From the NCBI RefSeq assembly GCF_000069225.1, contig NC_010407.1:248001-312000 (forward strand): a stretch of 64,000 nt of DNA, read 5' to 3'. The translations under genes and the position numbers were made by a program. This document shows, piece after piece, positions 1-64,000 of the stretch; within the stretch, counting starts at the first letter, position 1, and every line of letters starts with the position of its first letter. Source of the stretch: Clavibacter sepedonicus. GTDB taxonomy: Bacteria; Actinomycetota; Actinomycetes; Actinomycetales; Microbacteriaceae. A model generated the notes under the pieces. The model was not told where the DNA came from, searched no databases, and saw nothing but the letters and a program-made list of their open reading frames with translations.

Positions 1-232
1 TGAACGCGACGCCGAACACCGCGAAGGACGCGAGCTGTGCGACGGTCGGGTCGTCGTTCGCGAAGAAGAGCGCGGGGAAGACGAGCACCGCGGCGGTCGC
101 GTAGACGTAGAAGTCGTAGAACTCGATCGACGTGCCGATGAGGCTCGCGATGATCACGCGCGAGCGAGAGTTCCCGGCGGGCGGGGTGGCGGTGGACGGG
201 GCGGCGGTGCGGGCCGCGGGGGTCGTGGACAT
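1..232 (-). CDS. MFS transporter, MHS-like, N-terminal fragment
   Basis: This is the first 77 residues of a gene that continues beyond the left edge of the window. After a 23-residue Ala/Thr/Pro-rich cytosolic tail the protein reads RVIIASLIGTSIEFYDFYVY and enters a first membrane helix. That GTxIExYDFYxY pattern is the known start of metabolite:H+ symporters of the MHS branch of the major facilitator superfamily (proline/betaine, shikimate and alpha-ketoglutarate carriers). It would sit in the cytoplasmic membrane and import a small polar solute; the substrate cannot be inferred. The ATG at 232 is the farthest sensible start; no Shine-Dalgarno precedes it. Confidence 0.8.
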   Translation of the reverse strand, partial: MSTTPAARTAAPSTATPPAGNSRSRVIIASLIGTSIEFYDFYVYATAAVLVFPALFFANDDPTVAQLASFAVFGVAF

Positions 233-448
233 GGGAGGAGACGGCTTTCGGCTGGTGCGGCGTGAGCGGCAGGGGCGCGCGGAGGGGCGGGCGCGCCGGT
301 CGGGCGCGGGCGCCGGGTGCGGCGGAGTCGAGGGGGCCACTCGTGATGGCGACCCTGAGTTTACGCCCCTGGGGAGATGCTGTGCGCGGTCCGTAGGCTG
401 AGGCCGACCGGCGGATCCCCGCGATGCCGCCCGACCACGAGGAGCCCC

Positions 449-745
449 ATGGAGCACGAGACCGGCCGCCAGGTCCTGCCCGGGCTCGCGAAGCTCTGCG
501 GGGTGGGCGCCTTCGCCGCGGTCGCGACCGGGTACTGGTACCTCGCGATCCCGTGCGTCGCCGTCGTCGTGCTGTGCGTCCTGCAGCTGCGCCGGTGGAC
601 GCACCAGGAGCTGGAGGAGCGCGCCCGTCTCGCCGAGTCGCCGACCGAGGAGGACCACGCGGAAGCGCTCAGGTGGGACGAGGACGGCGGCGTCGCCCTC
701 GACCCGCTGCCGTCGGACGAGCCGGGGCCGGACGACCGGCGCTAG
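449..745 (+). CDS. Small single-pass membrane protein, unknown function
   Basis: 98 residues. A basic N-terminus precedes a hydrophobic stretch (roughly residues 13-40, ending in LQLRRW). The cytosolic tail is acidic (E/D-rich) and ends in DDRR. I chose the ATG at 449 because GAGGAG lies just upstream; the frame stays open to 377, but those codons look non-coding. I do not recognise the family. Its TAG stop (743-745) lies inside the CTAG target of the IS element that follows, so the insertion left the gene intact. Function cannot be assigned; a small envelope protein is a reasonable description. Confidence 0.6.
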   Translation: MEHETGRQVLPGLAKLCGVGAFAAVATGYWYLAIPCVAVVVLCVLQLRRWTHQELEERARLAESPTEEDHAEALRWDEDGGVALDPLPSDEPGPDDRR

Positions 746-746
746 C

Positions 747-1814
747 TGTACTGGGTCATGACGTTGGTGACACTCGGGCCGCGGGCGTGAGCCCGTGGCT
801 TGAGTGGATTCGTTCAGTGTTGTAGTGCTCGATGAAGGGGTCAAGCGCGTCGGCGCGGTGTTGGTTGCTGGTGAAGGGTTGCCGGTAGGCCCACTCGGTC
901 GCGAGGGTCCGGTTGAAGCGCTCGACCTTGCCGTTCTGCCAGGGGCAGTGCGGGCGGATGAACTTCTGCCGCGCGCCCAGGTCCTGGACGGCGTTCTTGA
1001 ACACGGTCGAGTGCCGGTAGGCGAACGCGTTGTCCGTGATGACCCGCTCGATCCGGGTGATCCCGCGCCCGGCGAAGTACGCCGCTGCGCGGGTCAGGAA
1101 CCCGGCCGCGGTCGCGCCTTTCTCATCGGGATGGATCTCCGCGTAGGCGAGACGGGTGTGGTCATCGACCGCGGCATGGACGTAATCGAACCCGATCCCG
1201 CGGCCGCGGACCTGCTCGCTGCGCCCGTGGACCCGCCAGCCGCCTCCGTCCGGGATCCTCCCGAGCTTCTTCACGTCCACGTGGATCAGATCACCCGGAT
1301 GCTCGTGCTCATACCGGTGCGCCGTTGACCGGGATGCCCGGATCACGGCCCCGGTGACGGGGTCCAACCATGCCAACGGCGGCGCCCCGTGCCGGCGCAG
1401 GATGCGGGAGATCGTACGGGATGGAACACCTGTCACCGGCGCCAGCCGCGCAGGACCCGCCCGCAACTGGGCCCGCGCTTCCAGCACGGCCCGTTCCCGC
1501 TCCGGGCTCGTTCGCCTCGGTACTGACCGGGGCCGCGATGACCGATCCGTCAGCCCTCGCAGCCCCTCGGCACGGAACCGGTTCACCCATCGATGCGCGC
1601 ACTGCCGCGACACCCCCAGCTCCCGCGCGACGTGCGCGACCGGCCGACGATCCTCCACCACCCGCCGCACGAGGAGAACCCTCCCGTGAACCGTCAGACG
1701 AGCATTACCGTGGGACATCGAGGCCTCCTGGCGATGGTTGAACTGAACAGCTCCATCAAGCCAGGAGGCCTCTTCACACGCCCCGAAGTGTCACCAACGT
1801 CATGGCCGAGTACA
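747..1814 (-). mobile_element. IS481-family insertion sequence, copy 1
   Basis: 1068-bp element with TGT...ACA termini. The left end (747-774) and the reverse complement of the right end (1787-1814) agree at 26 of 28 positions. It is flanked by GCTAGC on the left and CCTAGC on the right, so a CTAG(C) target is duplicated. The single gene is a DDE transposase on the minus strand. IS481 of Bordetella is known to use NCTAGN targets, which fits. A nearly identical copy in the same orientation lies at 6518-7585; I count about four base differences, so one probably derives recently from the other. Confidence 0.93.
756..1718 (-). CDS. IS481-family transposase (copy 1)
   Basis: 320 residues. The N-terminal helix-turn-helix region contains VARELGVSRQCAHRWVNRFR. 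The retroviral-integrase-like catalytic core shows the DDE residues in IHVDVKKLGRIPDGGG (first D), VITDNAFAY (second D) and QNGKVERFNRTLATEW (E). The length is normal for IS481 transposases and no lesion is visible, so it is probably active. It differs from copy 2 at three residues (Thr/Ala in FLTRAA, Arg/His in FAGRGI, Val/Ala in HSTVFK). The TGA stop lies within the left terminal repeat, so unlike the third IS in this window it does not need a stop codon from the target. Confidence 0.95.
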   Translation of the reverse strand: MSHGNARLTVHGRVLLVRRVVEDRRPVAHVARELGVSRQCAHRWVNRFRAEGLRGLTDRSSRPRSVPRRTSPERERAVLEARAQLRAGPARLAPVTGVPSRTISRILRRHGAPPLAWLDPVTGAVIRASRSTAHRYEHEHPGDLIHVDVKKLGRIPDGGGWRVHGRSEQVRGRGIGFDYVHAAVDDHTRLAYAEIHPDEKGATAAGFLTRAAAYFAGRGITRIERVITDNAFAYRHSTVFKNAVQDLGARQKFIRPHCPWQNGKVERFNRTLATEWAYRQPFTSNQHRADALDPFIEHYNTERIHSSHGLTPAARVSPTS

Positions 1815-1845
1815 CCTAGCTGCTGCGCGGCCCCGGGCTCTCGAC

Positions 1846-2004
1846 CTAGCGGCGGCTGGTCGGCGTCGTGCGCTGGGCGGCGCGCTTCTGCGAGCGCTTC
1901 GCCATCTGCGCCTTGCCCTTGGCCAGGGCGGCCTTGCCCTGGCGGCTGCGCAGGAACTTGCGGATCACGGGGACGGCGACGAACAGGAAACGGATCAGCG
2001 GCAT
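1846..2004 (-). CDS. Small basic protein with hydrophobic N-terminus
   Basis: 52 residues. The protein starts MPLIRFLFVAVPVIRKFLRS and continues with a Lys/Arg/Gln/Ala-rich helical tail ending TSRR. The ATG at 2004 has GAGGAG six nucleotides upstream on the minus strand. The amphipathic start followed by a strongly basic tail suggests a membrane-associated peptide or one that binds nucleic acid or acidic lipid, but I do not recognise a named family. It begins about 30 bp beyond the IS element and its TAG stop is itself within a CTAG. It was probably the neighbour of the 449-745 gene before the IS inserted. Confidence 0.6.
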   Translation of the reverse strand: MPLIRFLFVAVPVIRKFLRSRQGKAALAKGKAQMAKRSQKRAAQRTTPTSRR

Positions 2005-2145
2005 GGTGCTCCTCGGGGGATCTGCGCGGATCGGTGGACCCCCGCCCCTCGACCCTGCCAGGTCCGGCGGCGCGCGACCGGGGTCGGGGCGGATGCGGCG
2101 GGGATCGGCCAGGCGGGGCGGGGGCGGGCACGGGCCGGGCGCGCC

Positions 2146-2622
2146 TCAGAGAGCCTTCCGCATCTGCTGCGCCGTCACGTCGTACCCGGCCGACGCGTAC
2201 AGCGCGATCGCGACCCGGTTCGCGCCGAAGACGTTGAGCGCCAGCGCGGGGGATCCGGCGGCGCGCGTCGCCTCCTCCACCGCGGCGAGCACGGCGCGGC
2301 CGTACCCGGATCCGCGGCGCGACGGATCCACCAGGAGCTCGAACAGGAACGCGGTGTCGGGCCTGCCGTTCGGATCGTCGAGCGCGACCCAGGCGCTCCC
2401 GACCCCGACGCCGTCCTCGTCGATCCCGCGCAGGAGCAGGGTGCGCGGCGTCCGCATCCCGTCGGGCAGCCACTTCGCGGTCTCCGCCGCCGACCGCTCG
2501 CGCGCACCTTCCGCCGGCCAGAGGCCCGCCTCGACCTGTCGGGCCGCGTAGTCCTCGTCGGCGGCGGCCATCATCTCGGCGAACTCGGACGGGGTCATGG
2601 GGCGCACGGTCACGAAGGGCAT
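2146..2622 (-). CDS. GNAT-family N-acetyltransferase
   Basis: 158 residues of a GCN5-related N-acetyltransferase, which transfers acetyl from acetyl-CoA to an amine. The core is visible: GSAWVALDD (strand), FLFELLVDPSRRGSGYGRAV with the R/Q-x-x-G-x-G/A acetyl-CoA loop, and ALNVFGANRVAIALYASAGY, the conserved C-terminal N...A..LY...GF motif. The N-terminal helix-rich part (FAEMMAAADEDYAARQVEAG) resembles the GNAT subgroup that begins with a 'eY...fv...YA' segment. I used ATG 2622 (MPFVTVRPM); an in-frame ATG at 2631 is equally possible because neither has a clear ribosome site. Substrate unknown. Confidence 0.85.
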   Translation of the reverse strand: MPFVTVRPMTPSEFAEMMAAADEDYAARQVEAGLWPAEGARERSAAETAKWLPDGMRTPRTLLLRGIDEDGVGVGSAWVALDDPNGRPDTAFLFELLVDPSRRGSGYGRAVLAAVEEATRAAGSPALALNVFGANRVAIALYASAGYDVTAQQMRKAL

Positions 2623-2678
2623 GCAGCGCATGGTCGCAGGGACGGGATCGCCCGCGACCGGGCTGTCCACGGCGGACG

Positions 2679-3647
2679 TCAGGCGCGCGGGCGCTCGCCG
2701 TCGCGGATCCACGCGACCTCGGCGTGCAGCAGCTCGGCGCCCGGGCCGACGGGTGCGTAGCCGAGCGCGAGCGACGCGCGCGTGTCGAGCACGATCGGGT
2801 GGGCGGCGGCCCACGGGTGCGCGCCGCCGTCCACGCCCGGCTCCAGCGGCACGATGCGTCCGCGCCAGCCGAGCTCGTCCGCGATGACGGCGACGATCTC
2901 GGCGGCCGTCAGCCGGTCCGGGTCGGCGGCGTTGAGGACCCGCGAGCCCGGCGCGTCCGCGATCCGCGCGATGAGCGCCGCCGCGTTCCCCGCGGCGGTG
3001 AGGTGGTCGACGGACGCGCCGCGGTCGGCGAGCTCGATCGTCTCCGCGCCCGCGAGCATGCGCTCCGTGATGGCGCGCGTGCGGGCGTTCCTGGCCCACC
3101 GGCCGTGCACCTTGGAGGGGCGGATCACCGTCACCCGCAGACCGCTGTCGAGGGCCGCGCGCTCCACGGCGACCTTGGAGGGCGCGTACCCCTCGCGTGA
3201 GAACGGGTCCGTGCCGGTGGCGGCGGGCGCGAGGGTCGCGTTCGCCTCGGGGATCGGGACGGGGAAGCGCGGCGGCTCGTCGCCGTTGATGTGCCGGCCC
3301 GCGTCGTCGACGTACACGGCGCGGGAGGAGGCGACGACGACGGATCCGCTCGCCCGCATCGCCGGCAGCAGCGCGTCGACGTCGGCCGCCGTGAACGCGA
3401 CGAGGTCGACGAGCAGGTCGACGCCGTCGCCGACCAGCCCCTCGATGCCGCGCGCGTCGGCGCGGTCGAGCGCATGGAAGCGGACGCCGAGGTCTGTCAG
3501 CTCGGCGGGCATGGCGACCTGGTCGCGGCCCGTGACGTCGACCGACCAGCCGTCGCGCGCCAGCCGCTCGGCCGTCGCGCCGCCGATCGCACCGGTCCCG
3601 CCGAGGACGAGGGCGCGCCGGGAGGAGGAAGAGGGGGAGGAATGCAC
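2679..3647 (-). CDS. NAD-dependent epimerase/dehydratase-like protein
   Basis: 322 residues. The N-terminal Rossmann motif is RALVLGGTGAIGGATAERLA, followed by a DVTGRD dinucleotide-specificity loop. The protein has the extended-SDR layout (VVVASSRAVYVDD, then GYAPSKVAVERA with a Y-x-x-x-K pair, then VIRPSKVHGRWAR). This supports NAD(P)-dependent chemistry on a nucleotide sugar or similar carbonyl substrate in the cytosol; the substrate is not evident. The GTG at 3647 is chosen because a TAGGCT -10-like hexamer lies 8 nt upstream, giving a leaderless start. The gene is divergent from grpB, with only 46 bp between the two start codons. Confidence 0.8.
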   Translation of the reverse strand: MHSSPSSSSRRALVLGGTGAIGGATAERLARDGWSVDVTGRDQVAMPAELTDLGVRFHALDRADARGIEGLVGDGVDLLVDLVAFTAADVDALLPAMRASGSVVVASSRAVYVDDAGRHINGDEPPRFPVPIPEANATLAPAATGTDPFSREGYAPSKVAVERAALDSGLRVTVIRPSKVHGRWARNARTRAITERMLAGAETIELADRGASVDHLTAAGNAAALIARIADAPGSRVLNAADPDRLTAAEIVAVIADELGWRGRIVPLEPGVDGGAHPWAAAHPIVLDTRASLALGYAPVGPGAELLHAEVAWIRDGERPRA

Positions 3648-3693
3648 GGTCGTCGAGCCTAGGGGCCCGCGCGGCCTCGGTAGGGTGGCCGCG

Positions 3694-4221
3694 ATGATCC
3701 GTCTCGAGGAGCACCGTTCCGGGTGGGCGGACGCGTTCCATGCCGAGGCCGCGCGGATCCTCGCGGCGGCGGGCCCCGCGCTCCTCACGGTGGAGCACAT
3801 CGGCAGCACCGCCGTGCCGGGCATCCGCGCGAAGCCCGTCATCGATCTGGCCGCGCGGGCCGCGCCGGGGATCGACCCGCTCGGGCTCGACGCGGTGCTC
3901 GCGCCGCTCGACTACGCGCAGCACCGCACGGGCCCGCGGAACCACGGGGTGCACGTGCGGTCGGCGGACGGCGCGCGGACCCACATCCTGCACGTGTTCG
4001 CGGCCGACGCGTGGGACGCCTGCCCGCAGCGCCTGTTCCGCGACCGGCTCCTGCGCGACCCCGATGCGCGCCGCCGCTACGACGCGCTGAAGACGGCGCT
4101 CGCCGCGACCGCCGCCGACGGCCGCGCCTACACGGCCGCGAAGCAGGGCCTCGTAGAGGAGCTGGTGAACGCCGAGCGCGCGGACCGCGGGCTGCCGCCC
4201 GTCCGCGTGTGGGACAAGTGA
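3694..4221 (+). CDS. GrpB family (UPF0157) nucleotidyltransferase-fold protein
   Basis: 175 residues. The signature VEHIGSTAVPGIRAKPVIDL (positions about 30-50) is diagnostic of the GrpB/UPF0157 family, which has a nucleotidyltransferase fold. Another conserved stretch is ...HILHVF. Members have been linked to dephospho-CoA kinase (as fused domains) but their reaction is unsettled. The start ATG has TAGGGT 7 nt upstream and no Shine-Dalgarno, so a leaderless transcript is likely. It runs head-to-tail with the deaminase gene 38 bp downstream, possibly as one unit. Cytosolic. Confidence 0.88.
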   Translation: MIRLEEHRSGWADAFHAEAARILAAAGPALLTVEHIGSTAVPGIRAKPVIDLAARAAPGIDPLGLDAVLAPLDYAQHRTGPRNHGVHVRSADGARTHILHVFAADAWDACPQRLFRDRLLRDPDARRRYDALKTALAATAADGRAYTAAKQGLVEELVNAERADRGLPPVRVWDK

Positions 4222-4259
4222 CCGGGGGTGGTCGGCGGGCGGTGCGGCAGGATTTCCGC

Positions 4260-4652
4260 ATGCCCCTGCACGAATCCGAGGTCCGGCTGATCGACGCGGC
4301 CGAGGCGCTCGCCCGGACGCTGGGCGCGGACCCGAACCACACCATGGCGGCCGCGGCTCTCGACGCCGACGGCCGCATCCACACCGGCGTCAACGTGCTG
4401 CACTTCACGGGCGGCCCGTGCGCGGAGCTCGTCGCGCTGGGCGCCGCCGTCGCGGCGAACGCGGGACGGCTCGTGGCGATGGCGGCCGTGGGCGACGGCG
4501 GTCGCGGGATCGCCCCGCCGTGCGGCCGGTGCCGGCAGGTGATGCTGGACCTGCACCCGGATGTGCGGGTGGCCGTCCCGGGCGCTGGCGGACCCGAGTT
4601 CGTCCCGATCCGCGAACTGCTGCCGGTGTCGTACGCGCTGCCCGACGCCTAG
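4260..4652 (+). CDS. Blasticidin-S deaminase-like zinc deaminase
   Basis: 130 residues in the cytidine-deaminase superfamily, but closest in pattern to blasticidin-S deaminase (BSD of Aspergillus terreus) rather than to housekeeping Cdd. The motif VLHFTGGPCAEL places Cys54 and the catalytic Glu56, and PPCGRCRQVMLDLHP places Cys88 and Cys91. These are the numbers of the zinc ligands and general acid/base in BSD, as I recall that protein. The C-terminus IRELLPVSYALPDA also matches the BSD ending. Expected reaction: hydrolytic deamination of a cytosine-type nucleoside, perhaps inactivating blasticidin S or a related antibiotic. Start ATG 4260 has no strong ribosome site (GGCAGGA about 10 nt upstream). 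Confidence 0.87.
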   Translation: MPLHESEVRLIDAAEALARTLGADPNHTMAAAALDADGRIHTGVNVLHFTGGPCAELVALGAAVAANAGRLVAMAAVGDGGRGIAPPCGRCRQVMLDLHPDVRVAVPGAGGPEFVPIRELLPVSYALPDA

Positions 4653-4666
4653 GCCGGCCGGGTCGC

Positions 4667-4684
4667 GCGCCCACGCGAGGGCGC
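4667..4684. terminator. Hairpin after the deaminase gene
   Basis: GCGCCC / GGGCGC stem (6 bp) with loop ACGCGA, starting 14 bp after the deaminase stop. There is no T-run after it, so it would be a weak or non-canonical terminator, as is usual in very high-GC actinobacteria. Confidence 0.4.
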
Positions 4685-4699
4685 CGTGGTGATGCGAGT

Positions 4700-4770
4700 G
4701 GTGGAGAGCTCCGGAAATCGAACCAGACGAGGCACCCCGATAGGTGCGCTCCCCGAACGGATGACAACCT
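4700..4770 (-). other. tRNA-like fragment / unexplained intergenic segment
   Basis: Read on the minus strand this stretch contains GGTTCGATTTCCGGAGC and ends in CTCCACCA, which resembles a T-arm, acceptor and CCA end. It is preceded by a GCACC/GGTGC hairpin that could be a variable arm. The T-stem does not pair well (T.C and G.T oppositions) and no matching 5' acceptor strand was found within 110 bases. It is therefore not an intact tRNA. It may be a decayed tRNA, a remnant of an attachment site, or chance. The rest of the gap from 4653 to 4847 shows nothing I can name. Confidence 0.2.
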
Positions 4771-4847
4771 AGCGGATCCCGCTGGGACCGCGCACGCCGG
4801 CCGCGCGCTCGGGATACCGCGGTGGCGAGGCGACTGGGGAGGGAGCG

Positions 4848-5588
4848 TCAGCCGCCGACGGTTCTGACCCGTACCGTCTCGCCGTCGTCCTCCAGCTCGA
4901 AGGTCAGCGTCGTGCCGAGGGGGAACGCGTCGCGCAGCTCCTGCGGCTGGTCGGCCGTGACGACGAGGGCGGTGCGCGCGGGGACGGTGCCCGTCGCGCA
5001 TCCTTCGTGACCGCTGACCGAGCCGTCCTGCTTCGGGGGGCCGGCCACCAGGCACGTGACCGCGTCGCCCGTCGCCGCCTCCACCCTCGGCACGCGCCCG
5101 ACCGCGATGCCGTCGAACGGCGCGAAGAGCGAACCGGGCGCGATGGATCCCGTGTCGACCGAGAGGTAGGTCGCGTTGTCGGGCACCGGCGGCGGCTCCA
5201 GCTCGAGCATCGCGACGGTGCCGCGTTCGTCGCCGAGCCACCAGGCGGTGCCACCCGCCGCGGCGACCGCGGCGATCACGAGGGATGCGGCCCAGGCGGC
5301 GGCGAGACGCGGGCGGATGCGGGTGCGCGCGCCCGTCCGACGTGCGGCGGATCGGTCGTCACCTGGGTCCCCGGCGGCCGGGGCTCCGAGCTCCGGGCCC
5401 GACGCCGACGACGGGGCGTCCCGGCCGTCCTGCCCGAGGGTCGTCGTCGCGCCGACGGGCTGGGCGGCGTCCCGCTCCTCCAGCTCGCGCAGCCGCGCCA
5501 GCGCGCCGGGATCGACCGGACCGTCCTGGGGCCCGAAGACGCGGCGGCGCAGGTCCGCGATCTCCGCGCGCCGGTCGTCGTCGTCCAT
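4848..5588 (-). CDS. Single-pass membrane protein, unknown
   Basis: 246 residues. The acidic N-terminal cytosolic part (MDDDDRRAEIADLRRRVFGP, then a disordered Gly/Ser/Ala stretch) is followed by one membrane helix at about residues 95-117. An extracytoplasmic domain of about 125 residues follows, with two cysteines (VTCLVAG and GHEGCATG) that could form a disulfide. The domain ends in a beta-rich TTLTFELEDDGETVRVRTV segment. Family not recognised. It lies just upstream of, and in the same direction as nothing convergent, with 33 bp separating its start from the stop of the GH114-like gene on the same strand, so the two may share a transcript. Confidence 0.65.
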   Translation of the reverse strand: MDDDDRRAEIADLRRRVFGPQDGPVDPGALARLRELEERDAAQPVGATTTLGQDGRDAPSSASGPELGAPAAGDPGDDRSAARRTGARTRIRPRLAAAWAASLVIAAVAAAGGTAWWLGDERGTVAMLELEPPPVPDNATYLSVDTGSIAPGSLFAPFDGIAVGRVPRVEAATGDAVTCLVAGPPKQDGSVSGHEGCATGTVPARTALVVTADQPQELRDAFPLGTTLTFELEDDGETVRVRTVGG

Positions 5589-5621
5589 CCCCGCATGGTG
5601 TCACGGGGCGGGCGATCCCGC

Positions 5622-6503
5622 TCAGCCGGCCGCGTACGCGTATCCGTCCTCGACCGCGGGCACGAGGTCGCGGTCGCGCACGATGGCCCGGGGCGCGGGA
5701 TCCAGCGCCCGGATCCGCCCGCACACCTGCCCGGCCGTGCCGCGCAGGTCGTCGGTGTACTCGACGTCGAGCACGTGCGGCCCGTAGACGTCCGTGAACG
5801 CCGCGCACTCGTCCCAGCGGTCGCACTCCTCGGCGATCGCGAAGTCGAAGCCGGCCTCATCGCGGCCGCGGGAGCCGATGTCGGTGGTGTTCTTCTGCGC
5901 GACCGCGAGGCCCCGGCTGTGCGCGTGATCCACGAGCAGGGTCGCGAGGGCCAGCGCGTCGTCCGCGTCGAGGGCGCCCTGCGACCGGTTCCACGAGTCG
6001 AGGTTGTCGAACTCGACCGCCCGGAATCCGGCGTCGGCGCACAGGTCGACCGTGTTCGCCTGCCGGGCCGCGATGGCCGTGCGCTTCGCGGCGGTCGAGG
6101 TGTCGAGGATGTACTCGTCCGGCCAGCCCGGATCCACGAGCGGGCCGTCGTCGCCCTGCACCAGCAGGCCGTCGGGCCAGGTCGCGCCCGGCTGGGTCTG
6201 GAACCCGTTGACGTAGCAGATGCCGTACGCGCCCTCCGCGGGCTCGTCGGTGCTGTCGCGGACCACGATGCCCGCACCGGCCGGCACGGGGGAGGCGCCG
6301 CCGAGCTGGTAGTCGAAGCCGGTGCCGGTGGGCGGCAACGTGACGGCGGCGGCCGCGGTCGTGTCCGCCGCGAGCACGCCGGCCGTGTCGGCGGAGGCGG
6401 AGGCGCCGGTCGACGCGGACCCGGGTCCCGGATCCGCCGCCGCGCAGCCGGACAGGGCGAGGAGGGCGGCGCTCACGAGCACGGCGGAGCGGAGGGGGCG
6501 CAT
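5622..6503 (-). CDS. GH114-like (endo-alpha-1,4-polygalactosaminidase family) lipoprotein
   Basis: 293 residues. A lipoprotein signal with lipobox LALSGC gives a lipidated Cys20. After a Ser/Ala/Thr linker comes a TIM-barrel-type domain with the family's pattern: FDYQLGG, GICYVNGF, LDTSTAAKRTAIAARQ, FRAVEFDNLDSW (the acidic residue on the strand end), AVAQKNT and AIAEECDRW. Members hydrolyse galactosaminogalactan-type or related amino-sugar polysaccharides; PelA-type hydrolases are relatives. It would act at the outer face of the membrane, perhaps in exopolysaccharide turnover. The -10-like TAGGGT lies 6 nt before the ATG and partly inside the CCTAGG target where IS copy 2 inserted, so its -35 side is now IS sequence. 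Confidence 0.82.
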   Translation of the reverse strand: MRPLRSAVLVSAALLALSGCAAADPGPGSASTGASASADTAGVLAADTTAAAAVTLPPTGTGFDYQLGGASPVPAGAGIVVRDSTDEPAEGAYGICYVNGFQTQPGATWPDGLLVQGDDGPLVDPGWPDEYILDTSTAAKRTAIAARQANTVDLCADAGFRAVEFDNLDSWNRSQGALDADDALALATLLVDHAHSRGLAVAQKNTTDIGSRGRDEAGFDFAIAEECDRWDECAAFTDVYGPHVLDVEYTDDLRGTAGQVCGRIRALDPAPRAIVRDRDLVPAVEDGYAYAAG

Positions 6504-6517
6504 GACCCGACCCTAGG

Positions 6518-7585
6518 TGTACTGGGTCATGACGTTGGTGACACTCGGGCCGCGGGCGTGAGCCCGTGGCTTGAGTGGATTCGTTCAGTGTTGTAGTGCT
6601 CGATGAAGGGGTCAAGCGCGTCGGCGCGGTGTTGGTTGCTGGTGAAGGGTTGCCGGTAGGCCCACTCGGTCGCGAGGGTCCGGTTGAAGCGCTCGACCTT
6701 GCCGTTCTGCCAGGGGCAGTGCGGGCGGATGAACTTCTGCCGCGCGCCCAGGTCCTGGACGGCGTTCTTGAACGCGGTCGAGTGCCGGTAGGCGAACGCG
6801 TTGTCCGTGATGACCCGCTCGATCCGGGTGATCCCATGCCCGGCGAAGTACGCCGCTGCGCGGGCCAGGAACCCGGCCGCGGTCGCGCCTTTCTCATCGG
6901 GATGGATCTCCGCGTAGGCGAGACGGGTGTGGTCATCGACCGCGGCATGGACGTAATCGAACCCGATCCCGCGGCCGCGGACCTGCTCGCTGCGCCCGTG
7001 GACCCGCCAGCCGCCTCCGTCCGGGATCCTCCCGAGCTTCTTCACGTCCACGTGGATCAGATCACCCGGATGCTCGTGCTCATACCGGTGCGCCGTTGAC
7101 CGGGATGCCCGGATCACGGCCCCGGTGACGGGGTCCAACCATGCCAACGGCGGCGCCCCGTGCCGGCGCAGGATGCGGGAGATCGTACGGGATGGAACAC
7201 CTGTCACCGGCGCCAGCCGCGCAGGACCCGCCCGCAACTGGGCCCGCGCTTCCAGCACGGCCCGTTCCCGCTCCGGGCTCGTTCGCCTCGGTACTGACCG
7301 GGGCCGCGATGACCGATCCGTCAGCCCTCGCAGCCCCTCGGCACGGAACCGGTTCACCCATCGATGCGCGCACTGCCGCGACACCCCCAGCTCCCGCGCG
7401 ACGTGCGCGACCGGCCGACGATCCTCCACCACCCGCCGCACGAGGAGAACCCTCCCGTGAACCGTCAGACGAGCATTACCGTGGGACATCGAGGCCTCCT
7501 GGCGATGGTTGAACTGAACAGCTCCATCAAGCCAGGAGGCCTCTTCACACGCCCCGAAGTGTCACCAACGTCATGGCCGAGTACA
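6518..7585 (-). mobile_element. IS481-family insertion sequence, copy 2
   Basis: 1068 bp, the same element and orientation as 747-1814, with TGT...ACA termini and a clean CCTAGG duplication on both sides (6512-6517 and 7586-7591). The left target copy contains part of the -10 hexamer of the GH114-like gene. The right copy contains the TAG stop of the ASCH gene. The insertion therefore separated two abutting genes without damaging either reading frame. Confidence 0.93.
6527..7489 (-). CDS. IS481-family transposase (copy 2)
   Basis: 320 residues, identical to copy 1 except at three positions (FLARAA, FAGHGI, HSTAFK). The helix-turn-helix and all DDE motifs (HVDVKK, VITDNAFAY, GKVERFNRT) are intact, so it should be able to mobilise both copies. 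One of the base changes turns a CGC into CAT codon (Arg to His) just before the second catalytic segment. I cannot tell from sequence alone whether that affects activity. Confidence 0.95.
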   Translation of the reverse strand: MSHGNARLTVHGRVLLVRRVVEDRRPVAHVARELGVSRQCAHRWVNRFRAEGLRGLTDRSSRPRSVPRRTSPERERAVLEARAQLRAGPARLAPVTGVPSRTISRILRRHGAPPLAWLDPVTGAVIRASRSTAHRYEHEHPGDLIHVDVKKLGRIPDGGGWRVHGRSEQVRGRGIGFDYVHAAVDDHTRLAYAEIHPDEKGATAAGFLARAAAYFAGHGITRIERVITDNAFAYRHSTAFKNAVQDLGARQKFIRPHCPWQNGKVERFNRTLATEWAYRQPFTSNQHRADALDPFIEHYNTERIHSSHGLTPAARVSPTS

Positions 7586-7586
7586 C

Positions 7587-8015
7587 CTAGGCGCGGCCGT
7601 CCACCACCCGGAATCGCTCCAGCACGATCTCGGTGTCGTCGTCGAGGGCGAACCCGTCGGGCAGCTCGGCGAGCACCTCGGCGGATCCCCAGAACCCCTC
7701 GTGCCCCGCGCGCCACTCGGCGACGGTCGTGAACCCCTCGCCCTCGTCCACCGCGTGCGCGAGCGGCACGTCGGCGAGGCGCGCGACCTCGACGTACGTC
7801 GTCTCGACCACGAGCACCGGCCGGCCGTCGGAGTCGATGACGGAGCCGCGGGATCCGACGACCGGCAGCTCCTCGTCGTCGGCGTCGTACTGGATGAGCA
7901 GCGAGCTCGTCGAGGTCTTCTCGCCCGACGCGATCGCGGCCACGAGCTGGTCCCGCAGCGGCCCGGGGAACGCGAACTCGACGGGAGGGAGGTCGGGCTC
8001 GGGCGTCGTCGTCAT
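7587..8015 (-). CDS. ASCH domain protein
   Basis: 142 residues. The domain core reads FAFPGPLRDQLVAAIASGEK followed by TSTSSL, the ASCH signature G-x-K-x-x-T-S/T. It continues with GSRGSVIDSDGRPVLVVETT, a beta-barrel segment, and EGFTTVAEWRAGHEGFW. ASCH proteins have a PUA-like fold and are thought to bind RNA or to hydrolyse modified cytidines such as N4-acetylcytidine. The ATG at 8015 is preceded by TACGAT with a 6-nt gap (leaderless). Its TAG stop is supplied by the CCTAGG target of IS copy 2, as the pre-insertion sequence would also have done. Confidence 0.85.
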   Translation of the reverse strand: MTTTPEPDLPPVEFAFPGPLRDQLVAAIASGEKTSTSSLLIQYDADDEELPVVGSRGSVIDSDGRPVLVVETTYVEVARLADVPLAHAVDEGEGFTTVAEWRAGHEGFWGSAEVLAELPDGFALDDDTEIVLERFRVVDGRA

Positions 8016-8151
8016 GTGCCGATCGTAGGAGCGCCGGGCGTGCGAGCACGCAGCCCGCACCGCTGCCGTCAACCCCCTCGTGCTCCCCGGTCGTGCGCTC
8101 CCGCTCGGGCCAGGGTGGAGGCGACCCCACAGCACGAGGAAGGCGCACCCC

Positions 8152-9060
8152 ATGAGCGAGATCCGCAACGGCGGCAACCAGTACGAGATCCAGGACCCGA
8201 TCGCGCAGTACCCGTCCCCGCCGTTCCCGCAGCAGGAGCAGACGGGCCCCGGCGACGAGATGAAGTTCGAGCCGACGCCCGACCACGGCCAGGACAGCTA
8301 CGTCGGCTTCGGCCGGCTCGCGGGCCGGAAGGTCCTCATCACCGGAGCCGACTCCGGCATCGGCAAGGCCGTCGCCATCGCGTTCGCGCGCGAGGGCGCC
8401 GACATCGCCCTCAACTTCCTCGACGAGGAGCTCGAGGACGCGCGCGACACCGCGTCCACGATCGAGCAGGACGGGCGCACCGCCGCGCTCGTGCCCGGCG
8501 ACATCTCCGACGAGACCACGTGCGGCGACATCGTGCAGGCGTCGGTGGACGCGCTCGGCGGCCTCGACTGCCTCGTGATGGTCGCGGGCTACCAGCGCAA
8601 CGAGGACGACATCCTCGACCTCGACTCCGAGCAGCTCGACCGCACGATGAAGACCAACGTGTACTCGCTGTTCTGGCTGAGCAAGGCCGTGATCCCGCAC
8701 CTGCCGAAGGGCGGCAGCATCATCACGACGAGCTCGTCGCAGGCGTACCAGCCGAGCGCGGACAAGATCGACTACGCGGTCTCGAAGGGCGCGATCCGCA
8801 ACTTCACGCAGGGGCTCGCGCAGCAGCTCGCGCCGAAGGGGGTCCGCGTCAACTCGGTCGCGCCCGGCCCGTTCTGGACCGTGCTGCAGCCCGTCGGCCA
8901 GTCGGCGTCCGACGTCGAGGAGTTCGGATCCCAGTCGGTCTACGGCCGCCCCGGCCAGCCCGCGGAGATCGCGGCGACGTACGTGTTCCTCGCGAGCCAG
9001 GAGTCGAGCTTCACGAGCGGCGAGACGATCGCAGTCACGGGCGGCACGCCCGTCCACTGA
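8152..9060 (+). CDS. SDR family oxidoreductase (YghA / general stress protein 39 type)
   Basis: 302 residues. An N-terminal extension of about 45 residues (QYPSPPFPQQEQTGPGDEMK) is typical of the YghA/GSP39 branch. The NAD(P)-binding motif is VLITGADSGIGKAVAIAFAR. Further SDR motifs are MVAGYQ (NNAG position), TNVYSLF, SSSQAYQ with the catalytic Ser, and YAVSKGA with the Y-x-x-x-K pair. PGPFW and VTGG close the domain. Expected to reduce a carbonyl or oxidise an alcohol in the cytosol, often as part of the general stress response; the substrate is unknown. GAGGAAGG provides a good ribosome site for the ATG at 8152. Confidence 0.92.
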   Translation: MSEIRNGGNQYEIQDPIAQYPSPPFPQQEQTGPGDEMKFEPTPDHGQDSYVGFGRLAGRKVLITGADSGIGKAVAIAFAREGADIALNFLDEELEDARDTASTIEQDGRTAALVPGDISDETTCGDIVQASVDALGGLDCLVMVAGYQRNEDDILDLDSEQLDRTMKTNVYSLFWLSKAVIPHLPKGGSIITTSSSQAYQPSADKIDYAVSKGAIRNFTQGLAQQLAPKGVRVNSVAPGPFWTVLQPVGQSASDVEEFGSQSVYGRPGQPAEIAATYVFLASQESSFTSGETIAVTGGTPVH

Positions 9061-9099
9061 CCGGACACGCAGCGGCCACGGCCGGGGCGGCGGGGCGCG

Positions 9100-9672
9100 T
9101 CAGAACAGGCGCGCCCCGGCGTCGTCCCCGTCTCCGTCATCGAGCGGGCGCTCGGTGCGGAGCACGGCCGGCCCGACCGTGAGGATCCCGTCGCCCAGCA
9201 GTTCGCAGCGCACCCCGCCGTGGCCGCGGAGCGCGCGGAAGGCGCCGGGCGCGAGCATCACGTCCATCCACGCGCACGGGTTCGCCGGGCGGTGGCCCTG
9301 GAACTCGACCGGCCCGTGACCCGAGTCGATGCTGAAGCGCATGCCGCGCAGCCGGTCGACGTCCGCGCCGCGCAGCAGCACGTTGCGGCGGGTGTCGACG
9401 GGATCCAGCCCCGCGTCGACCCCGAGCTCCCGGGCCACGCGCTCCACCTGCTCGACGGCCATCACCGTGACCGCCGCCGTGCGGTGCGCGCGCTGCCCGA
9501 AGTAGCGGTCGCCCACGATCCCGAGCCCGGCGCGCACGCGCACCGACGGCCGCGACGGCGGCTCGCCCGGCTCGTCCCGCGGGCCGTCGGACGGGCGACC
9601 CTCCAGCCGGTGCACCGGCGAGGCGACGAGGAACGCGACCTCCACGCGGTGCTCGAACGGGAGGTCGGCCAT
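9100..9672 (-). CDS. MOSC domain protein
   Basis: 190 residues. It shows the MOSC (molybdenum cofactor sulfurase C-terminal) layout: AGLGIVGDRYFG near the N-terminus, VEQVERVARELG, DTRRNVLLRGADVDRLRG and NPCAWMDVM with the conserved cysteine. The ending is GGVRCELLGDGILTVG. MOSC proteins handle metal-sulfur transfer or reduce N-hydroxylated compounds (YiiM-like) with Moco. TACGAT lies 6 nt before the ATG at 9672, so it is probably leaderless. It converges on the SDR gene, with a 39-bp gap. Confidence 0.85.
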   Translation of the reverse strand: MADLPFEHRVEVAFLVASPVHRLEGRPSDGPRDEPGEPPSRPSVRVRAGLGIVGDRYFGQRAHRTAAVTVMAVEQVERVARELGVDAGLDPVDTRRNVLLRGADVDRLRGMRFSIDSGHGPVEFQGHRPANPCAWMDVMLAPGAFRALRGHGGVRCELLGDGILTVGPAVLRTERPLDDGDGDDAGARLF

Positions 9673-9780
9673 CCGGGAATCGTACGTCCCCCTACCACGG
9701 GGTACGTCGGCCCGGGGCAGACCGTCCACTCGTGGCTATCATCGATGAGCGGGACGGGGTGACCGCATCCGGGGGGTCAC

Positions 9781-11481
9781 GTGGGCGAGCTTGCTCCCTC
9801 CGACGTGCCGCGCGGTCAGCGCTCCCGCGCGCAGGCCGTGTTCCGCAGCATGACCTTCTCGAAGCCGCTGCACGCGCAGCTGCCCTTCATCCTGAGCCTC
9901 GCCGTGGTCGGCGTCGTCGCGGGGACGGGGGACCTCGCCTCCGTGGCGGATCCCGTGTTCGTCGCGGGTGCCGTCATCGCCGCGATCGTCACCATCGTCG
10001 CGGCCGCCGTCCCCTGGGATCGCATCGACTCCGACTGGGTGGCCGTGCTGCCCATGCTCGACTTCGTCGCGCTCGCCCTCTGCCGCGACGCGATCGCCGA
10101 CCAGGTGCCGTCGACCACGTTCCTCCTCGTGTTCCCCGTGATCTGGCTCGCGTACGCCTTCCCACTGCACGTCCTGTGGCTCGGCGCCATCGGCACGGCG
10201 TCGGTGCTGGCGCTGCCCTACGTCCGGGCGGGCACCCTGCCGGACGGCACGACCGGCTGGTCGCACCTCGTCGTGCTCCCCCTCGTGATGCTCCTCGTCG
10301 CCGTCGCCGTGAACCTCCTGGCCCAGCAGCTGATCCGGCAGCACGCGCGCCTGGAGGAGATGCAGCTCGAGCTGACCGGCACGCTCGTCGACCTGCAGGA
10401 GCGCAACTCGATCATCGACGGCGTGCTCGACGCGATCGACGACACGGTGACCGTCCTCGACGCCGAGGGCCGTGTCATGCTGCGCAACCGCGCCGCGCAC
10501 GACCTCATGGCGCTCGCCGACCCCCTCGACCCGGACGATCCCATGCTCGGCCGTCTCGTCTACGAGGAGGACCGCACCACCGTCGTCCCGCCCGAGCGGC
10601 AGCCCGTGGCCCGCGCCCGGGCCGGTGAGGTCGTCGGCCGCGAGGTGTACTGGGTGGGCGACGGCGGCGCGCAGAAGGCCGTGCTCGCGTCGATCTCCCC
10701 GCTCGTGGACGGCGCGGGGCGCACCTTCGGCACGGTCGTGGTCAGCACCGACGTGACGGCGCTCGCGCTCGCGGTCACCGAGCGCGAGGAGTTCGTCGCG
10801 AGCGTCTCGCACGAGCTGAAGACGCCGCTCACCTCGATCCTCGGCTACGTCGAGCTCATCGCCGACGACCTCGAGGAGGACGACCTCGACGACCGGATCA
10901 CCGCCGCCCGCCTCGCCATCGTGGAGCGCAACGCGCAGCGCCTCCTCGGGCTCATCGGCGACCTCCTCACGGCGGCCCAGCACCGGCTCGCGGTCAACCG
11001 CAACCTCGTCGACGTGGGCGAGATCGTCGAGAACGCGCTCGACGTGATCCGCCCGCACGCGCAGGCGAGCGGCGTCACCCTGGTCGAGCCGGAGTACGAG
11101 GAGCTGGTCGCCGAGGTCGACGCCGTGCGCATCGGCCAGGTGCTCGACAACCTGCTCAGCAACGCGGTGAAGTACACGCCGGAGGGCGGCACGGTCACCA
11201 CCGCGGTGGGGGTCGAGGGCGAGCACCTCAGCCTCTGCGTGACCGACGACGGCGTGGGCATGTCGGCGGAGGACACGGCGCAGCTGTTCACGCGCTTCTT
11301 CCGCACCAACTCCGCCCGCGCGAGCACGGTCGCCGGCGTGGGGCTCGGCCTGAGCATCACCCGCTCGATCGTGGAGGCGCACGACGGGTCCATCGAGGTG
11401 GAGAGCACCCTCGGCACGGGCACCACGATGCGCGTGCGGCTGCCGTTGCGCGTCGCCCGTGCCGCACCGCGCCCGACTTGA
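9781..11481 (+). CDS. Membrane sensor histidine kinase with PAS domain
   Basis: 566 residues. Residues about 33-180 form five to six membrane helices. PAS-like region about 205-325 (IIDGVLDAIDDTVTVLDAEG). The dimerisation/phosphoacceptor box is FVASVSHELKTPLTSILGY with His344. The ATPase domain has the N box LDNLLSNAVKYTPEGG, the G1 box VTDDGVGM, the F box LFTRFFRT and the G2 box GVGLGLSIT. It autophosphorylates and probably passes phosphate to the OmpR-type regulator encoded on the opposite strand at 12591-13457. The GTG at 9781 follows GGGGGG. The small Hpt-like gene lies downstream on the same strand. Confidence 0.92.
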   Translation: MGELAPSDVPRGQRSRAQAVFRSMTFSKPLHAQLPFILSLAVVGVVAGTGDLASVADPVFVAGAVIAAIVTIVAAAVPWDRIDSDWVAVLPMLDFVALALCRDAIADQVPSTTFLLVFPVIWLAYAFPLHVLWLGAIGTASVLALPYVRAGTLPDGTTGWSHLVVLPLVMLLVAVAVNLLAQQLIRQHARLEEMQLELTGTLVDLQERNSIIDGVLDAIDDTVTVLDAEGRVMLRNRAAHDLMALADPLDPDDPMLGRLVYEEDRTTVVPPERQPVARARAGEVVGREVYWVGDGGAQKAVLASISPLVDGAGRTFGTVVVSTDVTALALAVTEREEFVASVSHELKTPLTSILGYVELIADDLEEDDLDDRITAARLAIVERNAQRLLGLIGDLLTAAQHRLAVNRNLVDVGEIVENALDVIRPHAQASGVTLVEPEYEELVAEVDAVRIGQVLDNLLSNAVKYTPEGGTVTTAVGVEGEHLSLCVTDDGVGMSAEDTAQLFTRFFRTNSARASTVAGVGLGLSITRSIVEAHDGSIEVESTLGTGTTMRVRLPLRVARAAPRPT

Positions 11482-11714
11482 GCTGATCTTGTCCCGACCT
11501 TGATCGGATCCGGCATCCGGCGATGACAGGCTCGTGCAACGACGGGGCCACCCGTCCGACACGAGCGATCGAAGGACCGGATGACCCCCCACGACCACCC
11601 CGCGAGCGGCACCCGAGCCGCACGCACCGGGTGCCGTACCGGGTCGACGGATGCGCGGCCGGTACCCGACGGCGGCCTCCCCGGTCCTTCGGATCGTCTC
11701 GTCGGCGGCCGGGC

Positions 11715-12398
11715 GTGAGCGCCCACGCCGCCCGCGTGCCGCAGCTCCCCCCGCTCCTCGACGTCCGCGTCCTGGAGCAGCTGCTGGCCGAGCTGTCGGA
11801 CGTGCCCGGCCCTGTCCGACTGTCCGTCGTCCCCGCGACGGACGCCCCCGCTCCGCCCCCCGGCGTTCCCGCGCCGGGCGGCGTGACCCCGCCGCGCGGC
11901 CACCCCGAGCCGCGCCGCGGGACCCCGTCGTCCGGATCCCCCCGTCCGGACGACCGCCTCGCGACCCCTGGTGCCCCCGCACCGGGTTGCGGGCAGGCGC
12001 CGGCCGGATCCCCCCGTCCGGTCGGCGCCCCGACCTCCGCCCCGGCTGCCTCGGAGCCGACCTGCCCCGGAGCGCTCACCGACGGCCAGCACGCCTGCAT
12101 CGACTTCCTGCGCTTCTTCGTCGACCTGTGGCCGAGCCGCTGGGAGCGCCTCGACGCCGCCGTGCGCGCCGGCGACCGCGCGGCCGCGCTCGACGCGTGC
12201 CTGAGCGTGAAGAGCTCGGCGGCGATGGTCGGCGCGCTCCTGCTCAGCGACGCCGCGGGGCAGCTCGAGCGCGCCATCCGCGCCGCCGACCACGGCCGCG
12301 CCACGGCGATGCTGCCGGAGCTCGGCGAGGCGGGTGTGCGGAGCATGGACGCCATGCGCTCCTGGGTCCGCGCCGAGGCGGGACACCCGCCCGACTAG
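11715..12398 (+). CDS. Hpt-like protein lacking the phosphoacceptor histidine
   Basis: 227 residues when started at GTG 11715 (a longer form from 11523 is open but low-complexity). N-terminal segment PLLDVRVLEQLLAELSD resembles the first helix of an Hpt domain, followed by about 80 residues of Pro/Gly-rich linker. The C-terminal four-helix-like region contains ALDACLSVKSSAAMVGALLL. This aligns with the Hpt motif A-H-x-L-K-G-S-A-x-x-x-G-A, but with Leu where the phosphorylated His should be. It may be a degenerate phosphotransfer domain that binds kinase or regulator without carrying phosphate. It is flanked by a kinase and a response regulator. The role is inferred. Confidence 0.55.
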   Translation: MSAHAARVPQLPPLLDVRVLEQLLAELSDVPGPVRLSVVPATDAPAPPPGVPAPGGVTPPRGHPEPRRGTPSSGSPRPDDRLATPGAPAPGCGQAPAGSPRPVGAPTSAPAASEPTCPGALTDGQHACIDFLRFFVDLWPSRWERLDAAVRAGDRAAALDACLSVKSSAAMVGALLLSDAAGQLERAIRAADHGRATAMLPELGEAGVRSMDAMRSWVRAEAGHPPD

Positions 12399-12513
12399 AC
12401 CCGTGCGCGCGGCCGCCCCCACGGCCGACGCTCACGCCCGACCGGCTCCCGCGACAGGCCGGTCGGAGGATAGGAGCGGGATCCCACCCGAAGGGACCCC
12501 GATCCACGGCGCA

Positions 12514-12546
12514 GCTGCCGCGGGACCCGTGCGGTCCCGCGGCAGC
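12514..12546. terminator. Bidirectional terminator hairpin
   Basis: A 14-bp perfect stem, GCTGCCGCGGGACC / GGTCCCGCGGCAGC, with loop CGTGC lies between two converging genes (the Hpt-like gene and the response regulator). Confidence 0.7.
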
Positions 12547-12590
12547 CCCGTGCCCGTCGGCGACGGCGTCGGCGCCCGGCGCCCGGTGCG

Positions 12591-13457
12591 TCAGCCGCGC
12601 GGCGGCGCGAGCCGGTAGCCGACGCCGCGCACCGTCTGGATCCACCGCGCCTCGCGCGGGTCGTCGTGCAGCTTCCGGCGCAGGTTGCCGAGGTGCACCT
12701 CGACGGCGCGCTCCTCCGGCTCGGTGGAGGAGGCGACGGCGTAGGAGCCGCTGCGGATGTCGCGCACGAGGTCGCCCTTCGTGCGCACGCGCCCGCCGCT
12801 CGCGAGGATCGAGGCGAGGAGGTCGAACTCGGTGCGCGTGAGGTCGACGGGCTCGCCGTCGACCGTGACGTGCCGGGTGCCCTCGTCGAGCTCGAGGCCG
12901 TTGTGGCGGAGGACCTCGTCGTCCGGCGTGGCCTCGGTCGTCGGGGCGGGCGGGACGACGGTCGTAGTGGCGACGGCCGCGGGCTGCACGGGCTGCACCG
13001 GCTCGTCCGCGTCGACCGCCGCCTCGGGGACGTCGGGAGCCGCGGGGATGCCGGCCGCGGGCGTCGTCGTCGTGTCCCCTCCTCCGCCGCGCGGGCGTCG
13101 CATCATCGCGGAGATGCGGGCGCGGAGCTCGCGCGGGCGGAACGGCTTCACGATGTAGTCGTCGGCGCCGGCCTCGAGCCCGAGCAGGGTGTCGACCTCC
13201 TCGCCCTGGGCCGTGAGCATCACGATGTAGGCGTCGCTCACGAGGCGGATGCGCCGCGCGGCCTCGAAGCCGTCGAAGTCGGGCAGGCCCACGTCGAGCG
13301 TGATGACGTCGGGGGAGACCTCCTCGGCCAGCCGCACGCCCTCGGTCGCGGTGCCGGCGGCGTGCACCTCGAAGCCGCCCTGGCGCAGGACCACCTCGAG
13401 CAGCTGGCGGATGTCGCCGTCGTCCTCGATGACCAGAGCCACACGTCCGCTGTCCAC
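12591..13457 (-). CDS. OmpR/PhoB-family response regulator with long linker
   Basis: 288 residues. The receiver domain (1-120) has the acidic pocket EDD at 11-13, the phosphoacceptor Asp55 in VITLDVGLPDFDG, the LTAQ switch threonine, and the VKPF lysine. A winged-helix DNA-binding domain covers about 195-285 (LTRTEFDLLASILASGGRV, then VEVHLGNLRRKL and IQTVRGVGYRL). The two are joined by about 70 residues rich in Ala/Pro/Thr/Val, much longer than the usual 5-20 residue linker. GTG start at 13457. Likely partner of the sensor kinase at 9781-11481; the genes converge rather than form an operon. Confidence 0.9.
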   Translation of the reverse strand: MDSGRVALVIEDDGDIRQLLEVVLRQGGFEVHAAGTATEGVRLAEEVSPDVITLDVGLPDFDGFEAARRIRLVSDAYIVMLTAQGEEVDTLLGLEAGADDYIVKPFRPRELRARISAMMRRPRGGGGDTTTTPAAGIPAAPDVPEAAVDADEPVQPVQPAAVATTTVVPPAPTTEATPDDEVLRHNGLELDEGTRHVTVDGEPVDLTRTEFDLLASILASGGRVRTKGDLVRDIRSGSYAVASSTEPEERAVEVHLGNLRRKLHDDPREARWIQTVRGVGYRLAPPRG

Positions 13458-13590
13458 TACCGCCCCCTCGCATGCCGCATGCGCGGCCGTACTCCCGGAT
13501 CCGCGTCAGGCGCGCCGGACCTCCCACGCTAGCGGACCGCCGCACCCGCGCTCCCGCGGCGGCGGCCGCCTGCCGGACGGTCGCCCGGGA

Positions 13591-13959
13591 TCAGGTGATC
13601 GGGGAGGAGCCGGGCACGGAGACGAGCACGAGCACGGCGCCGAGGATGTACGCCGCGAGCGAGGCGCCCACGCCGATCAGGAGCACCAGCCAGGGTCGCG
13701 TGCGCCCGCGGATCATGCCGACCAGCGCGACGATGACGGCGATCCCCGTGAGCATGAGCGGGCCCGCGACGGCGATCCCGTAGCCGATCGTGAAGAGCGA
13801 GTCGCGGCAGACGTAGGCGTCCACGTCGCACGAGTCGGTGACGAAGATGAGGCCGAGCCCGAGGGCGGCGATGCTGCCGCCGACGACCGCGGCCACGAGC
13901 ATCGAGACGAGCGTCGTGACGAGGATGCGGCGGTCGATCCGCAGGATCCAGCGGGGCAC
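13591..13959 (-). CDS. Three-helix membrane protein, unknown; start possibly upstream
   Basis: 122 residues from GTG 13959. Three hydrophobic stretches: residues 13-40, 58-82 and 90-113. The first loop has two cysteines (DSCDVDAYVCRD) that may form an extracytoplasmic disulfide. The family is not recognised. The frame runs on upstream (DDDPAGPDWVPRW), while a second frame from a GTG at about 14127 encodes an Arg-rich segment (MTPDDDQTPERGRRASRGRR) ending at a TGA right where this frame could take over. The real gene may thus be longer and frameshifted, or two genes may overlap. The 13960-14216 interval holds nothing else I can identify. Confidence 0.6.
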   Translation of the reverse strand: MPRWILRIDRRILVTTLVSMLVAAVVGGSIAALGLGLIFVTDSCDVDAYVCRDSLFTIGYGIAVAGPLMLTGIAVIVALVGMIRGRTRPWLVLLIGVGASLAAYILGAVLVLVSVPGSSPIT

Positions 13960-14216
13960 CCAGTCGGGGCCGGCGGGGTCGTCGTCACGCGCGTCCGCGC
14001 GGGAGCGTCGGCAGGGCGATGCGGGGGACCTCCGGCAGGCGCCGTCGTCGGGCCGGCGGGGCGGCGGACCGGCGCCCGCGGGAGGCGCGGCGGCCGCGCT
14101 CCGGGGTCTGGTCGTCGTCGGGGGTCACGGCACGAGACTACGGGGCGCGTCACGCGGGGCCGGAATCGCGGGGTGCGGGTGCACGGCGAGCGGCCACGCC
14201 GGCGACGGCCGGCGGG

Positions 14217-15053
14217 TCAGAAGATCATCGGCCGGTCGTCGTCGAGCTCGGTCTCCACGTCGAGGTCGACGGCCACCGGCACGTGGTCGCTCGGGCCGTC
14301 GCCCTTGCGCTCGTCGCGGTGGATCCGCGGCGCGCCCACGAGCTCGGAGAACCGGTCGTTCCCGAGGATGAAGTCGATCCGCATGCCCTCGTTCCGCGGG
14401 AACCGCAGCTGCTGGTAGTCCCAGTAGGTGTAGCCCTCGGGGATCGACGGCCGCACGACGTCCGCGAGCCCGGCGTCGAGGAAGGCGGCGAAGGCGGCGC
14501 GCTCCGGCTCGGAGGTGTGCGTCTTGCCCTCGAAGAGCGCGGGATCCCAGACGTCGGTGTCGAGCGGCGCGACGTTCCAGTCGCCCATGAGCGCGAGCGG
14601 GGTGGCGGGATCCGCGGCGAGCCAGGCGCGCGTGTCGGCCGCGAGCGCCTGGAGCCACTCGAGCTTGTAGGAGTAGTGCGGGTCGTCGAGCGCGCGGCCG
14701 TTGGGCACGTAGAGGCTCCACAGGCGGACGCCCGCGACGGTCGCGCCCATCGCACGGGCCTCGAGCGGCGGCTGACCTGTGGCGTCGGGCTTGCCGAAGC
14801 GGGGCATCCCCTCGAACGTCGTCACGACGTCCTCGAGCGGCAGGCGGCTCGCGATCGCGACGCCGTTCCACTGGCTGAGGCCGTGCACGGCGACCTCGTA
14901 GTCGGCCTCCTCGAACGCCGCCATCGGGAACTGCTCGGGCTTGCACTTGATCTCCTGCATGGCCAGCACGTCGACGTCCTCGCGGACGAGCCAGTCGACG
15001 ACGCGTCCCACTCGGGTGCGGATGGAGTTGACGTTCCAGGTGGCGACGCGCAT
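14217..15053 (-). CDS. xthA: Exodeoxyribonuclease III (AP endonuclease)
   Basis: 278 residues, the full length of the ExoIII family. Catalytic motifs: ATWNVNSIRTR, MQEIKC (metal-binding Glu), WSLYVPNGR, MGDWNVAP (Asp and Asn), and the terminal SDHVPVAVDL with the catalytic His. It cleaves DNA 5' to abasic sites and degrades 3' ends in base-excision repair in the cytosol. TACCGT lies 6 nt before the ATG at 15053, indicating a leaderless transcript. A C-terminal acidic tail ETELDDDRPMIF follows the core. Confidence 0.95.
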   Translation of the reverse strand: MRVATWNVNSIRTRVGRVVDWLVREDVDVLAMQEIKCKPEQFPMAAFEEADYEVAVHGLSQWNGVAIASRLPLEDVVTTFEGMPRFGKPDATGQPPLEARAMGATVAGVRLWSLYVPNGRALDDPHYSYKLEWLQALAADTRAWLAADPATPLALMGDWNVAPLDTDVWDPALFEGKTHTSEPERAAFAAFLDAGLADVVRPSIPEGYTYWDYQQLRFPRNEGMRIDFILGNDRFSELVGAPRIHRDERKGDGPSDHVPVAVDLDVETELDDDRPMIF

Positions 15054-15121
15054 GCGTCCACGGTACCGGGCGACCGGGACGCGGCCGGGCGGGGGGAGAC
15101 GCCGGAACGGGTCGGGCCGGG

Positions 15122-15520
15122 TCAGCCGATGCTGCCGACGCGCACCGTGACGGCCGCCCGCGCGGCGGCGTCCGTGCCGATCGCGTCGGACAGGCGGGCG
15201 CGGATGGCGTCGACGGCGGCGCGCGCGGTGTCGCTCGCGCGGCTCGACGCGTCCACCGCGATGGACGCCTCGACGAGCACGGTACCCTCGCCGGTCTCGA
15301 CGGTGACGAGCTGCTCGGTCGCGGTCGACGACCCGGCCACGACGCCCTCGACCACCTGTTGGGCGGCGAGCAGGATCGGGGAGCGCGGCGCGTACACGTC
15401 GGCCACGCCCGCGACGCCGCGGAGGACCGCGGTCAGGTCGCGCGACAGGTCGGCGGCGGAGGGCAGCGGCACGGGGACGGGGGCGGGCGACGCGGCCGAC
15501 GCGTCATCGTCGAGGGTCAT
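15122..15520 (-). CDS. Small Asp23-cluster protein
   Basis: 132 residues, acidic and Ala/Val-rich. It contains repeating alternating hydrophobic segments: DLTAVLRGVAGVADVYAPRS, TVLVEASIAVDASSRASDTA and AAVTVRVGSIG. The pattern (x-V-x-V-x-I-x-V) and the position as the last gene of the sigma/Asp23 operon suggest a shortened relative of Asp23/Gls24 or an accessory to it, but the match is not conclusive. Its ATG overlaps the stop of the upstream Asp23 gene (ATGA), so translation is coupled. Confidence 0.6.
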   Translation of the reverse strand: MTLDDDASAASPAPVPVPLPSAADLSRDLTAVLRGVAGVADVYAPRSPILLAAQQVVEGVVAGSSTATEQLVTVETGEGTVLVEASIAVDASSRASDTARAAVDAIRARLSDAIGTDAAARAAVTVRVGSIG

Positions 15521-16158
15521 CCGGCCTCCTCCGGCACGGGACGCGCCTGCACGTCCACCACGGTCACGTCGATGCCCTCGACGCGCAGCTCGGTGTGCCG
15601 GAGCAGGGCCGCGTGCACCCGCTCGCGCACGCGCTGCGCGAGCTCGGGCAGCGGATCCCCCCAGACGACGCTCACGGTGAGCCCCACGCGCACAGGCTCG
15701 CCCGCCACCGTGACGTCGCCGTCGAGTGTGCACCGCCCGACGAGCACGCCCGGCACCTCGTCGCCGGCCTGCCGCACCAGGGCGCGCACGGCACCCTCGG
15801 TGAGCGCGAGGCTGACCGCGGGATCCGGGTGCGAGAGCGGGATGTCGCGGCCGGCGCGCGACTCGCGGCTGATGTGGGCGAGCACGCCGCGGAAGAAGTC
15901 GTCGCCGGGCGCCTCCTGCTCCTCCGCCTCGACCTGCACGAGCTCGCGGCCGAGGTCGCGCATGTGCTCGAGGGCGCGCAGCGCGTTGCGGGTCTCGGGG
16001 TCGTCCTCGTAGGCCGCGATGCGCGGCGTGCGCCCGCGGTCGAGGTAGTCGGCGAGGGCGGCCATGTCGAGGGGCGTGCCGTCGGCGTCGAGCGCGGGTG
16101 CGGTGGCGGGATCCCCGGGCAGGCGCTCCCCGGGATCGCCCGGTCCGGTGCCGCTCAT
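15517..16158 (-). CDS. Asp23/Gls24-family envelope stress protein
   Basis: 213 residues. The N-terminal part resembles an anti-sigma or tether segment (LADYLDRGRTPRIAAYEDDP, RALEHMRDLGRELVQVEAEE). The C-terminal half has the Asp23 fold pattern (VRVGLTVSVVWGDPLPELAQ, RVEGIDVTVVDVQ). Asp23-like proteins form membrane-associated networks in Gram-positive envelope stress. I chose ATG 16158 because GGAGG sits 7 nt upstream and the codon overlaps the sigma factor's TGA (ATGA). Middle gene of a three-gene operon with the sigma factor upstream. Confidence 0.72.
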   Translation of the reverse strand: MSGTGPGDPGERLPGDPATAPALDADGTPLDMAALADYLDRGRTPRIAAYEDDPETRNALRALEHMRDLGRELVQVEAEEQEAPGDDFFRGVLAHISRESRAGRDIPLSHPDPAVSLALTEGAVRALVRQAGDEVPGVLVGRCTLDGDVTVAGEPVRVGLTVSVVWGDPLPELAQRVRERVHAALLRHTELRVEGIDVTVVDVQARPVPEEAG

Positions 16159-16709
16159 CGCCATGCCTCCATGCTCGTCATCACGGTGGTGCGCGCCCGG
16201 GACAGCCGGCCGCGCACGGTCGAGGGCGTCGCCCCCAGCTTCTCGGCGATCTCCTCGTAGGAGAAGCCTCCCACCTCGCGCAGCATCCACACCTCGCGCT
16301 GCTCGCGGGGCAGCGCGTCGAGCACACCGGCCAGCGCGCGCATCTGCGACGACGTCTCCGCGTCGCGCTCGGGCGAGGTGAGGCGGTCGGCGATCTCGTG
16401 GTCGTCGATGTCGTCGGCGGGGCGGCGGGCGCGGATCCGGTCGATGGACTTGCGGCTCACGATCTGCAGCAGCCAGCTCTTCACCCGGTCGGGCTTCTCG
16501 AGGGTCGGCAGGCGGTCCCACGCGGTGATGAGGGCCTCCTGCACGGCGTCGTCGGCGTCGGCGCGGGATCCGGTGAGCCGGATCGCGAACGCGCGCATGT
16601 AGGGGGCGTGCCGGCGGACCAGCACCTCGAAGGCCCGGGCGTCGCCGTCGGCCGCGCGCTCGGCGAGGATGCTGTCGCCCGCGTCCTGCAAGGAGGAGGA
16701 GAGGGCCAT
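16155..16709 (-). CDS. ECF-type RNA polymerase sigma factor
   Basis: 184 residues. Region 2 covers about 20-90 (FEVLVRRHAPYMRAFAIRLT, DADDAVQEALITAWDRLP); region 4 covers about 125-180 (LPREQREVWMLREVGGFSYE, EEIAEKLGATPSTVRGRLSR). Directs RNA polymerase to a stress regulon. GGAGG precedes the ATG at 16709. The next two genes overlap it by 4 bp each, and a divergent Asp23 gene starts 121 bp away, so the regulon probably includes the Asp23 cluster itself. No classical zinc-binding anti-sigma gene is adjacent; the Asp23-fused protein may fill that role (speculation). Confidence 0.92.
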   Translation of the reverse strand: MALSSSLQDAGDSILAERAADGDARAFEVLVRRHAPYMRAFAIRLTGSRADADDAVQEALITAWDRLPTLEKPDRVKSWLLQIVSRKSIDRIRARRPADDIDDHEIADRLTSPERDAETSSQMRALAGVLDALPREQREVWMLREVGGFSYEEIAEKLGATPSTVRGRLSRARTTVMTSMEAWR

Positions 16710-16730
16710 GCCGTACCTCCGTGTGCGCTG

Positions 16731-16757
16731 GGAATGACGGTGGATCCGTGACGTAAC
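16731..16757 (+). promoter_or_regulatory. Candidate ECF promoter between sigma factor and Asp23 genes
   Basis: GGAATG (16731-16736) and CGTAAC (16752-16757) are 15 bp apart and resemble the GGAAY / CGTT pattern of ECF promoters, facing the Asp23 gene at 16831. It is the only such pair in the divergent interval. Autoregulation is inferred, not shown. Confidence 0.35.
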
Positions 16758-16830
16758 GCGGCGTCCATGCGTCGCATCCATGAATACCACAGCAGCGCCC
16801 GGCCGACGGGCACCCACGAGGAGGAACCGC

Positions 16831-17295
16831 ATGAGCGACCAGAACACCAGCACCCCCGCGGACGTCACCTGCGTCGCGCCCGCCACCACCGGGATCGCCA
16901 CCGGCAGCGTGCTCGCCGAGGGCGACACCACGGTCACCGACGGCGTCATCGCCAAGGTCGCCGGCCTCGCCGTCCGGGACATCCCCGGCGTGCACGCGCT
17001 CGGCGGGGGCGCGGCCCGCGTCATCGGCCAGCTCCGCGACCGCATCGGCCAGACCGACCTCACGCAGGGGATCGCCGTAGACGCCCAGGAGGCGGGCGTC
17101 TCCTTCGAGGTGACCCTCGTCGCCGAGTACGGCGTGCCGCTCCAGGACGTCGCCGCCGACGTGCGCGCCGCCATCTCCGACGCCGTGACCGAGCTCGTCG
17201 GCCGCCCGGTGACCCGCGTCGACGTCACGGTCGCCGACATCGTGATGCCCGGCGAGGGATCCGACGACGCCGCCGTCGAGGCGCCCGCCGTCTGA
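16831..17295 (+). CDS. Asp23/Gls24 family alkaline-shock protein
   Basis: 154 residues. Typical Asp23 domain: TVTDGVIAKVAGLAVRDIPG, VHALGG, then VSFEVTLVAEYGVPLQDVAA and VTRVDVTVADIV. In Staphylococcus, Asp23 is an abundant membrane-anchored protein whose loss triggers a cell-wall stress response. GAGGAGG lies 8 nt before ATG 16831. It is divergent from the sigma factor and followed by a clear hairpin terminator. Low-complexity N- and C-terminal tails (PADVTCVAPA, VEAPAV) flank the domain. Confidence 0.92.
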   Translation: MSDQNTSTPADVTCVAPATTGIATGSVLAEGDTTVTDGVIAKVAGLAVRDIPGVHALGGGAARVIGQLRDRIGQTDLTQGIAVDAQEAGVSFEVTLVAEYGVPLQDVAADVRAAISDAVTELVGRPVTRVDVTVADIVMPGEGSDDAAVEAPAV

Positions 17296-17313
17296 CCCGC
17301 CCCGCACGCCCCG

Positions 17314-17346
17314 ACGGGCCGCCTTTCCTCGCGACGGGCGGCCCGT
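17314..17346 (+). terminator. Terminator of the Asp23 gene
   Basis: Stem ACGGGCCGCC / GGCGGCCCGT (10 bp), loop of 13 nt, 18 bp after the stop codon, followed by TGTCGCG. Confidence 0.6.
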
Positions 17347-17406
17347 TGTCGCGTCCGGCCCGGCCGCGTCCGCTGTCCTCGCAGATCGCGGGCGTACCGT
17401 CGGGGG

Positions 17407-18342
17407 ATGACCGACGACACCGCTGCCGCGCCCGCATCCGCCCCCGCCTCCGACGGGAAGCCCCGCGTGGCGCTCCTCGGCACCGGCGTGATGGGGGCGG
17501 GCATGAGCCGCTCGATCCTCCGCGCCGGCCTGCCGCTCAGAGTGTGGAACCGCAGCGCCGGGAAGGCCGCGCCCCTCGCCGACGCCGGCGCGACGGTGGC
17601 CGACAGCGCCGCGGACGCCGTGCGCGACGCCGACGTCGTGGTGGTCATGCTGTTCGACGCGGACGCCGTGCTCGAGGTCCTCGCCGAGGTCGCGCCCGCG
17701 CTCCGCCCCGACGCCGTCGTGCTCCAGTCCTCCACCGTCGGGGTCGAGGGCACGCAGCGGATCGCCGCGCTCGCCGCCGAGCACGGCGTCCGGCTCGTCG
17801 ACGCGCCCGTCCTCGGCACGCGCGGCCCCGCCGAGCAGGGCCTCCTCGTGCACCTCGTCTCCGGATCCGAGGACGACATCGCCGTCGCCCGCCCCGTCCT
17901 CGAGGCGACCGGCTCCCGCACCGTGGTCGCCGGATCCACGGCGGGCCCCGGATCCGCTCTCAAGCTCGCCTGCAACGCGTGGATCGCCTCGATCACCGCG
18001 GCGACCGGCCAGTCGCTCGGCCTCGCGCGCCTCCTCGGCGTCGAGCCGCGCCTCTTCCTCGACGCGATCGCGGGCGGCGCGGCCGACACCCCGTACGCGC
18101 ACCTCAAGGGCGGGGCGATGCTGTCCGGCGAGCTCGCGCCGTCGTTCGCGCTCGACGGCCTGCTCAAGGACGTGACGCTGATGCTCGCCGCGCTCGACGG
18201 CGCCGACGCGCACGACTTCGACACCGCGATGCTCGAGGCGCTCCGCGAGACGTACGCGGAGGCGTCCGCGGCCGGCCACGGCGGCGACGACGTGGCCGCC
18301 GTCGGCACGGTGTTCGGCCTGCCGGCGTCGTCCGACTCCTGA
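17407..18342 (+). CDS. NAD(P)-dependent beta-hydroxyacid dehydrogenase
   Basis: 311 residues of the 3-hydroxyisobutyrate / tartronate semialdehyde reductase family. The Rossmann motif is VALLGTGVMGAGMSRSIL; other markers are VWNRS, VLQSSTVG, DAPVLGTRGPAEQG, GPGSALKLACN and FALDGLLKDV with the catalytic Lys. Expected to oxidise or reduce a small beta-hydroxyacid in the cytosol. A TACCGT -10 element lies 6 nt before ATG 17407. pyrE follows on the same strand, 66 bp on with its own -10-like hexamer. Confidence 0.9.
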   Translation: MTDDTAAAPASAPASDGKPRVALLGTGVMGAGMSRSILRAGLPLRVWNRSAGKAAPLADAGATVADSAADAVRDADVVVVMLFDADAVLEVLAEVAPALRPDAVVLQSSTVGVEGTQRIAALAAEHGVRLVDAPVLGTRGPAEQGLLVHLVSGSEDDIAVARPVLEATGSRTVVAGSTAGPGSALKLACNAWIASITAATGQSLGLARLLGVEPRLFLDAIAGGAADTPYAHLKGGAMLSGELAPSFALDGLLKDVTLMLAALDGADAHDFDTAMLEALRETYAEASAAGHGGDDVAAVGTVFGLPASSDS

Positions 18343-18408
18343 TCGGGTCCGCGTCCCGCCCGCCCGTCGCACCGGGCGGCGCGGTTCCCCGCCCGTAGGA
18401 TCGGCTGC

Positions 18409-18963
18409 GTGACGACCTCCGACGCGCGCCAGCAGCTCATCGACCACATCAAGCGGGACGCCGTCTTCCACGGCGACTTCACGCTGACGAGCGGCAAGAA
18501 GGCCAGCTACTACGTCGACCTCCGCCGCGTCAGCCTCGACCACCGCGTCGCGCCGCTCATCGGTCAGGTCATGCTCGACCTCATCGCCGACGTGCCCGAC
18601 GTCGCCGCGGTCGGCGGGCTGACGATGGGCGCGGATCCCATCGCCGCCGCGATCCTGCACCAGGGCGCCGCGGTCGGCCGGGGCTACGACGCGTTCGTCG
18701 TCCGCAAGGAGCCCAAGGACCACGGCCGCGGTCGCCAGGTCGAGGGCCCGGACCTGGCGGGCAAGCGCGTCATCGTCGTCGAGGACACCTCCACCACCGG
18801 CGGATCCCCGCTGAAGGCCATCGAGGCGCTCGAGAAGGTGGGCGCGGAGATCGCCGCGGTCGCCGTGGTCGTCGACCGCTCGACCGACGCCCGTGAGGTG
18901 ATCGAGGCCGCCGGACACCGGTACCTGTACGCGATCGGCCTCGAGGACCTGGGGCTCGCCTAG
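18409..18963 (+). CDS. pyrE: Orotate phosphoribosyltransferase
   Basis: 184 residues. Transfers ribose-5-phosphate from PRPP to orotate to make OMP in de novo pyrimidine synthesis. The orotate-side motif FTLTSGKKASYYVDLRR and the PRPP-binding motif VIVVEDTSTTGGSPLKAIEA are intact. GTG start at 18409, with TAGGAT 7 nt upstream and no Shine-Dalgarno (leaderless). Its TAG stop overlaps the GTG of the next gene (TAGTG), so a large membrane protein is translationally coupled to it, an unusual partner for pyrE. Confidence 0.95.
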   Translation: MTTSDARQQLIDHIKRDAVFHGDFTLTSGKKASYYVDLRRVSLDHRVAPLIGQVMLDLIADVPDVAAVGGLTMGADPIAAAILHQGAAVGRGYDAFVVRKEPKDHGRGRQVEGPDLAGKRVIVVEDTSTTGGSPLKAIEALEKVGAEIAAVAVVVDRSTDAREVIEAAGHRYLYAIGLEDLGLA

Positions 18964-21104
18964 TGGACGCGGCGCCCGGCGGCAGCGGCGGCTCCGGATC
19001 CGGTCGCGACGACGACGACCCGTTCGCGATCCGTCCCGCGACCGACGCCGACCGCGAGCGCCCCGCGCAGCCGCTCGCGCCCATCGGCTGGGGCCGATCG
19101 GCGGCACGAGAGCCCGTCCCCGCGGACCGGGACGCGCCGAACGCGCGGGACGCCGCCGACTCCGACGCCGGCGTGGATCCCGCGCCCGACGACGCGTCCC
19201 CGCCCGCCGTCGGCGACATCCTCGCGGGCATCGTGCCGCTCGACCCGACGGAGGACGACGAGCGCATCGCCCCGCTCGACCGGGTGGATCCCGACCCGAG
19301 CACCGTCGACCCCGCCTCCGAGCCCGACGCGCCGGCACCCGAGCCCGGCATCGCGGCCGCACCGGTCGACGCGGGCGACGTGGAGTTCCCCGGCGAGCCC
19401 GACCCCGGGTACGTGCCCGCCCCCGCCGCGGACGGTGCGGATGCGATGCCGACCGGCGAGGTGCTGAGCGGCGAGGTCGAGGCGGATCCCGCCCCGGCCG
19501 ACGACGCGCCGGCCGAGCTGGTCCTCGAGCCGGTCGACGACGGGCCGGACGACGTCGCCCTGCCGGCCATGCCCTCGGACGCGACCGTGGTCGACGCCGA
19601 GCTCGTCGAGGATCCCGCCGACCAGGCCGAGGCCGATGGCGGCGACCCCGACGGATCCGTGCAGCTGACGCCGCTCCGCGACGAGCGGACGGACGAGGAC
19701 GCCGACGTCGTCGACGACCCCGCCGGGCCCGCCGCGCACGAGGTCGTGCCGGAGCGGTTCGACGCGGGGGACGTCGACGGGAACGCGTCGGCCGATGCCG
19801 ATGCCGATGCCGAGCGCGACGACGAGGACGCCGCCCCTGCTCCGCTCGCCCCCGCTGCCGCCGCCGCGCGCGCCGCCGCGATGGCGTGGGCGTCCGGTTC
19901 CGCCCCGGCCGCCGCTGCGCCGGCGCCCGCGCCCACTGCACCTGCGTCCGCCGCGCCCGCGGCGGCGGCCGAGGTGCCCGAGACGGCGCCGACCGCGGAG
20001 CGCCCGGAGACCGCATCCGGATCCGGGACCCCGTCCGAGCCTCAGGCCGAGGGGGAGAACGCGGCCGAGACGGAGACGGCCGTGCTGTCGTCGGTCGTCG
20101 CGGCGTCGGACGCGGACCGCGTACCCGAGGAGGACGCCGAGCCGCGGGACGATGCCGTCCCGAGCGATGCGGATGCCCATCCCGCCACCGCCCGGATCAC
20201 GTCGCCGTCGCCGTCGCCGTCGGACGAGCCCGAGCCCGAGGACGCCATCGCACTCCTCTTCGGCGACCCCGCCGCCGACAGCGCCGACAGCGCCGCCGCC
20301 CCGCACGCCGACCGCGACGCCCCCACGGTCGCCGTCCCGGCCGCCGCCTCATCCCGATCGGAGCCGGACCCGGAGCCGCGTCCCGACCCGGTCCCGCGTC
20401 CCCTGCCGGTCCCGCCGCCGTACGCGGCTCCGCTCGCACCCCGGGCCCCCGCACCGCGCGCTCCCGTCCTCGACACGGCCCGCGTCGCCGCCCCTCCCGC
20501 CGCCGCACCGCCGCGCGCCCCCCGCGGCCCGCGGCGCACCGGCCTCTGGGTCGGCGGCGCGATCCTGCTGGTGCTGCTCCTGGTCGGCCTCTTCTACCTG
20601 GGCCAGCGGCTCGGATCCGGCGCCGCGCCCGACCCCGCCCCCGTCGCCACCACGACCCCCGAGGCCTCGCCGACCCCGTCGCCCACCCCCACGGATCCCG
20701 TGCAGGGCCCGGCCGCGGCGGGCACCCAGGCGTGGGACGCGCTGCTCGGTGGCGAGTGCATCGACCCGTACTCCACGCCGTGGGAGGAGGAGTTCACGGT
20801 CGTCGACTGCGGCTCCGAGCACCACGCGCAGATGGTCGCCCGCGTCGCGCTCCCGCAGACCGGCGACGCCTTCCCCGGAGAGGAGGCCGTGCGCGACTCC
20901 GCCGACCAGCTCTGCATCGCGGACACCGTGATCGACTACGCCGCGGCCCGCGCCTACTCCGACGTCCAGTACCAGTCGGCGTACCCGATCACGCAGGAGG
21001 AGTGGGCCGCGGGCGACCGCGACGCCTACTGCTTCGTGACGCGCGCCGGCGGCGGCACCTTCACGGGCAGCATCGGCGTCCCGCAGCCGCCCGTCGTCCC
21101 GTAG
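18963..21104 (+). CDS. Large acidic, single-pass protein with septum-formation domain
   Basis: 713 residues. The first ~525 residues are disordered, very rich in Asp/Glu/Pro/Ala. One membrane helix follows at about 527-548 (LWVGGAILLVLLLVGLFYLG), then a Pro/Thr linker. The extracytoplasmic domain carries cysteines in GECIDPYSTPW, VVDCGSEHHAQMVARVALP and QLCIADTV; this is the pattern of the Septum_form family (C...VxC...PHxxEV). The disordered cytosolic half probably binds other proteins, while the outer part senses or binds a wall ligand. The GTG start overlaps the pyrE stop. The role in division is inferred from the family name only. Confidence 0.75.
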   Translation: MDAAPGGSGGSGSGRDDDDPFAIRPATDADRERPAQPLAPIGWGRSAAREPVPADRDAPNARDAADSDAGVDPAPDDASPPAVGDILAGIVPLDPTEDDERIAPLDRVDPDPSTVDPASEPDAPAPEPGIAAAPVDAGDVEFPGEPDPGYVPAPAADGADAMPTGEVLSGEVEADPAPADDAPAELVLEPVDDGPDDVALPAMPSDATVVDAELVEDPADQAEADGGDPDGSVQLTPLRDERTDEDADVVDDPAGPAAHEVVPERFDAGDVDGNASADADADAERDDEDAAPAPLAPAAAAARAAAMAWASGSAPAAAAPAPAPTAPASAAPAAAAEVPETAPTAERPETASGSGTPSEPQAEGENAAETETAVLSSVVAASDADRVPEEDAEPRDDAVPSDADAHPATARITSPSPSPSDEPEPEDAIALLFGDPAADSADSAAAPHADRDAPTVAVPAAASSRSEPDPEPRPDPVPRPLPVPPPYAAPLAPRAPAPRAPVLDTARVAAPPAAAPPRAPRGPRRTGLWVGGAILLVLLLVGLFYLGQRLGSGAAPDPAPVATTTPEASPTPSPTPTDPVQGPAAAGTQAWDALLGGECIDPYSTPWEEEFTVVDCGSEHHAQMVARVALPQTGDAFPGEEAVRDSADQLCIADTVIDYAAARAYSDVQYQSAYPITQEEWAAGDRDAYCFVTRAGGGTFTGSIGVPQPPVVP

Positions 21105-21258
21105 CCGCCAGCCCCTGCGCCGCTCCCCACCGGCGACGCACGCGCGGACCGTCCGTCCCGAACCTGGGGACTCGGGGAACGCCGTGCCGCGCTCCCGCCC
21201 TACCCTCGGCATCCCGCGCGCATCGCCCGTGCCCGCGGATCCAGGGGACGGGGAACGG

Positions 21259-22539
21259 ATGGCCTCACGCGTCCGACCCGGCGACCGCGCCTTCCTGCTC
21301 CTCTGGGGCGCGCAGGCGGTCTCCTCCCTCGGAGCGAGCGCGGCGTCGTTCGCGCTCACGCTGCAGGTGTTCGCCGAGACCGGCAGCGCGCTGGCCCTCT
21401 CAGCGCTCACCGTCGTCGCCACGGTCGCGTCCATCTACTGCGCGCCGCTCACCGGCTGGGCGGCGGATCGCATCGGCCATCGCCGCGCGGCCCTCGCGAG
21501 CAACGCGGTGCTCGCGACCGCGTCCGTGGGCATGGCGGCGGTCTCGGCGGCGGGCCCCGGCCGGCTGCTCGCCATCGTCTACCCGCTCACGTTCCTGTCG
21601 GCGCTCGCGTCGTCGACCCTCGCGCTGACTCTCACGGCGAGCGTGCGGCGGATGCGCCAGGAGGCCGACCTCACGCGGATCAACGGCATCACCTCGCTCC
21701 TGCAGGACGGCCCGACTCTGCTCGCGCCCGTCCTCGGGGCCGCGCTCTCCGCGACCGTGGCCCCGTCCGCCGTCTTCCTCGTCGACGCCGCGACCTCGCT
21801 CGGCTGCGTGGCCGCGCTCCTCGTGGTGCGCTGGGATGCGCCGCCCGACCGCCGCATCCGGAACCCGTTCCGCGGCGCCCGCGACGGCATCGCGTGGATC
21901 CTCCGGCACCCCGGCCCCCGCCGTCTCCAGCTCGGCTTCGGGGCGCTCAACCTCGCCAACGGGATCGCCGCGTCCGCCACGACCGCGTACGTGCTGCTGC
22001 TCGGGGCGGGCGGCATCGGCTCCGGGGCGAGCCTCGCGGCGTTCAGCATCGCCGGATCCGCCGGGCTCCTCGCGGGTGCCGCGCTCGTCGCCGCCCGGGG
22101 CGACCGCATCCCGCGGCTCGCCGCCATCGCGGGCGCGGCCCTCGTGCTCGGTCTCGTGGGCCGTGTCGCGCTGGCCTCGACGGCGCTGCTCGGGGTGTGG
22201 ATCGCCGCTGCCGTCGTCCGCAACGTCGTGCTCCAGGTGCAGGGCGCGCCGCTCACCGCGGTGTGGCAGGAACGCACACCGCCCGAGCGGCAGGGCGCGA
22301 TCCTCGGCGCGAAGAAGCTGCTCGGCCAGGGGTTCTATCCGCCGGCGGTGCTCCTGGGCGGCGCGCTTACGGTCGCGCTGCACCCGCTCGGGCAGGAGAC
22401 GGCGCTGCGGGTCGTCGTGATCGCGGGCGGTCTGGGCGAGGCGCTCGTGGGCCTCGCGATGCTGCGCTCCCACGGCATCCGCGCCCTGCTCGCCCGACCC
22501 ACCGCGCCCGCCGCGGATCCCGCGAGCGCGGGCGGGTGA
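21259..22539 (+). CDS. MFS exporter 1
   Basis: 426 residues with 10-12 hydrophobic segments. The N-terminus reads LLLWGAQAVSSLGASAASFA. The loop 2-3 motif GWAADRIGHRRAAL corresponds to the MFS signature G-x-x-x-D-R-x-G-R-R. This is the DHA/EntS-like branch of drug and siderophore exporters. I chose ATG 21259 because GGGGAACGG lies upstream; a GTG at 21184 gives a less convincing extension. Its TGA overlaps the GTG of the next MFS gene (GTGA), so the two may form a heteromeric or co-regulated exporter pair. Confidence 0.85.
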   Translation: MASRVRPGDRAFLLLWGAQAVSSLGASAASFALTLQVFAETGSALALSALTVVATVASIYCAPLTGWAADRIGHRRAALASNAVLATASVGMAAVSAAGPGRLLAIVYPLTFLSALASSTLALTLTASVRRMRQEADLTRINGITSLLQDGPTLLAPVLGAALSATVAPSAVFLVDAATSLGCVAALLVVRWDAPPDRRIRNPFRGARDGIAWILRHPGPRRLQLGFGALNLANGIAASATTAYVLLLGAGGIGSGASLAAFSIAGSAGLLAGAALVAARGDRIPRLAAIAGAALVLGLVGRVALASTALLGVWIAAAVVRNVVLQVQGAPLTAVWQERTPPERQGAILGAKKLLGQGFYPPAVLLGGALTVALHPLGQETALRVVVIAGGLGEALVGLAMLRSHGIRALLARPTAPAADPASAGG

Positions 22540-23753
22540 GCCGCGCCGGCTCCGATCCGCTCGGGCGGCGCTTCCGCGCGCTCCAGGCCGCGCGCACGAT
22601 CTCGGCCGCGGGCAACGGCTTCGGCCGGGTGGCCCTCGCGTTCGCCGTGCTCGGGATCCCGGGCGCCGGGCCGGCGGAGGTGTCGCTCGTGCTCGCGTGC
22701 CAGACGCTGCCGCAGCTGCTGCTGATCCTCGTGGGCGGGGTCGTCGCCGACCGCGTCTCGCGGTCGCGGCTCATGGTGGCCGCGGAGGTCGCGGCGACGG
22801 CCGCCTGGGTGGGGCTGGCGCTCGTCTCCGGCCTCGGGGTCCCGTCGATCCCGGCGCTGGCCGTGCTCGCCGCGGTCGCGGGGATCGCGACCGCGATGTT
22901 CACGCCGGCGATGAGCGGCGTGGTGCCGCAGCTCGTGCGCCCGGATCAGCTGCAGCGGGCGAACGCGACCTTCCGGGTGGGCCAGAACGCGGCGCTGCTC
23001 CTCGGCCTGGGCCTTTCGGGCGTCGTCGTCGCGGAGCTCGGCGCGACCGCGGCGCTCGTCGTGAACGCGGCGTCGTTCGGCGTCAGCGGCCTGCTCATCG
23101 CCGGCATCCGCGTGCCGGATCCCGACCGCCCGCCGTCCCGTGTCCTCGCGGACCTGCGGCGCGGCGTTCGCGAGTTCGCGGCCCGGCAGTGGCTCTGGGT
23201 CACGACGGCGCGGTTCTCCGTGGTGGTCGCCGCGCTCAACGCGACGGTCGGCGTGCTCGGCCCGCTCGTCGCCATCCGGAGCTACGGCGGCCCGGCTGCC
23301 TGGTCGGTCATCGTCGCCTCGCAGGCGGTGGGCACCATCGGCGGCGCGACGCTCGCGGCCCGGATCCGCGTCGCCCGCCCCATCCGCACGGCCGTGCTCG
23401 CGACGCTGGCGCTCGCGGTGCCCATGCTGCTGCTCGCGTGCGCGGCACCCGTCTGGCTGCGCTGCGCGGGCATGATCGTGGCCGGGGTGGCGATCGACGT
23501 CTTCGGCGTGCTCTGGTCGACCACCCTTCAGCAGCGCGTGCCCGAGGACGTGCTCTCCCGCGTGAGCGCGTTCGACTCCTTCGGCTCCCTGTCGCTCGCG
23601 CTCCTCGGACTCCTGGTGGCCGGCCCGATCGCGGCGGCCACGGGCACGGGTGCCGCGCTGCTCGCCTGCGCGGGCCTCGTGGTCGCGGCCACGCTCGCCG
23701 CGCTGATCAGCCCCGAGGTGCGACGGCTCCGGAGCGGCCCGCGCGCTACATGA
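22536..23753 (+). CDS. MFS exporter 2 (EntS-like)
   Basis: 405 residues, 12 predicted helices. The protein begins LGRRFRALQAARTISAAGNG; the loop motif GGVVADRVSRSRLMV matches the MFS D-R-x-x-R signature. Other EntS-like features are AIATAMFTPAMSGVVPQLVR, DQLQRANATFRVGQN and LQQRVPEDVLSRVSAFD. Predicted to export a small molecule from the cytosol. It starts at GTG 22536, which overlaps the preceding stop codon, so translation is coupled. The gene ends directly at the edge of the lower-GC segment. Confidence 0.88.
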   Translation: MSRAGSDPLGRRFRALQAARTISAAGNGFGRVALAFAVLGIPGAGPAEVSLVLACQTLPQLLLILVGGVVADRVSRSRLMVAAEVAATAAWVGLALVSGLGVPSIPALAVLAAVAGIATAMFTPAMSGVVPQLVRPDQLQRANATFRVGQNAALLLGLGLSGVVVAELGATAALVVNAASFGVSGLLIAGIRVPDPDRPPSRVLADLRRGVREFAARQWLWVTTARFSVVVAALNATVGVLGPLVAIRSYGGPAAWSVIVASQAVGTIGGATLAARIRVARPIRTAVLATLALAVPMLLLACAAPVWLRCAGMIVAGVAIDVFGVLWSTTLQQRVPEDVLSRVSAFDSFGSLSLALLGLLVAGPIAAATGTGAALLACAGLVVAATLAALISPEVRRLRSGPRAT

Positions 23754-23903
23754 TGCGCGGAGTTCCGGATCCACTCGGCGGACGGTCACGCGCAGACGCG
23801 GCTCCTGGAGACGGCGGGTCCGATTGTGCACAGACTCGGACGGCCCAGTGTGAGTGGGGAGATGCTTGCCCCGTCCGCCTGTCGGTTACGTGGAAAGAAA
23901 GTC

Positions 23904-24323
23904 ATGTCTCGCAAAGAGATCACGCGATGGGTCTTGCTTACGGCGATTGTGGGGCCGGCGTGCGTATTTGCGTCGCTCTTGTTTCCGCCATTCCTGGTGC
24001 TAGGAGTCGCGGTCAGCGCGGCCGGAGGCTTGGGGCTCGCTATCGGTTATTCCAGGTTGACTGGACGATGGTCCTGGGCTGTGTCGGTCAGCGCCGCAGT
24101 TGTGGTCTTCGTCGCCTCCGCAGCGGTCTGTTTTGCCTTCTGGGGTCAAGCCTTCAACCTCACGGATCAGAACGCCCCTGTGCCTGTTGCGCTCGAAGCC
24201 GGGATTGCAGCCTCCGGTGCGCTCATTGTCTTGTCATTTGTCGCCTTTGCGGTCATCGTCGCTTCGGTGGCATCTCGGGCAAACCGCCGGGTTGGTCAGA
24301 ACGTCGGTTCTGCTCGAGCGTAA
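23904..24323 (+). CDS. Small four-helix membrane protein in a lower-GC islet
   Basis: 139 residues with four hydrophobic segments (about 8-30, 32-50, 57-80, 95-120). It contains GLAIGYSRLTGRWSWAVSVS and ends with a polar tail (SRANRRVGQNVGSARA). The ATG at 23904 has GGAAAGAAA upstream. I do not recognise the family. Codon use is visibly different from its neighbours: many third positions are A or T, and codons such as TTG, ATT and TCT are frequent. This suggests recent acquisition together with the next gene. Membrane location is clear; function is unknown. Confidence 0.6.
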   Translation: MSRKEITRWVLLTAIVGPACVFASLLFPPFLVLGVAVSAAGGLGLAIGYSRLTGRWSWAVSVSAAVVVFVASAAVCFAFWGQAFNLTDQNAPVPVALEAGIAASGALIVLSFVAFAVIVASVASRANRRVGQNVGSARA

Positions 24324-24380
24324 TCTTTCGCTCGGCACACGCGGTAGTCCATTTCGTGTGCACTGAGCTACTTCCGCACA

Positions 24381-25418
24381 TTGGTTCGCATCTATTCGGA
24401 GGTGGAGCATCACTTATATGCATCACGCCCGCTCGCGGCTGTTGGAGCATTAGGCCTAGTCGCGCTTGTAATGATTAATCCCGCAGGCGCATCCGCGTCT
24501 GATCGGGGGACAGTAGCGAATGTCATCCGGTCTGCATCGCCTGAATTCATGACCACGGTAGCCGATCGTTCAAACGAGGCGCCTGGGGAAACCAACTTTG
24601 CTCTAAATGCTTGGGGCGTGACAGCGCGTGTCCCGCAAGATGCAAATAAGGAAGTGAGAATCGGGGCGCCTGGGAAGGCTGCGATCGGCGTTTCCTTGCC
24701 GTCCGCAAGCAGCGCACGCCTCGTGGCTTCTGGCTCGTCTGCGGTTACGGCCTTCGACAACGGAGACGGTTCGACCTCGGCAGTTCTGCCTCAAGAGGAC
24801 GGGGCTGTGCAATTCGCGACCATAATCTCTGACTCTCAAGCACCCGATGAGTATACGTACTCTTTGGATATTCCGGCTAAATCGCATCTCGCTTTCAATG
24901 GCGAGAGCGGGTCCGTGAGCATTCTCGATTCCCATGGCCTGTGGATCGCAGGAGTGGCAGCGCCTTGGGCAAAGGATGCGACGGGTGCTTCGGTGCCAAC
25001 TCACTTCAAAATATCGGGCGATCAACTCACCCAGGTTGTCCAACACGAAGGTGAAGGGGTCAAGTACCCTGTTGTGGCTGACCCTTGGTTGGGGGTCTCC
25101 CTCATCGACAGTGTTGTGTGGACGGCGGGTGATGAATGGGGCCCTACAGCCCAGATCTATCCGACGAGCGCGGGGCGTGATACTATTTTTGCACCAAAAA
25201 TAGCCAACGAGGCAGCGTGGGGCGAGGCGTTGGAGAAGACCGATCGATCGCGCCTGGATCACAACAACCTCCACGATCAATTCACTTGTCATTGGCAGGT
25301 GGTTCGGTACGACGATCCGGGAAAGTCGAGTTGGAACCTCGACAGTGCTCGGCCCGATGTAGGACTAGCGGAGACCATTGCCGCTCGTTGCAACCCAGGG
25401 GGCGGTAGCGAGGATTGA
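24381..25418 (+). CDS. Secreted protein, DUF2599-like C-terminus
   Basis: 345 residues from TTG 24381; GTG 24402 is an alternative and neither has a convincing ribosome site. A signal peptide (AAVGALGLVALVMINPAGAS) is followed by a beta-rich middle. VKYPVVADPWLG is a motif seen in many secreted actinobacterial proteins of unknown role. The C-terminus reads DQFTCHWQVVRYDDPGKSSW, ending in ARPDVGLAETIAARCNPG. That resembles the DUF2599 pattern (two cysteines, N-L-D-x-x-R-P-D-V-G); this assignment is from memory. Lower GC and unlike neighbours. Possibly a surface-active protein or small toxin-like factor; function unassigned. Confidence 0.65.
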   Translation: MVRIYSEVEHHLYASRPLAAVGALGLVALVMINPAGASASDRGTVANVIRSASPEFMTTVADRSNEAPGETNFALNAWGVTARVPQDANKEVRIGAPGKAAIGVSLPSASSARLVASGSSAVTAFDNGDGSTSAVLPQEDGAVQFATIISDSQAPDEYTYSLDIPAKSHLAFNGESGSVSILDSHGLWIAGVAAPWAKDATGASVPTHFKISGDQLTQVVQHEGEGVKYPVVADPWLGVSLIDSVVWTAGDEWGPTAQIYPTSAGRDTIFAPKIANEAAWGEALEKTDRSRLDHNNLHDQFTCHWQVVRYDDPGKSSWNLDSARPDVGLAETIAARCNPGGGSED

Positions 25419-25459
25419 GGGTGGGGCGAGAAGGGCGCTGGGACCTCGTCTCCGCCAGA

Positions 25460-25474
25460 GAGACAGCTTGTCTC
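25460..25474. terminator. Hairpin between converging genes
   Basis: GAGACA-GCT-TGTCTC lies within a larger GGGGCGAGA (25423-25431) / TCTCGCCCC (25471-25479) pairing. It sits between the secreted-protein gene and the HAD gene, which converge. Confidence 0.5.
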
Positions 25475-25489
25475 GCCCCGGCCCGCTGA

Positions 25490-26287
25490 TCAGAGCTCGG
25501 ACTCGACCGGCTCCGGATCCAGCAGCTCCATGACGCCCGACAGCACCTCGTCGGGACGGAACGGGTAGCGCTCGATCTCGGCGCGGTCGCTGATGCCCGT
25601 GAGCACGAGCACCGTGTGCAGGCCCGCCTCGATGCCGGCGATGATGTCGGTGTCCATGCGGTCGCCGATCATGCCCGTGCTCTCGGAGTGGGCGCCGATC
25701 TTGTTGAGCGCCGAGCGGAACATCATGGGGTTCGGCTTGCCCACGATGTAGGGCTCCTTGCCCGTGGCCTTCGAGATGAGCGCGAGCACCGCGCCCGTCG
25801 CGGGCAGCACGCCCTCGGCGCTCGGGCCGGTCGCGTCGGGGTTCGTCGCGATGTAGCGCGCGCCGCCGTTGATGAGCCGGATCGCCCGCGTGATCGCCTC
25901 GAACGAGTAGTTGCGCGTCTCGCCGATGACCACGTAGTCGGGCTTCGTGTCGGTCATGATGAAGCCCGCCTCGTGCAGCGCGGTGGTGAGGCCGGCCTCG
26001 CCGATGACGAACGCGGATCCGCCGGGCATCTGCTGCTCGAGGAACGCGGCCGTCGCGAGCGCGCTGGTCCAGATGGCGGACTCGGGCACGTGCAGGCCGG
26101 ACGCGCGGAGCCGGGCCGAGAGGTCGCGCGGCGTGAAGATGCTGTTGTTGGTGAGCACGAGGAAGGGCTTGCCCTGGTCCTGCCACTGCTGGATGAGGGC
26201 CGCCGCGCCGGGCAGGGCCTGGTTCTCGTGCACCAGCACGCCGTCCATGTCGGTGAGCCAGCAGTCCATCTCGTCGCGCCTCGCCAC
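25490..26287 (-). CDS. HAD-IIA family phosphatase, NagD-like
   Basis: 265 residues. Motif I CWLTDMDGVLVHENQALPGA holds the nucleophile Asp and the D-x-D pair. Motif II is FLVLTNNSIFTPRD; the cap region is VVIGETRNYSFEAIT and IATNPDATGPS. Motif III/IV is IVGKPNPMMF and MIGDRMDTDIIAGIEAGLHT. NagD-like HADs dephosphorylate nucleotides or small sugar phosphates (in related actinobacteria, 4-nitrophenyl phosphate or pyridoxal phosphate). GTG at 26287 is chosen because GAGAGGGG lies upstream at good spacing; the in-frame ATG at 26269 would give 259 residues. Cytosolic. Confidence 0.92.
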   Translation of the reverse strand: MARRDEMDCWLTDMDGVLVHENQALPGAAALIQQWQDQGKPFLVLTNNSIFTPRDLSARLRASGLHVPESAIWTSALATAAFLEQQMPGGSAFVIGEAGLTTALHEAGFIMTDTKPDYVVIGETRNYSFEAITRAIRLINGGARYIATNPDATGPSAEGVLPATGAVLALISKATGKEPYIVGKPNPMMFRSALNKIGAHSESTGMIGDRMDTDIIAGIEAGLHTVLVLTGISDRAEIERYPFRPDEVLSGVMELLDPEPVESEL

Positions 26288-26416
26288 GGGGTACCCCTCT
26301 CGTCGTGGGTCGAGGCTACCGCCGGGGGATGCGCGGCCGCCGGGCCCCGGGGCGGCGTCACCCGATGTCCGCCGGCCGTCCCCCGCGGTGTCGGCCGGCC
26401 CCCGTAGGGTCGGCGC

Positions 26417-27322
26417 ATGCACGCACTGGCTCCCGGATCCCTCCGCCTCGTCCACCTCAGCGACACCCACCTGCTCCGCGACGGCGGCCTGCACCAGGGC
26501 GTCGTCGACACGGGCGCCGCCCTCGACCGCGTCCTCGTCGAGGCCGATCGCGTGCCGCACGTGCGGCTCCTCGTCGGATCGGGCGACCTCTCGGAGGACG
26601 GCACCCCCGAGTCGTACGCGCTCCTGCGCGAGCAGCTCGTCCCGTGGACGTCGTCGCGCGGCGCCGCGCTCGTGCTGACGCCCGGCAACCACGACGTGCG
26701 CTCCGGCTTCCGGCTCGTGCTGGGCGACGGCCACGGCGGCCCGGGCACGGACGACGGCCAGGATCCCGCGGTCGTCCCGCCCATCGACGGCGTGACGATC
26801 GTGGACGGCTGGCGCATCGCGACCCTCGACACTTCCGTGCCCGGCAAGGGCTACGGCGCGCTCCGCGAGCAGCAGCTCGACGGGCTCCGCGAGCTGCTCG
26901 CGACCCCGGCCGAGCGCGGCACGGTGCTCGTGCTGCACCACCCGCCCGTGCCGGCGCCCACCGTGCTGCACGAGTCGCTCGCGCTGCAGGATCCCGAGCG
27001 GCTGGCGGAGATCGTGCGCGGCAGCGACGTGCGGGTCATCCTCTCGGGGCACTACCACCACCACATCGTCGGGTCGCTGGCGGGCGTGCCGGTGCTGGTC
27101 GCGCCGGGCGTCGCGAACGAGACGGACGTGGCGGCGGATCCCGGCACGGAGCGCATCGTGCGCGGATCCGGCTTCCTCGTGGTCGACGTCGACCCGGCGG
27201 GCGTCGTCACCTCGGTCGTGGTGCGGGCGCACGCGGAAGACGACGGCGACGAGGTCGCGCTGCTCGACGCGGAGCTGGTGCAGCGGATCATGGCGGAGTC
27301 GGGGGCGCCCGCCGCGCCGTGA
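26417..27322 (+). CDS. Metallophosphoesterase, CpdA-like (cyclic-nucleotide phosphodiesterase)
   Basis: 301 residues. All calcineurin-type motifs are present: LVHLSDTHLL, GSGDLSEDG, TPGNHDV, VLVLHHPPVP and ILSGHYHHH. This set coordinates a dinuclear metal centre and is typical of class III 3',5'-cAMP phosphodiesterases. The expected reaction is hydrolysis of a cyclic or phosphodiester nucleotide in the cytosol. TAGGGT is 6 nt before the ATG at 26417, so the transcript is probably leaderless. A strong bidirectional terminator follows. Confidence 0.9.
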   Translation: MHALAPGSLRLVHLSDTHLLRDGGLHQGVVDTGAALDRVLVEADRVPHVRLLVGSGDLSEDGTPESYALLREQLVPWTSSRGAALVLTPGNHDVRSGFRLVLGDGHGGPGTDDGQDPAVVPPIDGVTIVDGWRIATLDTSVPGKGYGALREQQLDGLRELLATPAERGTVLVLHHPPVPAPTVLHESLALQDPERLAEIVRGSDVRVILSGHYHHHIVGSLAGVPVLVAPGVANETDVAADPGTERIVRGSGFLVVDVDPAGVVTSVVVRAHAEDDGDEVALLDAELVQRIMAESGAPAAP

Positions 27323-27336
27323 CGGCCCGGACATGA

Positions 27337-27370
27337 GGAGAGGCGGCGACCCGTGGGTCGCCGCCTCTCC
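27337..27370. terminator. Strong bidirectional terminator
   Basis: Sixteen-base perfect stem from GGAGAGGCGGCGACCC to its complement with a 2-nt spacer. It sits between the converging cpdA-like and csbD genes (15 bp from each stop). Confidence 0.8.
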
Positions 27371-27385
27371 GTATGCTGCGGGGAT

Positions 27386-27556
27386 CTACTTGAAGACGTC
27401 CTTGACGTCCTCGCCGGCCTTCTTGGCGGACGCGGCGGTCTGGTCCTTCTGGCCCTCGGCCTTGAGGCGCTCGTCGCCCTTGTGCTCGCCGAGCGCTTCC
27501 TTGGCCTTGCCCGCGATGTCCTGAGCAGCGTTCTTGATCTTGTCGTCGAGACCCAT
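27386..27556 (-). CDS. CsbD-like stress protein
   Basis: 56 residues, starting MGLDDKIKNAAQDIAGKAKE. It has the CsbD pattern: amphipathic, K/E/A/D-rich, with GxxKEALGEHKGDERLKAEG in the middle. CsbD proteins are abundant general-stress proteins of unknown mechanism. GAGGAGG lies before ATG 27556. It converges on the phosphodiesterase gene across the terminator at 27337-27370. Likely under stress control, though no sigma-specific promoter is obvious. Confidence 0.9.
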   Translation of the reverse strand: MGLDDKIKNAAQDIAGKAKEALGEHKGDERLKAEGQKDQTAASAKKAGEDVKDVFK

Positions 27557-27740
27557 GATCTCCTCCTCACTGAGGCCACCGGGTGCGGCCCTCGACTGGA
27601 CTGTATGGCGGACCGCCCCTGAACACCTGACAGACGGCAGGTGCGTGTCCACTGAGCGAAGGGCCGGGTCGCTGCACCCTCCGCCGCGTCCGTGCACGGG
27701 CCTTCCGTCGGGCCCGGCACCGCCCCTAGGCTCCTCGACC

Positions 27741-28160
27741 GTGATCCTCTTCGGGCTGCTCCCCCTCCTCGTGGCCGTGTGCGCGCTCGTCGACCTCATC
27801 ACGCGTCCGGACGACCGGGTCAAGCACCTGCCGAAGCTCGTCTGGATCCTTCTCATCGTCTTCCTGCCGCTCATCGGCAGCATCGTGTGGTTCTGCGTCG
27901 GCCACGACTGGGACGCCCGGCGCGAGCCCGTCGGCCCGCCGGACCGGAGCGCGGCCTACGAACGCGCGGCCGCCGCGGTGGACCGGCGCGTGCGGAGCAC
28001 CGAGCAGCAGCTCGCCGACCTCGAGGAGGAGGAGCGGCACTACGCGGCGCTCGCCCGGATGAAGCAGCTCCAGGCCGAGCAGGCGGTGCAGGCCGCGCGC
28101 GCCGCGGGTCCCGCGCGGGCGCCGCGGGCCATCGAGCCGGGATCCACCCCGGAGCGGTAG
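27741..28160 (+). CDS. PLDc_N-type membrane protein with coiled-coil tail
   Basis: 139 residues. Two membrane helices: LLPLLVAVCALVDLITR (about 4-20) and KLVWILLIVFLPLIGSIVWF (about 32-52). This is the pattern of the phospholipase D N-terminal (PLDc_N) domain, a common two-helix module that usually stands alone in actinobacteria. A 75-residue Arg/Glu/Gln-rich coiled-coil tail follows (RVRSTEQQLADLEEEERHYA). The GTG start at 27741 has TAGGCT 8 nt upstream. No catalytic HKD motifs are present, so it is not itself a phospholipase. Confidence 0.75.
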   Translation: MILFGLLPLLVAVCALVDLITRPDDRVKHLPKLVWILLIVFLPLIGSIVWFCVGHDWDARREPVGPPDRSAAYERAAAAVDRRVRSTEQQLADLEEEERHYAALARMKQLQAEQAVQAARAAGPARAPRAIEPGSTPER

Positions 28161-28248
28161 CCCCTCCCCAGGTCGCGGGCGGGCGCTCCCTCCCTCGACG
28201 GGGTCGCCTCGGGAGGTCGCGGTCGGGGGCGGATGGGAGCATGGCCGC

Positions 28249-30438
28249 ATGCCCGACACCGCGACGCCACCCTCCTCCGCTGCGACCTCGTCCGCTCCGA
28301 CCTCCGACCTGCGGTCCGCCGCTCGTGAGCACCTCTCCCGGCTCGTCGGCGTCGCGGGTGCCGACTTCCACGACGGGCAGTTCGAGGCCTTCGAGGCGCT
28401 CGTGCAGGACCGCTCCCGCGCCCTCGTCGTGCAGCGCACCGGATGGGGCAAGTCGGCCGTCTACTTCGTCGCCACCCTGCTCCTCCGCCAGCAGGGGCTC
28501 GGGCCGACGCTCCTCGTCTCGCCGCTCCTCGCGCTCATGCGCGACCAGGTCGCCGCGGGCCGTCGCGTCGGCGTGCGCGCGGTCGCCATGAACTCGAGCA
28601 ACGCCCACGAGTGGGACGACCTGCTGCGCGCGCTCGACGCGGACGAGGTCGACCTCCTCCTCGTGTCGCCCGAGCGCCTCAACAACCCGCGCTTCCGCGA
28701 CGAGCAGCTGCCCGCGCTGCGCGCCCGGCTCGGCCTCCTCGTGGTCGACGAGGCGCACTGCATCTCCGACTGGGGCCACGACTTCCGGCCCGACTACCGG
28801 CGCCTCCGCGACCTCATCTCCTCGGTCGACGAGCGCGTGCCCGTGCTCGCCACCACCGCCACCGCGAACTCGCGCGTGGTGGCGGACGTCGAGGAGCAGC
28901 TGAGCGTCGGATCCGCCGGCGCGGGCGTCGTCGAGACCGAGCGCGTGCCCGTGGTCACCATCCGCGGGCCGCTCGCCCGGCGGTCGCTCCGGCTCGGCGT
29001 GCTGCGGCTGGAGAACAGCCGCGACCGGCTCGGCTGGCTCCTCAGCCACCTCGACGAGCTGCCCGGCAGCGGCATCATCTACGCGCTCACCGTCTCGGCC
29101 GCGCAGGACACCGCGCGGCTGCTGCGCGACGCCGGTCACGCGGTCAAGGCCTACACGGGGCGTGACGACCCGGCCGACCGCGAGCAGGCCGAGGGCGAGC
29201 TGCAGCGCAACGAGGTCAAGGCGCTCGTCGCCACGAGCGCGCTCGGCATGGGCTTCGACAAGCCCGACCTCGGGTTCGTGGTGCACCTCGGCGCGCCGTC
29301 GTCGCCCGTCTCCTACTACCAGCAGGTCGGGCGCGCGGGGCGCGGATCCGCCGACGCGGACGTGCTGCTCCTGCCCGGCCGCGAGGACCCCGACATCTGG
29401 CAGTACTTCGCCACGGCCTCCATGCCGGACGAGCAGCAGGCCGCCGCCGTCATCCAGGCGCTCGGCGAGAGCGACCGCCCGCTGTCGGTGCCCGCGCTCG
29501 AGTCGCGGGTCAGCCTGTCGCGGAGCCGGCTCGACCTCCTGCTGAAGGTGCTCGACGTCGACGGGGCCGTGCGCCGGGACACCTCGGGCTGGTCGGCGAC
29601 GGGCGTCCCGTGGGTCTACGACCGCGCCAGGTGCGAGCAGGTCGCCGCCGCCCGCGTGCGCGAGCAGCAGGCGATGCTCGACTACGAGACCACGCTCGGC
29701 TGCCGGATGGAGTTCCTGCAGCGCCAGCTCGACGACGACACCGCGGCTCCCTGCGGGCGCTGCGACCGGTGCGCCGGCGCGTGGTACCCGGCGTCGCTGG
29801 ACCAGCAGGCGTCGGCCACCGCCTCGCAGGCGCTCGACCGGGTGGGGCTCCCGATCGAGCCGCGGCTGCGCTGGCCCACGGGCGCGTCCAGCGTGGGCGT
29901 GCCGCTCAGCGGCGCCATCGCGGCCGGAGAGCAGGTCGACGAGGGCCGTGCCCTCGCCCGGCTCACCGACCTCGGCTGGGGCGGCCGCCTGCGCACGGTC
30001 TTCGCCTCCGGCGCGGAGGACGCCCCCGTGGACGACGCGCTCGTCGCGGCCTGCGTGCGCGTGCTCGCGGAGTGGGGCTGGGCGGAGCGCCCCCGGGCCG
30101 TCGTGCACGTGCCCTCCGCCGGACGGCCGCAGCTCGTCGCGAGCCTCGCCCAGCGCATCGCGGAGGTGGGGCGGCTGCCGTTCCTCGGGTCGCTCGAGCT
30201 CGTGGATCCGGGAGCACCGGGCGCCGCGCGCGGCAACAGCGTCTACCGGCTGGGCCGGGTGCACCCGCGCTTCGCCGTGCCGGCGCACCTCGCCGACGAC
30301 CTCGCGGCGGATCCGCGTCCGGTGCTCCTCGTGGACGACCTGGTCGACACCCGCTGGACGCTCACGGTCGCCGGCCGCCTGCTGCGGAAGGCCGGGGCCA
30401 CGCGCGTGCTGCCGTTCGCGCTCGCGCAGCAGGGGTAG
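28249..30438 (+). CDS. RecQ-type ATP-dependent DNA helicase with phosphoribosyltransferase-like tail
   Basis: 729 residues. Walker A RTGWGKSAVYFVATLL, DEAH box VVDEAHCISDWGHDFRPDYR, motif III ATTATANSRVV, and motifs V/VI ALGMGFDKPDLGFVVHLGAP and YYQQVGRAGRG are intact. A short zinc-binding piece (CGRCDRC) follows. The C-terminal ~200 residues do not look like an HRDC domain; they end in VLLVDDLVDTRWTLTVAGRL, which matches the PRPP loop of type I phosphoribosyltransferases. Unwinds DNA 3'-5' in repair or recombination. ATG 28249. The gene converges on the DNA methyltransferase with a 15-bp gap. Confidence 0.92.
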   Translation: MPDTATPPSSAATSSAPTSDLRSAAREHLSRLVGVAGADFHDGQFEAFEALVQDRSRALVVQRTGWGKSAVYFVATLLLRQQGLGPTLLVSPLLALMRDQVAAGRRVGVRAVAMNSSNAHEWDDLLRALDADEVDLLLVSPERLNNPRFRDEQLPALRARLGLLVVDEAHCISDWGHDFRPDYRRLRDLISSVDERVPVLATTATANSRVVADVEEQLSVGSAGAGVVETERVPVVTIRGPLARRSLRLGVLRLENSRDRLGWLLSHLDELPGSGIIYALTVSAAQDTARLLRDAGHAVKAYTGRDDPADREQAEGELQRNEVKALVATSALGMGFDKPDLGFVVHLGAPSSPVSYYQQVGRAGRGSADADVLLLPGREDPDIWQYFATASMPDEQQAAAVIQALGESDRPLSVPALESRVSLSRSRLDLLLKVLDVDGAVRRDTSGWSATGVPWVYDRARCEQVAAARVREQQAMLDYETTLGCRMEFLQRQLDDDTAAPCGRCDRCAGAWYPASLDQQASATASQALDRVGLPIEPRLRWPTGASSVGVPLSGAIAAGEQVDEGRALARLTDLGWGGRLRTVFASGAEDAPVDDALVAACVRVLAEWGWAERPRAVVHVPSAGRPQLVASLAQRIAEVGRLPFLGSLELVDPGAPGAARGNSVYRLGRVHPRFAVPAHLADDLAADPRPVLLVDDLVDTRWTLTVAGRLLRKAGATRVLPFALAQQG

Positions 30439-30453
30439 GCGAGCGATCGGCGA

Positions 30454-31497
30454 TCAGCCGACGGGCGGATCCTCGTCCTGGCCGACGAAGACCGTGCCGC
30501 CGCCCGTGAGCCGCGCGCGCATCACCTCGACGGCCTGCGGGTTCTCGTCCACCAGTACGAAGCGGCGGCCGAGCTCGCGGGCGGCGGCGCCCGTGGTGCC
30601 GGATCCGGCGAAGAAGTCGAGCACCCAGTCGCCGGGCCGGCTCGACGCCTGCACGATGCGGCGCAGCACGCCCAGGGGCTTCTGGGTCGCGTAGCCCGTC
30701 TTCTCGCGGCCGGTGGGGGAGACGATCGTGTGCCACCAGACGTCCGTCGGCAGCTTGCCGCGCTCGCGCTTCTCCGGGGTCACGAGTCCCGGCGCCATGT
30801 AGGGCTCGCGGTCGACCCCCTCGGAGTCGAAGCGGTAGCGGAGCGGGTCCTTCACGTAGACGAGGATCGTGTCGTGCTTGGCGGGCCAGCGGCGGCGCGA
30901 CTTCGCGCCGTAGTCGTAGGCCCACACGATCTCGTTGAGGAACGAGCGTCGGCCGAAGAGCGCGTCGAGCACGACCTTGGCGTAGTGGACCTCGCGGTAG
31001 TCGAGGTGCAGGTAGAGGGTGCCGGTGGGATCCAGGAGGCGCCACGCCTCGATGAGGCGCGGCTCGAGGAAGTCCCAGTAGTCGGCGAAGGAGTCGTCGA
31101 AGCCGTAGAGCATCCCCTTCACGGAGTTGTAGCTGCGGCCGTGGAACCCGAGGCGCGCGCCCGGCGGACGGGCCGGCTCGGGGGTGGCGGTGCTCGCGGG
31201 GGCGAGGGCGGGCGGGGCGGTGTCGGGTGCGGCGTCGGGGTCGGCGTCAACGGCCGGGTCGGTGTTCGGGTCGGCGTCAGCGGCCGGGTCGGCGGCCGGG
31301 TCGGCGTCGGCGGCCGGATCCGGATCCGGCGTGCGCGTCACGGTGAGGTTCTGCCGCTCCTGCGTGCGTCCGGTGTTGAACGGCGGATCCAGGTAGATGA
31401 GCTGGAAGGCGCCGTCGGGGAGCGCGCGCACGGCCTGGAGGTTCTCCGCGTGGATCACGAGGTCGGGGCCGTCGGGGGTCCACGCGGGCTGGGGCAC
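30454..31497 (-). CDS. Beta-class DNA methyltransferase, orphan
   Basis: 347 residues. Motif IV LIYLDPPFNTGRTQ (D-P-P-F) precedes motif I LDFFAGSGTTGAAAREL, so the order is that of a beta-class N6-adenine or N4-cytosine methyltransferase. The target-recognition stretch is LNEIVWAYDYGAKSRRRWPA. Between motif IV and the core lies an Asp/Pro/Ala low-complexity insertion (about residues 56-105) that is repetitive in the DNA (about 31190-31345). It transfers methyl from AdoMet to DNA; specificity is unknown. No restriction endonuclease is next to it. TAACCT lies 6 nt before the GTG start, so it may be leaderless. Confidence 0.88.
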   Translation of the reverse strand: MPQPAWTPDGPDLVIHAENLQAVRALPDGAFQLIYLDPPFNTGRTQERQNLTVTRTPDPDPAADADPAADPAADADPNTDPAVDADPDAAPDTAPPALAPASTATPEPARPPGARLGFHGRSYNSVKGMLYGFDDSFADYWDFLEPRLIEAWRLLDPTGTLYLHLDYREVHYAKVVLDALFGRRSFLNEIVWAYDYGAKSRRRWPAKHDTILVYVKDPLRYRFDSEGVDREPYMAPGLVTPEKRERGKLPTDVWWHTIVSPTGREKTGYATQKPLGVLRRIVQASSRPGDWVLDFFAGSGTTGAAARELGRRFVLVDENPQAVEVMRARLTGGGTVFVGQDEDPPVG

Positions 31498-31633
31498 GCC
31501 CCGAGGTTAACGGACCTCGGCGCGGGTCCCGCTCGCGCGGCGGCGGGACGCCCGTCGTGCGGTCCGCCCCCATTTCGGGGCGGATCGCCCGCAGCCCTGC
31601 CGCGGGGATCGTCCCCTCCGCTAGGAACGTCAC

Positions 31634-32878
31634 ATGAGCGATGACCGCGACCCCGACCGGACCGACGGACCCCACCCCGACGAGCCGCGGGGCGAGGGCC
31701 CGGGCCACGGGGAGGCGGGCGAGGCGGGCTCCGCGGCGGCGGATCCCGTCAGCCCCTACGGTCCGGCCGCGCCCGCCGGCGCGCCTGCGTCCGCGCCCGC
31801 GACGCCGACGCCGACCGACGGGACCGACGCCCGGACCACCGCGGATGCTCCGCCGATGCCCGCCGCGCACCCGGCGCCGCCCGCGCCGCCGGCCGGACGC
31901 TCTGCGTCCGGAGACGCCGCAGCCGCATACGACCCGGCCGATCCGACGGGCGCAGGGGCAGCGGCCGGCGCAGCAGCGCCCGGCCCCGGCTACGCGCCGT
32001 CCGGCCCCGGCCCCGGCAGCGCACCGTCAGGTCCCGGCTACGCGCCGCCCGCCGCCCCGCCCTACGTCTCCGGTCAGCCGCCGCGTCCCCGCGGCGGCAA
32101 GGGCCTCGCCATCGCGGCGCTGGTCGTGGGCATCGCCGGATTCGTGGGCGCGTTCATCCCGGTCCTCAACTACGTCACAGCCGTGCCCGCGCTGGTGGCC
32201 GTGGTGCTGGCCATCGTCTCGCTCGCCCGGCGGACGGACGGCAAGCCGCTGGCGCTGGCGGGCCTCATCCTCGGCGTCGTCGGCTTCGTCCTCAGCATCG
32301 TGCTGGCGCTCGTCTACACGTTCGCTTTCGTGAGCTCGGTCTCCGACGCCATCGAGACCGCGGACCCCGGCTCCGGCTTCGCGAGCCCGGAGCCGACCTC
32401 CGGCGACGACGACGCCACCGCCCTCCCCGGCACGAGCCCCGACGACCCGCTCCCCATCGGCACCCCGGTCACGGGTGACGGGATCGACGGGCCCGAGTGG
32501 CAGGTCACGCTGGGCACGCCGATCCTCGACGCCACGGCCGCGGTGCTCGCGGCAGAGGAGGGGAACCCGCCGCCCGCGGACGGCATGCAGTACGCGGTGG
32601 TGCCGGTCACGGCCACCTACCTCGGAACGACCGAGGGCGATCCGCTGTCCGAGCTGGCTGTCGGGTTCCTCGCCGCGGACGGCTCGCAGTACTCCGCGGC
32701 GGACAGCTTCGCGCTCGCGCCGGCGCCCGCCTTCACGGACAACGAGGAGCTGCTCGAGCCGCAGGGCACCGCGACCGGGAACGTGGTCATCGAGATCCCG
32801 ATCGACGGCGCCGCCGACGGCCTCTGGGCCACGGCTCCGGGGATGATCGCGGACGCCTACTACTTCCGGGCCGGCTGA
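31634..32878 (+). CDS. DUF4190-type membrane protein, paralogue A
   Basis: 414 residues. The N-terminal ~150 residues are disordered and Pro/Ala/Gly-rich (YAPSGPGPGSAPSG). Two or three membrane helices follow in the DUF4190 pattern GGKGLAIAALVVGIAGFVGA, IPVLNYV, then KPLALAGLILGVVGFVLSIV. The extracytoplasmic domain (about 255-410) has the pattern of DUF4352-type domains (PEWQVTLGTPILDATAAV, QYAVVPVTATYLG, NVVIEIPI). Function unknown; such proteins are surface-exposed and often found in tandem. A paralogue lies 158 bp downstream. Confidence 0.8.
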   Translation: MSDDRDPDRTDGPHPDEPRGEGPGHGEAGEAGSAAADPVSPYGPAAPAGAPASAPATPTPTDGTDARTTADAPPMPAAHPAPPAPPAGRSASGDAAAAYDPADPTGAGAAAGAAAPGPGYAPSGPGPGSAPSGPGYAPPAAPPYVSGQPPRPRGGKGLAIAALVVGIAGFVGAFIPVLNYVTAVPALVAVVLAIVSLARRTDGKPLALAGLILGVVGFVLSIVLALVYTFAFVSSVSDAIETADPGSGFASPEPTSGDDDATALPGTSPDDPLPIGTPVTGDGIDGPEWQVTLGTPILDATAAVLAAEEGNPPPADGMQYAVVPVTATYLGTTEGDPLSELAVGFLAADGSQYSAADSFALAPAPAFTDNEELLEPQGTATGNVVIEIPIDGAADGLWATAPGMIADAYYFRAG

Positions 32879-33036
32879 TACCTCGTTCGGGCAAGCCGCT
32901 CTCGGGGCGTCTTCGCGAGCACGTGGTGCCGACGGGCCGCCCACAGGGTACGAAGCGCTTGATCGGTGGCCCCAGTTCGCGGTGCAGGAGGCCCTTTCGG
33001 GGCTGTCGGCCGCCGTCGCTCTAGTAAGAAGTGCCC

Positions 33037-33936
33037 ATGACCGACGCACGAGACCCGAACTCGACCCCCGAACAGCACTCCTACCCCGCACCCCCTCCCG
33101 CACCCGAGGGCGGGTACGCGACTCCCTACGCGCCTGCCGCTCCCGCGGGCCCCTCCGGCGGGAAGGGCCTCGCCATCGCGTCCCTCATCGTCTCGATCGT
33201 CGCCTTCCTCGGGGCCTTCATCCCGTTCCTCAACTACGTGGTCTTCATCCCCGCGATCGTCGCCATCGTCCTCGCCATCGTGGCGCTGGCGCGGCACAAG
33301 GCGGGGAAGCCGCTCGCTCTGGCTGGCTTGATCGTTGGCGTCTTGGCGCTCGTCCTCAGCGTCATCCTCGCGGTCGTCTACACCGTCGGGTTCGCGGCAG
33401 CCGTCTCCGAGAGCCTTCCGCGGAGCGAGGGCGGCTCTCGGTCTTCCGCGGCTCCGCTGGACGAGACCGAGGAGGAGGCTGGCCCGGCCGTCGGGACACG
33501 GGAGAACCCCGCTCCCATCGGCACGGTCGTGACGGGTCTCTCCGGTGGATCCCCTGAGTGGGAGGTCACGCTCGGCGCTCCCGTCCTCGATGCCAACGCG
33601 GCGGTCACGTCCGAGAACATGTTCAACGATCCCGCTCCCGCCGGTACGCAGTACGCGATGGTGCCCGTCACGGTGAAGTACGTGGGTACCGAGTCGGCCA
33701 GCCCGATGTTCGAGATCGGCGTCGAGTACGTCTCCGCGGCAGGCACGACGCACACCACGTCCGACTCCTTCGCCGTCGCCCCCGAGCCGCAGTTCGACTC
33801 GATCAACGAGCTGTTCCCCGGGGCTTCGGGGACTGGCAACGTCGTCATCGCCATCCCCACCGCGGATGCGGCCGCAGGGACCTGGGCCGTCAGACCCGGC
33901 ATCCTCGCCGACCCGTACTACTTCGCCGCCCAGTAG
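33037..33936 (+). CDS. DUF4190-type membrane protein, paralogue B
   Basis: 299 residues, the same architecture as the preceding gene but with a short N-terminal tail. GGKGLAIASLIVSIVAFLGA, IPFLNYV and KPLALAGLIVGVLALVLSVI form the helices. The outer domain has PEWEVTLGAPVLDANAAV, QYAMVPVTVKYVG and NVVIAIPT. The two share a final ADxYYF motif. It has somewhat lower GC than its neighbour, hinting at independent drift or recombination. ATG 33037 chosen; a GTG at 33031 is possible. A stem-loop terminator follows. Confidence 0.8.
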   Translation: MTDARDPNSTPEQHSYPAPPPAPEGGYATPYAPAAPAGPSGGKGLAIASLIVSIVAFLGAFIPFLNYVVFIPAIVAIVLAIVALARHKAGKPLALAGLIVGVLALVLSVILAVVYTVGFAAAVSESLPRSEGGSRSSAAPLDETEEEAGPAVGTRENPAPIGTVVTGLSGGSPEWEVTLGAPVLDANAAVTSENMFNDPAPAGTQYAMVPVTVKYVGTESASPMFEIGVEYVSAAGTTHTTSDSFAVAPEPQFDSINELFPGASGTGNVVIAIPTADAAAGTWAVRPGILADPYYFAAQ

Positions 33937-33949
33937 CGACGGAGCTCGA

Positions 33950-33979
33950 GAGCCGTGGCACCTCCGGGTGCCACGGCTC
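33950..33979 (+). terminator. Terminator after paralogue B
   Basis: Thirteen-base perfect stem GAGCCGTGGCACC / GGTGCCACGGCTC with loop TCCG, then GCATCGTCTTCC. Confidence 0.75.
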
Positions 33980-34014
33980 GCATCGTCTTCCGGCTGGGCT
34001 CGTAGGCTGCGGAG

Positions 34015-35247
34015 GTGACACCCGACGCCCCCGCCACCCGCCCGATCCCGCCAGCCGCCGAGCTCGACGCGCGTGACCCGCTCGCGCGGTTCCGCGACCT
34101 GTTCGTCGAGGCCGACGACGTGGTCGCCTACCTCGACGGCAACTCGCTCGGCCGGCCGACCCGCGCGAGCGTCGACCGCGTCGCGTCCTTCGTGCGCGAC
34201 CAGTGGGGCGGCCGCCTCATCCGCGGCTGGGACGAGGACTGGCTCGCGATGCCGACGCGCATCGGCGACGACCTCGGCCGCGTCACGCTCGGCGCGGCGG
34301 CCGGCCAGACGTTCATCGGCGACTCGACCACCGTGATCCTCTACAAGCTCGTCCGCGCGGCCGTCCGCGCGCGCCCCGGCCGCGACGAGCTCGTGATCGA
34401 CACCGACAACTTCCCGACCGACCGCTTCGTGCTCGAGGGCGTCGCCGAGGAGTGCGGCATGACGATCCGGTGGATCGAGGTCGCGCCCGACGCCGGGGTC
34501 ACGCCGGATCTCGTCGCCGAGGCCGTGGGGGAGCGGACCGCGCTCGTCGTGCTCAGCCAGGTCGCGTACCGCTCGGGGTTCCTCGCGGACGTGCCGGGGA
34601 TCACGCACATCGTGCACGACGCCGGCGCGCTCGTGCTCTGGGACACCTGCCACTCCGTCGGCGTGGTCCCCACCGAGCTCGACGCGTGGGGCGTCGACCT
34701 CGCGGTCGGCTGCAGCTACAAGTACCTCGACGGTGGGCCCGGCGCGCCCGCGCACGGCTACGTGCGTCGCGACCTCCAGCAGGAGCTGCGGCAGCCGATC
34801 CAGGGCTGGATGGGCGCGCGCGACGTCTTCGCGATGGGGCCTGTGTACGAGCCGGCCGACGGGATCCGCCGCTTCCTCAGCGGCACGCCGCCCATCGTCG
34901 GCATGCTCGCGATGCAGGACATGATCGCGCTCATCGAGGAGGCGGGCATGCCCGCGATCCGCGCCAAGTCGCTCGCGCTCACCGGCTTCGCCCTCGACCT
35001 CGTCGAGCGCGACCTCGTGCCCCTCGGCGCGCGCGTCGCGAGCCCGCGCGACGAGGACCGCCGCGGCAGCCACGTGAGCGTCGACCACCCGCGCTTCCGC
35101 GACATCGTCGGCGCGCTGTGGGAAGAGGGCGTGATCCCCGACTTCCGCGCGCCGTCGGGCCTCCGCCTCGGGCTCAGCCCGCTCACCACGTCGTTCCGCG
35201 AGGTGGAGGTCGGCGTCGAGGCGATCCGACGGCACCTGGCGGGCTGA
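34015..35247 (+). CDS. kynU: Kynureninase
   Basis: 410 residues, a PLP-dependent enzyme that cleaves kynurenine to anthranilate and alanine. The family start AYLDGNSLGRPTR is clear. PLP-binding lysine in VGCSYKYLDGGPGAPAHGYV, and other conserved pieces: IDTDNFPTDRFV, SQVAYRSGFL and WDTCHSVGVVP. The C-terminal domain ends in FRAPSGLRLGLSPLTTSFRE. GTG start at 34015 with TAGGCT 6 nt upstream. No other tryptophan-catabolism gene lies nearby, so it may act alone for anthranilate or alanine recovery. It converges on the oxidoreductase gene with a 36-bp gap. Confidence 0.95.
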   Translation: MTPDAPATRPIPPAAELDARDPLARFRDLFVEADDVVAYLDGNSLGRPTRASVDRVASFVRDQWGGRLIRGWDEDWLAMPTRIGDDLGRVTLGAAAGQTFIGDSTTVILYKLVRAAVRARPGRDELVIDTDNFPTDRFVLEGVAEECGMTIRWIEVAPDAGVTPDLVAEAVGERTALVVLSQVAYRSGFLADVPGITHIVHDAGALVLWDTCHSVGVVPTELDAWGVDLAVGCSYKYLDGGPGAPAHGYVRRDLQQELRQPIQGWMGARDVFAMGPVYEPADGIRRFLSGTPPIVGMLAMQDMIALIEEAGMPAIRAKSLALTGFALDLVERDLVPLGARVASPRDEDRRGSHVSVDHPRFRDIVGALWEEGVIPDFRAPSGLRLGLSPLTTSFREVEVGVEAIRRHLAG

Positions 35248-35283
35248 GGCGGCCCGCCGAACCCGCGCCGGCGCCGGAGCACG

Positions 35284-36378
35284 TCAGTCCGCCCACGCCC
35301 GCCGCGTGCTGCGGACGGGCTGCCCGGTGGTCGCGGCCTCGTGCATGAGGAGCGCGAGGTGGTGGTCCTGCGACGCCTCGGCGAGCGAGTTGGTGGACGG
35401 GCCGCCGGCCGCGTGCGCGTGCATCTCGACGAGGCACTGCGCGACGGCGATCTCGTCGTCCGCGAGGCGGCCGGGCGCGAACGGGTTCTCGTAGACCCAC
35501 TCGGATCCGAGCAGCAGACCGCGCAGGTGGTGGCCCTCGAGGTTGCCGCCCTGCCCGGTCTCGATCCGCGTGATGTCGGCCCACGTCGGCGTCGTCGCGT
35601 CGAGGAGCCAGCTCACGTGCTCGTCGACGATCTCGCCGCGCTCGCCGCGGACGAGGAGCCGGTTGCGGCGGATCCACGAGAAGTACTGCCGGTCGGCGAA
35701 GTCGTAGACGCCGAGGCGGTCGCCGAAGTCGAAGCGCGCGGTGGTCTGCACGGCCGTCACGACCTCCTCGCGCACGGGATCCCCGTCACGGTCGGGCCCG
35801 GCCACGAGCGGTGACGAGAAGCGCTGCGCCGTGATGGTGGCGTCCTCGAACCCGATGCCGAGCGCCCGGCGCATCACGCGGACGCCGTGGTAGTCGTGGC
35901 ACTGCGCGACGGTCGCCTGGCTGATCCGCCCGAGCCGACCGCCGGCGGCGATCGCCAGCTGCGCGGCGAGCAGCGGCGAGAGCGGGTACTGCTCGGCCAC
36001 CTCGATCCGCGCGCCCTGCTTCACGAGCGCGTCGAGCCGCTCGAGGTCCGCGACGGTCTCGCCCGGCGGCGTCTCGGTGAGCACGGCGACGCCGCGGTCG
36101 ACCAGGTCGGCGATCACGTCGGGCGCGGCGGTCCGCGGCACGGAGACGACGACGAACGACGGCGCCTCGGCGGCGAGCAGCTCGGCCGCGGTGCGGAAGG
36201 TGCGGATCCCCCACTCCTCCTCGAGCGCGCGGCCGGTGTCGGCGCTGCGGGTCACGAGCCCGGACACGGCGAAGCGCTCCGGGAGGGCGCGCGCGATGCG
36301 CAGGAAGAAGGCGCTGCGCCAGCCGCTCCCCACGATGCCGAAGCGGATCTGCGGGGGCGTCGTCGCGGGGCGGGGCAT
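35284..36378 (-). CDS. Gfo/Idh/MocA-family oxidoreductase
   Basis: 364 residues. N-terminal NAD(P)-binding domain: RFGIVGSGWRSAFFLRIARA, SGLVTRS, then ETPPGETVADLERL at the position of the E-K-P motif (here T-P-P, so the usual Lys is replaced). The C-terminal alpha/beta domain has QYPLSPLLAAQ, VMRRALGIGFEDA and GEIVDEHVSW. Expected NAD(P)-dependent oxidation of a sugar or inositol. The missing Lys in the EKP motif may mean a changed or lost substrate step. No ribosome site is obvious at ATG 36378. Confidence 0.85.
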   Translation of the reverse strand: MPRPATTPPQIRFGIVGSGWRSAFFLRIARALPERFAVSGLVTRSADTGRALEEEWGIRTFRTAAELLAAEAPSFVVVSVPRTAAPDVIADLVDRGVAVLTETPPGETVADLERLDALVKQGARIEVAEQYPLSPLLAAQLAIAAGGRLGRISQATVAQCHDYHGVRVMRRALGIGFEDATITAQRFSSPLVAGPDRDGDPVREEVVTAVQTTARFDFGDRLGVYDFADRQYFSWIRRNRLLVRGERGEIVDEHVSWLLDATTPTWADITRIETGQGGNLEGHHLRGLLLGSEWVYENPFAPGRLADDEIAVAQCLVEMHAHAAGGPSTNSLAEASQDHHLALLMHEAATTGQPVRSTRRAWAD

Positions 36379-36561
36379 GCTCGCCAGCGTACGCGCGGGG
36401 TCGCGGGTCACCCGGGCCGGTGGCCGTCCCGGGCGCGCGGTTGGGTTCTCGCAGCGGACTGGGGAATACTCGCGAGGGCCGGGAGGCTGTCCCGGGGGCG
36501 GACGCCCCCGCGTGCGGCGCGTCCCGTCACGAGGAGCACCGACCCGAGAAGGGGCACGAGC

Positions 36562-38817
36562 ATGGGGATCCAGACGAGCCTCGACCAGGTCGCGCAGGCC
36601 GCGCGCATCCTCGACGTGATGCAGGAGGCCGACGAGCTCACGGTCGCCGCCAGCCGCGACGGCGGCGGACGCGCGGTGCGCCTGCTCGCCCGCGCCGCCG
36701 CCGACCCCGCCGACCAGCTCACCGCCGTCGCCGCCATCCACGCGCTCGCCCAGGTCTTCGACGAGGCCGCCGACCACGCGCTCGTCGCGCTCCTCGACCA
36801 CGACACCCGGTGGATCCGCGAGCACGCGGCCTGGGCGTTCGGCACCCGCCTGCCGCGCTTCGACGCGGTCTCGGGCCTCGTCGCGATGGTCGTCGAGGGC
36901 GGCTTCCCCGGCATGCTCGCGCAGCGCACCCTGCAGCAGTGGGCTGCCTCGACGCCCGAGCACGTCGCGCTGGCGCTCGAGAACGCGCTGCTCGGCGTGC
37001 AGGGCGACGACGCCCGGTCGCGCCTCGTGGAGACCGTCGGCCTCGTGCCCGGCCGGATCCCCGAGCGCGTGCTCCTCCGCATCGCCCCCGCCGTGGCCGA
37101 GGGCCCGCTCACCCGCTCCGCCGCGGTGGCTGCCCTCGGTGACCGGCCCGCGGGCGAGGCCATCGCGGCCCTGGTCGCCGACATCGCGCGCGGAGACGAC
37201 GAGGTGGCCGCGGTCGCGCGCCTCGCCGTGCTCGACATCGCGCGGCGCGACGGCGACCGCGGATCCCGCGTCGCGCCACCCGCGCGCCCGGGCCTCACGG
37301 TGGTCCAGCTCTTCCTGCACGCCGACATCGACGCGGGCCTCACGCACGTGGGTGCGGGCGACAACGGCGGCATCGCGACGCTGCTCGTGCGGCTGGGCGA
37401 CGCGCTCGTGGATCCCGCGGCCGCCGCCGGCGCGCACCCGGACGCCGCGCGCATCGCCGCCTCGGGCGACCCGCTCGCTGCCGCCGACCGCCCCGTCGAC
37501 CGCGTCATCACCCTCTCCCGCGGCACGCCCGACCAGGCCCTCGGATCCCTCGCCCGCGTCGCCGCCGGCGACGACGGCCACGTCTTCGCCCACATCCCGA
37601 TGCTCGGCGGCCCGCGCTCGCTGCCCGAGGCGTGGCCGCACCGGGTCGAGGCCGAGCGGGGGATCCGCCGCGTGCTGCGCGCCGCGGGCCGCGTCGACGC
37701 CGTTCACCTGCGCATGGCCGACGTCGGCACGCTCGCCGCCTCCACGGTCGCGCGCGAGCTCGGCATCCCCGTCGTCTTCACGGTCGCGCCCGATCCGTAC
37801 GGCGTGGTCGACGCGCTCGACCGCTCCGGCGCCCTCACGCGCGACCGCTTCGGTGGCGTCGACGAGCGCGAGCACTACTGGTTCCGCGTGCGGCTCGTGC
37901 AGCGCCTGGCCGCCGACGCCGCGCACACCGTCCTCTTCCCTCGCCCGGAGCTGAAGCGCGACATGCGCCGGCTCGTCGGCATCGACGTCGACGCGCACCC
38001 CGAGCGCCACAGCGTCGTCGCCGAGGGCATCGACGTGGCCGCCATCGAGCGCTCGCGCGACGACGCCATGCTCGGCGCCGACGCGGACGGCGCGCCCGCC
38101 CGTGCCTTCGTCGAGCTCGACGACCTGCTGCGCGACCTCCCCGAGGAGCGCCGCGGCCTCCCGCTCGTCATCTCGGTCGGCCGCCTCGCCCGCGTCAAGG
38201 GCATGGCGCAGCTCGCGCACGTCTGGGCGGCGGATCCCCCGCTCCGGTCCCGCGCCAACCTGCTCATCGTGGGCGGCGACCTCGACGAGCCGACCCAGGA
38301 GGAGCGCGAGCAGCTGGCGCGGATCCTCGATGCGGTCCCCGGAGCCGACGGCCCCGCCGACGCCGCCCGCCACGGCCTCCTCCTCGCCGGACACCGCGGC
38401 AACGACACCGTCACGCGCTGGCTCGCCGCCGTCCGCTACGGGCGCCCCGGGCTCACCGCGCCGGGCGGCGCGTACGCGTGCGCGAGCATCAAGGAGGAGT
38501 TCGGCGTCGCGCTCCTGGAGGCGATGTCGATGGGCCTGCCCGTCGTGGCGCCCGCGTCCGGCGGACCCGCGACCTACGTCGAGGACGGTGTGACCGGCCT
38601 CCTCGTCGACACGACGGATGCCGCGGCGCTCGGCACCGGGATCGCCCGCGCGCTCGACATCGCAGCGGGCCCCGGCGCGGTCGCCGCCGCCGACCGCGCC
38701 CGCGACATGGTCGCCCGCACCTTCACCATCCAGGCCATGGCGGGCACCCTGTCCCGCGTCTACCGCGACGTCGCCGCAGCCGACGACCGAACCCTCTGGG
38801 AGCTCAGCGCCTCATGA
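36562..38817 (+). CDS. Fusion of HEAT-like repeats and GT4 glycosyltransferase
   Basis: 751 residues. The first ~240 residues are helical repeats typical of HEAT/ARM modules (AIHALAQVFDEAADHALVAL, RWIREHAAWAFGTR, GMLAQRTLQQWAA). From about residue 250 a GT4 enzyme begins: VVQLFLHADIDAGLTHVGAG, then GIATLLVRLGDAL, a VISVGRLARVKGMAQLAHVW donor loop and ACASIKEEFGVALLEAMSMG, the retaining GT4 E-x7-E signature. The sucrose-synthase-type N-terminal GT motif fits use of a nucleotide sugar. Its TGA overlaps the ATG of the next glycosyltransferase gene. Likely makes a surface or storage glycan; the acceptor is unknown. ATG 36562 has AGAAGGGG upstream. Confidence 0.85.
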   Translation: MGIQTSLDQVAQAARILDVMQEADELTVAASRDGGGRAVRLLARAAADPADQLTAVAAIHALAQVFDEAADHALVALLDHDTRWIREHAAWAFGTRLPRFDAVSGLVAMVVEGGFPGMLAQRTLQQWAASTPEHVALALENALLGVQGDDARSRLVETVGLVPGRIPERVLLRIAPAVAEGPLTRSAAVAALGDRPAGEAIAALVADIARGDDEVAAVARLAVLDIARRDGDRGSRVAPPARPGLTVVQLFLHADIDAGLTHVGAGDNGGIATLLVRLGDALVDPAAAAGAHPDAARIAASGDPLAAADRPVDRVITLSRGTPDQALGSLARVAAGDDGHVFAHIPMLGGPRSLPEAWPHRVEAERGIRRVLRAAGRVDAVHLRMADVGTLAASTVARELGIPVVFTVAPDPYGVVDALDRSGALTRDRFGGVDEREHYWFRVRLVQRLAADAAHTVLFPRPELKRDMRRLVGIDVDAHPERHSVVAEGIDVAAIERSRDDAMLGADADGAPARAFVELDDLLRDLPEERRGLPLVISVGRLARVKGMAQLAHVWAADPPLRSRANLLIVGGDLDEPTQEEREQLARILDAVPGADGPADAARHGLLLAGHRGNDTVTRWLAAVRYGRPGLTAPGGAYACASIKEEFGVALLEAMSMGLPVVAPASGGPATYVEDGVTGLLVDTTDAAALGTGIARALDIAAGPGAVAAADRARDMVARTFTIQAMAGTLSRVYRDVAAADDRTLWELSAS

Positions 38818-40139
38818 CCCTGCTCGTCATCAGCCCGGACTACGCGTCCCACCTCTTCCCGCTCATCACCCTGGCGTCGGCCTGGCAGCAGGCCGGCGAG
38901 CGCGTGGTCGTGGCGACCGGATCCGCGACCGCCGGCATCGTCGAGGCCTCCGGCTTCGAGCGCATCGACCTCTGCCTCGGCCGCGGATCCAACCCCGGCA
39001 CCATCAAGGCCGAGGAGCAGCCGACCGGCGAGGACGACACTCTCCGCGGCTTCTTCGCCGCCACCCGCCGCGGCATGGTCGAGACCCTGCGCTTCCAGGC
39101 GGAGGCCCGCAGCGACGACCTGCTGTGGGAGCCGGTCGAGACCGCGCGCGCCGTGCAGCGGATCCTCGACGAGGTGCGCCCCGACCAGGTCATCGTCGAC
39201 CACCTCGCCTTCAGCGCCCGCCTCGCGCTCCTCGCCTCGGGCACCCGCCACGCGGACGTCGTGCTCGGCCACCCGAGCGCGCTGCCGGTCGGCGACGAGG
39301 TCTACGGCTTCCCGCCCGCCTGGCCCGCCGCCTTCGAGCCGGAGGAGGAGGACCTCGAGGAGCTGCACGCGCTCTGCGTCCGCGTGCGCGACCGCTTCAC
39401 CGCGCAGTGGAACGACGCCCTCGCGATCCTCGCGCCCTCGATGCGCCCGAGCCGCGACGCGTTCGCGGAGGCCGGCGACGTGCTCCTCCTCAACTACCCC
39501 GAGGAGCTGCACGACCTCGACCGCTCGGAGCTGCTGCCGCCGCACGCCTTCATCGGCTCGGCCGTGCGGCGCGAGGCGCCCGAGGCCGAGGTGCAGGGCT
39601 GGATCGACGCCGGCGGCGACCCCATCGTCTACGTGTCGCTCGGCAGCTTCCTCTCCGTGCGCGGCGACGTGCTCGCCCGCATCGCGGCGGCCCTCCGCGA
39701 CCTCGACGTGCGCGTGGCGCTCGCGACCGGATCCACCGACCCGGCCGAGCTCGGCGACATCCCCTCCGACTGGCTCGTCCGTCCGTTCCTCCCGCAGGTG
39801 ACGCTGCTCGGCCACGCCGACCTCGCGGTCACGCACGGCGGCAACAACTCCGTCACCGAGGCCGCGACCGCGGGCGTCCCGATGCTCGTGCTGCCGCTCT
39901 CGACCGACCAGTTCGCGGGCGCTGCGGCGCTCGAGGACGCCGGGCTCGGGATCGCGCTGGCCCCGAACGTCGCGACCGTCACCGAGCTGCGGCAGGCGGC
40001 CAAGGCGCTGCTGAACCCGTCGGGGATGCAGCGCGCCGGGCTCGACGCCATCGCCGCCTCGCTCACCCGCTCGCCCGGGCCGCAGCGCGCGTACCAGGCG
40101 CTGGCCGGCGGGATCCGCCCGGAGCAGGCCGCGCGCTGA
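38814..40139 (+). CDS. GT1-family (UGT/MGT-like) glycosyltransferase
   Basis: 441 residues. N-terminal acceptor domain starts TLLVISPDYASHLFPLITLA. The C-terminal donor domain has VYVSLGSFLSVRGDVLARIA and the UGT signature region FLPQVTLLGHADLAVTHGGN, followed by SVTEAATAGVPMLVLPLSTD. This is the inverting GT-B group that glucosylates lipids, flavonoids, macrolides or carotenoids. ATG overlaps the stop of the GT4 gene (ATGA). The two would act in one pathway; a glycolipid or decorated pigment is plausible but unproven. Confidence 0.9.
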   Translation: MTLLVISPDYASHLFPLITLASAWQQAGERVVVATGSATAGIVEASGFERIDLCLGRGSNPGTIKAEEQPTGEDDTLRGFFAATRRGMVETLRFQAEARSDDLLWEPVETARAVQRILDEVRPDQVIVDHLAFSARLALLASGTRHADVVLGHPSALPVGDEVYGFPPAWPAAFEPEEEDLEELHALCVRVRDRFTAQWNDALAILAPSMRPSRDAFAEAGDVLLLNYPEELHDLDRSELLPPHAFIGSAVRREAPEAEVQGWIDAGGDPIVYVSLGSFLSVRGDVLARIAAALRDLDVRVALATGSTDPAELGDIPSDWLVRPFLPQVTLLGHADLAVTHGGNNSVTEAATAGVPMLVLPLSTDQFAGAAALEDAGLGIALAPNVATVTELRQAAKALLNPSGMQRAGLDAIAASLTRSPGPQRAYQALAGGIRPEQAAR

Positions 40140-40280
40140 GCCGGGTGCCCGACCCGGTGACCTGACCGGGGCGCCCCGCCGCGCGACGCCCGCGCCGCGA
40201 TCTCGTAGACTCGTCGGTGACCGCGTCACGCCCCGCGCGGCGGTCGACCCCCGTCTCGCAAAAATGGATCAGGTGCCCTC

Positions 40281-40454
40281 GTGAACATCGTCGCTTTCAT
40301 CATCGCGTTCGCCCTCTTCCTGGGCGGCATGGCGCTGTTCGCGTTCGCGTTCTACATCGAGGGCTTCGAGCTGCTGAGCTTCTTCGCCGGCATCCTCCTC
40401 GTCTCGGCGTCCATCGCCATCCCCGCGCACATCCTCAAGCGCACCGACGCCTGA
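40281..40454 (+). CDS. Two-helix 57-residue membrane protein
   Basis: MNIVAFIIAFALFLGGMALF begins the protein, followed by AFAFYIEGFELLSFFAGILL and a short basic end (AHILKRTDA). Two membrane helices (about 3-24 and 30-48). GTG start at 40281; TAGACT lies far upstream (about 40208-40213). This small hydrophobic protein recurs widely in actinobacteria without known function, as far as I recall. It lies between the GT1 gene and the ATP-grasp operon. Confidence 0.7.
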   Translation: MNIVAFIIAFALFLGGMALFAFAFYIEGFELLSFFAGILLVSASIAIPAHILKRTDA

Positions 40455-40524
40455 TCCGCGGGGCCATGTGCGCCCCCGCGCCTCGGTAACACCCCCGACA
40501 CACGCCCCCGTTACGCTCCCGACC

Positions 40525-42225
40525 ATGGGTGATCTGTTCGAGGGATACGGCACGCTCGCAGCCGCACGCCGCGCCTCCGGTGGCGCCATGCCGTTCGACG
40601 AGATGTTCCGGGATCCGCCCGTCGCGGGCGAGCCGGCCGTCGCCCGGGCGGCCTACCGCGAGATCCACGCGGCCCTCTCCCGCATGACCAAGGAGGAGCT
40701 GAAGGACCGCACCGACGCGCTCGCCACCAGCTACCTCGCGCAGGGCGTCACGTTCGACTTCGCGGGCGAGGAGCGGCCGTTCCCGCTCGACGCCGTGCCG
40801 CGCGTCATCGAGCAGGCCGAGTGGAGCCGCCTCGAGAAGGGCGTCGCGCAGCGGGTCCGGGCGCTCGAGGCGTTCCTCGCCGACGTGTACGGGCCGCAGC
40901 GCGCGATCCGCGACGGCGTGATCCCCGCCCGCCTCATCAGCTCGTCCAGCCACTTCCACCGCCAGGCCGCCGGCATCGACCCGGCCAACGGCGTCCGCAT
41001 CCAGGTCTCGGGCATCGACCTCGTGCGCGACGAGGCCGGCGAGATGCGCGTCCTCGAGGACAACGTGCGCGTCCCGTCCGGCGTCAGCTACGTGATCTCG
41101 AACCGCCGCGTCATGGCGCAGACGCTCCCCGAGCTCTTCGTCTCGATGCGCGTGCGCCCCGTCGGCGACTACCCGAACAAGCTCCTGCAGGCTCTCCGCG
41201 CGAGCGCGCCCGACGGCGTCGAGGACCCCAACGTTGTCGTCCTCACGCCCGGCGTCTACAACAGCGCCTACTTCGAGCACACGCTGCTCGCGCGCCTCAT
41301 GGGCGTCGAGCTCGTCGAGGGCCGCGACCTGTTCTGCTCCGGCGGCCGCGTCTGGATGCGCACCACGGGCGGCCCCATGCGCGTCGACGTCATCTACCGC
41401 CGCGTCGACGACGAGTTCCTGGATCCGCTGCAGTTCCGCGCCGACTCCATGCTCGGATCCCCCGGGCTCATGCTCGCCGCGCGCCTCGGCAACGTCACCA
41501 TCGCGAACGCGGTGGGCAACGGCGTCGCCGACGACAAGCTCGTCTACACGTACCTGCCCGACCTCATCCGCTACTACCTGGCCGAGGACGCGATCATCCC
41601 GAACGTCGACACCTGGCGCCTCGAGGAGCCCGACTCGCTCGAGGAGGTGCTCGACCGGCTGCCCGAGCTCGTCGTGAAGCCCGTCGACGGATCCGGCGGC
41701 AAGGGCCTCGTGGTCGGCCCCGCCGCCAGCGCGGGCGAGCTGGCCGAGCTGCGCGCGCGGCTCCTCAAGGACCCGCGCGGCTGGATCGCGCAGCCCGTCG
41801 TGCAGCTCAGCACCATCCCGACGCTCGTGGAGGACGGCATGCGCCCCCGCCACGCCGACCTCCGCCCGTTCGCTGTCAACGACGGTCGCGACATCTGGGT
41901 GCTGCCCGGCGGCCTCACGCGCGTCGCTCTCCCCGAGGGCCAGCTCGTCGTCAACAGCAGCCAGGGCGGCGGATCCAAGGACACCTGGGTCGTCGGCGGC
42001 TCCGGCTTCCCCGCGGCCACGCGCGAGCGCAGCGTGCAGACGCTCGTGGCCGACCAGGCCGCGGTGACCACGTCGATCCCGATCGTCTCGGGGGAGAAGG
42101 CGCCCGACCAGTCGCCGCACGACCGGCCGCGGAACCGCGACCAGCACGAGCAGCAGCAGCAGGCGGCCGCACCCGCCGCAGCATCGACCGCCGACGACGC
42201 CGACACCACCGAGGGGGACCGCTGA
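40525..42225 (+). CDS. Circularly permuted ATP-grasp protein
   Basis: 566 residues. It belongs to the circularly permuted ATP-grasp type 2 family (formerly DUF404/DUF407). Features: RVRALEAFLADVYGPQRAIR, GVRIQVSGIDLVRDEAGEMR, VLEDNVRVPSGVSYVISNRR, and the ATP-binding VVKPVDGSGGKGLVVGP. Family knowledge: ATP-dependent formation of an amide bond, probably peptide ligation on an unidentified substrate. A 60-residue Gln/Ala/Asp-rich tail follows the fold. TACGCT is 7 nt before the ATG (leaderless). It is the first gene of a three-gene operon with alpha-E and transglutaminase, and its stop touches the next ATG (TGATG). Confidence 0.9.
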   Translation: MGDLFEGYGTLAAARRASGGAMPFDEMFRDPPVAGEPAVARAAYREIHAALSRMTKEELKDRTDALATSYLAQGVTFDFAGEERPFPLDAVPRVIEQAEWSRLEKGVAQRVRALEAFLADVYGPQRAIRDGVIPARLISSSSHFHRQAAGIDPANGVRIQVSGIDLVRDEAGEMRVLEDNVRVPSGVSYVISNRRVMAQTLPELFVSMRVRPVGDYPNKLLQALRASAPDGVEDPNVVVLTPGVYNSAYFEHTLLARLMGVELVEGRDLFCSGGRVWMRTTGGPMRVDVIYRRVDDEFLDPLQFRADSMLGSPGLMLAARLGNVTIANAVGNGVADDKLVYTYLPDLIRYYLAEDAIIPNVDTWRLEEPDSLEEVLDRLPELVVKPVDGSGGKGLVVGPAASAGELAELRARLLKDPRGWIAQPVVQLSTIPTLVEDGMRPRHADLRPFAVNDGRDIWVLPGGLTRVALPEGQLVVNSSQGGGSKDTWVVGGSGFPAATRERSVQTLVADQAAVTTSIPIVSGEKAPDQSPHDRPRNRDQHEQQQQAAAPAAASTADDADTTEGDR

Positions 42226-43160
42226 TGCCCATGCTGTCGCGCATCGCCGAGTCGCTGTTCTGGATCGGCCGCTACATCGAGCGGTCGGACGGCACCGCCC
42301 GCATCCTCGACGTGCACCTGCAGCTGCTGCTGGAGGATCCGTGGATCGACGAGGACACCGCCTGCCGCTCCCTCCTCAGCGTGATGGGCAGCGACGTGCC
42401 GAGCGAGGACGTCCTCGGCCGGGACGACGTGCTCGCCCTCCTCGCGGTGGACCGCACGCAGCCCGCGTCCATCGCGTACTCGCTCGGCGCCGCGCGGGAG
42501 AACGCCCGCCGCGCCCGCGAGATCGTCTCGAGCGAGCTCTGGGAGTGCCTCAACACGACGCGCGCCCGCATGCCGAGGAAGATCGCGAACGACCGCGTGC
42601 ACGAGTTCTTCGGCTGGGTGCGCGAGCGCTCGGCCCTCGCGGTGGGGCTCGTCGAGTCGGGCACGAGCCGCGACGAGGCGTGGCAGTTCTTCACGCTCGG
42701 CCGATCCATCGAGCGCGCCGACATGACGGCCCGCCTGCTCGCGACGCGCGCCCTCACCGAGGCGAGCGGCCCGTCGTGGACCACGATCCTCCGCTCCTGC
42801 GGCGCCTACGAGGCCTACCTCCGCACCTACCGCGGCGTGCCGAGCGCGCGCAACGCGGCGGAGTTCCTGCTGCTCGACCGGCTGTTCCCGCGGTCGATCA
42901 CGCACTCGATCCGCCGCGCGGAGCAGTGCCTGCACGACATCGAGCCGCGCACCGACCGCCTCGGGGTGTCCGACCAGGCGCAGCGGCTGCTCGGGCAGAT
43001 CCGGAGCGAGCTGGAGTACCGGCCGATCCAGGAGATCCTCGACGACCTCCCGCGCTTCATGGACGCCGTGCAGGAGGCCACCAGCGCCACCAGCGAGGCC
43101 GTCCGCCAGCGCTACTTCCCCACCAACGCGGCACCCAGCTGGGTCGGAGAGAACTCGTGA
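42225..43160 (+). CDS. Alpha-E domain protein
   Basis: 311 residues, all helical. Begins MLSRIAESLFWIGRYIERSD, the standard Alpha-E start, with TARILDVHLQLLLEDPW, NARRAREIVSSELWECLN and RSIERADMTARLL. Its role is unknown; it nearly always accompanies the ATP-grasp and transglutaminase partners found here, and may bind substrate or the ATP-grasp enzyme. The previous stop and this ATG overlap (TGATG) and the next GTG overlaps its TGA (GTGA), so all three genes are translationally coupled. Confidence 0.92.
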   Translation: MPMLSRIAESLFWIGRYIERSDGTARILDVHLQLLLEDPWIDEDTACRSLLSVMGSDVPSEDVLGRDDVLALLAVDRTQPASIAYSLGAARENARRAREIVSSELWECLNTTRARMPRKIANDRVHEFFGWVRERSALAVGLVESGTSRDEAWQFFTLGRSIERADMTARLLATRALTEASGPSWTTILRSCGAYEAYLRTYRGVPSARNAAEFLLLDRLFPRSITHSIRRAEQCLHDIEPRTDRLGVSDQAQRLLGQIRSELEYRPIQEILDDLPRFMDAVQEATSATSEAVRQRYFPTNAAPSWVGENS

Positions 43161-44002
43161 ACCGCCTGCGCATCACCCACCGGACCGGATTCCACTACGA
43201 GGGCGAGGTGACCGCGTCCTACAACGAGGCGCGCATGCTGCCCGTGTCGAGCGAGAACCAGTTCGTCCTGTACTCGAACCTCGACATCCAGCCGAAGCCG
43301 GGGCACCACACGTACGTCGACTACTTCGGCACGCGCGTCTCGTCGTTCGAGATCCTGAGCCCGCACCGCTCGCTCGAGCTCACGGCGACGAGCCTCGTCG
43401 AGGTCCGCCCGCGCACGCACGAGCCGCACCAGCTCGGCTGGGACGACCTCGCGGTGGACGTGCAGCGCGCCACCGAGCACGTGGAGCAGGTCGCGCAGAC
43501 CGTCCGCACCGAGCCGCACGAGGAGGTGCGGGCGCTCGCGGAGGAGATCGCGGGCGGCGCGGGCACCCCGTGCGAGGCGGCGGCGGAGATCGCGCGGGCG
43601 ATCGGCGAGAGGGTCGAGTACATGGCCGGCGTCACGAGCGTGCAGTCGACCGCGCGCGAGGCGTGGGAGCAGGGGCGCGGGGTCTGCCAGGACATCACGC
43701 ACATCGTCATCGGGGCTCTCCGGCACGTCGGGATCCCCGCGCGCTACGTCAGCGGCTACCTGCACCCGAAGCCGAACGCGGCCGTCGGCGAGACCGTCAC
43801 GGGCGAGTCGCACGCGTGGGTGGAGTGGTTCTGCGGCGAGTGGCGCGGCTGGGATCCCACGAACCTCATCGACATCGGCGACCGGCACGTGCTCGTCGGC
43901 CGCGGCCGCGACTACCGCGACGTCGCGCCGCTGCGCGGCATCTACGCGGGGCCGTTCCGGTCGAAGCTGTTCGTGCGGGTGGAGATCACGCGCGAGTCCT
44001 GA
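43157..44002 (+). CDS. Transglutaminase-like cysteine peptidase
   Basis: 281 residues. The N-terminal beta domain (LRITHRTGFHYEGEVTASYN) precedes a transglutaminase core with the catalytic triad: Cys in GRGVCQDITHIVIGAL, His in GESHAWVEWFCG and Asp in WDPTNLIDIGDRH. In bacteria this core acts as a peptidase or forms isopeptide bonds. It is the last gene of the ATP-grasp/alpha-E/transglutaminase set. A likely model is that one partner makes an amide and this one cuts or transfers it. GTG start overlapping the alpha-E stop. Confidence 0.93.
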   Translation: MNRLRITHRTGFHYEGEVTASYNEARMLPVSSENQFVLYSNLDIQPKPGHHTYVDYFGTRVSSFEILSPHRSLELTATSLVEVRPRTHEPHQLGWDDLAVDVQRATEHVEQVAQTVRTEPHEEVRALAEEIAGGAGTPCEAAAEIARAIGERVEYMAGVTSVQSTAREAWEQGRGVCQDITHIVIGALRHVGIPARYVSGYLHPKPNAAVGETVTGESHAWVEWFCGEWRGWDPTNLIDIGDRHVLVGRGRDYRDVAPLRGIYAGPFRSKLFVRVEITRES

Positions 44003-44046
44003 TCCGCGGCCTGGGCGGCCCGCGCAGGCGCGCCTAGTCTGGATCA

Positions 44047-44859
44047 ATGCCCGACGACGAGCGCTCCACCGGCGGAGCCGACCACCGCACCATCGTGGAC
44101 GCGGAGGGCGTGACCCTCCACTACTACGTGTGGGAGGCGGAGAACCCACGGGCCGTCGTCCACATCGCGCACGGGGTCGGCGAGCACGCGCTGCGCTACA
44201 TCCGGCTCGCGCACGAGCTCAACGCCGCGGGGTAGCCGCGGGGTACACGGTCGCGGCCGACGACCACCGCGGGCACGGCGCGACGGGTCTCGGCCATCTC
44301 GGCATCGGCGTGCTGGGGCCGAGGCGTCATCTGGCGGCGCTCGACGGCATCCAGCTGGTCAGCGAGCAGCTCCGGCGTCATCAACACGGGCGACCTCAAC
44401 AAGCGCTGGCGGCATCCGGCGGCGTCCGGCTTCGAGTGGCTCTCGCGGGATCCGGAGGCGCAGCGGGCGTTCGGGGCCGACGACCGCAACTTCGACGTCA
44501 ACGCGCTCAAGCCGTACCGGATGCGCGACTCCGTGCAGATCATGGGCCGTCCGCCGCGGGAGCTCGCGACCGACCTGCCCGTGCTGATCCAGGGCGGCGA
44601 GGAGGACTCGCTCGGCGGCCGCCGCGGCATGCAGCTCCTCGCCCGCGACTACAGCAGGCGATCGCGCCTGAGCGACGTGCTGCTGATCGTCTACCCGGGC
44701 GCGCGGCACGAGATCTACAACGAGACGAACCGCGACGAGGTGGTCGCGGACCTGCGCAGCTGGCTGGAGTCGCGCGTGGTCGCGGCGGGGGCGGCGTCCG
44801 GCGAAGCGGGCCCGGCGGACGGGGCCGCGGACGGCCCGGCGGACGGGGCCGCGCGATGA
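44047..44859 (+). pseudogene. Broken alpha/beta hydrolase (lysophospholipase/monoacylglycerol lipase type)
   Basis: The intact start reads TLHYYVWEAENPRAVVHIAH, GVGEHALRYIRLAHELNAAG, then stops at TAG 44233-44235. The stop comes from a perfect 11-bp tandem duplication (GCCGCGGGGTA twice, 44224-44245). After the duplication another frame carries the continuation YTVAADDHRGHGATGLG. About 50-60 residues are then missing, including the G-x-S-x-G nucleophile, before SGVINTGDLNKRW and the rest up to LIVYPGARHEIYNE in a third frame. The gene is non-functional by both lesions. TAGTCT lies 6 nt before its ATG. Confidence 0.85.
44224..44245 (+). repeat. 11-bp tandem duplication in the hydrolase
   Basis: GCCGCGGGGTA occurs twice with no gap. 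Removing one copy restores AAC GCC GCG GGG TAC ACG (NAAGYT), matching the expected ORF, so this is the inactivating event or a reversible slippage mutation. Confidence 0.9.
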
Positions 44860-45359
44860 CGGGCGCGGGATCCGGGGGCGTGGCGCTCCGCCCGGCGCGC
44901 GCCGACGACCTGCCGTTCCTGGAGGACATGCTCCTGGCGTCGATGGACTGGCGCGACGACGGGTCCATGACCCGCGAGCGCATGCTCGCCACCCCGGAGC
45001 TCGCGCACTACGTGTCCGGCTGGCCGCGCGCCGGCGACGTGGGCGTGGTCGCCGAGGCCGACGGGCGACCCGTCGGCGCCGCGTGGGCGCGGCTCTACGC
45101 CGACGACGACCGCGGCTACGGCTTCGTCGCGACCGACATCCCCGAGCTCGGCATGGCGCTGGTCCCGTCGGCGCGCGGCAGGGGCGTCGGCCGGGCGATC
45201 CTCGTGGCGCTCGTCGAGGCAATCCGCGCGTCCGGCGCCCCGGGCGTGAGCCTCAGCGTGGAGGACGGCAACGACCGCGCCCGCGCGCTGTACGAGTCGC
45301 TCGGCTTCGTGCCCGTGGGGCGCGAGGGCGGATCCGACGTGCTGCTGCTCCGCTGGTGA
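44856..45359 (+). CDS. GNAT-family acetyltransferase
   Basis: 167 residues. GNAT fold: VALRPARADDLPFLEDMLLA at the start, GVVAEADGRPVGAAWARL, the acetyl-CoA loop ALVPSARGRGVGRAILVALV (Arg-x-x-G-x-G), and VEDGNDRARALYESLGFVPV. Resembles amino-acid or protein-N-terminal acetyltransferases; the acceptor is unknown. ATG 44856 overlaps the stop of the broken hydrolase frame (ATGA), showing that the two were once coupled. A terminator hairpin separates it from the next, converging gene. Confidence 0.87.
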   Translation: MTGAGSGGVALRPARADDLPFLEDMLLASMDWRDDGSMTRERMLATPELAHYVSGWPRAGDVGVVAEADGRPVGAAWARLYADDDRGYGFVATDIPELGMALVPSARGRGVGRAILVALVEAIRASGAPGVSLSVEDGNDRARALYESLGFVPVGREGGSDVLLLRW

Positions 45360-45363
45360 CCCA

Positions 45364-45404
45364 CGCCGCCCTCCGGCCCGCGGGATGCGGGACGCAGGGC
45401 GGCG
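45364..45404. terminator. Bidirectional terminator hairpin
   Basis: CGCCGCCCT / AGGGCGGCG stem, 9 bp, starting 5 bp after the GNAT stop and ending 28 bp before the stop of the converging four-cysteine gene. Confidence 0.55.
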
Positions 45405-45431
45405 GGTCGGGTCAGTGCGCCGGTCAGCGGG

Positions 45432-46184
45432 TCACTTGCACCGGCTGTTCCACCAGTACGGCAGGACGAAGTACATCCCGCTGTACACGCACGGGGTGTT
45501 CATGAGGTAGGTGATGAGCATCGAGCCCGCTGCCCCGATGAAGGCGCACGCGACCGCCCCGGTCAGGGCGCAGAGCGCGCCGATGTCGAACGAGCCAGCC
45601 CCGGCTACCAGGAGCCTCATCGCGGCGGGCGAGATGCTGAGGGTGATGGACGGGTGGGTGATGTGGTGCCAGAACGACTTCCAGCTGTCCGACGCCACGA
45701 GGGGATCCGACGCGATGGAGGACGTCGTGCCCGCCACGAGGTGCCCGAAGGCGTCGGCGTCGACCGGGATCGACGTCGAGGCCTGTCCGGGACGCGCGAG
45801 CCGGAGCTCCGCCACCTCCGACGCGGTCTCGCGCACGAGCTGGGCGTGCTCCGCGGCACGGGCCTCGGACGAGAGCCCGCGGGCCGCTCCGGAGGTGACC
45901 TCCGCCGCATCCGCGAGCTGGTCGACGGTGATGCGACCGGAGCGGATGTCGGCTTCCGTGGTGCCGGCTCGGACGGATGCCGCGAGCGCGGGGGAGATCG
46001 CTGCTGCTGCCGGTGCCGTCTGGTGGGTCGCGGCGTGCGCGGGCGTGACGCCGGTGGTCGTGAGGCCCACCGCGATGATGGCGACGAGGGTGAGGAGGAA
46101 GGGCGCGCTCCGCCACCTGACGGGGGATCGGGACGCGCGATAGGCGGTGCGGGAGGTGGATCGGGTGATGGAGTGAATGGGCAT
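45432..46184 (-). CDS. Secreted four-cysteine protein, paralogue 1
   Basis: 250 residues; family not recognised. A signal peptide (FLLTLVAIIAVGLTTTGVTP, AHA-A cleavage near residue 53) is followed by a helical, Ala/Glu-rich region with SGRITVDQLADAAE and EHAQLVRETASEVAELR. The C-terminus is hydrophobic and glycine-rich, with Cys205, Cys213, Cys232 and Cys249. Cys213 to Cys232 spans 19 positions, as in the paralogue at 51400-52089. It ends in WWNSRCK. The hydrophobic, Gly-spaced, two-disulfide end could insert in a membrane (bacteriocin- or pore-like) or form a secreted structural domain; neither is shown. GGAGG precedes ATG 46184. A TetR-type operator lies upstream. Confidence 0.7.
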   Translation of the reverse strand: MPIHSITRSTSRTAYRASRSPVRWRSAPFLLTLVAIIAVGLTTTGVTPAHAATHQTAPAAAAISPALAASVRAGTTEADIRSGRITVDQLADAAEVTSGAARGLSSEARAAEHAQLVRETASEVAELRLARPGQASTSIPVDADAFGHLVAGTTSSIASDPLVASDSWKSFWHHITHPSITLSISPAAMRLLVAGAGSFDIGALCALTGAVACAFIGAAGSMLITYLMNTPCVYSGMYFVLPYWWNSRCK

Positions 46185-46292
46185 CAATGCCTCCGTGGTG
46201 CGGGTGGTTCGGGATGGGGTGAGGATCCGGTCGAACAGAGGGTGCACTTCGACACGTCACTGTGTCCAGGCCGGGCGGGTGTTGTCGACCGG

Positions 46293-46324
46293 AGGCTATG
46301 TCGCTCGTCAGTCGGTCGTCTGAC
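46293..46324 (-). promoter_or_regulatory. Promoter with TetR-type operator for paralogue 1
   Basis: Minus-strand -10 TAGCCT (46298-46293) lies 8 bp from an 18-bp element at 46307-46324, GTCAGTCGGTCGTCTGAC. The latter matches the palindrome beside tetR (52198-52215) at 15 of 18 positions, with outer arms GTCAG/CTGAC, and occupies the -35 region of this promoter. Repression of the four-cysteine gene by the TetR at 52329 is therefore plausible. Confidence 0.6.
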
Positions 46325-46368
46325 TTGTCCACATGCGGCTGCGGTGTCGGATGGCGTCGCACGTGGCA

Positions 46369-46404
46369 CCGCCCTCCGGCCCGCGGGTGCGGGTCGGAGG
46401 GCGG
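46369..46404 (-). terminator. Terminator of the surface protein gene
   Basis: CCGCCCTCCG / CGGAGGGCGG, 10-bp stem, about 28 bp beyond the LPXTG protein's stop codon. The loop itself contains a further GCCCGC/GCGGGT pairing. Confidence 0.6.
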
Positions 46405-46432
46405 CGGGTGGTGCGCGGTCGACCGCGTCGGG

Positions 46433-49202
46433 TCAGGCGCGCGCGGTGCGGCCCGGGTGCGCGCGGCGCCGGCGGCGTGATCCGAGCGCGGCCGCGGAGC
46501 CGACGAGGAGCAGCAGCGCCGCGAGGGCGAGCGCCGACGCGGGCGAGGAGCCCGTGCGCGGAAGCGACCCGCGGATGCGGGCGCCGGAGGTGCCCACAGG
46601 GCTCGAGCCGTCCGCCGAGAGCGCGCCCGCCGAGAGCGTGCCCGCGACGGCCGATCCGCCGGAGGACGTGCCGGGAACGGTGCCCGAGCCCGGGTCTGTG
46701 CCCGCCGCGGATCCGGATGTGGTCCCGGACCCGGACGGGTCGACCGCCACCGCGGCCGTGGTGACCACGCCCGCGGCCACGTCCGCGGCGAGCCCGGAGG
46801 CGTCGACGAGGTGCAGGCCCGTCACGGTGCGCGCGGCGGAGGCGGTGACGTCCTCCGCGAGCAGCGCCGATCCGCCGTCGGGCAGCGCGAACCGCGTGCC
46901 CGGGGCGATGTCGCCCGCCGCGAGCGCCTGTCCGGCGATGAGGCCGCCGTCGCTCGAGACGCGCGCCGTGCCGCCGTCGACCGCGACGCGGAGGCCGCGG
47001 ATCTCGACGGCGGTGCGGGTGCCCGGGTAGAGGTCCACCTCGTCGAGGGAGGCGCTGCCGGATCCGCGGGCGGACGCGAGCCGGATCCCGGTCGCGCGGA
47101 CCTGCCCGGCCGCGCCGTCCCCGGCGGTCCCGCCCGCGTCGGTTGCGACGTCGGAGGCCGCGAGCGCGTCGGGAGCGGCCGGGTCGCCGCACCGCCCGCC
47201 TCCGCGTCTGGCCGCGCCACGGGCGTCGCCGCGACGGCGCTGGGTCCGGTCGCCCGGATCCCGTACGCCGACCAGCCGGTGGGCGCGGTATCGGGGACGG
47301 GTGCGGGCGTCGGCGTCGGATCCGGCGGGGGTGCGGTCGAGCCGCCGGCCGCGAGGGTCACGACGCCCAGCCGGACCTCCGGATGCTGCCCGGTGAGGTC
47401 GCGGTAGTGCAGGGTGGTGAGCGTCACCGTCCCGTCCACGGCGACCATCCGCTCGCCGAAGCGCACCTCGACGCGCGGCGCTCCGGTCTCGTCGACCCCC
47501 GTGTAGAGGTCGGTGGTGGTGTCGATCCAGACCCCGTTCACGAAGACCGCGTTCCCGGCGTCCGCGAAGGACACGGTCATGGCGCCCGCGGCGGAGACGG
47601 CCGCGTGCAGGCCGTTCACGCGCAGCGCCGGCCAGCGGTAGTCGGCGAGCGGATCCGTGGAGGCGCCGGGAACCTGCCGGAACGCGCCCACGTCGACCGT
47701 GGCGGTGCCCGCGGCGTCGCCCGTGCCGAGGTCGACCGCCACGGCCGACGCGGTGTCGGGATCCGTGCCCGTGCCCGTCACGGAGTCCGCCGCGGCGTGC
47801 GGCTCGGCCACGGTCGCGACGGGTCGTGGCGCGACGAGCACGCCGCCGTCGGGCGCCCGGACACCCACGCCGTACGCGCCGATGACCTGCCCGGCAGCGG
47901 GCGGCGCGACGACCGTGCCGAGCCGCACGTCCGGGTGCGCACCCGTGAGGTCGCGGTAGTGGACGGCGGTGACAGTGAGCGTCCCGTCGGGCGCCACCTC
48001 CCGCTCGCCGAAGGCCACGGTCAGGCGGGGCGCGCCCTGCGCGTCGACGCCCGTGTAGAGGTCCGTCGTGGTGTCGATCCAGCGGCCGTCGACGAAGACC
48101 GCGCTGCCGGGATCCGCGAATCCGGTCGTGACGGCGCCCGCCGGCGTGACCGTGGCCGTGAGGCCGTAGACGCGGAAGGCCGTGGGGCGGTACTCGGCGA
48201 GCGGGTCGGCGGGCGCGCCCGGGAGCTGCTCGAAGGACCCGACGCCGACGGTGGTGGTGCCGTCCGCGCCCGTGGCGACGTGGACGCCGGTGGCGTGCTC
48301 GGCGGATCCGTCGGTCGCGGCCAGGTCGTCGGCGGTCGCCGTGCGGTCGAGCCCGTCGACGCGCGGCTGCCCGTCGATGGGGCGCGTCCCGTCGGGCGCC
48401 GTGACGGTGACGCCCGTCGCGACGCGGCCGGGCGCGGGGGCGGGATCCGGCGCGGGGGCGGGGTCCGGCGCCGGTGTCGGCTCGGGCGCCGGCGTGGGCT
48501 GCGGGGCCGACGTGGGAGTCGGCGTGGGCGTCGGGATCGCCGCCGCCGCGCCCGCGCACGTCACAGATCCGGCGCGCACACGCCAGATCTCCGATGCCCC
48601 GGGCTCCGCCTCCACGTCCACCCCATGGTGGTCGCGGATCCGTCGTCGCCCGTCGACGTGGCACCGACGATGACGCGAGTCGCGCCGTAGACCGACTCCG
48701 GCAGGTCGCGCGACCAGCCCGGCGTCGCGTCCGCCTCGGCGGTCACGTCCACGCCGCCGATGGTCAGCCGGTCGAGGTGGACGGACGGCGTGCCGCCGGG
48801 CGTGCACGTCACGGTGAGGCCCGAGAACGCGATCGCGGGCCGGTCCCGGAGGGTCAGCTCCCCGCTCGCAATGGCGCTCGTCGCGCCGGCGGGACCGGCG
48901 GTGGAGGAGAGGCCGCTCGTCCGGGTCGTGTTCTTCTTGAGCACGTCGCCGGTGGAGGCGACGGTGCGCGCGACCGCGGCGCCCGAGGTCCACTCCGCGA
49001 GCGGCGTGGGGGCGGTGAGGGTGTCGCCGTCGATGTCGATGATCTCGACGCCGGACGCCCGCGTGGTGATGGTGGCGGCGGCCTGTGCCGAGGTCGCGAC
49101 GACCCCACCGCAGGCGAGGAGCGTCGCGAGGGCGCCGACGCCGGCCGTGCCGAGGATCCCCAGCCGGGCGCGCGAGGCGGCGCCGCGCGTGCGCGCGCTC
49201 AT
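46433..49202 (-). pseudogene. LPXTG-anchored surface protein with two repeats, two single-base frameshifts
   Basis: Read through two frame changes this encodes about 920 residues. It begins MSARTRGAASRARLGILGTA with a signal peptide (SAQA-A cleavage). A ~200-residue domain with cysteines follows (TVTCTPGG, VRAGSVTCAG), a T/P linker, two ~165-residue repeats (each with VFVxGxWIDTTTDLYTGVD and HYRDLTGxHPxVRLG) and a last repeat-like part. The end LPRTGSSPASALALAALLLL then RRRRR is a sortase signal. Frame breaks are near 48621 (C-run) and 47186-47193; each would be repaired by adding one G/C. It may be a real loss or a sequencing error. Start ATG overlaps the protease stop. Confidence 0.75.
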
Positions 49203-51217
49203 CGTCCCGCCTCCGCGCCGAGGCCCTCGACGAACGCGCGACCCGCGGGCACGCCGGCCCCGGTCACGTCGTCCCAGCCGGGGCCGGATCGCAGGCTCTG
49301 CCTCCCGGTGTCCCACAGGAAGAGGGTCTCGGGCCACAGCGCTCCCGCGGACGGTCCGGTCGGCGACCAGGTGGCCGCGGACGCAGGCTGCACGTCGCGC
49401 AGCGCGCCCGTCCCCATCAGCGCGTAGATGGCGGGGCTCGCGAGGCCGAAGCGGCGGCCCGTCACGGCCTTGGAGATCGCGACCATGGAGGCGACCATCG
49501 GCGTCGCGAGGCTCGTGCCGCCGTGCGTCGCGTACTCGGTGCGGCCCTTGTGCGGGCCGTAGGTGACGAAGCCCGTGTTCGGATCGCCGAGCGAGGCCAC
49601 GTCCGGCAGCAGCCGCCCGGTGCCGTGGACGGAGAGCCGGTCGGCCTGCCAGCTCGGTCGCGCGTACTCGGCGGACTGCCCGCCGCCCGCCCCGAAGGCG
49701 AAGCCCGGCGGGATCAGCGCGCCGTTGCGCGCGAAGCGGGTCTCCGTCTCCCAGCCCGCCTCGACGGCGATCGAGCCGTCCTCGGCGAGGCCGGTGCTCG
49801 TCGCGCCGACCGCGGTCACGTACGGGCTCGACGCGGGCGACGCCACCGTGGCGTTCCCGCCGTGGTCCCCGAAGCCGCTGTAGTCGCCGTCGTTGCCGGT
49901 GGATGCGAACACCGAGACGTCGCGCGACGCCGCCTCCACGAGCACCCGGTTCAGGAGCTCGCGGTCGTCCGCGGTGTCGAGGCCCTCCATGCCACCGAAG
50001 GAGAGGCTGATCACGTCGGGCCCCTCCTCGGCGGCGTCGAGGATCCGCGTGTACAGGCTCGTGCTGGTGCAGTCGTCGGCACCCCAGTAGGAGACGGTCG
50101 CGTCGGGCGCCATCGCGTGGACCGCCTGCACGTCGAGGTGCTGCTCCTCCGTCCAGGCCGTCGGGCCGCCGCAGATCCCGGTGCGCGGAGAGGCGGACGG
50201 GTGGTCCAGGTACTGGCCGGCCGAGAAGGCGGGCTCGCCGACGGCGCGGGAGTAGGTGTCGGTGTCGGCCGCGGTGTCCGGGTCGTCGTACGCGGCGACG
50301 ATGGCGACGGTCGCGCCGGCACCGCGGTCCTCGGCGGGCACGTCGTCGACGCGGCGCAGCTGCGCCGGGCCGTATCCGCACAGCGAGTCCGAGCGGTGCG
50401 CCACGTCGACGGATGCGGGCCACGCGTCGGTGAGGCGCTGGCCCCACCACGACGCGCACGTGCCGTCGTCGGCGGATGAGGCGGGGGATCCGCCGCTCGC
50501 CTGCCCGGGGATCGGCGCGGGGACGGGGGTCGCGGCGTCGGGCGTCGCGGCGTCGGGCGCCTGCGTGCCGGCCGCCTGCGCGTCGTCCGCCTCCGCGTCC
50601 GAGGGCATCAGCACGTCGCCCTGCGCGGTGCCGGCGACCCCGCGGACGGCGTCGAGGGCGGCGGGAACGGCGAGGGTCCGCTCCGGGGCGACGACCTCCC
50701 GGCCGCCGACGCGGAACCGGGCGAACCCGGTGTCGAAGGCCCGCGACGCGCGCGCCAGCGTGCCGGAGACGGGCAGTGCCGCGACGTCGCCGCGCACGTC
50801 CCCCACGTCGAGGCCGCGGTCGCGCAGCCAGGCGGCCACGGCGGGCGCGGCGTCGGCGCGGGTGGGATCCAGCAGCACGGTGAACGCGGCCGTCGCGTCC
50901 GCGGGCGCGTCCCCGAGGCGGGTGGCGGAGCCGCCGGGCCAGGACGGGGCCGACCCGTTGAGCGTTCGGAGGCCCGACGCGGCGCGCGCGACGGCCGGGT
51001 CGGCCACCGCCGACGCGGATCCGGTGCCCGCGAGGGTGCTCGCGGCGAGCGCCGCGGCGGCCATGAGGGCGACGGCGCCCGTGCCGAGGGCGACGCGGCG
51101 CGCGCGCGGCGGCACCGGGATCCGGCGGGCGAGGGCGCGGATCCGGCCCTCCGTCGGCGGGCGCTCGGCGGGCCCGTCGGCCTCGAGCGGTGGGAGGGAC
51201 GAGGGGCGAGAGGGCAT
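49199..51217 (-). CDS. S53 sedolisin-type secreted serine-carboxyl protease
   Basis: 672 residues. An N-terminal signal/anchor helix at about 42-63 is followed by a prodomain of the pro-kumamolisin type (about 70-250) and the catalytic domain. The triad is visible: Glu358 and Asp362 in WTEEQHLDVQAVH and Ser569 in THGGTSLATPMVASM, with the calcium site GWDDVTGAGVPAGRAF near the end. Sedolisins are acid-active endopeptidases secreted and matured by self-cleavage. In plant-associated actinobacteria such enzymes can act on host or competitor proteins. ATG 51217; its TGA overlaps the ATG of the LPXTG gene, so both form one operon. Confidence 0.92.
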   Translation of the reverse strand: MPSRPSSLPPLEADGPAERPPTEGRIRALARRIPVPPRARRVALGTGAVALMAAAALAASTLAGTGSASAVADPAVARAASGLRTLNGSAPSWPGGSATRLGDAPADATAAFTVLLDPTRADAAPAVAAWLRDRGLDVGDVRGDVAALPVSGTLARASRAFDTGFARFRVGGREVVAPERTLAVPAALDAVRGVAGTAQGDVLMPSDAEADDAQAAGTQAPDAATPDAATPVPAPIPGQASGGSPASSADDGTCASWWGQRLTDAWPASVDVAHRSDSLCGYGPAQLRRVDDVPAEDRGAGATVAIVAAYDDPDTAADTDTYSRAVGEPAFSAGQYLDHPSASPRTGICGGPTAWTEEQHLDVQAVHAMAPDATVSYWGADDCTSTSLYTRILDAAEEGPDVISLSFGGMEGLDTADDRELLNRVLVEAASRDVSVFASTGNDGDYSGFGDHGGNATVASPASSPYVTAVGATSTGLAEDGSIAVEAGWETETRFARNGALIPPGFAFGAGGGQSAEYARPSWQADRLSVHGTGRLLPDVASLGDPNTGFVTYGPHKGRTEYATHGGTSLATPMVASMVAISKAVTGRRFGLASPAIYALMGTGALRDVQPASAATWSPTGPSAGALWPETLFLWDTGRQSLRSGPGWDDVTGAGVPAGRAFVEGLGAEAGR

Positions 51218-51264
51218 GCGGGATCCGGCTTCGATTCAGGGGGAGTGCGCGAGAGCGCATGCGG

Positions 51265-51292
51265 AGGCTATCCCTGTATGAGAACGGTTCTC
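51265..51292 (-). promoter_or_regulatory. Candidate promoter and palindrome for the protease operon
   Basis: Minus-strand TAGCCT (51270-51265), in the same ATAGCCTCCG context as in the four-cysteine promoter, is 9 bp from a palindrome GAGAACGGTTCTC (51280-51292). The palindrome covers the -35 region, suggesting a repressor distinct from the TetR. The leader would be about 45 nt. Confidence 0.4.
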
Positions 51293-51335
51293 GCCACCTG
51301 TGGAGGGCGGGCGGCATGCCCGCCGCACATGACGA

Positions 51336-51365
51336 GGCGGCGGGCTGGAGAGCCAGCCCGCCGCC
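51336..51365 (-). terminator. Terminator of four-cysteine gene 2
   Basis: GGCGGCGGGCTGG / CCAGCCCGCCGCC with loop AGAG, a 13-bp perfect stem starting about 35 bp past the stop codon. Confidence 0.75.
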
Positions 51366-51399
51366 CCGCGTCCCGGTCAGGCGACCGGGTCCGGCGTCA

Positions 51400-52089
51400 T
51401 CAGCCGCAGTGCGACTTCCACACCTTCGGGAAGTCGAAGTAGTAGCCCAGGCCGCAGGTCCAGCTCTTGATGAACTCGCCGAGGCCCCCGACGACCACGC
51501 CCAGCGCGATGCAGGAGAGCCGTGAGAGGTCGAGCGTGATGCACACCGTGCCGATGTAGGCGGCGACGCCCAACGTGATGATCGTCTTCACGACATAGCC
51601 GGGGATGTGCCACTCGTGGTTGCTCCACGCCCACTTCGACTCGGTGATGCCCGCAGGGACGTCCTTCTGCGGGGTGACGGTGTGCCCGTCCTGCACCTGC
51701 AGGGCCTGGCGGATGGACGCGTTCTCCACCGCGTTGGCGTGGGACGGTGCGGAGTCCGCCAGCTCCGCACGGATCTCGGTGGCGACCTGCGCGTGGCTCT
51801 CGCCCTTCGCGACCCATGGCTGGATGTGCTGGCCGCCGACGACCACGCCCTCCGTGGCGACCGACGCGAGCTGGTCGGCGGTGATCTTGCCGCTCTTCAC
51901 GTCGTGCTCGAACGTGCCGTTGAGGAGGGACGAGGCCACGGCCGACTGCTCGAGGTGGGCGGGGGCGGCCTGGGCGGCGTCGCCGGAGCCCAGCCCGAAG
52001 AGCGCGACGGCGGTGACGGTGACAGCGGCGGCGAGCAGGCGGACGGACGGGCGGAAGTGGGCGGGGGCTGTGGGGGATGCGAGGGACAT
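51400..52089 (-). CDS. Secreted four-cysteine protein, paralogue 2
   Basis: 229 residues. The layout matches 45432-46184: a signal peptide (LLAAAVTVTAVALFGLGSGD, AQA-A cleavage near residue 42), then FEHDVKSGKITADQLASVAT, a helical middle (HAQVATEIRAELADS) and a hydrophobic C-terminus. Cysteines 183, 193, 212 and 228 give a 19-position Cys-Cys spacing (193-212) as in paralogue 1 (213-232); the end is WKSHCG. Overall identity is low, so the two diverged long ago. The function is unknown. GGAAGG precedes ATG 52089. It diverges from tetR, whose operator lies between. Confidence 0.7.
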   Translation of the reverse strand: MSLASPTAPAHFRPSVRLLAAAVTVTAVALFGLGSGDAAQAAPAHLEQSAVASSLLNGTFEHDVKSGKITADQLASVATEGVVVGGQHIQPWVAKGESHAQVATEIRAELADSAPSHANAVENASIRQALQVQDGHTVTPQKDVPAGITESKWAWSNHEWHIPGYVVKTIITLGVAAYIGTVCITLDLSRLSCIALGVVVGGLGEFIKSWTCGLGYYFDFPKVWKSHCG

Positions 52090-52196
52090 GCCTGACCTTC
52101 CGTATCGAGGGGCGACCATCGCCCCGCGAGCACGGTAGGGGCGCGATCCCCGCGCTCAGTGATCCATCGACTACGTCCCGGTGAACGCCGCATGTC

Positions 52197-52216
52197 CGTC
52201 AGACGATTGTCTGACG
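52197..52216. promoter_or_regulatory. TetR-type operator (perfect palindrome)
   Basis: CGTCAGACGATTGTCTGACG consists of two 8-bp inverted arms around GATT. It lies 113 bp before the tetR start and 107 bp before the four-cysteine gene on the other strand. A degenerate copy (15/18) is at 46307-46324. This is a typical size and symmetry for a TetR binding site. Confidence 0.7.
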
Positions 52217-52328
52217 AGCGCTCGCTCGCCACGGATCCGGCTCCGGACGTCCACGCCGCTGTCGGCTTCCCGGCGACCCGGGTGGGTACCATTCCTCGAT
52301 CCCCGACCGGCGGCGGACAAGGAGTGAC

Positions 52329-53054
52329 ATGAACCAGCGGCAGGCGGCGGTGTCCCGGGCGCGGCGCGAGATCGTCGAGGCGGCGGGCGCCCAGTTCGCG
52401 ACCCACGGGTACGAGGGCACGTCGTTCTCCCGGGTGGCCGAGGCGATGGGGAAGCCCAAGTCCGCCATCGGGTACCACCTCTTCGCGTCCAAGGAGCGCC
52501 TCGCGGGCGCGGTCGTCGAGGACCAGGAGGACCGCTGGCTCCGCATCGAGGCGGCGCTCGACCGGAAGGGGGTGCTGCACGAGCTCGTCGTCTTCCTCCT
52601 CACCGGCGCCAGCACGGTCGAGGTCTGCCCCGTCGCTGCCGGCGCCATCCGGCTCCTGCAGGACATGCCGCGCCTCGGCCTCGCCGTCGAGCGCCGCTTC
52701 GACGTGTGGCGGTTCACCCGCGAGCACCTGGAGGCGGAGCTCGCGGCGCAGGGCGTCCGCGCCGCCGACCTCGACGCCGTCGTCGACGTCCTGCTCAGCG
52801 CGACCTTCGGCGTGCTCTCCTACCGGTCGCCGAGCGCGCCGGAGGGGGATCGGCTGGAGCGGCTCCGCAGCCTCTGGATCCCGCTGCTCACCCACCTGGG
52901 GCTCGCCGACGTCGACGCCGTCGTGCGCGCCGCCCAGCCGCTCGACCTGGCCCTCGTGGAGGAGGGCCGCGCGGACGCCTCCGAGGCCCACGTCTGGACG
53001 GGACGCGGCGACGCGGACGACGCCTCCTCGGATCGGGACCGCGCCCGCGCCTGA
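52329..53054 (+). CDS. TetR-family transcriptional regulator
   Basis: 241 residues. The N-terminal TetR helix-turn-helix (about 10-55) reads ARREIVEAAGAQFATHGYEG and TSFSRVAEAMGKPKSAIGYH. The C-terminal ligand domain is helical; the last ~30 residues are a disordered, acidic/Arg-rich tail (GRGDADDASSDRDRARA). AAGGAG precedes ATG 52329. The palindrome at 52197-52216 in the divergent gap is the probable autoregulatory site. A related site at the distant paralogue 1 suggests that this repressor controls both secreted four-cysteine proteins. The ligand is unknown. Confidence 0.92.
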   Translation: MNQRQAAVSRARREIVEAAGAQFATHGYEGTSFSRVAEAMGKPKSAIGYHLFASKERLAGAVVEDQEDRWLRIEAALDRKGVLHELVVFLLTGASTVEVCPVAAGAIRLLQDMPRLGLAVERRFDVWRFTREHLEAELAAQGVRAADLDAVVDVLLSATFGVLSYRSPSAPEGDRLERLRSLWIPLLTHLGLADVDAVVRAAQPLDLALVEEGRADASEAHVWTGRGDADDASSDRDRARA

Positions 53055-53121
53055 CGCGTTCCCCGCACGACGACGCAGGCCGGCCCCGTAGGACCGGCCG
53101 GCGCCGTCGCGTGGCGTCGCG

Positions 53122-55317
53122 CTACTCCACGCGACCCGCGTACCGGTAGCGGAAGCCGTTCCCGTCGGTGACCACCACGTCGTAGTAGCCCCACTCGTCC
53201 ACCGGCCAGTTCACCGTCGTGCTGCGTCCGGGCTTCACGGTCTCGTGGCGCTCGCGCGTGATGAAGTCGTCGGCCGTCAGCGTGCAGTGCACCGACGGCG
53301 TCCCGTCGTTCGCGAGCGTGAGGCGCAGCACGGGCTTGCCGCCCGGGATCGTCTCGGCCGAGACCCGAGACCCGAGACCCGAGACCCGGGGCACGGGCAC
53401 GTCGGCCTTCCCCGCCGCGACCACGGTGCCGGCGAAGCGGCGGAGGAACCGGTCGGGCCCGTAGGGGCTGAAGTCGTACGCCCCCGTGTGCGCGGTGCTG
53501 TCCCACGTGCAGGCCGCCTTCCCGCGCGGCGCCACGGTGAAGGGCGTCGACGCGAAGGGCAGCGCGATGTCGGGGAACACCTGGTGCGAGACGCCCTGCC
53601 GGCCGCTGTTGTGCATCGTCAGCGTGACCCGGCCGGTCGCCCGGTCCACCGCGACGTCCGCGTCCTGCCGGTAGGGGAGCGGGCGGTGGCGGACGGTGCC
53701 GACCTCCTGCTCGGGCATCCGCTGCGCGCCCACCGCGGGCTCCTGCACGGGCGGCTTCGCCATGTCGGCGTCGGCGGCCGCGACGAGCGCCTGCGTCGCG
53801 CTCATCGGCAGCACCTCCGTGGCCGACGGGATCGAGAAGTCGGGGTGCGCGAAGTCGAAGCAGGAGGTCAGGTCGCCGGAGATGGTGCGGCGCCACTCGG
53901 AGATGTTGGGCTCGTGGACGCCGGTCCAGGTCTCGAGGAACCGGATCACCGAGGTGTGGTCGAACACCTGCGAGTCGACCCAGCCGCCCCGGCTCCAGGG
54001 CGACACGACCGTGAGCGGCACGCGCGTGCCGTACCCGATGGGGAGCCCGTCGACGTACTCGTCGGCCGTGCCCGGCTCGGCGAGCGGCGGGAGCAGGTGG
54101 TCGAAGTAGCCGTCGTTCTCGTCGTAGTTGATGAGGAGCACCGTGCTCGCCCAGGTGTCGGGGTTGCTCATGAGCGCCTGGATCACGGCGTTCGTGTAGT
54201 GCGCGCCGTAGTCGGGGCTGGCCTTCGGGTGCTCGCTCCAGCCGTACGGCGCCACGACGTACGAGACCTGCGGCAGCGTGTTCGCCGCGGCGTCCTTGCC
54301 GAACTCCTCGAGCAGGTGCGTGACGTCGAGGCCCTTGCCGGAGTCCGGCTTCCAGCCGTCGTGCAGGCCGCCGTCGAGCGCGAGCTGCTGCGTCGCGGGA
54401 TCCTCCGAGGCGAGCGCGTCGTGGTACTGGTGGAACAGCCACAGCGGATTGTCGCCGTAGTCGCCCACGTAGGGGTGCGTGCCCTCGTCGCCGACCTCGT
54501 CGTTCGCGTACGTCTTCCAGGTGACCCCGGCCTGGCGGAGCCGCTCGGGGTACGTCGTCCAGCTGAACACGGGGGCGTAGTCGTCGGGGTTGTCGATGGC
54601 GGGGCCGCCGGCCGTGCCGCGGGGGTCGACCGTGCCGGTCCACTGGAAGAGGCGGTTCGGGGTCGTGGGGCCGATGAGGGAGCAGTGGTAGTGGTCCGCG
54701 ATCGTGAACGCGGACGCGAGCGCGTGGTGGAAGGGGAGGTCGTCCTTGGTGAAGTAGCCCATGGTCTGCTCGCTCTTGGCGACCACCCAGTTGTCCCACG
54801 CGCCCTTGTTCCAGGCCTGGTGCCCGCCCTTCCAGGAGTGGTCGAGGCCACCGGCGCCCTGCGCGTTGAAGCGGGACGAGTCGAGCGGGAAGGGCAGCAT
54901 GCGCCCGCCGTCGGGGCGGCTCGCGTCGGGCTGCGCGAAGACGGTGCCGCCGCCGGGGAGCTCGACGGCCTGCTTGTCGCCGAAGCCGCGGACGCCCGGC
55001 AGCGTGCCGAAGTAGTGGTCGAAGGAGCGGTTCTCCTGCATGAGGATCACCACGTGCTGGACGTCCTCGATGGAGCGCGTCAGGTTCCTGCGGGTGGCGG
55101 CCGTGGCCGCCGTCGCCGCGCCGGGCGCGCCGACCACGGAACCCGCGGCCACGCCCGCCATGATCGCGGCGGCGCCGCCGAGCAGGACGGTGCGGCGGCT
55201 GACGCCCGGGCGGATCCCGGTGCGGTAGGGGCGCGACGAGTCGAGCGGGGGCGCGGCGTCGACGCCGGCCGCGAGGTCGACGTCCGGGGCGTGCTCTTCG
55301 GGCTTGGAGGCGCTCAC
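53122..55317 (-). CDS. Tat-exported phospholipase C (phosphoesterase family, PlcC-like)
   Basis: 731 residues. The twin-arginine signal SRRTVLLGGAAAIMAGVAAG is followed by the acid-phosphatase/PLC core: VVILMQENRSFDHYFGTLPG, PFPLDSSRFN, FHHALASAFTIADHYHCSLI, VLLINYDENDGYFDHLLPP and FDHTSVIRFLETWTGV. These fit phosphocholine-type PLC. It hydrolyses phosphatidylcholine or sphingomyelin outside the membrane and could attack host or other membranes. Start GTG 55317 has AAGAAGGA upstream. Near the C-terminus (GLGSRVSAETIPGG) lies a 7-bp x4 tandem repeat that is not a multiple of three, so slippage would frameshift the last ~75 residues. Confidence 0.92.
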   Translation of the reverse strand: MSASKPEEHAPDVDLAAGVDAAPPLDSSRPYRTGIRPGVSRRTVLLGGAAAIMAGVAAGSVVGAPGAATAATAATRRNLTRSIEDVQHVVILMQENRSFDHYFGTLPGVRGFGDKQAVELPGGGTVFAQPDASRPDGGRMLPFPLDSSRFNAQGAGGLDHSWKGGHQAWNKGAWDNWVVAKSEQTMGYFTKDDLPFHHALASAFTIADHYHCSLIGPTTPNRLFQWTGTVDPRGTAGGPAIDNPDDYAPVFSWTTYPERLRQAGVTWKTYANDEVGDEGTHPYVGDYGDNPLWLFHQYHDALASEDPATQQLALDGGLHDGWKPDSGKGLDVTHLLEEFGKDAAANTLPQVSYVVAPYGWSEHPKASPDYGAHYTNAVIQALMSNPDTWASTVLLINYDENDGYFDHLLPPLAEPGTADEYVDGLPIGYGTRVPLTVVSPWSRGGWVDSQVFDHTSVIRFLETWTGVHEPNISEWRRTISGDLTSCFDFAHPDFSIPSATEVLPMSATQALVAAADADMAKPPVQEPAVGAQRMPEQEVGTVRHRPLPYRQDADVAVDRATGRVTLTMHNSGRQGVSHQVFPDIALPFASTPFTVAPRGKAACTWDSTAHTGAYDFSPYGPDRFLRRFAGTVVAAGKADVPVPRVSGLGSRVSAETIPGGKPVLRLTLANDGTPSVHCTLTADDFITRERHETVKPGRSTTVNWPVDEWGYYDVVVTDGNGFRYRYAGRVE
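53360..53387. repeat. 7-bp tandem repeat inside plcC (4 copies)
   Basis: Four exact GAGACCC units, 28 bp in all. In the coding strand they encode part of RVSGLGSRVSAE. Gain or loss of one unit shifts frame, so it could act as a phase-variable switch. Confidence 0.9.
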
Positions 55318-55591
55318 GGGGCGGTCCTTCTTCCTGGATCGTGCCGCGGCCCGCGGGCGGGGGATCCCACGGTGCGGCGACACGGAGGGCGCGCGCCGTC
55401 GCGGGGTCCCGCTTCGACGCGTGCTCGGCTCGACGCGGGGGATCCCGGCGGGTCGCGCCTAGGAGCGTCGATGCCAGGCGTGATCCTCCCCGGTGCAGGG
55501 GAACAGCGGGTCGCGCGGAGCGACATCCGTCGGAATGCCGCCTGAACAGCGGGATCGTTCCCGACGCTGCCGCGTGCCCACCGCCGATCCG

Positions 55592-56224
55592 TCAGACGGG
55601 CCAGACCGGTCGGAACTGGATGCTGATGCGCGGCCCCACGGCCTTCGCGGTCTTGAGGATGGCGTGCTCGTGCGTGCGCTGCGCGCTGCCGCCCATGACG
55701 ACGAGGTCGCCGTGCCCGAGCGGGAAGCGCCGTACCTCCCCGCCGCCCTTCGGTCGTAGTGACAGCGTGCGCGCCGCGCCCACGGACACGATGGCGACCA
55801 TGGTGTCGCGGTCGATCGTGCGCCCGACGCGATCCCCGTGCCCCGCGACGCTGTCCTCGCCCGTGCGGTAGAAGCAGAGCCCCGCGGTCTCGAGCACCTG
55901 CCCGGGCGGGCGCCCGTAGTGGTCGTTGAGCGCGTCGCGCGCCTCCACGAGCACCGGCGCGGGCAGCCGGGCGCCGGGGCCGTACCAGGAGAGGAGCCGC
56001 GGCACCTCGACCGTGCGGCCGTGCATGAGGCGCGTGTCGGCCGTCCACTCCACGTCCTCCACGAGCCGCTCGAACAGCGCGTCCGAGTCGCTCACCCAGC
56101 CGGGCCGGATGTCGAGCCACGCGCCCTGCCCGAGGTCGAGCCGCTGCACCTCGTCGCCGAGCGCACCCAGGCCGGGCTCGGCCTGGAGGTCGTCGAAGAG
56201 GGAGGCCTGGAATGCGATGCTCAT
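55592..56224 (-). CDS. alkB: AlkB-like Fe(II)/2-oxoglutarate DNA-repair dioxygenase
   Basis: 210 residues. The 2-oxoglutarate/iron site is seen as AGHGDRVGRT (H-x-D), RTHEHAILK with the second His, and RISIQFRP with the oxoglutarate Arg. The N-terminal part contains LDIRPGWVSDSDALFERLVE, SWYGPGARLPAP and AGLCFYRTGEDS. The enzyme removes alkyl groups from N1-adenine/N3-cytosine of DNA or RNA. ATG 56224 has TATGCT 6 nt upstream and an apparent LexA site just behind it, making it a likely SOS-regulated gene. Confidence 0.9.
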   Translation of the reverse strand: MSIAFQASLFDDLQAEPGLGALGDEVQRLDLGQGAWLDIRPGWVSDSDALFERLVEDVEWTADTRLMHGRTVEVPRLLSWYGPGARLPAPVLVEARDALNDHYGRPPGQVLETAGLCFYRTGEDSVAGHGDRVGRTIDRDTMVAIVSVGAARTLSLRPKGGGEVRRFPLGHGDLVVMGGSAQRTHEHAILKTAKAVGPRISIQFRPVWPV

Positions 56225-56230
56225 GGCGCG

Positions 56231-56262
56231 AGCATAGCCCGAATGTTCGAACGGATGTTCGA
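56231..56262 (-). promoter_or_regulatory. Promoter with LexA/SOS box for alkB
   Basis: TCGAACGGATGTTCGA (56247-56262) is a perfect palindrome of the actinobacterial SOS type, CGAAC-N4-GTTCG. The minus-strand -10 TATGCT (56236-56231) lies 6 nt from the ATG and 10 bp from the box, so LexA would cover the -35. Leaderless transcript expected. Confidence 0.75.
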
Positions 56263-56288
56263 GTGACCGAGCGCTGGGGAGAGCCCGA

Positions 56289-56984
56289 TCAGGCCGCGCG
56301 GGCGCGGGACGCGCGGCGTCCGGCCCACGTCAGGAGGAGCGTCAGGGCGCAGATCATCGCGGCGATGACGGCGACCCACACCGCCACGGTGCCGTATCCG
56401 CCGCCGCCCGTCGCGGGATCCAGGAAGGGGTACGGGTAGTAGGTCGCCGCCCCCGTCACCTCGTTGCCCGTGATCGGCCCGCGCGCGAGCGTCACCGCGA
56501 CCCAGACCAGCGGGAAGACGACGACCCGGCCGACCGCGCCGTAGCCGAGCGCCCGGCGGTCCGACGCGAGCAGCCAGTCGGCGAGGACGAGCAGGGGCAC
56601 GACCACGTGCAGCACCTCGTTCGACCACGGGAGGTTGCCGCCGGGGATCGTCGGCAGGCCGCGCAGCAGCAGGTTGTAGACGATGCCGGTCGTGACCATG
56701 TAGGTGGTGGCCGCCAGCCGGAGGGTCGTCCAGCCGCGCCCGGGGGCGGGGGTCCGTCGCAGCAGCCGCACGGCGCCGACCGCCATGACCACGGCCGCCA
56801 GGAGGTTCGACTCGATGGTGAAGTACATGAGGAAGTCGACGGTCTTGCCCCAGATCCCCTCCACCCCGATGCTCCGCCAGTACGTGGAGCTGACCACGTA
56901 CTGGCTCGTGACGGCGACCAGCACGGTCAGGGCGGTGAGGAGGCGGACGACGGCCCAGGTGATGCGCACGCTCCACCGTCCCAC
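56289..56984 (-). CDS. Pr6Pr-type six-helix membrane protein
   Basis: 231 residues from GTG 56984 (GTG 56969 is an alternative). Six hydrophobic segments: LLTALTVLVAVTSQYVV, MYFTIESNLLAAVVMAVGAV, YMVTTGIVYNLLLRG and others. The motif TIQSN/TIESN with EVLHVVVPLLVLADWLL is the signature of the Pr6Pr / FAR-17a/AIG1-like family of membrane proteins. In actinobacteria their role is unclear, but eukaryotic members hydrolyse fatty-acid esters of hydroxy-fatty acids. The IS481-type element (57040-58093) starts 55 bp upstream and may have removed its promoter. Confidence 0.8.
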   Translation of the reverse strand: MGRWSVRITWAVVRLLTALTVLVAVTSQYVVSSTYWRSIGVEGIWGKTVDFLMYFTIESNLLAAVVMAVGAVRLLRRTPAPGRGWTTLRLAATTYMVTTGIVYNLLLRGLPTIPGGNLPWSNEVLHVVVPLLVLADWLLASDRRALGYGAVGRVVVFPLVWVAVTLARGPITGNEVTGAATYYPYPFLDPATGGGGYGTVAVWVAVIAAMICALTLLLTWAGRRASRARAA

Positions 56985-57034
56985 ATCGGCCGTGCCTCGA
57001 GGATCCGCGGTCGGCGCGCCGCCGGTGGCGCGGC

Positions 57035-57997
57035 CTAGTTGTAGTTCCCAGTGAGGTTGTGAACGCGTTCGGCGGGCGTGAGTCCGCCGATGCCGGTGTG
57101 GGGGCGGTGGTGGTTGTAGTGATGCAGCCAGGCAGGGTAGGTCGCGGCGCGGGCCTCGTCGGTGCGATAGGGATGGGCGTAGGCCCACTCGGTGGCGAGG
57201 GTGCGGTTGAAGCGCTCGACCTTCCCGTTGGTCTGGGGCCGGTAGGGGCGGGTGCGTGTGTGGGCGATGGTGCCGAGCGCCTCGGTGAAGGCGTGGGAGC
57301 GGTAGCAGGAGCCGTTGTCCGTCAGGACACGGATCACGGTGATGCCCGCGGTGGTGAAGAACGCGTTCGCGCGGGCCCAGAACGCGGCGGCGGTCTCCTT
57401 GCGCTCGTCGGTGAGGATCTCGGAGTACGCGAGTCGGGAGTGGTCATCCACGGCGTGGTGCAGGAACGCGTATCCCCGCCCGGTCCGGGGAGTGTTCCTC
57501 CGGCCGGCCGCTCTGCCGAGGACTCGGTGCCCGCCGCCGTCCGGGATGCGGCCGAGCTTCTTGATGTCGACGTGGACCAGATCTCCCGGCGAGGAGTGCT
57601 CGTAGCGTCGGGCAGGAGACCGCCGGGCAGGGAGCCCGGTGCTCAGATCGACGTGCTCGAGCAACGGCATCCGATACCGGTTCAGCACCCGCTCGACCGT
57701 CGAACGCGGAACGCGGAGGTGGTAGCTGATGCGGTGCGGGCCCCACCGGCGAGTGAATCTCAGCGCGATGATCCGCCGCTCCCGACGCTGACTCGTGCGG
57801 GTCGGTTGCCGGTGCGGGCGGGATGAGCGGTCCGTCATCGGCAACCCGGCCCGATACCGGCGAGCCCATCTCGACGCGGTCGCGGGCGAGCACTGGAACC
57901 TCTCCGCCGCACGCCGGACCGGCCACCCGTCCTCGATGATCAACCGGGCAAGCCGAACCCTGCCCACGGGAGTGAACGGGGCGTTAGCGTGAGTCAC
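57035..57997 (-). CDS. IS481-family transposase (third element)
   Basis: 320 residues. The helix-turn-helix ERFQCSPATASRWARRYR and DDE residues (VHVDIKKLGRIPDGGG, VLTDNGSCY, GKVERFNRTLATEW) are intact. Sequence identity to the other two transposases is moderate, so it is a separate IS type. The last codons AAC TAC AAC run to the end of the element and TAG comes from the flanking CTAG of the target. Thus translation terminates only because insertion occurred at CTAG. Complete gene; probably active. Confidence 0.95.
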   Translation of the reverse strand: MTHANAPFTPVGRVRLARLIIEDGWPVRRAAERFQCSPATASRWARRYRAGLPMTDRSSRPHRQPTRTSQRRERRIIALRFTRRWGPHRISYHLRVPRSTVERVLNRYRMPLLEHVDLSTGLPARRSPARRYEHSSPGDLVHVDIKKLGRIPDGGGHRVLGRAAGRRNTPRTGRGYAFLHHAVDDHSRLAYSEILTDERKETAAAFWARANAFFTTAGITVIRVLTDNGSCYRSHAFTEALGTIAHTRTRPYRPQTNGKVERFNRTLATEWAYAHPYRTDEARAATYPAWLHHYNHHRPHTGIGGLTPAERVHNLTGNYN

Positions 57998-58093
57998 GAA
58001 GACCTCCGTGGACGTTGATGAGTGTGGTAACCCACATCGTCCCGGAGGTCTTCGCTATCCGCCCCAGCGTTCACAACCTCCCGAGGAACTACA
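57040..58093 (-). mobile_element. IS481-family insertion sequence, second type
   Basis: 1054 bp with TGTAGTT...AACTACA termini. The left end (57040-57066) and reverse-complemented right end (58067-58093) agree at 24 of 27 positions. Flanks are CCTAGT (57034-57039) and CCTAGG (58094-58099), so CTAG is conserved and the outer bases differ. It sits between the Pr6Pr gene and the MBL gene and does not break either reading frame as far as can be seen. It contributes the end of its own transposase gene except the stop codon. Confidence 0.93.
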
Positions 58094-58137
58094 CCTAGGC
58101 GTCCGTCCCGCGCCGGGGCCCGGCCGCGGGCGTCCCG

Positions 58138-58806
58138 TCACCAGCCGCGCGAGCGCCAGTCGGCGAGGGATGCGCGCTCCGCGCCGAGCGTCGTCGAGTC
58201 GCCGTGCCCGGGATGCACGTGCGCGTCGTCGGGGAAGCGCGCGAACAGGCGCTCCTCGACGTCGTCCATCAGCTGCCGGAAGCGGCCGGCGTCGCCCTGC
58301 GTGTTCCCGACGCCGCCGGGGAAGAGCGAGTCGCCCGTGAAGAGGTGGGTGCTGCCGTCGCCCGGCTGCAGCACGAGCGCGACGCTGCCCGGCGTGTGCC
58401 CGCGGAGCGCGACGACCTCGAGGGCCACGCTGCCGAAGGCCACCTGGTCGCCGTGCGCGAGGCGCCGGTCGGCGTCGACGGGCAGGTCGCCCGCGTCGGC
58501 GTCGCCCACGGCGGAGGCCGCGTCGGTCGCGTCGAGGACGGCGGCGAGCGCGCCGTGGTGGTCGGCGTGGCCGTGCGTGGTGACGACCACGGCGAGCCGC
58601 CCCACGGGATCCGGCTCCGCCACGAGCGCGAGCAGCCGGTCGACGTCGGAGGCCGCGTCGACGAGCAGGCGCTCGCCGGAGTCGAGGTCGGTGAGGAGGT
58701 ACGCGTCGTTGTCCATGGAGCCGACGGACGCCTTGCGGATCTCCACGTCGCCCGCCACGTGCACGTGCGAGGGGCCGCCGGGGGACACGTGCCAGGGTGC
58801 GCTCAT
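58138..58806 (-). CDS. Metallo-beta-lactamase-fold hydrolase
   Basis: 222 residues. MBL motifs: [16 protein letters not shown] (H-x-H-x-D-H), [35 protein letters not shown] and [10 protein letters not shown]. This is the glyoxalase-II-like family that hydrolyses thioesters or similar substrates. TAGCCT lies 7 nt before ATG 58806, so it is probably leaderless. It is divergent from rpoB and followed by the IS element 44 bp past its stop. Confidence 0.9.
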
Positions 58807-58893
58807 GCCGAAAAGGCTACGCGCGCGAGGACCCCCGCGATCAGGGCAGCCGGACGTTATACACCGAGACACGCCGAGGATGCAAGATTTCGC

Positions 58894-58922
58894 TGGACAT
58901 GGCGCGTCGCGACCCGTATGGT
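58894..58922 (+). promoter_or_regulatory. Candidate rpoB promoter
   Basis: TGGACA, 17 bp, TATGGT: a near-consensus sigma-A promoter, about 185 nt upstream of the rpoB start. The untranslated leader contains a perfect hairpin GCTCGGG-TCGAT-CCCGAGC that could affect expression. Confidence 0.65.
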
Positions 58923-59112
58923 GATCCTTTGCGCTCCCACTCCCTTTTGCCTTCATATTGCGGTCGGTCATCGTGTGCGCTCGGGTCGATCCCGAGCCCA
59001 TCCCGCGAGGTGTGGCGAGCAACTCCATCAGGATCGGCACGGGTCACGTCCCGGGTCGGTCTCGGCGTATCGACGACATCGGAGCCCGACGGGGCCCACG
59101 GAGGTAATTTCC

Positions 59113-64000
<4,888 letters not shown>

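What the first reader, a model, noticed from the sequence alone, without database searches (positions are those of the whole stretch)
46293..52216. One TetR operator may control both four-cysteine genes
CGTCAGACGATTGTCTGACG lies next to tetR and the divergent gene 51400-52089. A 15/18 match lies in the -35 region of the promoter of the distant paralogue (46307-46324). That links tetR to both four-cysteine proteins in one regulon 6 kb apart.
Basis: partly seen in the sequence, partly recalled or inferred. Interest (0 to 1): 0.7.

Follow-up and report, generated by a model that had tools for sequence, protein, structure and literature searches.

The report
TetR regulon of secreted proteins

Summary
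In the 3.40-Mb genome only two loci match the 18-mer with up to 3 mismatches: the tetR/51400-52089 intergenic site and 46307-46324 (reversed control 0). The palindrome (core AGACGNNCGTCT) recurs across Clavibacter before several secreted-protein families, including four-cysteine genes far from tetR, and upstream of the nearest tetR homologues found in other genera. This TetR is the best candidate to bind both sites; the one-regulon reading is supported but too narrow. A third promoter-type site, about 580 kb away, precedes another secreted protein, while three further four-cysteine paralogues lack the site. In two relatives the 45432-46184 orthologue faces a 42-codon tetR remnant: probably a duplicated cassette that lost its regulator. 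The TetR resembles Streptomyces hormone receptors in sequence and predicted fold, but AfsA was found in 0 of 18 Clavibacter genomes. Binding, inducer, and repression versus activation are untested. The window is from Clavibacter sepedonicus, so bench tests are referred.

The parts
52197..52216 (.). Operator 1: palindrome CGTCAGACGATTGTCTGACG between tetR and the divergent four-cysteine gene
   Evidence: Exact; conserved at -109 from the same gene in 7 of 9 P0002 orthologues (G000, G158, G109, G152, G156, G157, G151; not G154 and the truncated G034 copy)
46307..46324 (.). Operator 2: GTCAGTCGGTCGTCTGAC upstream of the paralogue, 15 of 18 to operator 1
   Evidence: the orthologous site in G109 and G160 is the perfect-arm GTCAGACGGTCGTCTGAC
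52329..53054 (+). tetR (P0003, 241 aa), hormone-receptor-like TetR-family regulator
   Evidence: Pfam TetR_N above cut-off; NCBIfam ScbR_bind_reg E 1e-20 but 74.7 bits, under its cut-off of 150; PDB sequence and fold hits to CprB, TylP, AvaR1 and 6srn/7ky1
51400..52089 (-). Four-cysteine secreted-type protein P0002 (229 aa), divergent from tetR
45432..46184 (-). Four-cysteine secreted-type paralogue P0001 (250 aa)
   Evidence: an upstream GTG at 46247 in the same frame is the mechanical ORF start
52132..52137 (-). Likely -10 hexamer TACCGT of the P0002 gene, 62 nt past the operator core
   Evidence: TANNNT at the same 62-nt spacing in 7 of 7 orthologues that have the site; consensus inference, no transcript data
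46293..46298 (-). Likely -10 hexamer TAGCCT of the P0001 gene, 10 nt past the operator core
   Evidence: Aligned with TACCGT/TATCGT at 11 nt in G109/G160, read by eye; inference
52287..52292 (+). Likely -10 hexamer TACCAT of tetR
   Evidence: TANNNT at this place in all seven rows of the alignment, read by eye; inference

Best explanation
The TetR encoded at 52329-53054 is a probably dimeric, probably ligand-responsive regulator that recognises the palindrome AGACGNNCGTCT (extended form GTCAGACGNNCGTCTGAC). It binds at 52197-52216, between its own gene and the divergent four-cysteine gene, and in trans at 46307-46324 before the paralogue. It also binds at a third site outside the window (G000:C2:881465), before a 174-aa secreted protein. 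It is the regulator of a small Clavibacter regulon of secreted proteins whose membership differs between species. The 46-kb locus is most likely a duplicate of the cassette four-cysteine gene/operator/tetR; the duplicate's own tetR decayed while the operator was kept. Binding of a small diffusible or host-derived molecule would change DNA binding and switch the secreted proteins together; repression relieved by the ligand is the default, as in the CprB/TylP/AvaR1 group (recalled). Shown by computation: the sites, their conservation, their placement before secreted-type genes, their tie to this tetR clade, and the hormone-receptor-like predicted fold. Inferred: binding, dimer, ligand, direction of control, and the role of the secreted proteins.
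For: Own genome: only two loci at up to 3 mismatches, reversed control 0. Of 20 sites matching CAGACGNNCGTCTG with up to 1 mismatch (reversed 10), 17 lie in called ORFs and 3 outside them, all 3 before secreted-type genes. Genus: 16 strict sites in 11 of 18 genomes, reversed control 1; 14 of 16 lie 109-183 nt before the matched stretch of a four-cysteine gene, including loci far from tetR. Of 47 relaxed sites, 35 have a predicted secreted ORF within 260 nt, against 55 of 600 random and 56 of 400 intergenic positions. tetR tie: the four best non-Clavibacter homologues of the 150 genomes searched (42-50% identity) all have an AGACGNNCGTCT palindrome upstream, G077 ahead of the run of genes that ends in its tetR. 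Among 42 tetR loci, 12 of 22 with the GYHLF variant have a 9- or 10-of-10 core within 400 nt (8 perfect), against 2 of 20 of the others, none perfect. The one Clavibacter genome without this tetR, G154, has no such site before its P0002 orthologue. In G109 and G160 a 42-codon tetR remnant faces the P0001 orthologue across the operator. A Curtobacterium plasmid homologue of P0002 has CAGACGTTCGTCTA (11 of 12) 78 nt upstream. Fold: the best 31 PDB chains are all of the hormone-receptor group.
Against: No binding or expression data. tetR orthologues in 9 of 16 Clavibacter loci have no site within 400 nt of tetR itself (L008, L081, L082, L084-L089). G164 keeps a tetR (76%), but neither of its two relaxed sites precedes a predicted secreted gene or tetR. 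Three of five four-cysteine paralogues in this genome have no site: C2:427615, C2:2797391 and C1:28491, best 8-9 of 12. The P0001 relatives at 47% identity in G162 and G163 have none either. The relaxed genus scan finds 47 sites against 30 for the reversed pattern, a modest excess, and 12 of 47 have no predicted secreted gene nearby. The operator-to--10 spacing varies (10-11, 29, 34, 50-52, 62 nt) and in several groups no hexamer was found. The signal-peptide rule is my own rough one; at least one of the 35 hits (G163:C26) was credited to the wrong neighbour, and the baseline loci hold some target genes. Sites in orthologous genes are not independent.
Confidence: 0.85

Rival explanations
1. 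Same regulon, but the TetR activates the secreted-protein genes from upstream of their -35 instead of repressing them.
For: Likely -10 hexamers lie 62 nt past the operator core in the P0002 group, 50-52 nt in the third four-cysteine group and 29 nt in the 174-aa group, putting the operator centre near -80, -70 and -48; these spacings differ by about one and two helical turns; the two window promoters show no sigma-70 consensus.
Against: In the P0001 group the hexamer is only 10-11 nt away, a repressor-like overlap. One group (L183, 34 nt) is out of phase; over seven groups a Rayleigh test of phasing gives p about 0.07. The -10s are inferred. The nearest characterised relatives are known as repressors (recalled).
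Confidence: 0.33
2. The palindrome belongs to another, unlinked regulator, and its place beside tetR is a coincidence of shared ancestry.
For: 9 of 16 Clavibacter tetR loci have no site of their own.
Against: The palindrome follows this tetR clade into four other genomes at 42-50% identity and into second tetR copies in G155 and G163. In 299 Microbacteriaceae genomes the perfect 14-mer occurs in 15; in G004, G120 and G034, which have the clade, it lies before tetR or a secreted gene, while in 10 of the other 12 genomes it lies inside a called ORF. Six of those 12 were searched for the tetR and have no close homologue; the other six were not searched.
Confidence: 0.08
3. The second site is a chance 15/18 match and only the tetR-adjacent site is real.
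For: It has one imperfect arm.
Against: No other locus in 3.4 Mb matches as well; orthologous sites in G109 and G160 are perfect-armed and sit in the same place.
Confidence: 0.04
4. The palindrome acts as an RNA hairpin (attenuator or terminator), not as a protein site.
For: It is a near-perfect inverted repeat.
Against: It lies upstream of the likely -10 where one was found, the window copies are not terminator-like, and in the aligned promoters the central bases vary while the arms are kept.
Confidence: 0.03

Closest known systems
Streptomyces autoregulator (gamma-butyrolactone, butenolide, furan) receptors: CprB, TylP, AvaR1, ScbR, and 6srn/7ky1 (recalled to be MmfR)
   Same: TetR_N domain and all-helical TetR fold; best sequence hits (6srn 9.8e-11, CprB 2.8e-10, the receptor of 5xay 1.4e-9, AvaR1 4.6e-8) and fold hits; acidic pI 5.45, and the review PMC4748050 (passages read) says only acidic receptors bound the autoregulator; W127 aligns with a CprB Trp
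   Different: 74.7 bits against the ScbR-family cut-off of 150; one-residue insertion giving GYHLF in the helix-turn-helix region; predicted targets are secreted proteins, not a metabolite cluster; AfsA in 0 of 18 Clavibacter genomes
Vatr1, TetR-family virulence regulator of C. michiganensis
   Same: TetR family, same genus; an EMSA on the xysB promoter is published (PMC12455917: section 8 and passages read)
   Different: Only 2 of 7 residues named for its ppGpp docking match P0003; its sequence was not compared, so identity is unlikely but not excluded
TetR-family local repressors with a palindromic operator between divergent genes (recalled kind)
   Same: Divergent layout and palindrome between tetR and its neighbour
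   Different: Several unlinked predicted targets, varying by species

Membership tests
TetR family (Pfam PF00440) | TetR_N helix-turn-helix domain above gathering score | tested here: met
   32.6 bits against cut-off 24
TetR family (Pfam PF00440) | Binds a palindromic operator near its own gene | not tested
   Site present and conserved; binding is a bench test
ScbR-type autoregulator receptor (NCBIfam NF041196) | Score above curated cut-off | tested here: not met
   74.7 bits against 150
ScbR-type autoregulator receptor (NCBIfam NF041196) | Fold closest to hormone receptors | tested here: met
   The best 31 of the 50 PDB chains shown are all of this group; predicted model, pLDDT 85.7
ScbR-type autoregulator receptor (NCBIfam NF041196) | Companion AfsA-type synthase in the genome | tested here: not met
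   PF03756 in 0 of 18 Clavibacter genomes (where the control genomes were silent too); the same search rings in 35 of 246 genomes of the class. Aco-type synthesis was not searched
ScbR-type autoregulator receptor (NCBIfam NF041196) | Binds a diffusible small-molecule signal | not testable with these tools
   No ligand data
One regulon for both four-cysteine genes | Site before both genes, rarer than chance | tested here: met
One regulon for both four-cysteine genes | Site conserved at orthologous promoters | tested here: met
   P0002 group 7 of 9, P0001 group (66% or more identity) 3 of 3, remote group 6 of the 8 aligned
One regulon for both four-cysteine genes | Expression depends on tetR | not testable with these tools
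   No expression data held

The most novel reading that the evidence does not exclude
Plant-associated Microbacteriaceae carry a hormone-receptor-like signalling system without an AfsA synthase. It senses an unknown butenolide- or furan-type signal, made by another route, by neighbouring Streptomyces or by the plant. It switches a fast-changing arsenal of secreted proteins: four-cysteine proteins, a beta-helix-like protein, small Cys-containing proteins and, in one relative, a secreted-type chorismate mutase.
Probability: 0.3. Interest if true: 0.8.

Novelty: new variant of a known kind. Interest (0 to 1): 0.6.

Why it matters
I found no description of this regulon in what I looked at: the listings for 'Clavibacter' with 'gamma-butyrolactone' (10 papers), with 'TetR family' (9 papers) and with 'regulon' (12 of 52 papers listed), the core sequence itself (0 papers), and passages of a review that name Clavibacter only for LuxR-type homologues (PMC4748050). 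If it holds, one 12-bp motif predicts which secreted proteins of unknown function are switched together in a genus of crop pathogens and plant-associated bacteria. It would also show that a hormone-receptor-like clade works outside Streptomyces-type secondary metabolism, and it makes the missing signal a searchable question.

Tried and rejected
Rejected: chance match. Rejected: a two-gene regulon (third promoter-type site). Rejected: all four-cysteine genes regulated together; three of five in this genome have no site. Not shown: identity with Vatr1. Led nowhere: Pfam, NCBIfam and PDB searches for the four-cysteine family (weak matches under every cut-off); its predicted structure (pLDDT 61.9, pTM 0.36) and fold search (best E 2.0), so no function is claimed for it. 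Sigma-70 scans found no promoter. The AfsA search in the genus alone had a silent control, answered by the class-wide search. The best-score null was drawn from loci that themselves hold sites and is not used. Helical phasing is only suggestive (p about 0.07). 'gamma-butyrolactone receptor' with 'TetR' and 'Microbacteriaceae' gave 0 papers; a search for orphan autoregulator receptors gave 2 Streptomyces papers, listing only; two searches on Clavibacter secreted or antimicrobial proteins (listings; passages of PMC12089995, PMC7839047 and PMC9190974) named no such regulon.

Rows dropped: L079 (tetR match with an internal stop) and the short matches L028, L034 and L035 were left out. One search scanned 44 of the four-cysteine matches (others, such as C2:427238, had no locus of their own or were duplicates); 19 of 44 had a site of at least 12 of 14. 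The two strict sites in G159:C8 and G160:C5 were fetched but not examined further. One search found 16 sites; 15 were read and the sixteenth, whose place is ambiguous.
Full report
Where it is. One search names Clavibacter as the genus of the nearest TetR relatives. A stretch of the genome's 50-kb contig is 99.9% identical over 3,859 bases to a Clavibacter sepedonicus plasmid record. The window is C2:248001-312000 of a 3.40-Mb genome in three contigs.

The observation. Both sites are real and placed as stated. In the whole genome the 18-mer with up to three mismatches gives these two loci only, the reversed pattern none. The arm-only palindrome GTCAGNCNNNNGNCTGAC gives the same two without mismatch. 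A 15-of-18 match is thus not common.

Conservation of the sites. The strict palindrome occurs 16 times in 11 of 18 Clavibacter genomes, once for the reversed pattern; 14 of the 16 precede a four-cysteine-family gene. Three orthologous groups carry it: the tetR-divergent gene in 7 of 9 genomes, the 46-kb paralogue in 3 of 3 (G000, G109, G160), and a third group, not beside tetR, in 6 of the 8 genomes aligned. In the third group the palindrome stands out as a conserved block in otherwise diverged DNA. The copy of that third gene in this genome (C2:2796705) and in G156 lacks it.

A wider regulon. The relaxed core CAGWCGNNCGWCTG occurs 47 times in the 18 genomes, the reversed pattern 30 times. The excess is modest; position separates them. 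35 of 47 have a predicted secreted ORF starting within 260 nt, against 55 of 600 random and 56 of 400 intergenic positions by the same rough rule. The targets fall into seven BLAST clusters: the four-cysteine family (20 sites, two perhaps joined by signal peptide only), a 165-178-aa family (6), a beta-helix-like protein (3; Pfam match just under its cut-off), an amidase-type protein with a divergent small secreted-type protein (2), a pair in G159/G160 (2) and two singles. One single, G163:C26, was credited to the wrong neighbour by the rule; its minus-strand neighbour is also secreted-type by eye. In the window's genome, of 20 sites with up to one mismatch to CAGACGNNCGTCTG (reversed 10), 17 are inside called ORFs and three are not: the two of the finding and C2:881465, before a 174-aa secreted-type protein with no Pfam match.

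Link to this TetR. Among 42 tetR loci, 22 carry the variant GYHLF in the helix-turn-helix region, and 12 of these have at least 9 of 10 core positions within 400 nt upstream (8 perfect); of the other 20, two reach 9 and none 10. The four closest homologues outside Clavibacter among the genomes all belong to the variant and carry AGACGATCGTCT or AGACGAGCGTCT: at -68 in G004, twice in G050 and G120, and in G077 at L154:8361-8374, ahead of a 64-aa ORF, a secreted-type chorismate mutase and tetR. In 299 Microbacteriaceae genomes the perfect 14-mer occurs 16 times, reversed never; in 10 of the 12 genomes other than G004, G120 and G034 it lies inside a called ORF. G154, the one Clavibacter genome without this tetR (17 of 18 have it), has no site before its P0002 orthologue. 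Against this, G164 has the tetR but no site before a predicted secreted gene or tetR, and nine of sixteen Clavibacter tetR loci lack a site of their own. A P0002 homologue (46% identity) on Curtobacterium flaccumfaciens plasmids has CAGACGTTCGTCTA 78 nt upstream in the one record read.

History of the second site. In G109 and G160 the P0001 orthologue faces, across the operator, a tetR remnant of 42 codons (57-60% identity) that ends at the start of the next gene. The simplest account is duplication of the whole cassette, decay of the extra tetR and retention of its operator, now served in trans. No remnant was found in the window at 46000-49500. The acetyltransferase-like gene (named by eye) next to the remnant in G109/G160 lies on the other side of P0001 here, so the segment was probably rearranged.

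How it may work. A TANNNT hexamer lies 62 nt past the core in the P0002 group (7 of 7 rows with the site), 50-52 nt in the third group (7 of 8 rows, G162 and G163 counted in), 29 nt in the 174-aa group (5 of 6) and 10-11 nt in the P0001 group (1 of 3 by the rule, the other two by eye); in several other groups none was found. Only the P0001 geometry is a clear overlap with a -35. Repression and activation therefore both remain open; I favour ligand-relieved repression because of the nearest characterised relatives (recalled), with activation at about one third.

The regulator. Sequence and predicted fold (pLDDT 85.7) place P0003 next to CprB, TylP, AvaR1 and the hormone receptor of 6srn/7ky1 (MmfR, name recalled). 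It fails the ScbR-family cut-off, and AfsA is found in 0 of 18 Clavibacter genomes. It works like a hormone receptor by inference; it is not filed as one. Vatr1, a known TetR-family regulator of the genus, shares only 2 of 7 named residues.

The four-cysteine proteins. The family was found in Clavibacter and on Curtobacterium plasmids; genomes of other genera were not searched for it. It has a signal-type N-terminus, a variable middle and, in a low-confidence model, a C-terminal pair of helices with four Cys, two of them invariant in 27 sequences. No known family or fold matched. The P0001 orthologues in G109 and G160 have lost two of the four Cys.

Novelty. TetR regulons are a known kind. This regulon, its motif and the pairing of a hormone-receptor-like TetR with secreted proteins in the absence of AfsA were not seen in the listings and passages I looked at. 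The library lacks most subscription papers.

Noticed in passing
G000:C2:881465 (L174:1466): Third promoter-type operator of this genome, 82 nt before a 174-aa secreted-type protein (C2:881562-882086) without Pfam match; same arrangement in G109, G152, G156, G158 and G159.
   Followed up: yes
L154:8361-10037 (G077): TAGACGATCGTCTA precedes a 64-aa ORF, a secreted-type chorismate mutase (CM_2, E 7e-14) and tetR in one direction.
   Followed up: partly
L153:10082-10336, L154:8392-8586, L241: Small proteins with a shared C-x-C...DH pattern stand next to the palindrome in G004 (two places) and G077.
   Followed up: no
L155:10119-10919 (G050): A metallo-beta-lactamase-fold hydrolase gene follows the tetR homologue; a lactonase role is a guess.
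   Followed up: no
L159:11993-12628 (G163) and L160:10180-10821 (G155): Second tetR copies (41-43% to P0003) with their own AGACGATCGTCT; in G163 flanked by two four-cysteine genes.
   Followed up: partly
window 46433-48993: A surface-type protein with an LPRTG-like C-terminus appears split between two reading frames (by eye); described only.
   Followed up: no
window 49199-51217: Protease with Peptidase_S8 and pro-kumamolisin domains next to the four-cysteine gene; no site of the searched kinds before it.
   Followed up: partly
G000:C2:425858-427615: A further four-cysteine paralogue without operator lies directly beside a transposase-type gene (IS481-like by eye).
   Followed up: no
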